Shown: one piece after another, positions 1 through 20,076 of the stretch
Layout of the letters: each line of letters begins with the position of its first letter
Position numbering within the stretch: the first letter of the stretch is position 1
DNA from: a virus
Length of the DNA stretch: 20,076 nt
IMG/VR virus record: IMGVR_UViG_3300044675_000272
Coordinates: 1-20,076 of that record
Strand: one strand, 5' to 3'
Position numbers and translations under genes: made by a program
Notes under the pieces: generated by a model
What the model was told of the DNA's origin: nothing
Databases searched by the model: none
What the model saw: the letters and a program-made list of their open reading frames with translations, nothing else

Positions 1-1676
1 CCGTCAATAACTGTACCAGCAGGTAATTTATTAGACCGAATAAGATCCGCAGTTATACCTTCTATTGATTTTCTAGCAGCATTTTTTGCAATGTCGGCTT
101 TGTCTGTTACCTCATAATATTCCCTAGCTTTTTGCGCTAAATCCATATATGGAATTTCAATTCCAGGATTTGATTTTCTAAACTCTTTAATATTGTTTTC
201 ATAATATCTATTTAATGTTAATTCTTTTTTTATTTTTGGCTCATCGTCTTTTGTTGCAAATGTTTGAACCTGATCTGGAGTTCCTGCAACTCTACGAATA
301 AAACGCCTGGCCTCAGTATCATCTTTTTTAACGCCATCCAATAGCCGACTGTTTAGCCTAGCAAACTGAGTTCCGGTCATACCTGTACGCTGAGCTAATT
401 TTTTTAGCTGATTAGAATCAGTAATATCTCCAAATACAATTTGGGTTTCAAGAGCTGCATATGCATATGGATCACCTTCTTTAGTTTCTGGCTTTAGAAA
501 ATGTTCAATCTGCTCTATAGATAAAACACCCATATTTGTTAACTCAACAGCTATGCCGCGCTTTTGTTGAGCTGATGTTTTTGGGTTGTGATAATCCAAT
601 AGCAATGTATTTGCTTTTTTAGTGTTTGAATCTTTTAATGCTTTGTCTGCATCTTGCTGTTCTTGTCTACGATAAGAAACATAAGTATTAAATTCCTTGC
701 TTATTTCTTCAATTGCTTTTGAATCTGTTAAAAACTCTTTTGCAATTTCACTAAGATCACCAAGGTTTCCAGAGTAAATAGCTGCTCTAGTTTTTGATGG
801 ATCTTTCAAGTAATCTTCTTTTCGTAATTCTTGTTTAATTGCGTCTAATTTAAAATCTCTAGTCTTTTGTTTATACTCATCAAAATATTTATTGGCCGCT
901 TCAAATCCAATACGCTCTGTTATTGCAGACTGGCTTAGCTGTTCAAATCCAGTTTGTACAATAGCGTTTAATGCTTTTGGATTAGTTTTTAAAGCTCTTT
1001 CATTTAATGTAATTACTTCATTAAAAGTGTTATCAAACTTTGTTCCTTGTATGCGTTTGTTGTATTCAGACTCTGCTTTTAATGCTGCTTTATATACAGT
1101 ATTACCATGCGTTGCCATTGTTGCGTTGTATCGATTTGCAGCAGCTGGATCCACCCCAACTAAAACTTCATAATGTGCGTTTGTTATTGTGTTTAATTTT
1201 TCAATTATATTTTTAGATGATGCGCTTGGATCGCCACGGTCAATGCCTTCTAGCATTTTTACCATTTCAGATATGCCTTGTTGCTCAAGTTTAAAAGCTA
1301 ACTCAGCACTTCTGGCTTTAACTACTGCTTCATTAAACTTGCTAGGAAGCATGCTTGCTAAACTTTTTTCAACCTTGCCATTTCTAACAATTCTTCCAGC
1401 GCCAATGTCTACATCTACTCCACCCTTCATATCAATTAATTGTTGCTCAGTAATTTGATTTTCAGCAGCCCATTTAAGACCTTCTTCTGAACGCAACTTT
1501 CCAGCATACTCAAATAAATTAGAACTCATGCGGTCAAGTAGTTGACCCATTGCTTGGCCATATTCTGCTTGAACCTTTCCAGCAAAATACTGTACAGGCC
1601 GAGGCTCAATCTGACGCATAGGCACACCGCCTGGTTGGCGTAGTTGTATATTTCCTGTATCTAATCTAGTGGCCAT
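1..1676 (-). CDS. Internal virion (ejection) protein, gp15-like, partial
   Basis: An open frame runs without a stop from an ATG at 1676 to the left edge, giving the first 558 residues of a longer protein. It is rich in Lys, Glu, Gln and Ala with long predicted helices and no membrane segment or obvious enzyme motif. Its place after tail nozzle and gp14-like genes matches the T7 order 11-12-14-15, so a large core protein ejected into the host during infection is the best guess; this rests on position and composition rather than on a recognised motif. It starts 8 bases after the gp14-like stop, with only a weak ribosome site (TTGAGAT). The gene is clearly more AT-rich than the packaging genes to the right. 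A lytic transglycosylase domain, seen in some ejection proteins, could lie in the missing part. Confidence 0.65.
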   Translation of the reverse strand, partial: MATRLDTGNIQLRQPGGVPMRQIEPRPVQYFAGKVQAEYGQAMGQLLDRMSSNLFEYAGKLRSEEGLKWAAENQITEQQLIDMKGGVDVDIGAGRIVRNGKVEKSLASMLPSKFNEAVVKARSAELAFKLEQQGISEMVKMLEGIDRGDPSASSKNIIEKLNTITNAHYEVLVGVDPAAANRYNATMATHGNTVYKAALKAESEYNKRIQGTKFDNTFNEVITLNERALKTNPKALNAIVQTGFEQLSQSAITERIGFEAANKYFDEYKQKTRDFKLDAIKQELRKEDYLKDPSKTRAAIYSGNLGDLSEIAKEFLTDSKAIEEISKEFNTYVSYRRQEQQDADKALKDSNTKKANTLLLDYHNPKTSAQQKRGIAVELTNMGVLSIEQIEHFLKPETKEGDPYAYAALETQIVFGDITDSNQLKKLAQRTGMTGTQFARLNSRLLDGVKKDDTEARRFIRRVAGTPDQVQTFATKDDEPKIKKELTLNRYYENNIKEFRKSNPGIEIPYMDLAQKAREYYEVTDKADIAKNAARKSIEGITADLIRSNKLPAGTVID

Positions 1677-1683
1677 GTTTATC

Positions 1684-2346
1684 TCAAGCTAATGTTGATG
1701 GTGCTTTAGCGGCAGACATTTTTTGGGCTTCCGCTTGTTTGGATGTTTCGCCGTAAACAGTAGTACCAAAATTAACTAGGCCGGCACCCAATGTGTATGT
1801 GCTCATTAAACCGCCTGTACGTTTAGTTGCTGCTGCTGCTTGCGTGTACTGTCCAGCCTGGGCTTTAGCTGCATACTTGTTCATTATGTTTTGAATCTCA
1901 GTAGACTCAAGCATAGCGCTAGCATCTTCAAATCCTAATACCATTGCAGCCAATGCATTAAAATCAGAAACACCAACATCCATTAATGCTGCTTGCGTAT
2001 TTTGCTGTTGGATAGCAAGCGCACTACCACCGCCATAATCAATACCATTGGCAGCAGCTCTAGCGCGAACAGCAGCATTTGATTCACGTTCTCTTCTTAA
2101 AATTGTATTGCCAGCAATCTTCCAATTCAATGCCTCTGTTTTTGCTTTTTGCAATAAACGTCCAGCTTGGATAGCGCCATACTCAGCGTCTAGATCTGCA
2201 CGTACATTGGCAACCTCAAGCGCATTCCTGGCTTGCAAAAGATAACTAGTCTGTTGTCCTATTGCTTCTGCTTTTTTTGCTTCACTAGAAGCATATGCTG
2301 TCAGCAGTCCAGCACCAGCCGTATACATTCCTGGAGTTATTTCCAT
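1684..2346 (-). CDS. Internal virion protein, T7 gp14-like
   Basis: A 220-residue Ala/Gln-rich protein. A glycine/alanine segment (residues about 7-20, MYTAGAGLLTAYASSE) is followed by a long amphipathic helix region and a conserved-looking block around residues 85-125 (RRERESNAAVRARAAANG, then GGSALAIQQQNTQAALMDVG). This pattern is typical of gp14-like core proteins, which are small, alanine-rich and insert in the outer membrane during DNA ejection of T7-like phages. It lies directly after the tail nozzle gene (one base between the nozzle stop and this start) and before the gp15-like gene, the T7 order. The start ATG at 2346 has GGAAC about 8 bases upstream. Function is inferred from composition and synteny. 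Confidence 0.7.
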   Translation of the reverse strand: MEITPGMYTAGAGLLTAYASSEAKKAEAIGQQTSYLLQARNALEVANVRADLDAEYGAIQAGRLLQKAKTEALNWKIAGNTILRRERESNAAVRARAAANGIDYGGGSALAIQQQNTQAALMDVGVSDFNALAAMVLGFEDASAMLESTEIQNIMNKYAAKAQAGQYTQAAAATKRTGGLMSTYTLGAGLVNFGTTVYGETSKQAEAQKMSAAKAPSTLA

Positions 2347-2347
2347 A

Positions 2348-4333
2348 TCAAGTTCCCGAATTTACTGCGACTCGGTAATCAAGACCAAGCAATGTCATCT
2401 TCAGTGGCAGGTTTTGCTCCACCTCAATTGCTTGCTCTCGGCTATACCCAAGCACGCCATTAACTCTTTTGATGCCTGTATATGTAGGCTCGGCAGCATC
2501 AAGCATTGGATTATCAAATAACCTAAATGCTATCGGCTGAGAATTAATAATCATATGTTGCGTATCTTTTAAAACAGCACTGATTTCTACAATGCGCTTT
2601 TTAAAAGATAACCTGGTGCCAGTTTGCAGCTTAATGTCCACCGGCATTGTCTTAACGTAAACAGTCATTGGCAAACCAACTTCATAGCTGGTTGTGCTTG
2701 CCCTATCAAAAGTAACTGAACCACCACCGCTTACGGTTTCGTTTGATTGAGGTATGCCATCAGTAATTACATTAAGAGCCTTACCAATATGTGGTAAGCC
2801 TGTAGCAGTAGCAGCAGCACCACCAGTAAAAGAGCAATCTGTAAAGACATCGTAACTAAATAGCTCAACAAAATATCTATCAACAGAATTAAATCTTCTT
2901 TTTGTTACTGCGTATATGGCGGTAACATCCACGCCAACATCAATAAAACTACCATCAGTAGTAAACTCAGACGGTGCGGTAATCTGCTGAGATCTCATGA
3001 TTGAAAACGCAGCCATAGTTCCATCAGTATCATTTGTCATCAGAAGCAAATCAGCTTCTTCTGTGCTGGACGCTCTACGCAATGCAATACGCTGCGGAGA
3101 CTTCAGCAGGTGGCCAGACATTAATGAGATACGTTGCGTGATATATGTCAGCTGCGAGTCAGAGAACACAAACTCGTTTAACGATTTACCTTGGCGCTGA
3201 ATGTATACAGTGCCAGTGTCTACAGATTGCACCCTAGTGCCAGGCTTCATGCCGTTTCTTGATACGTTCTTAAAAATAAACGTCAGCGGAGTTACTGGGT
3301 CAGTAGCATTTTGCGGCACATAGAATTCACCACCAGTAGTAAATACCTGGAAATCCCTAGCGCTTAGAATGTCAGTAATTACGTTGAGCTCATTAGTATC
3401 TAGCGTTGCTTCGACAGCATCATCATCTAGCGATTCGGTAGGTACAAAATCAAAAAACAAACCGATCTTGCTACCCCATATTGTTGATGGCCTAGACTTG
3501 GAGCCACCAAAATATAATCTTCCTTCGTGGAAACTTACCGTTCTTGGCCAGCCTTTGGTGCTCGACCACACATCCTCATAACCACTTTCTTTTTCCCAAT
3601 TACCATTGGCAATTGCTGTTGTGTTAAAGAATGGGTAATCAGTAATTACGTTAACAACAGTTGAGCTGACAAACTGAATAATCTTTGCCCTGCCTTGTGG
3701 CGTTGCATTGATGTACTGGTTAACATCACCTGCGCTAAATACAGCAGATGATGCAGTCAACGTAATGTTTCCAGACACTGCGCTAGGAGTTAGCGTTCCA
3801 GCTGGATTGTTATAAGCAATAGTAAATGCATACTTTGGTATGTTATCAAACGTAATAGTAGTTGCAGTCCAAGTAGCATCAGTTCCACCGCGCACAATCT
3901 TTACCGGCTGCAGATCTGGGTGAACCACAATTAATGTATCTGCCGATTGCGTCCAGCACATATCATCAACCATATCTGATGTAATGCTGGTGGCCAGGTA
4001 ATTGTTTGCCCCACCGTTAATGGCAGCAATCACAGCGCCATTTTTAATGACGTACATTCGCTGGTGCGTAAAGCACAGCATGTAAGAATCGGAAACAGAG
4101 AATTGAAACGGCACCAGACGCACGCCATTGCCGGCACTCGGTGTGCTGCTATTAGGCAGCTCCAAGATATGCTTGGTGCCTGGTCTACGCCTTAACCCAC
4201 CCTGCGGTTGAATCAGCACATTGGTGGCTTTGGCTAGTGCGTTATTGTATTGGTCGAGCTCTATCCTGGATCGCAGCAAAGGATCCAGTTCGCCTGTACT
4301 AAAGTTAGACTGAATGTCAACAAAGCGTGGCAT
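2348..4333 (-). CDS. Tail nozzle protein, gp12-like (tail tubular protein B)
   Basis: A 661-residue protein expected to form the distal nozzle of the short tail. The N-terminus carries the family signature: NFSTGEL at residues 10-16, SRIELDQYNNAL around 22-33 and GGLRRRPGT at 45-53, followed by beta-rich sequence typical of the nozzle platform and propellers. Length fits the family (about 600-900 residues). The start at 4333 overlaps the tail adaptor stop by one base (TAATG), with GAGGA just upstream, so the two are translationally coupled. Three copies of an NVITD pentapeptide are encoded by nearly the same 14 bases (see findings). Adaptor and nozzle together build the short tail tube beneath the portal. 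Confidence 0.9.
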   Translation of the reverse strand: MPRFVDIQSNFSTGELDPLLRSRIELDQYNNALAKATNVLIQPQGGLRRRPGTKHILELPNSSTPSAGNGVRLVPFQFSVSDSYMLCFTHQRMYVIKNGAVIAAINGGANNYLATSITSDMVDDMCWTQSADTLIVVHPDLQPVKIVRGGTDATWTATTITFDNIPKYAFTIAYNNPAGTLTPSAVSGNITLTASSAVFSAGDVNQYINATPQGRAKIIQFVSSTVVNVITDYPFFNTTAIANGNWEKESGYEDVWSSTKGWPRTVSFHEGRLYFGGSKSRPSTIWGSKIGLFFDFVPTESLDDDAVEATLDTNELNVITDILSARDFQVFTTGGEFYVPQNATDPVTPLTFIFKNVSRNGMKPGTRVQSVDTGTVYIQRQGKSLNEFVFSDSQLTYITQRISLMSGHLLKSPQRIALRRASSTEEADLLLMTNDTDGTMAAFSIMRSQQITAPSEFTTDGSFIDVGVDVTAIYAVTKRRFNSVDRYFVELFSYDVFTDCSFTGGAAATATGLPHIGKALNVITDGIPQSNETVSGGGSVTFDRASTTSYEVGLPMTVYVKTMPVDIKLQTGTRLSFKKRIVEISAVLKDTQHMIINSQPIAFRLFDNPMLDAAEPTYTGIKRVNGVLGYSREQAIEVEQNLPLKMTLLGLDYRVAVNSGT

Positions 4334-4947
4334 TAATTCCTCACTGCAATTAAGCTGAAATCCTCAATGATTCTGATTGGGTTACTCTGGCCATCCACCT
4401 GCATGCACTGCCTAAAATAACCACCTCGGCCATTCTCGGACGGATCTCCAACAGCAACATTACGCCATTTGGTAGACTTCTCTTGCTGCTCAGTAATCGA
4501 TTCTGCTATGTGCCAGGCAACCATGTATTTCAACAGCTGCACAAAGTATGCTGGCATTGCAAATTCAGCAACGCTATATTGATAGTCAATATAAACGCTG
4601 GTCAAGTTTGTCAGCATTTGATCGCCCTGGATCTCCCAATCTTTTTGCACTGGAGCGCCAACGGATGCTGAATTATATACAGCTCTAGGACCGGCAATAC
4701 GGTCACCAGGCAACTGGTATGCATACTTCCAAACGCTACCAGGAGCTGTCACCAGCTGAGCCAGCTGGATCTTTTTCATGTTGAATGACCATGGATACAT
4801 GACTAATGTACTGTCCCTAATATTTGGATAGAGTCGATCACAGATCGAGCTCTCGTCAGTACCATCATTAAATGATGTAATTGCCTTGGCTCCAATCATC
4901 AGGAGCGCATCAGCACAAATACGAATACCAGTATCGCCAGCTGCCAT
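4333..4947 (-). CDS. Tail adaptor protein, gp11-like (tail tubular protein A)
   Basis: A 204-residue protein of the head-to-tail adaptor family that docks on the portal ring and carries the nozzle. Recognisable parts are the N-terminal ICADALLMIGAKAI (about residues 10-23), then SICDRLYPNIRDSTLVMYPW (about 34-53), WKYAYQLPGD (about 73-82) and a C-terminal helical part. This is the usual size and layout of gp11-like proteins (about 180-210 residues). AAGGAT lies about 5 bases before the ATG at 4947. It is preceded by a strong intrinsic terminator (4970-4998), so its expression probably depends on read-through or a separate promoter. Confidence 0.88.
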   Translation of the reverse strand: MAAGDTGIRICADALLMIGAKAITSFNDGTDESSICDRLYPNIRDSTLVMYPWSFNMKKIQLAQLVTAPGSVWKYAYQLPGDRIAGPRAVYNSASVGAPVQKDWEIQGDQMLTNLTSVYIDYQYSVAEFAMPAYFVQLLKYMVAWHIAESITEQQEKSTKWRNVAVGDPSENGRGGYFRQCMQVDGQSNPIRIIEDFSLIAVRN

Positions 4948-4969
4948 GTTAAATCCTTAATGTAATAAA

Positions 4970-4998
4970 GGGCTACCCTTGTAATACAAGAGCAGCCC
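4970..4998 (-). terminator. Intrinsic terminator after capsid/91-residue gene unit
   Basis: On the minus strand a 13-base-pair stem (two G-T wobbles) with a three-base ATT loop is followed by TTTATT. Arms on the plus strand are GGGCTACCCTTGT at 4970-4982 and ACAAGAGCAGCCC at 4986-4998. It lies between the stop of the 91-residue gene (5019) and the tail adaptor start (4947). The T-tract is imperfect, so partial termination with read-through into tail genes is plausible. T7 likewise has a terminator after its capsid gene. Confidence 0.75.
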
Positions 4999-5018
4999 CG
5001 TATTTGATACTAACTAAA

Positions 5019-5294
5019 TTAGTCAGTATCAGTTGCGCTAACAGTTGTGCCATCAGCAATATCAACAACACCAGCTGACGAAACTGCATTAACGTAAGTC
5101 AATACAAGGCTAGGAGTTGTGCTGTCATAAACAAAGATAATATCGCCAACTTTTAACAGCGATGCAATGCTGTCAAAATAACTAACGGTATTAACAGTTG
5201 CTTGTGTATCAGCTGTTTTATAAAGATACATTGATGGTGCATTACCTGCTTTAGCAGCGCAGACAGTGACCAGACCAGTTGAAGAAAATGCCAT
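5019..5294 (-). CDS. Small virion protein, possible capsid decoration protein
   Basis: A 91-residue protein, mostly short hydrophobic stretches alternating with Ser/Thr/Gly, so probably beta-rich; no cysteine pair, membrane helix or catalytic motif stands out. It sits immediately downstream of the major capsid gene (14 bases apart) with a strong ribosome site (AGGGGGT before the ATG at 5294), and the two genes share a transcription unit closed by a terminator. Such position and translation strength suit an abundant head decoration or stabilising protein, but this is an inference from context. I recognise no named family with certainty. Confidence 0.7.
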   Translation of the reverse strand: MAFSSTGLVTVCAAKAGNAPSMYLYKTADTQATVNTVSYFDSIASLLKVGDIIFVYDSTTPSLVLTYVNAVSSAGVVDIADGTTVSATDTD

Positions 5295-5308
5295 GTTAAC
5301 CCCCTAGA

Positions 5309-6151
5309 TTAAGACTCGCGGCAGGTAATCTGAACGATACCTTCCGCATCAATGGTGATGGCACCGGCTGAGAATACCTCGTTGACCAACCAGCTGGTTT
5401 TCTCAGCAATGTAGTTGATCTCAGTACGCATGCCAATACCTTCCGCATAGCCAAGGGCATCGCGGTGGAAAGCAAAGCAAACACGATCCAACGAACCATC
5501 AATTGCCAAACCACCTTCTGCACGATCACCCAGTACGTGGAACTTGAAACCCATATAGGTATTCAGTTCGCCCTGAACTAAAGCCTTAACTGTGTTGAAA
5601 TCCGACGATGTAACAGTGGTTTCAGACAACAAGTTAGCCAAGCCATTAGCATGGATAATGATGTTACGGTTATCTGGTGGAACATTGTTTTTGTCCATCA
5701 GACGCTTAGCTTCGCGCAACTTGGCAATGTTCATATTGCTGTCAGATGCGCCAATGTCGTTAGACACTGTCAATGATGTGCCAGATCCTGCGAGAGCGTC
5801 CAGGATCAATTGATCTTGGCGGCGACCCATAGCACTTGCAACTACTTTAACCAACTCAGAGCGCTCGTCAAAATTGACTTTAGCCTGGCTGAAAATATCT
5901 GAATACTCAGCTGCATTCCAATCCTGCAAAGTACAGGTAACGGAACTAAAGCCAACATTCAGCGGTGTTATATCAGTCTGAGCAATGCGCAGAGTAGCTG
6001 CACCCTTACCGACTTTAGGAAATTTTACTGTGCTGCCCTCTACCCCGCGACGCTGACGCACTGCTGGAACCAACATAGCCGATGCTTGATAGGCTTGTTT
6101 GACTTCAGCGTCGAACAGGGTAACAAAGGCGTTTGATAAAGAAACGGCCAT
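5309..6151 (-). CDS. Major capsid protein
   Basis: A 280-residue protein expected to adopt the HK97 fold and build the icosahedral head. Typical features for podovirus capsids are the N-terminal helix (VTLFDAEVKQAYQ, residues 10-22), the arginine-rich loop that follows (RQRRGVEGSTVKFPKVGKG), the block LQDWNAAEYSDIF and the later RRQDQLILDAL helix. It follows the scaffold gene and precedes tail adaptor and nozzle, the T7-like order. It is translated from a strong site (AGGAG seven bases before the ATG at 6151) and is set off from the scaffold by a terminator and a long leader. Shorter than T7 gp10 but within the range for related podovirus capsids. Confidence 0.9.
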   Translation of the reverse strand: MAVSLSNAFVTLFDAEVKQAYQASAMLVPAVRQRRGVEGSTVKFPKVGKGAATLRIAQTDITPLNVGFSSVTCTLQDWNAAEYSDIFSQAKVNFDERSELVKVVASAMGRRQDQLILDALAGSGTSLTVSNDIGASDSNMNIAKLREAKRLMDKNNVPPDNRNIIIHANGLANLLSETTVTSSDFNTVKALVQGELNTYMGFKFHVLGDRAEGGLAIDGSLDRVCFAFHRDALGYAEGIGMRTEINYIAEKTSWLVNEVFSAGAITIDAEGIVQITCRES

Positions 6152-6336
6152 TTTGATACTCCTAGTTTATTGACAAAAGGTTATTTGTCGCGCCGGTATG
6201 CCAGGTATTCTGGGCCGATTGCTTGTCGGTTACGCCGACCAAACGTCTGCTCCACAGCGGTTAGGGTTCAACAGATATCTATTGAATAAGCCTGATAGCT
6301 TTTTACTCTTGTTCTTTTTAAAATGCAAGCGTAAAA
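6152..6336 (-). promoter_or_regulatory. Capsid leader region with inverted repeats
   Basis: A 185-base gap between the scaffold terminator and the capsid start. It holds a 20-base near-palindrome at 6267-6286 and a small hairpin (GTCGG at 6225-6229 with CCGAC at 6235-6239) whose arm could alternatively pair with CCGA/TCGG at 6215-6218. Because a terminator lies just upstream, a capsid promoter is expected here; I see no convincing sigma70 pair on the minus strand (the best, TTGCAT then TAAAAA 17 bases on, is weak), so a phage-specific promoter is possible. Confidence 0.5.
6267..6286. repeat. Near-palindrome with AGATATCT core in capsid leader
   Basis: TTCAACAGATATCTATTGAA: nine of ten base pairs are symmetric. 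The central AGATATCT is the same 8-base core found in the palindrome at 18293-18308. A protein-binding site is more likely than an RNA structure because there is no loop. Confidence 0.6.
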
Positions 6337-6356
6337 AACCCCGCATAAGCGGGGTT
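6337..6356 (-). terminator. Intrinsic terminator between scaffold and capsid genes
   Basis: A perfect 8-base-pair stem, AACCCCGC and GCGGGGTT around an ATAA loop, is followed on the minus strand by a run of T (the 3' arm ends in GGGGTTTTTT). It starts 4 bases after the scaffold stop. It should stop leftward transcripts arriving from the portal/scaffold genes before the capsid gene. Confidence 0.88.
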
Positions 6357-6360
6357 CTGA

Positions 6361-7143
6361 TTATCCGAAAGCCTGGTGAAATAGGCGCTCTACTTTTTGT
6401 CGGTAGGCTGGATCTGATTGGTACTTAGGATCTCCAACCATTGCTTGGAGCTCTTCTTTGCTAGGAGTGCCAGCGCTTGGTACAGATTGAATTGGCACGC
6501 GACCTTCATAAGTCTCACGCACTTTCATCAGAGCTCGCAGACCAGTGGCAGTGCCGCCCATAATCTTGAACTCCTCAAATTCATCTGGTGACCAGATACC
6601 CTTTTTAACCAAACCCCGGCCCCAATCAACCATATCTTTAACCATTGCCTGGCCATTTGGTCCTAGCTTTTCCATCTCCACCTTTGGATCCACCATATCG
6701 GATGACATAACGGATTCTGCTGTGGATCTCAGCTTAGACGCTAGATCATCAAACTGAGCCTGGCTTATTCCATTATCTGTAGCCCAGCTAACCAAGCTAG
6801 CAGCCATTGGATTGTCATTAGCAGTCTGAGCGCCCAGGACGCTTACATCATAGTTGCCATCAGCTGGGGCATTGTGCTGACCTTTAGATATCTTGCCTCG
6901 TAGATCTTTCCAGCTTTTGGCCATACCTTCAAGATCTGGCTCGTTACTGTCTTTTTTCCAGAAATTCTCTGGCCACCAATCTGGACGCTCAAGCGGATCT
7001 TCTGGGCTTGCTGATACGTCAGTGGGATTAGACCTATGTTCTATTTCTGTGTGCTGCGGATTTGCTTCTGTTTCTTCGTGCGCTGAAACATTGTCTAATA
7101 GGCCAGTGCTGCCACTGGGTTCGACGCTGGTTTCTGTGTTCAT
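6361..7143 (-). CDS. Capsid assembly scaffolding protein, gp9-like
   Basis: A 260-residue acidic, low-complexity protein. The first 50 residues are Ser/Glu/Asn-rich and probably disordered. The block PERP-like segment ERPDWWPENFW (about residues 52-62) is a hallmark of this scaffold family, followed by helical sequence and a basic C-terminal helix (YRQKVERLFHQAFG) of the kind that binds the capsid shell. It guides coat protein assembly and leaves the procapsid. Position directly before the capsid gene supports the call. Start at 7143 overlaps the upstream stop in an ATGA junction with AAGGAA upstream. Confidence 0.88.
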   Translation of the reverse strand: MNTETSVEPSGSTGLLDNVSAHEETEANPQHTEIEHRSNPTDVSASPEDPLERPDWWPENFWKKDSNEPDLEGMAKSWKDLRGKISKGQHNAPADGNYDVSVLGAQTANDNPMAASLVSWATDNGISQAQFDDLASKLRSTAESVMSSDMVDPKVEMEKLGPNGQAMVKDMVDWGRGLVKKGIWSPDEFEEFKIMGGTATGLRALMKVRETYEGRVPIQSVPSAGTPSKEELQAMVGDPKYQSDPAYRQKVERLFHQAFG

Positions 7144-7403
7144 GGGTTCCTTGCTCGGTAGATGCGTGCCTCAATTTCCCGAATAATGCTGTTCTGTCCT
7201 TCTCGGTAGAAAGCATAATCGGCTGGAGAGCCAGGCACAGCGACAGGCTGCTCCAAAATTGTATCTCTCATGTACTTCATTAACTTGGCACCGTCCTCTG
7301 TACCAAACACTCTAAGGTACAAACGATCAGTGTCCTTGCGATGCTGGTCCACATTACGTATATCTTTAGCCTGGCCAATAGCCTCTAGTTCATCCCAGCT
7401 CAT
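7140..7403 (-). CDS. Bbp19-like small phage protein
   Basis: An 87-residue, probably helical protein. The central sequence (LRVFGTEDGAKLMKYMRD, then GSPADYAFYREGQNSIIREI) resembles the Bbp19 family of short proteins coded beside the portal in BPP-1-like podoviruses: a segment ending in F-x-T/S-x-D/E-G, then the AxxREGQxxxI block. Molecular role unknown; by position it may take part in head assembly. It is joined by 4-base ATGA overlaps to both neighbours (7400-7403 and 7140-7143), indicating coupled translation with the scaffold gene. Confidence 0.7.
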   Translation of the reverse strand: MSWDELEAIGQAKDIRNVDQHRKDTDRLYLRVFGTEDGAKLMKYMRDTILEQPVAVPGSPADYAFYREGQNSIIREIEARIYRARNP

Positions 7404-7726
7404 TTAGGATATCCAACTGGCTTATCATTCTTGTCAGCAAATGGTGACTTGCCTTGCTTGATCCTGGTAGATGCGTGATCGACAGCTTTTTGAACTATAC
7501 TTGGTGGCATCTTGTCCATAAATGTTTTTGAGCTAGGGTCATTATTTAACAAGTAATTAAACTCCTGCTTTGTCAGGTTTGGCACAATTAATGGGATCTC
7601 TGTTTCTTTCCCATTTAATCCAACACCAATACTTATTTCTGTCATGACGTTACCATCAGGGCGCTTGATTTCACCAAAAAACCCAGATCCCTTTGGAGTG
7701 CCATCGGGCCTATTCCCATAATCCAT
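7400..7726 (-). CDS. Conserved phage protein of unknown function
   Basis: A 108-residue protein whose pattern I recognise from many podoviruses but cannot assign a role to: NRPDGTPKGSGFFG near the start, EISIGVGLNGKETEIPLIVP in the middle and IVQKAVDHASTRIKQGKSPF near the end. No membrane segment or cysteine motif. The ATG at 7726 overlaps the portal stop by one base (TAATG) and has GGAGG about 8 bases upstream, supporting both reality and start. Its fixed place between portal and scaffold suggests a head-assembly or virion role; this is inference only. Confidence 0.78.
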   Translation of the reverse strand: MDYGNRPDGTPKGSGFFGEIKRPDGNVMTEISIGVGLNGKETEIPLIVPNLTKQEFNYLLNNDPSSKTFMDKMPPSIVQKAVDHASTRIKQGKSPFADKNDKPVGYPK

Positions 7727-9345
7727 TACATACCCTCCGGTGCTGGCAGTGCCTGTTGTGGTGGCTGTCCTTGTGGCTGCTGTTGCTGCATCATTTGCAT
7801 TTGAGCCATAGCTGCCATTTGTTGCTGGTTGTTGGCTTCTTCCATCATGATTGCACGCTCAGCTCGATTGTTTCTAACCGACATTGGCACACCCATCTTG
7901 TCACCCAGGTAGTCAACCAGCGCATCCATCTTCAATGCAATCTGGCCATCTGGTCCTAGATTCTGCATGAGCTGAGCGTAATTCAATATCGCTCCGATCT
8001 CCTCCTGGTTTTGAGCCTGGGCTAGTGGAGCCACCGGCACCACCTTAACTTCCAGCCCATTGACGCGCAGTGGCATATCGATTAAGCCACGCTCGTCCAT
8101 GACTTCCAAGATCTTCGCTGTTAGCGGGATCATGGTTTCATTAATTAAGCGGCCAAACGCAGATCCAAGATTCTGAGCCAACTCTTTCATGCGCTCAACA
8201 ATCTCAGTTGCAGAGCGTGCGCTCATGTTCTCAGGCGGCAAAGACTCGTCCAACAGTATCCGCTTGATGTTACTGCGCAGATCGTTAATCACCAGCTGCG
8301 ATACATTGAAATCACCGGAGCGTGGCAGTGCCTGGAGTGCTGGACCTTGTGGTCCACCGTTTCGCGCAACCGGGATAATCGCACCAGGCACCAACTTAAC
8401 GGTATTCGGATTTAGTACGCCATCATCAGCTGCTGTGTACACACCACTAACGGCCATGCTGGCATTCTTTAGCAGGAGCTCAATGGTTTTGTTTAGCGTT
8501 TTAATGTCTGGCAATGCAGTCATCAGCGGACCGCGACCATAGATCTCGCCGGCCACCTTCATATAACGGCTAATTACCCATGGGCTCGACTTGCGGCGGC
8601 GGTAAACCAATTCAGACTTAGATACCTTGTCGATTACGTGATAGCAGTAGTCACCTCGGCCATGGTCATAGATTGTGGCCTCCAGCATTTCGATATCATC
8701 GGTAGGCTTTTGCTCAATCCTGCGCTCCATCTCCGGTGGTATCTTTGCGTCTGGCCATTGACGAATAATGCTTTCACCCTTCATGCGGATCTTGCGATAC
8801 ACATTATCTACCTGGCCATTGGCACCCTCTTCATAGCTGACCAGGAATAGCGGCACAGGTATAAAGTTAATTGGGCTAACCGAATCACCAGGTTGCACCA
8901 TCATGCATGCAGTACCGACAGATAGATCCAGCAAAAACTCACCCATAGCAATATCAAAATTTGATTGCTGTAGGACGGTAAACATTTTGTCGCAGTAAGT
9001 CTCAAAGATATTCCTGGCCATTTGCTGTTTTTCAAATGGAATATCTGAGCCTGGCTCAAGTGTTGCCCACTTGCGCTGCGGTGGGAATACTACCGATTGC
9101 AAACGATTGGCAAAACGCTGCGTGCTATTAATCGCAGTGGAGTCAAATACGCGCTGCATCTTTTTACTGCCAACAGCGCCACCTTCCCATACGCCATACA
9201 GTTGACGTTGTGGAAGAGCAAACTCATACGCATCTTGATACAACTGCTGAAACTCATCTTTCTTTGTTTGAGCGGCTGCCTGACGTTTAATGATTTGTTC
9301 TGGTGTTAAGCGAGTACCACCAGGAGCAGATTTATCGTATTCCAT
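7726..9345 (-). CDS. Portal (head-to-tail connector) protein
   Basis: A 539-residue portal of the podovirus head-tail connector family. It forms the ring at one vertex through which DNA is packaged and ejected and to which scaffold, terminase and tail adaptor bind. Evidence: the N-terminal helical segment up to YEFALPQRQLYG (about 40-51), the RVFDSTAINSTQRFANRLQS block (about 65-84), the conserved GRGP at 270-273 followed by ALPDIKTLNKTIELLLK, and the Ser/Ala/Glu helix RSATEIVERM. The C-terminus after about residue 500 is a Gln/Met/Pro-rich, probably disordered tail, common in this family. Start codon overlaps the upstream stop by one base (TAATG). Confidence 0.93.
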   Translation of the reverse strand: MEYDKSAPGGTRLTPEQIIKRQAAAQTKKDEFQQLYQDAYEFALPQRQLYGVWEGGAVGSKKMQRVFDSTAINSTQRFANRLQSVVFPPQRKWATLEPGSDIPFEKQQMARNIFETYCDKMFTVLQQSNFDIAMGEFLLDLSVGTACMMVQPGDSVSPINFIPVPLFLVSYEEGANGQVDNVYRKIRMKGESIIRQWPDAKIPPEMERRIEQKPTDDIEMLEATIYDHGRGDYCYHVIDKVSKSELVYRRRKSSPWVISRYMKVAGEIYGRGPLMTALPDIKTLNKTIELLLKNASMAVSGVYTAADDGVLNPNTVKLVPGAIIPVARNGGPQGPALQALPRSGDFNVSQLVINDLRSNIKRILLDESLPPENMSARSATEIVERMKELAQNLGSAFGRLINETMIPLTAKILEVMDERGLIDMPLRVNGLEVKVVPVAPLAQAQNQEEIGAILNYAQLMQNLGPDGQIALKMDALVDYLGDKMGVPMSVRNNRAERAIMMEEANNQQQMAAMAQMQMMQQQQPQGQPPQQALPAPEGM

Positions 9346-9932
9346 TATTCATACCATTCTAATTGTAAGGATGCTGCGTGAGCTGTTCCATTTACATTTG
9401 TAAGCCTAAACAAATAATTTGTTAATGGCTTTAATACGTATTCCAATGATCCTGCTGCACCACCACCAGCTTTTTTGCCACTGCCACCAGGCAATATTTG
9501 CGCATCAATCTGCGTTCCAAGTGTTGTAACAGTTGGGTTAACAATCATCGCAACTTGGCTGCTAGTCGTATAATTGCGATTCCTATTGATAGGAGTAAAA
9601 GACGTGCCTCCAGTAGCAGACGTTCCTTCATATATATAAAACTCCGCATCTCCGAGACATAAAGCATTAACAGTCATGTGTGGTATTACGCCAGATGCAG
9701 CCGCAAGCACAATATCTATACTTGCACCATCAGCTAGCTTTGCACTGTCTGGAGCTATTTTGTAAGCAAACCAAGCTCTACCATCATGGTTTCGTTGATG
9801 GTTTACATCAACCATAATTGCAGGTGCATCAGCGCCAGCAACAACGTAATTGCCAGCATTGTTTTTCTGGGCAACAGTTACAAATCGTGACTTAACATCA
9901 CCAGATTCAAGATCAGCATAAGTTAACGCCAT
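9345..9932 (-). CDS. Putative head fibre or decoration protein
   Basis: A 195-residue beta-rich protein resembling a family seen in many tailed phages, usually unnamed and sometimes called minor structural protein. Recognisable elements are the INRNRN stretch in the middle followed by repeated Thr/Val segments, GGSGKKAGGG with a glycine-rich turn, SLEYVLKPLTNYLFRLTN and a final LQLEWYE. The repeating strands and glycine turn suit a trimeric spike or capsid-surface protein. I start it at the ATG 9932, which overlaps the previous stop (TGATG) and has GAGGA nine bases upstream; a TTG one codon earlier is an alternative. It lies just before the portal gene. Confidence 0.68.
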   Translation of the reverse strand: MALTYADLESGDVKSRFVTVAQKNNAGNYVVAGADAPAIMVDVNHQRNHDGRAWFAYKIAPDSAKLADGASIDIVLAAASGVIPHMTVNALCLGDAEFYIYEGTSATGGTSFTPINRNRNYTTSSQVAMIVNPTVTTLGTQIDAQILPGGSGKKAGGGAAGSLEYVLKPLTNYLFRLTNVNGTAHAASLQLEWYE

Positions 9933-10399
9933 CAATCATCCTCTTCTTCAATATCACCCATTGCAACCAGTGCTGCAGTTATCGGGCCACCTGGCTCCCA
10001 GGTATCGCACGTTCTGCTGCCTGTGCAAGGTATATCCCACTCATCGCAATAACCAGCACTGTCATTAGTATCAACCCATGATGGATCAACCTCTGGCGGT
10101 GTTACCTGCTCATACTTCTTCATGCAGTCATCGATGAATTTTGTTTTCCAATAGTGGCCACAGTTTGAGCACAGCATTTCTCTTGCCGCACGCTCACTAA
10201 CATTCCACTTGGTAGACTTAATTATCCAGTAGATTGTTTCTGGTGCTTTCGGATTTGCTGGACCAAGGTTAGCTTTAACAATGCAAATGCGATGGTTCTT
10301 AATGCTCATATCTTTGTCCATCAATACTTCAGGACATTTCATATCTGATGATTGGCTAATAGCCTCATCTGCCAGCATTGTTCGTTCTGATCGTTCCAT
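9932..10399 (-). CDS. Cysteine-rich phage protein, possible metal or Fe-S binding
   Basis: A 155-residue protein with eight cysteines. The C-terminal half shows a regular pattern: C77-x2-C80-x11-C92-x25-C118-x6-C125-x5-C131, with GYCDEW at 116-121 and RTCDTWEPGGPI at 129-140. The GYC...RTCDxWxxGGPI layout is reminiscent of small phage proteins that have been compared with high-potential iron-sulfur proteins, so a metal site is likely, but ligand identity cannot be read from sequence. No signal peptide. It starts in a TAATG overlap with the preceding small gene and ends in a TGATG overlap with the next. Confidence 0.68.
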   Translation of the reverse strand: MERSERTMLADEAISQSSDMKCPEVLMDKDMSIKNHRICIVKANLGPANPKAPETIYWIIKSTKWNVSERAAREMLCSNCGHYWKTKFIDDCMKKYEQVTPPEVDPSWVDTNDSAGYCDEWDIPCTGSRTCDTWEPGGPITAALVAMGDIEEEDD

Positions 10400-10563
10400 T
10401 ACATTGACTCTTTTTTCTGTTTGATTCCAGTTTCGGACATAGCAATAGCTACTGCCTGGTCACGCGATTTAACTTTGTCACCGCTTGAGCTTTTAAGTTT
10501 GCCGGCTTTGTATTCGCGCATAACCTTGGCAACTTTGGCTTTCATCTTATCTGACTGTTCCAT
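10399..10563 (-). CDS. DUF6496-like small basic protein
   Basis: A 54-residue protein of strongly basic character. The core VAKVMREYKAGKLKSSSG...VKSRDQAVAIAMSE matches the pattern I know from DUF6496 proteins (KVM-x-E-[FY]-K-x-G-x-L-x-S, then R-x-QAxAIAxSE), short proteins common in phage and mobile DNA with no known function. The ATG at 10563 overlaps the stop of the upstream coiled-coil gene by one base and its own stop at 10399-10401 overlaps the next start in the same way (TAATG at both ends), which strongly supports it despite its size. Confidence 0.8.
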   Translation of the reverse strand: MEQSDKMKAKVAKVMREYKAGKLKSSSGDKVKSRDQAVAIAMSETGIKQKKESM

Positions 10564-11117
10564 TATTCCCCCTGCAACATTGGTCTAGTTGATCCACGCC
10601 TTGCAGCTCCCAGCCTGGCTGACTTACGTTCTGCTAATTCGCGCTGGTATGTTGTCTGCAGTTCTTCTCTGCGTTGTTGAAATGGAGCTTCGTCAAATGC
10701 TCCAATTTCAGGAGCTTTGGGCGCTGTCGGTGCAGATGGCGCTTTTTTATTAAACGTAGGCATTGGAATAGGTATTTCAGAAAGATACCTACCCCCACTA
10801 GCTGATTTTTTTATTTGTGTTGTATATGGCTTTTCTTCCCACGCAGAAAGAGCACTTTTGTAATTTTCAAATTCTTGATTGTATCTTTCGGTTTCCGCTT
10901 CATATGCTGGAGAAGCGACCTCTCTATATTGTTTCATTTGCTCTTGATATGGAAGCATTTGCTCTGCTACGTTTTTTTGGTAGCCAGCAAATGCAGTCTC
11001 ATACTCACCAGTTAATCCAGTAGATTGCTTTTGATACTGAGTAGCAAGCCTTTGGATATCAGACGTTTTGCGCCTAGCAAACAGTGTGCGATTATATTTT
11101 GAGGTAGTAGATGCCAT
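10563..11117 (-). CDS. Coiled-coil phage protein, unknown function
   Basis: A 184-residue protein rich in Glu, Gln, Lys, Tyr and Ala. Residues about 18-95 and 142-170 look like amphipathic helices or coiled coil, with a proline-rich linker between them (TFNKKAPSAPTAPKAPEIG). It ends in a basic LGAARRGSTRP segment. No family recognised. It stands between a similar Ala/Gln-rich coiled-coil protein and the DUF6496-like gene in the head-gene operon. A virion-internal or assembly role is possible by position only. Confidence 0.62.
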   Translation of the reverse strand: MASTTSKYNRTLFARRKTSDIQRLATQYQKQSTGLTGEYETAFAGYQKNVAEQMLPYQEQMKQYREVASPAYEAETERYNQEFENYKSALSAWEEKPYTTQIKKSASGGRYLSEIPIPMPTFNKKAPSAPTAPKAPEIGAFDEAPFQQRREELQTTYQRELAERKSARLGAARRGSTRPMLQGE

Positions 11118-11119
11118 AG

Positions 11120-11569
11120 TTAGACCATCATCCCTGTGCCAAGTTGACCAGCGCTAATGCCAAGTTCTGGATTCATACGCTCTTGCGAAAGCAACGACCT
11201 GCGGCCACCGCGAGTTCTAGCCTTTAATGCAGATGCCTCTTGCATTGCAGACTTGCGGCGCTCTTCATCTGCGGCAGCTTGCACTTCTTTGGCTTTCGCA
11301 TCCATGGCCAGTTTGCTTTCAGCATACTGAGACTGTGATGCTGCAAATTGTTCTTTAGCCAGGTTAGCTTGTTGCTGCAATGATGCAGACTGTTTTGCAT
11401 ACTCAGCAGTTTGTTTTGCAACTTCACCACGCATAGCGGCTGCTTGAGATTCTTGAGCGGCCAGCGCTTTACGTTGTTCTTTTTCAGCAGACAACCTGGC
11501 GTTTCTAGCTTCGTTTGCTGTATAAACACCTGTTCCAACTATAGCTGCTGCTGTCCAGAATCCCGACAT
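11120..11569 (-). CDS. Alanine/glutamine-rich coiled-coil protein
   Basis: A 149-residue protein beginning with a short hydrophobic segment (FWTAAAIVGTGVYTA, residues 4-18) followed by about 90 residues of Ala/Gln/Glu/Lys heptad-like sequence and a basic C-terminus (RTRGGRRSLLSQERMNPELG). The composition resembles gp14-type internal virion proteins, so a minor virion component that can insert in a membrane is one possibility; no firm family. The ATG at 11569 lies inside the end of the upstream cupin-like gene (31-base overlap) but has a clear GGGAG site about 8 bases upstream. Confidence 0.62.
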   Translation of the reverse strand: MSGFWTAAAIVGTGVYTANEARNARLSAEKEQRKALAAQESQAAAMRGEVAKQTAEYAKQSASLQQQANLAKEQFAASQSQYAESKLAMDAKAKEVQAAADEERRKSAMQEASALKARTRGGRRSLLSQERMNPELGISAGQLGTGMMV

Positions 11570-12033
11570 AATAATTCTCCCTTTACTAATTGACGATATT
11601 CGCCAAGGCCAATATCTGGAACAACATACAATTTGTTTTCCAGTTCTTCAATATTCCTGCAGTTGTCTGGATTTGCGTAAATATCAGTCCAAACAACCTC
11701 CTCTTCAAACACTCTGCCGGCACGTTGAAACCCAGCTGGTGCATCAAACTCAAATGGACCTGTCAATATTTTGACATCATTATCTGTGCTTACCGCAATG
11801 GTGCCGCGCTCAAGTCTTACCTTGTATGCCGTTCTATGCTCGGCACCTGTTAGTACAGTCCATGGCGGTATGACAATGGTGCGCTCATAGATACCAGGCA
11901 AAAACTTATGTAGCGTGACAATCTCTACCTGCTCCATTTCCATTAAACAATTTTGCAACTGAACAACCATTGCATTCATTTCAATTGTTGAAACTTCCCT
12001 TGAAGCGTCAAAAATGGCTAACGGATTGTCCAT
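11539..12033 (-). CDS. Cupin-like phage protein
   Basis: A 164-residue protein. From about residue 36 the sequence reads like a small beta-barrel of the cupin type: VEIVTLHKFLPGIYERTIVIP, then TVLTGAEHRTAYKVRLERGTIAVST, ILTGPFEFDAPAG, RAGRVFEEEVVWTDIYANPD and IEELENKL. This order (entry to a barrel, GxxH, 'G.I.V' strand, APAG turn, then VxTxxxA) is found in a phage family coded near the terminase. Substrate and role are unknown. The ribosome site at the ATG 12033 is poor; a 21-codon frame that starts within the terminase stop could help coupling. Confidence 0.68.
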   Translation of the reverse strand: MDNPLAIFDASREVSTIEMNAMVVQLQNCLMEMEQVEIVTLHKFLPGIYERTIVIPPWTVLTGAEHRTAYKVRLERGTIAVSTDNDVKILTGPFEFDAPAGFQRAGRVFEEEVVWTDIYANPDNCRNIEELENKLYVVPDIGLGEYRQLVKGELLCRDSGQQQL

Positions 12034-12079
12034 GCGTGGATTCTATTGGGTTTTGTGGGAATTGCAATGGTGCGATATC

Positions 12080-13627
12080 TCATGAAAATACATCAAAATC
12101 CATCTTGGCCACCACTTGCTGCGATGGTGCTCGGCCTGGCTGGTTGGATTGCCTAGTTAATCGGTTGTATTCACCGCCACCCAGTAGCAGATATCCGAAA
12201 GCGTCACCAACGTGGGAGTGTTCGTTCTTGTTTGGTGCGTCTCTGAACCGTTCGTGGCCGGCACCAACCGCAATCCGCTTGAAGTGGTAGCCACCAGACA
12301 GGGATTTGCGCAGTAGTTTGCACTTTCTGGACACAATCAACCCAGGTTTACCCTCGATTAGTCGCTGCATTGGCATAGCAGCTGATTCTCGGCGTACTTT
12401 AAAATCATTACTGGGTGCCGGTTGAGCTCGCAACCCCAATGTGCGCAGGTAATCAAAGCTGGTGACCTCATAGATCTGATCTCTGGCCATACCGGCAGGA
12501 TCTCCCCATGGCAATACCTGGTAGCCAGGGTATTTTGAGTTAAGATCAGCAAGCAAATGCTGGCCAAAACGCTCTAATCCCATATCCTCGGTCACTATTT
12601 CATCTAAGATCTGCCATCTACCATTGGCTAAACGCTGCCCAATAACGGCTGCAGGAGTTAAACCAAAGTCTAATCCGACCTGGATAGCCTGGGTAGGATC
12701 GGGTTCTGGATCCCCAACCATCATATTATCGTCATACTCAGGCCAAACTGGCCTTCCTTCTTGAACGTAGGTATAGAGCCCACCTGCGTAGCAGCGGATC
12801 CAATCAGCGTTTTTACCGAGTAGCATCTGCTGGTAATAGCCGGCTGGTAGGTTCCCGACATTCTCCGCTTTGTTGTTAATTTTCCACCACTTGCCGCCAG
12901 CGAATATATGGTCATTGGCTTCTGGGTGATCTGGTAGTTCGGCACCTGAGACTTCGACCATTCCTCCTGGTTGCTTGAAAAATTGCCACGCATACTTGCC
13001 CGACATTTTCTCCTTCTCTGCCAGCTTAAACCACCAGTGGTCATCGTCCATAGGATTAGTATCCATCCAAATGCCATGCCAAGTAGCGCCGCCATCACGC
13101 TTAGTGGGATAGCGGCCAACACGATGAGTAAGCCCATCAATAACTGCTTTTGGAAGTTCTCTGGCTTCATTTACCCAGGCTCCTGTCAGTTCAAGTGAAA
13201 GTAATTTGCGCACATCTTTGGGTTGATCTAGCGCCAAGAATATAATTTCGCAATCAATACCGGCTGCATCACCTCTCGATGGCAAGCGGATATGATGGGT
13301 AATAGGTGGAGTCCAGAGCAGTGGTCCGAACGTATTCTCTGGGAATAGATCTGTCCAGGTTTTAATCGTTGTGGTCTTTAACATTGGGTAGCTATTACGC
13401 ACAATGGCAAACCTGGTGTACCTGATGCCATCAATAGGGCTAGGCTTTTGCTGTACGGCACGCATCATGATCTCAGCTGCGCATGCATAGCTCTTACCGG
13501 ATCCCACTGGCCCCATTAATCCACGTACAAAATTATTAGACTGCAAAAACTTCCAGACCACTGGGCTAGTGGAGAAGTCTAGATTTAGACCAGTGGTTTC
13601 TTTGCTGCCGGTTTCTTTAGTTTTCAT
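12080..13627 (-). CDS. terL: Terminase large subunit
   Basis: A 515-residue packaging motor and nuclease. The ATPase part has Walker A GPVGSGKS at residues 39-46 and the Walker B/catalytic region LTGAWVNEARE with E154. The C-terminal RNase-H-like nuclease shows GLDFG with D320 and HVGDAFGYLLLG with D475, both expected metal ligands. These motifs and length are typical of the podovirus terminases. It cuts concatemers and drives DNA through the portal. Its ATG at 13627 immediately follows the stop of a 44-residue zinc-type gene; the terminase small subunit is two genes upstream. Terminase genes lie upstream of the head genes here, unlike T7 where they are at the far end. Confidence 0.95.
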   Translation of the reverse strand: MKTKETGSKETTGLNLDFSTSPVVWKFLQSNNFVRGLMGPVGSGKSYACAAEIMMRAVQQKPSPIDGIRYTRFAIVRNSYPMLKTTTIKTWTDLFPENTFGPLLWTPPITHHIRLPSRGDAAGIDCEIIFLALDQPKDVRKLLSLELTGAWVNEARELPKAVIDGLTHRVGRYPTKRDGGATWHGIWMDTNPMDDDHWWFKLAEKEKMSGKYAWQFFKQPGGMVEVSGAELPDHPEANDHIFAGGKWWKINNKAENVGNLPAGYYQQMLLGKNADWIRCYAGGLYTYVQEGRPVWPEYDDNMMVGDPEPDPTQAIQVGLDFGLTPAAVIGQRLANGRWQILDEIVTEDMGLERFGQHLLADLNSKYPGYQVLPWGDPAGMARDQIYEVTSFDYLRTLGLRAQPAPSNDFKVRRESAAMPMQRLIEGKPGLIVSRKCKLLRKSLSGGYHFKRIAVGAGHERFRDAPNKNEHSHVGDAFGYLLLGGGEYNRLTRQSNQPGRAPSQQVVAKMDFDVFS

Positions 13628-13762
13628 TTATGGTTTCAACTTAAATAGTTCTTTTATGTCTGCCACGTAGCATTTCCAATGGTAAATAATTCCAGGTGCA
13701 TCGCTATAGTAAATCTCATTTAGCTTTAATTTAATGCTGCATCGATAGCATCTAAGATCCAT
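13628..13762 (-). CDS. 44-residue CX2C...HX2C zinc-type miniprotein
   Basis: A 44-residue frame from ATG 13762 to TAA 13628-13630, directly abutting the terminase large subunit start. It contains C5-x2-C8 and H28-x2-C31, a plausible single zinc site, followed by a short basic helix. A G-rich ribosome site (GGGGGCAGG) lies just before the ATG, which overlaps the upstream gene by 11 bases. The exact fit in the operon and the metal-ligand spacing argue it is real. Some terminase-adjacent or HNH-type proteins have similar CX2C pairs, but this is too short to be a nuclease. Function unknown. Confidence 0.65.
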   Translation of the reverse strand: MDLRCYRCSIKLKLNEIYYSDAPGIIYHWKCYVADIKELFKLKP

Positions 13763-13955
13763 CCTGCCCCCTTGCGCGAATGGCCTCGGCTGCTTTTATG
13801 TATGTTTTGGCGCTGAAAGCAATAACAGCACACGCCTCGCGCTCTGCTGCTGCGACTAACTCTCCAAATTTCCACAATGGGTCATAGCCACTAGAATCAT
13901 TTGCATAATCCCAGCCAGCTTCCCGCGCCAAGCGGATAAGGTCATCTTTAGTCAT
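13752..13955 (-). CDS. Small conserved-type phage protein, unknown function
   Basis: A 67-residue protein, Ala/Glu/Arg-rich and helical: DDLIRLAREAG near the start, LVAAAEREACAVIA in the middle and AAEAIRARG at the end. Similar short proteins with an xAxAxExEACA helix occur in many phages of Proteobacteria, without known role. I start it at ATG 13955 because GGAGG lies about 8 bases upstream and this ATG sits within the end of the terminase small subunit gene; an upstream ATG at 13973 would add six residues but has no ribosome site. Confidence 0.7.
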   Translation of the reverse strand: MTKDDLIRLAREAGWDYANDSSGYDPLWKFGELVAAAEREACAVIAFSAKTYIKAAEAIRARGQDGS

Positions 13956-14385
13956 CTTTTTCCTCCACATCAATTATTTCTGGAGACTTGATATTGATAC
14001 CAATAACACTTGGCTTATCGCTGCCATCTGGGTTATCCAGCAGTCCAGATGCCTTGGCCAGCAGTCTCAATACCTGCACTTTGTCGTACAGCTCAATCTC
14101 TAGGAAAGCATTGCCATCCTTATCCACCCGGCTAGTAATCTTCTTGATAGCATGCAGTGCGTGCTCTGGCATCTGGCTAGGCGTTTTAACCGTCACATTA
14201 CCGGCACTATCCCAATCCATAATGTCAGTTATCTTGGTATTAGCCATGGACAGCAGAGCATAGGCTACAGCTTCCCGATTGGATTCTAGGGTGGCAGAAC
14301 GCTCCATCCGTTTCTGGATTAAGCGAACACCACCCCAGTTTTTCAAGCTAGGTATTTGATTTGGATGTTTTGTTTTTGTGGCCAT
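13948..14385 (-). CDS. terS: Terminase small subunit
   Basis: A 145-residue protein, mostly helical, with the pattern SMANTKITDIMDWDSAGNVT (about residues 47-66), MPEHALHAIKKIT (about 72-84), and LELYDKVQVLRLLAKASGLL (near 96-115). This set, with the DWDxxGNV turn and the KVxxLxxLAxxxGLL helix, is typical of small terminase subunits that recognise the packaging site and regulate the large subunit. It lies two small genes upstream of terL in the same operon. The start at 14385 overlaps the lipoprotein stop (TGATG). Packaging sites cannot be located from this window. Confidence 0.85.
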   Translation of the reverse strand: MATKTKHPNQIPSLKNWGGVRLIQKRMERSATLESNREAVAYALLSMANTKITDIMDWDSAGNVTVKTPSQMPEHALHAIKKITSRVDKDGNAFLEIELYDKVQVLRLLAKASGLLDNPDGSDKPSVIGINIKSPEIIDVEEKDD

Positions 14386-14642
14386 CAGTAGTATCTCGGA
14401 GCGCAGGTAACATCCACCACTACCTCGGCTGAGTACCCATTGATCTTGCGTCTAGAGTTAATCACCACTGCCCTGGTTCCATTCTTCTCACACTCATTGA
14501 TCGCCATAATTACCTCGTTCCTGGTCATTGGCTGCATCTGCTTATCCATCACCAGCTCAATCTCAGGAGCCTTAATGCTTACCTGTCTCTCAGTTGCGCA
14601 AGCAGCCAACAATAGCGGCAGGAATAATATCATTTTACTCAT
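14385..14642 (-). CDS. Small phage lipoprotein
   Basis: An 85-residue precursor with a clear lipoprotein signal: short N-region (MSKM), hydrophobic ILFLPLLL, and lipobox L12-A13-A14-C15, so a mature protein of 71 residues would be lipid-anchored at Cys15. The mature part contains MTRNEVIMAINECEKNGTR, a motif I have seen in other unnamed phage lipoproteins, and ends VDVTCAPRYY with further cysteines. It joins its neighbours by ATGA and TGATG overlaps. Phage lipoproteins often block receptors (superinfection exclusion) or act in lysis as outer-membrane spanin; no spanin partner is visible, so receptor interference is a reasonable but untested idea. Confidence 0.75.
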   Translation of the reverse strand: MSKMILFLPLLLAACATERQVSIKAPEIELVMDKQMQPMTRNEVIMAINECEKNGTRAVVINSRRKINGYSAEVVVDVTCAPRYY

Positions 14643-14890
14643 TGCTGAAACTCCTCAAAAGCAGATCGCTTAAACAAGCTCAACTTAGTCAGCTGGCCAC
14701 CCATGGCTTTCAACTCTATGCCCTGGTAGGTATTCCAGTGGGTTAGTCCGTAACCAGGAGAGACAAACAATCTGTCATGGTAGTGGGGCAGGTAGACGAT
14801 ACCTCGCAAGATATAAGCTGGGTACAACCCAACTTCAGCCATAGCGCCAACCCTAACGTCAGCGCCTCTTGTTTTCTTTTTAATAGCCAT
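14639..14890 (-). CDS. Hypothetical 83-residue protein
   Basis: An 83-residue basic protein with no recognised family. It contains an aromatic/glycine-rich middle (YILRGIVYLPHYHDRLFVSPGYGLTHW) that looks beta-stranded, and no cysteines or membrane helix. It is tied into the leftward operon by an overlapping TGATG at its start (14890) and ATGA at its end (14642), which is the main support that it is translated. Possibly a small regulator or DNA-associated protein; nothing in the sequence shows which. Confidence 0.62.
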   Translation of the reverse strand: MAIKKKTRGADVRVGAMAEVGLYPAYILRGIVYLPHYHDRLFVSPGYGLTHWNTYQGIELKAMGGQLTKLSLFKRSAFEEFQQ

Positions 14891-15123
14891 CAGAAAGGTA
14901 TCCCATCATTTGGCATTCCACCTTCTTTATCCTTATCCACCTTAATTGACAGCTTGGGAGCACCGTTCTTTGTCTCGCCTTCCCACATAGCAATCTTCAG
15001 CAACGTGCCATCCTCCAGCTTTATCTCGCCTTTCCAATCTGGTTTGCTGTCTCCAGCCTTCTTAAAGTTATTCTTGAACGCACTACCGTTACCAGGCTTG
15101 TGCTCATATTTAGGCTTATCCAT
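14890..15123 (-). CDS. 77-residue protein with SSB-like C-terminal tip
   Basis: A 77-residue protein. The middle (DWKGEIKLEDGTLLKIAMWEG, residues about 29-49, then LSIKVDK) reads as alternating beta strands of a small barrel found in many phage proteins. The last residues, NDGIPF, resemble the D-D-D-I-P-F tail by which bacterial single-strand DNA-binding proteins recruit repair enzymes. I start it at ATG 15123 because GGAGG lies 5-6 bases upstream; the longer frame from 15195 lacks such a site. First gene after the non-coding gap. Role in DNA metabolism is an inference. Confidence 0.68.
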   Translation of the reverse strand: MDKPKYEHKPGNGSAFKNNFKKAGDSKPDWKGEIKLEDGTLLKIAMWEGETKNGAPKLSIKVDKDKEGGMPNDGIPF

Positions 15124-15195
15124 GTTTCCTCCGTTAGTTATAAAAGTAGGGTACTCGCTGCGTCTGTAAGCGCCATGCATCCGCACTCGGTTCAC

Positions 15196-15727
15196 AGCAT
15201 CCGCTTTCCCCCACGTACATAGGCTAAACCAATTGATCCTACTATGTGATTGATAATAACTATGGATATTACAAAGCCGATAGTGTTTACCTTATTGCGT
15301 ATCTCTGTGGGTTTGGTAGTATTGGTGTGGGGCCATTACCCAGCCCTCCCGCCGGTAGTCTGCGACCAAGGGAATAAACGTAGCTAATGGGGCAGCTCTC
15401 CTTCTCTCTATGCCTGGATAGGATACACATAGACAGATCGGGGCTAATACCTCCACCTGCAGTAGCAGGAGCTTAGATAAACAAGAGCAGACAGCTTTTA
15501 TAGCTTAGCCATATATATGGGTTAGGTTGCTGCACTCGAAACAAACGCAATAAATATATATATTAAGAAAACTGGGGAAAAGTTTTGTGAGGTCCCCCCA
15601 TCGCTACACCGACCCCCACCCCCCAATAGTGCCTTTCTGACATCGCTACGTATTCTTTTGCTAACGAAACTGGCATGTGTACAGACTTCAAATGTTCGTT
15701 TGGGCTTTATACACACACCCCTTGCGC
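15196..15727. other. Non-coding stretch, candidate replication origin
   Basis: About 530 bases with no convincing gene, downstream of the replication-initiator-like gene. Visible elements: a perfect 12-base palindrome CCATATATATGG at 15509-15520, an AT-rich block (AATAAATATATATATTAA, 15549-15566), a strongly G-rich minus-strand tract (C-runs at 15594-15599, 15613-15617 and 15619-15624), a weak hairpin CCTGC/GCAGG around 15455-15468, and a 9-base inverted repeat ACGCAATAA (15545-15553) / TTATTGCGT (15292-15300). No tRNA-like fold was found. AT-rich DNA next to an initiator gene suggests an origin; no iteron array is obvious. Confidence 0.45.
15262..15387 (+). CDS. Doubtful 41-codon frame with hydrophobic segment
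   Basis: A plus-strand frame inside the otherwise empty stretch, coding for 41 residues with a hydrophobic run (IVFTLLRISVGLVVLVWG, residues 7-24) that could span a membrane. There is no good ribosome site before the ATG, and it faces the opposite way to all neighbouring genes. Listed because it is the only frame of note in the gap; it may well be chance. Confidence 0.2.
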   Translation: MDITKPIVFTLLRISVGLVVLVWGHYPALPPVVCDQGNKRS

Positions 15728-16477
15728 TCAACCCTGCTGGGATAATGCGACCTGCCGGTAGTATCCGAGTCCTGATGGCGGCTGTCTGCCTGTCTGCTGG
15801 TGCCAATGCATGGAATCCTGCAGGATCTGACGCCATTTCTCTATTGATAACTGCTTACTTGCTAACTCCGATGCAATTCTGGCATCTTGCTCGTTTAGCA
15901 CGCGATCAACGCCGCATATCATCCTGCACGCAACTATAAACTCCCGACTATAGTCTTGTGCCTTAACCTCTTCACGTTCTTGTGCAACCTCCAGCTCTCT
16001 CACTTTACGCTTCCTCATCGCATCCTCCGTTGGTAATGTTGGCTCCATCATTGGTTCATCAGTTACATATATGCTATCCACTTCTAATTCATGTCCGTTG
16101 CCAGCAATTGCTATCTGATCTTCTGCTGACAGTGATTTATCGTAGATCACTCGCCACGTACATCCTGCGATGCCTGGCTTACCTGAGTAGCTGTTACCAA
16201 TCTTTTCGATGTATCCAGCTCTGGATAGGATCTTCATCTGCTTATTGATTGCTTGCCTGGTTACTCCCAGCTCTTGCGCTACTCTGCCTTGTGATACCCA
16301 GGTTATCCCTGCTCTGCTTGCAAATGAGCTGACCATCGCTAGTATGGTTCTGTTCCTGTCTGTGATTGTCTTGTCTGTCAGTGACCTGGTTGGGATCACA
16401 GCAAATGGAGTCTTTCTCGGTGGTGTTTGCTTCTTTCTAATGCTCTTTGGTTTTGCCGGCAGTACAAACTTACTCAT
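15728..16477 (-). CDS. Winged-helix DNA-binding protein, likely replication initiator
   Basis: A 249-residue protein (ATG 16477; a GTG at 16483 would add two residues). Residues about 35-105 form a winged helix: LTDRN...ILAMVSSFAS, then WVSQGRVAQELGVTRQAINKQMKILSRAGYIEKI, where the recognition helix is VTRQAINKQMKIL. The C-terminal 70 residues (LNEQDARIASELASKQLSIEKWRQIL, then QPPSGLGYYRQVAL) resemble the tail of plasmid and phage replication initiators. It would bind an origin and help load a helicase. The 530-base non-coding stretch begins right after its stop, consistent with an origin nearby. A transcriptional regulator is the alternative. Confidence 0.68.
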   Translation of the reverse strand: MSKFVLPAKPKSIRKKQTPPRKTPFAVIPTRSLTDKTITDRNRTILAMVSSFASRAGITWVSQGRVAQELGVTRQAINKQMKILSRAGYIEKIGNSYSGKPGIAGCTWRVIYDKSLSAEDQIAIAGNGHELEVDSIYVTDEPMMEPTLPTEDAMRKRKVRELEVAQEREEVKAQDYSREFIVACRMICGVDRVLNEQDARIASELASKQLSIEKWRQILQDSMHWHQQTGRQPPSGLGYYRQVALSQQG

Positions 16478-16583
16478 GCCCACACCAATCCATAGATAGC
16501 AGCATGCCGATCATTACTCCCAGGATCACACCAATCACTATGCCAGCCAAAAAGATACTGATCGACAATACTTGAATCATCAT
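16470..16583 (-). CDS. 37-residue membrane miniprotein with glycine zipper
   Basis: A short frame from ATG 16583 to TAA 16470-16472 with an AGGAG ribosome site five bases upstream (AACAGGAGCAAATG) and ATGA coupling to the preceding gene; its stop overlaps the start of the winged-helix gene. Almost all of residues 5-30 is hydrophobic, a single membrane helix, and glycines fall at 14, 18, 22 and 26 (GxxxGxxxGxxxG), a classical helix-packing zipper. The end is MDWCGHE. It could be a pore-forming, holin-like or regulatory membrane peptide; no family recognised. Confidence 0.68.
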   Translation of the reverse strand: MMIQVLSISIFLAGIVIGVILGVMIGMLLSMDWCGHE

Positions 16584-16840
16584 TTGCTCCTGTTGTACCT
16601 GGCCACCATCGCTGTTCTCAACTGCTTTCTGGCCGGCTCTCCACGCTCTTTCTCAACCAGCACCAAGTAATCAAGCTTAGTTACCTTTGGCTTTCTAGCC
16701 TTGTCTGGCAATTGCATTGCATACTGGATCTCACACTCATGCCGCCAGGCTTCCGAGTATGTGCAGACTTCCCTGCCATCCACAGTCACAGCCTTTGCCG
16801 GCATATGCTGGCCACCACACAGCGAGCACATTAGCTTCAC
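16580..16840 (-). CDS. Zinc-finger-like protein, DUF7696-like
   Basis: An 86-residue protein. Cysteines at 5, 8, 26 and 36 (CSLCGG at the start, REVCTYSEAWRHEC in the middle) suggest a small metal site, then a basic helix (EKERGEPARKQLRTAM). The pattern CxxCGG...DGRxVCTxSExWRxEC is one I know from phages of Burkholderia and Ralstonia (DUF7696-like); function unknown. The start is taken as GTG 16840 because it overlaps the previous stop (GTGA); an ATG at 16831 is an alternative start three codons later. The stop overlaps the membrane miniprotein start. Confidence 0.7.
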   Translation of the reverse strand: MKLMCSLCGGQHMPAKAVTVDGREVCTYSEAWRHECEIQYAMQLPDKARKPKVTKLDYLVLVEKERGEPARKQLRTAMVARYNRSK

Positions 16841-17061
16841 TTAACTCTACCCAGCACAGCCTTTGTCTCCTCTTCGGCTGTCTCTTTCTGCATATCCCTG
16901 CGGATCTTCTCAAATTTCCTAGCCAGATCCATAGCAGTGCCACCAGGCTTGTACTTGAAGTCTGGATTCCACACACTAGCCAGCTGGTTCTTTGTCCTGC
17001 GCTTCTTGGGCTCCTCTTCCACTATCTGCGGTGGCTGTGGCACTAGTTTGATATTACTCAT
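16837..17061 (-). CDS. Hypothetical 74-residue protein
   Basis: A 74-residue protein, basic and charged, with no recognised family. The first third is proline-rich and basic (PKKRRTKNQL), the last third is a charged helix (ARKFEKIRRDMQKETAEEETKA). A good ribosome site (AGGAGAG before ATG 17061) and 4-base coupling at its end (GTGA with the next gene) support it. Possible nucleic-acid contact from the basic patch, nothing more can be said. Confidence 0.65.
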   Translation of the reverse strand: MSNIKLVPQPPQIVEEEPKKRRTKNQLASVWNPDFKYKPGGTAMDLARKFEKIRRDMQKETAEEETKAVLGRVK

Positions 17062-17236
17062 TGCTCTCTCCTTTGATAGTCAATGCATCAGACAACTCTG
17101 CTTCTGCCTGATGATATGCATCACACAGGCCGCTGCTCTCTCTATCCCAATACGTGCACCACAATCCCTCAGAGTGCGCTACTGAATGCATGCAAGCCTG
17201 GCAGCTCTTCTGTCTTTGCAAGAAACGCAGATCCAT
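17054..17236 (-). CDS. Small cysteine-rich phage protein
   Basis: A 60-residue protein with four cysteines spaced as a probable zinc site: C12-x2-C15, C27 and C38 (SCQACMHSV, GLWCTYW, SGLC). This C-x2-C...WC...C pattern with a trailing acidic helix is common in short phage proteins of unknown role. The ATG at 17236 has a strong ribosome site (GGGAGGAATC). It overlaps the next gene upstream by 58 bases in another frame and the next gene downstream by 8 bases. Confidence 0.68.
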   Translation of the reverse strand: MDLRFLQRQKSCQACMHSVAHSEGLWCTYWDRESSGLCDAYHQAEAELSDALTIKGESNE

Positions 17237-17376
17237 CTCTGATTCCTCCCATAATTAAACGTACAGAACTCACCACCTTTGAGATCCTGCTTTATCTGAC
17301 AGCTAGTGCAAAACCTAACTCCTGTCGCATTGCCGCCAATTGGAAACTCTACTTTGTGCTGCTTTTTATGTACCAT
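17179..17376 (-). CDS. Small zinc-ribbon-like protein
   Basis: A 65-residue protein with C23-x2-C26, C38 and C50-x2-C53 (FCTSC, GEFC, WICVSC), a ribbon-like arrangement followed by a basic KDRRAARLAC tail. Similar RWxCxxC segments occur in short phage zinc proteins. Its last 58 bases are shared with the 60-residue cysteine-rich gene in a different frame. The ribosome site at ATG 17376 is weak, so coupling to the preceding gene (28-base overlap) is likely. Function unknown. Confidence 0.58.
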   Translation of the reverse strand: MVHKKQHKVEFPIGGNATGVRFCTSCQIKQDLKGGEFCTFNYGRNQRWICVSCKDRRAARLACIQ

Positions 17377-17702
17377 ATGCTTAGCTTCTGCCCAGTATGT
17401 GGCCGCTTGCTGATCGTCATACCTATGATCTCCGCAGCCTGTAATCGCTTGCAGATCTTAAATATCTGCTCGGTGCCTATCGGGTCACCCTGCCTCAACA
17501 TTGCCTCAAATATGTCTGGCGTTGACAGGTTCCCATACTTTCCCAATATGGCCACAATCCTCTCGTCATGGCGCTTCTTCTTGCCCTGCTGCCTGATGCT
17601 ACTGTCCATGCCAAACTTAATCACCTGCCGGGTTGGTAGATTGTCCACCAGGCTTGTGCGCTTGCCAGACAGCTGCTCTACCGACCACAGCCAGGAAATC
17701 AT
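17349..17702 (-). CDS. Winged-helix-like small protein
   Basis: A 117-residue basic protein. Residues 47-112 (ERIVAILGKYGNLSTPDIFEAML, TEQIFKICKRLQAAEIIG, then LSIWYI) have the layout of a winged helix: helix, helix-turn-helix, recognition helix KICKRL, and a short strand wing. This suggests DNA binding, perhaps regulation of early genes. The ATG at 17702 shares ATGA with the resolvase stop. The first 30 residues look less structured; an internal ATG at 17609 is an alternative start but lacks a ribosome site. Confidence 0.6.
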   Translation of the reverse strand: MISWLWSVEQLSGKRTSLVDNLPTRQVIKFGMDSSIRQQGKKKRHDERIVAILGKYGNLSTPDIFEAMLRQGDPIGTEQIFKICKRLQAAEIIGMTISKRPHTGQKLSIWYIKSSTK

Positions 17703-18016
17703 AACTGATCTCTAACCATAGGTATGAAATCGTCTAGCAACAATACAACACGCCATGGTTGGCCATTGCGTCTGTAAACCACCACCGGTATCTCACCAGG
17801 TTCAATGCACGCTTCCACCTGCTTGCACCAATCCTCAATACAGATCCTCTCTTTACGCTTGACCTCAATCCTAAACTTCCCTATTTGGATATCGTCCTCG
17901 CCATCTCTAGCCTGGCCTAGCTTGCGCTTGACTACAAAACCTAGCTTGTCGCTAAGTATCCCGGCCACCTCGCGCTCGCCAACAGCGCCTTTGTTCCTGG
18001 CTCCTCTGCCGTTCAT
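17699..18016 (-). CDS. Holliday-junction-resolvase-like PD-(D/E)XK nuclease
   Basis: A 105-residue nuclease of the compact Hjc/VRR-NUC style. The N-terminal RNKGAVGERE holds E14; GEDDIQIGKFRIEVKRKE gives D41/D42 and E51-x-K53, the PD-(D/E)XK core; W63/Q66 (DWCKQVE) and PVVVYRRNGQPWRVVLLLDDF complete the fold. Such enzymes cut branched DNA during replication and before packaging. Length and motif order fit phage resolvases well. It is coupled to the ribbon-helix-helix gene before it (ATGA at 18013-18016) and to the winged-helix-like gene after it. Confidence 0.85.
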   Translation of the reverse strand: MNGRGARNKGAVGEREVAGILSDKLGFVVKRKLGQARDGEDDIQIGKFRIEVKRKERICIEDWCKQVEACIEPGEIPVVVYRRNGQPWRVVLLLDDFIPMVRDQL

Positions 18017-18198
18017 TGGTGAGCCACAATCATTCTGTCTAACAGCTCTGCTGTGGTGCTGTAGCGCCTTGATAGCAGCTCTTTAACAGCTTCATCTATC
18101 AATGCAGCCCGACTTCTGCCCTGGTCAGCTGCCGCTCGGTCTAGTAATCGCCTGGTATCAGGCCGTAAACGCACAAAGAACTTGTTAAATTCCTGCAT
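18013..18198 (-). CDS. Ribbon-helix-helix (Arc/MetJ-type) regulator
   Basis: A 61-residue protein with a classic ribbon-helix-helix: strand NKFFVRLRP (5-13), helix A about 14-26 (DTRRLLDRAAADQ), the G27-R-S turn, and helix B about 29-45 (SRAALIDEAVKELLSRR). These dimers insert a two-stranded ribbon in the major groove and bind short palindromes. It is the first leftward gene, with a strong AGGAGG before ATG 18198, and faces the recombinase gene across a 136-base region holding two related palindromes, so autoregulation and control of the recombinase are likely. An antitoxin is less likely as no toxin gene follows. Confidence 0.85.
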   Translation of the reverse strand: MQEFNKFFVRLRPDTRRLLDRAAADQGRSRAALIDEAVKELLSRRYSTTAELLDRMIVAHQ

Positions 18199-18206
18199 AT
18201 AACCTC

Positions 18207-18222
18207 CTAGAGATATCCCAAC
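18207..18222. promoter_or_regulatory. Candidate operator 2 (imperfect palindrome)
   Basis: CTAGAGATATCCCAAC; its reverse complement matches the perfect palindrome at 18293-18308 in 13 of 16 positions. It lies in the leader of the ribbon-helix-helix gene, directly upstream of its ribosome site, where a bound protein could block that gene. Confidence 0.55.
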
Positions 18223-18257
18223 GATAACATTATTTTTAAATTATTTGCTGATTTTTG

Positions 18258-18285
18258 TTGACGCAGCCATTGAACTCTGTAGAAT
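18258..18285 (+). promoter_or_regulatory. Sigma70-type promoter for the recombinase operon
   Basis: TTGACG (18258-18263) and TAGAAT (18280-18285) are separated by 16 bases; the boxes match the consensus at 5 of 6 positions each. Transcription would start near 18292, right at the palindrome 18293-18308. Confidence 0.7.
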
Positions 18286-18292
18286 CGGGGTT

Positions 18293-18308
18293 GTTGAGAT
18301 ATCTCAAC
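18293..18308. promoter_or_regulatory. Candidate operator 1 (perfect 16-base palindrome)
   Basis: GTTGAGATATCTCAAC is exactly self-complementary and covers the expected transcription start of the recombinase promoter. It is a likely binding site for the neighbouring ribbon-helix-helix dimer; MetJ-type proteins use 8-base boxes of similar form (AGACGTCT against AGATATCT here). A recombinase site is the alternative. Confidence 0.65.
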
Positions 18309-18334
18309 CAATCTACCGACCGACAGGAGATCAT

Positions 18335-18979
18335 ATGAAATACGTAGCTTACTTCCGAGTATCCACCGAGCAACAAGGCCGTTCTGGTCTTGGTCTGGAA
18401 TCCCAAAAGCAATTAGTCTCTGCCTACAATGACAGCATCATTGCTGAGTTCACTGAGGTGGAATCAGGCAAGGTAGACAACCGCCCACAGCTGGAAGCAG
18501 CTCTTGAGCTCTGCCGCAAAACCAATGCATCTATTCTTATTGCCAAGATCGACCGCCTCTCGCGTGATGCAGCTTTCTTGCTGACACTGCGCAAATCCGG
18601 TGTTGATATTGTTGCAGCCGACATGCCATCTGCTGGCACCCTGGAGTTTGGTGTGCGTGCAGTGGTTGCACAATTTGAGCGTGAGCAGATCTCCAGCCGT
18701 ACCAAATCAGCCCTGGCAGCTGCTAAAGCTCGTGGTGTAGTGTTGGGCTCACCAACTCCAGAGATCGGCTCAGCAGCCGGCGTAGCAGCTCTCAAAGCCT
18801 CTGCAGATTCATTTGCACAATCACTAGCACCAATCCTGCGTGACCTGAAAGCAGCTGGTTACAGCAGCCTACGCGCAATCGCAGCTGCACTAGCTGAGCG
18901 CAAGATTGAAACCCCTCGCGGCAACTACTCCTGGTCAGCCACCCAAGTATCTAATCTGATGAAAAGGATCCCAGCATGA
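18335..18979 (+). CDS. Small serine recombinase (resolvase/invertase family)
   Basis: A 214-residue recombinase. The catalytic domain has YFRVST with R8 and the S10 nucleophile, SGLGLESQ (17-24), KIDRLSRD (71-78) with D73, R74 and R77, and the long helix including FEREQISSRTKSAL (114-127). Residues about 155-214 (ILRDLKAAGYSSLRAIAAALAERKIETPRG, then SATQVSNLMKRI) form a helix-turn-helix DNA-binding end. I start it at ATG 18335 because AGGAG lies seven bases upstream; the upstream frame to 18245 lacks one. Length fits resolvases or invertases rather than large serine integrases. It cuts and rejoins DNA at short inverted sites. Its job in this phage is unknown: dimer resolution, integration, or inversion. 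Confidence 0.9.
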   Translation: MKYVAYFRVSTEQQGRSGLGLESQKQLVSAYNDSIIAEFTEVESGKVDNRPQLEAALELCRKTNASILIAKIDRLSRDAAFLLTLRKSGVDIVAADMPSAGTLEFGVRAVVAQFEREQISSRTKSALAAAKARGVVLGSPTPEIGSAAGVAALKASADSFAQSLAPILRDLKAAGYSSLRAIAAALAERKIETPRGNYSWSATQVSNLMKRIPA

Positions 18980-19056
18980 ACGACGATTTCTTTACCGGTT
19001 GCATGGTGGGTATCTCCATCATGCTGGCAATAATGTTATTTAAAGGATGGATCTAA
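18976..19056 (+). CDS. 26-residue membrane peptide
   Basis: A very short frame that starts in the recombinase stop (ATGA at 18976-18979) and ends in a TAATG overlap with the next gene. MNDDFFTG is followed by a hydrophobic helix (CMVGISIMLAIMLF, residues 9-22) and a KGWI end: a single membrane segment. The double coupling supports it, but 26 residues could also be a leader that only passes ribosomes to the next gene. No family recognised. Confidence 0.5.
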   Translation: MNDDFFTGCMVGISIMLAIMLFKGWI

Positions 19057-19358
19057 TGAAAACAGGACAGCAGTTAAAACTAGAAATCCTGGACGATATC
19101 GAAGCCAGGCGCTCACAGTTCATCAGCATGGCACGTAACCTGGCTAGATCTATCAGCCGGGAACGTGGCCAGGTATCAATTAATGACATTCGGGAGAAAC
19201 ACCCGCTCCCTGATGATGTACATCCCAGTGCCTACGGAGCTGTATTTCGTGGACCACTGTGGAAAGTAATCGGGTATACCGCAGCAAAACACTCTGATGC
19301 CCATGGCCGGTTAATCAGAATCTACATATGGAATGAAGGAGAAAATAATGGTTGGTAA
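19056..19358 (+). CDS. Small winged-helix-like phage protein
   Basis: A 100-residue protein. After an N-terminal helix, residues about 38-97 (INDIREKHPLPDDVHPSAYGAVFRGPLWKVIGYTAAKHSDAHGRLIRIYIW, here cited in parts) show a layout that I know from unnamed phage proteins: VSINDIRE, HPSAYGAVFRG, WKVIGY, then HGRLIRIYIW. This looks like a winged helix with a beta hairpin. The start at ATG 19056 follows AAGGAT and overlaps the membrane peptide stop (TAATG); an ATG at 19047 is an alternative. It overlaps the exonuclease start by 11 bases. DNA-related function is likely from context. Confidence 0.68.
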   Translation: MKTGQQLKLEILDDIEARRSQFISMARNLARSISRERGQVSINDIREKHPLPDDVHPSAYGAVFRGPLWKVIGYTAAKHSDAHGRLIRIYIWNEGENNGW

Positions 19359-20076
19359 AGTCACCCCCGACAGCATGCTGTCAGCTAGCCGCTTGCCGGC
19401 AGTCCTTGGTCTATCCAAGTATCGCACCCCTAATGATGAGCTCCTGGTATCCATTGATGCCATGAATGGCAAGAAGCCAGCTGATATATCTAATGAGGCT
19501 ATGAGCTGGGGCAATACGCTAGAGCCTGTCATCTTAAATAAGACAGCTGAACGTCTGCAGCTCACCGATCTGAAACTAGACCACCCAAAACCATTCTTTC
19601 ACCCTACACTGCCGCTATGCTGCAGCCTGGATGGATTAGCTGATGGTCGAGGTCAAATCCTGCGCACAGATCCTGATGCTGGCATCTTTGTTATTGGCCA
19701 AGAGTCTATCGAGCTCGATGGGTACGGAGTGCTGGAGGCCAAGCTAACCAGCGGCACACCTGAAAACATACCAGCCCTGCATCGAGGCCCGATCCAATTG
19801 CAAGCGCAAATGGATATCATGGGATTTAAGTGGGGAGCTCTGGCCACACTGTATCGCGGCACCGAGCTCAGAATATTCTTGTTTGCTCCACATCAAAACA
19901 CCTTAGATATCATTAAGAAGATCACCCTGGACTTCCAAAACCGGCTAGAGATCTGGAGATTTGAAAACAGGATCGATCACTTCCCGGTGGCCAACAGTAA
20001 GGATGCAGATACCCTCTGGCCAAACATTACCTCAGAACAGGACGTACTAGAGTTGGATGATGCAGCTGCAGAGTAT
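19348..20076 (+). CDS. YqaJ/lambda-exonuclease-type nuclease, partial
   Basis: The first 243 residues of a frame open to the right edge. Family signs: the entry SASRLPAVLGLSKYRTP (12-28), AMSWGNTLEP with E59, CCSLDGLADG (91-100) with D95, and GVLEAKLTS with E130-x-K132, followed by IQLQAQMDIMG (149-159). These are the catalytic residues of YqaJ-type 5'-3' exonucleases, which prepare DNA ends for single-strand annealing recombination together with a recombinase partner (RecT/Beta type). A partner is expected to lie next, beyond the window. The start ATG 19348 has AAGGAG about seven bases upstream and overlaps the previous stop. Confidence 0.88.
   Translation, partial: MVGKVTPDSMLSASRLPAVLGLSKYRTPNDELLVSIDAMNGKKPADISNEAMSWGNTLEPVILNKTAERLQLTDLKLDHPKPFFHPTLPLCCSLDGLADGRGQILRTDPDAGIFVIGQESIELDGYGVLEAKLTSGTPENIPALHRGPIQLQAQMDIMGFKWGALATLYRGTELRIFLFAPHQNTLDIIKKITLDFQNRLEIWRFENRIDHFPVANSKDADTLWPNITSEQDVLELDDAAAEY

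Follow-up and report, generated by a model that had tools for sequence, protein, structure and literature searches.

A predicted ribbon-helix-helix repressor and GATATC-centred boxes at the divergent promoters of a serine recombinase operon in a clade of aquatic phages

A 20,076-base virus record (IMGVR_UViG_3300044675_000272; the whole stretch is called the window here) carries a gene for a ribbon-helix-helix (RHH) protein, P0001, back to back with a gene for a serine recombinase, P0002. What controls transcription in the two directions from the gap between them, and does the pairing of a regulator with a recombinase amount to a switch in the life of the phage? We conclude that P0001 is probably an autoregulated repressor of both divergent operons, acting via GATATC boxes in an early-gene shut-off by negative feedback. 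The features are listed in Table 1.

Table 1. Features of the window, with coordinates in the numbering of the record.
Feature	Position	Strand	Details
Structured RNA leader of major capsid gene (5309-6151)	6155-6290	-	
Replication initiator-like gene	15728-16483		
PDDEXK/RusA-like nuclease	17699..18016	-	Next gene after the RHH gene
RHH regulator P0001	18013..18198	-	61 aa; heads a long set of leftward genes
RHH-side box 1 (predicted operator)	18207-18222		CTAGAGATATCCCAAC; core GATATC at 18212-18217; 13/16, 3 mismatches
RHH-side box 2 (predicted)	18223-18228		GATAAC; degenerate; 11 bp from box 1
Sigma-70-like promoter of recombinase operon	18258..18285	+	TTGACG-16-TAGAAT; 10/12 consensus
Main operator (predicted)	18293-18308		GTTGAGATATCTCAAC; perfect palindrome, 0 mismatches; at expected transcription start
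Small serine recombinase P0002	18335..18979	+	214 aa; Pfam Resolvase PF00239, 9.9e-26, residues 4-135
Small protein	19047..19358	+	Same direction as recombinase; no confident family
YqaJ-family exonuclease	19333..20076	+	Runs off window end; Pfam YqaJ 4e-8

Both sequence and fold place P0001 in the RHH (MetJ/Arc) superfamily. Its score against Pfam RHH_1 was 21.0 bits, 0.5 bits above the cutoff of 20.5. An AlphaFold2 model built with 18 homologues (pLDDT 80.5) contained the two RHH helices, at residues 13-26 and 30-45; DSSP assigned no strand in this monomer model. The best Foldseek match of the model was the Arc-operator complex 1par (a weak E of 0.062, probability 0.99), and CopASO, PutA, CopG and AmrZ were matched with high probability at E-values of 0.06 and up. 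Weak E-values with a probability near 0.99 are usual for so small a fold. Orthology to Arc or Mnt was not found, nor was close sequence identity to Arc; the PHROG 'Arc-like repressor' families matched P0001 only at E about 0.05, and a phage-collection search with P0001 as query gave no matches.

P0002 is a small serine recombinase of the resolvase/invertase type, with a catalytic domain carrying the nucleophile serine and a short C-terminal DNA-binding part. The catalytic motifs R8, S10 and DRLSR are retained. It matched the PHROG DNA invertase family (4.7e-32), and Gin and gamma-delta resolvase were among its PDB relatives.

The gap between the two genes had been described in an earlier note on this DNA as containing a perfect 16-base palindrome and a 13/16 copy of it. 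Their coordinates, their sequences and the 86 bp between their centres all proved correct. The former is the sole perfect palindrome of at least 16 bp within the window, and the two sites are the only matches at up to 3 mismatches in the 20 kb (shuffle mean 0.05). When the 136-bp gap was shuffled 20,000 times, a perfect palindrome of that size arose in 41 shuffles, and in 0 with a 13/16 copy as well. The imperfect copy, box 1, stands directly 5' of AGGAGG, the ribosome site of the regulator gene. The degenerate box 2 beside it, which had been missed earlier, is an exact GATATC in six relatives (L002-L007). The exact 16-mer was also found in 11 other contigs, all without the RHH gene, where it probably occurs by chance.

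That a near-consensus promoter precedes the perfect palindrome, with the palindrome on its start site, was borne out: from the position of the promoter, transcription is expected to start where the palindrome begins. The promoter scan by itself was not significant (3 found vs 3.3 expected). Nine close relatives show no change in either promoter hexamer or in either box core. The leftward promoter matches the consensus only weakly.

The two genes are kept together in related phages. Scanning viral contigs with the recombinase yielded 80 loci, nearly all with an RHH gene of the P0001 family. When further scans were added, both genes were present in 212 of 233 recombinase loci, a count of loci and not of independent phages, in which some contigs recur. 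The RHH gene is usually divergent and just upstream of the recombinase, and the pairing persists to about 50% recombinase identity. In one scan of genome contigs, which reaches close relatives only, cellular-genome recombinases of the P0002 type were without an RHH partner, save on one contig, of a phage-sized 34.5 kb, in an Opitutae MAG. The phages form a large, mostly uncultured, water-dwelling group with one close cultured member.

This member and closest cultured relative is the Methylophilales (OM43) phage MEP301 (MW452941, our L111; terminase 78%, portal 69%). Its gp52 (32729-32890), annotated as 'hypothetical', belongs to the RHH family of P0001 (E 2.7e-14), and its recombinase, gp04 (935-1624), retains the serine-recombinase catalytic motifs. 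The next gene, gp05, encodes a YqaJ protein to which the exonuclease of the window is 37% identical, and ERF accompanies the operon. The authors of the MEP301 study doubted that the recombinase functions, PF07508 being absent, and their paper mentions no repressor (PMC8024684).

MEP301 resembles the window in these genes and in a GATATC box of its rightward promoter, which lies at 34702 inside the spacer (TTGCATTAATCGATATCTTTGTTATATACT). It differs in that gp53-gp55 part its RHH gene from the promoter, and intervening genes separate the two in the MEP301-like clade; gp55, the initiator-like gene, adjoins the promoter. In this clade GATATC was present in the -35/-10 spacer at 24 of 54 loci, in 11 distinct contexts, and was the top palindromic hexamer, a descriptive count because the loose -35/box/-10 pattern was chosen after viewing MEP301-like sequences. 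In a strict sigma-70 scan GATATC did not come first, with 7 sites vs 11 for ATTAAT.

In four relatives (L326, L327, L336 and L342), clusters of the DnaA-box-like sequence TTATCCACA occur near the initiator-like gene and the divergent promoter, at 1.5-2.8 kb upstream of the RHH gene. These clusters likely mark a replication origin.

Across subclades, the whole stretch separating the two genes diverges except for GATATC-centred boxes near both ends. For example, L018 has CCAAGATATCACA together with TGCGATATCGCA, and L078 has TTGAGATATCTGA together with TAGCGATATCGCTA. Several lineages have such conserved boxes at each end of the divergent region. Sixteen non-redundant RHH upstream regions contained 15 copies of GATATC, spread over 8 of them, vs 0.93 in shuffles (maximum 4 in 500) and 1.1 predicted from the background density of the same contigs; the motif ranked first of the 64 palindromic hexamers there. 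GATATC is about threefold over the base-composition expectation throughout these genomes, so single boxes mean little and the case for enrichment depends on where they lie.

The boxes also recur at a fixed distance. A second box lay 11 bp from an exact box in 5 cases, vs 1.2 in shuffles that kept the exact boxes. This spacing is one helical turn and would fit RHH dimers sitting side by side on one face of the helix. A comparable arrangement is known for RelB, whose dimers occupy two adjoining 12-bp half-sites on one DNA face (PMC2812701). RelB and CopG operators resemble the predicted arrangement in that RHH dimers sit on one face of the DNA at short palindromic half-sites spaced by about one turn; a difference is that no toxin or co-repressor partner was found here.

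A search of related phages for the palindrome had been proposed as a check on the earlier note, and boxes with a GATATC core turned out to be conserved across the clade. The accompanying expectation, that phages with the same two genes would not be without the palindromes, failed only in lineages such as L043 and L051-L062; some of these carry a GTAC-centred palindrome in its place, and none was recognised in L043. Some lineages with both genes (L040, L070, L092 and L113) lack an exact GATATC within the first 200 nt, and some of them have near matches.

Differences in the operator might be related to the RHH protein itself. The DNA-contacting residues were assigned by hand alignment to CopG and Arc, and we take the relevant position to be two residues before the invariant arginine. 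When this position is Leu, Phe, Tyr or Pro, GATATC is found in at least some lineages. RHH proteins of the His type have no GATATC; at their promoter we read by eye a common GTAC-centred palindrome of ~22 bp (ACCACTnTTGTACCAnAGTGGT), which overlaps the -35 (L051, L053, L057, L058, L291 and L294). With 3 non-redundant His-type regions behind it, this apparent covariation of contact residue and operator is suggestive, not proof.

Taken as a repressor, P0001 could work as follows. Its dimers would bind the GATATC-centred palindromic boxes and act by repression rather than activation. The box at the rightward transcription start, or inside the promoter, would block the recombinase-YqaJ recombination operon, and the tandem boxes 11 bp apart beside the regulator's own start would block its leftward operon. 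As P0001 builds up after infection, both transcripts would be turned down. The proposal in the earlier note that the regulator represses both itself and the recombinase operon is well supported, as far as comparison of sequences goes, by the RHH fold and by the clade-conserved GATATC-core boxes that the two promoters share.

Phage RHH repressors with palindromic operators are already known, such as Arc and Mnt. Arc of P22 and Arc-like repressors are similar to P0001 in being small phage RHH proteins that act, as predicted for P0001, on a promoter beside their own gene; the Arc-operator complex is the best structural match, and tandem sub-sites about one helical turn apart are a further likeness. 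The difference is in the core, GATATC here, and in the target: a recombination operon is predicted to be controlled here, whereas Arc controls an antirepressor gene. The logic of early-gene shut-off would be comparable to that of P22 Arc and lambda Cro, a comparison that concerns the mode of action only. A literature search gave nothing relevant on RHH proteins with GATATC, or on RHH proteins with serine recombinases and phages.

The boxes might instead be bound by another regulator, either a host transcription factor or the replication initiator of the phage. The place of gp55 next to the promoter in MEP301 and the nearby TTATCCACA clusters in L326, L336 and L342 speak for such a protein. Against it, the boxes change with the contact residue of the RHH protein, and they adjoin the RHH gene even in phages such as that of the window, whose initiator gene lies far off. 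A host factor has the added difficulty that the boxes are conserved across phages with probably different hosts. We consider this reading unlikely.

The earlier note had gone further than dual repression and suggested a two-state switch, perhaps by way of a DNA loop. In a form resembling the choice between lysis and lysogeny, the RHH protein would silence the recombinase operon, and its loss would commit the phage to integration or excision by the recombinase. Such a switch could be read from the conserved divergent pairing of a repressor with a site-specific recombinase that has kept R8/S10 and the DR..SR motif. The loop is unlikely because the spacing between operators varies from 40 to 128 bp between lineages and is not phased. 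Two states do not follow either: one repressor that turns down its own promoter as well as the opposite one makes a negative feedback circuit, which does not by itself create two states, and the locus encodes a single regulator, with no second repressor or positive feedback seen. In addition, the recombinase shares its operon with YqaJ (and ERF in MEP301), which suggests a role in replication or recombination. One scan of genome contigs with the recombinase, which reaches close relatives only, found no integrated relative and met the RHH pairing only in the phage-sized Opitutae contig. The switch is thus quite unlikely. Equally slight, or a little more so, is the chance of a hidden life cycle, in which lost RHH repression would free the recombinase to integrate, resolve or rearrange the genome at unrecognised sites; if true, this would mean a decision switch and an alternative life cycle across a clade of phages regarded as lytic.

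It is very improbable that the palindromes serve the serine recombinase as crossover or accessory sites, either res-like or bordering an invertible promoter segment. They do have a central AT dinucleotide, and resolvase sites typically adjoin the resolvase gene. Small serine recombinases, however, use sites of ~26-28 bp, longer than the 10-16 bp boxes here. Moreover, the boxes remain with the promoter when other genes part it from the recombinase: in relatives with an extra gene separating the recombinase from the RHH gene, they stay by the RHH gene and the promoter and not at the recombinase start. At 132 two-box loci, the segment between the boxes gave 5058 matches in the same orientation vs 0 inverted.

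The gene after the RHH gene varies between close relatives, being of the PDDEXK type in L018, GNAT-like in L028 and Mom-like in L024. Between the RHH gene and the nuclease, swapped cargo was observed at L024:3459-4019, a Mom-family gene (DNA modification; E 1.2e-10), and at L028:4115-4657, a gene with a weak GNAT match.

P0001 might also act as an antitoxin, with the boxes as the operator by which a toxin-antitoxin pair regulates itself; its weak matches to Antitox_RHH, TacA and RelB-like families (the last at 20 bits vs a cutoff of 50) and the GNAT-like gene of L028 could suggest this. The reading is extremely unlikely, as close relatives differ in what follows the RHH gene, with no conserved adjacent toxin among them, no toxin adjacent in the window and nothing found by PADLOC.

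GATATC was also noted in two other parts of the window. On the minus strand, the intergenic stretch after the terminase gene (12034-12080) has GATATC and then TTGCAA-16-TAGAAT just before the next ATG. It is identical in four relatives, even with a different downstream gene, and may be a third promoter, one that carries an RHH box and yields a leaderless message.

The second is a palindrome at 6274, upstream of the capsid gene. We rejected the idea that the RHH regulon includes this gene, as the palindrome is confined to the closest relatives and represents one sequence version of stem 1 in an RNA leader, a stem that reads differently elsewhere. The leader is common to 33 aligned relatives (L380-L459, upstream of the capsid gene) and has at least three hairpins. 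Compensatory changes were seen at 12 of 19 predicted pairs in a MAFFT alignment, the same alignment from which the structure was predicted, without a shuffle control. No Rfam family matched at the gathering score, and the leader is a candidate new capsid-gene leader RNA.

The repressor reading of P0001 would provide a first regulatory handle on this clade, comprising a predicted repressor, the DNA code that it would read (GATATC, or GTAC where the inferred contact residue differs) and the early promoters that it may control. The clade also offers a natural series of RHH proteins with different operators, in which the DNA specificity of the beta-ribbon is directly testable. Finally, the conserved serine recombinase, whose function had been doubted in MEP301, would on this argument be kept under tight control together with the recombination genes.
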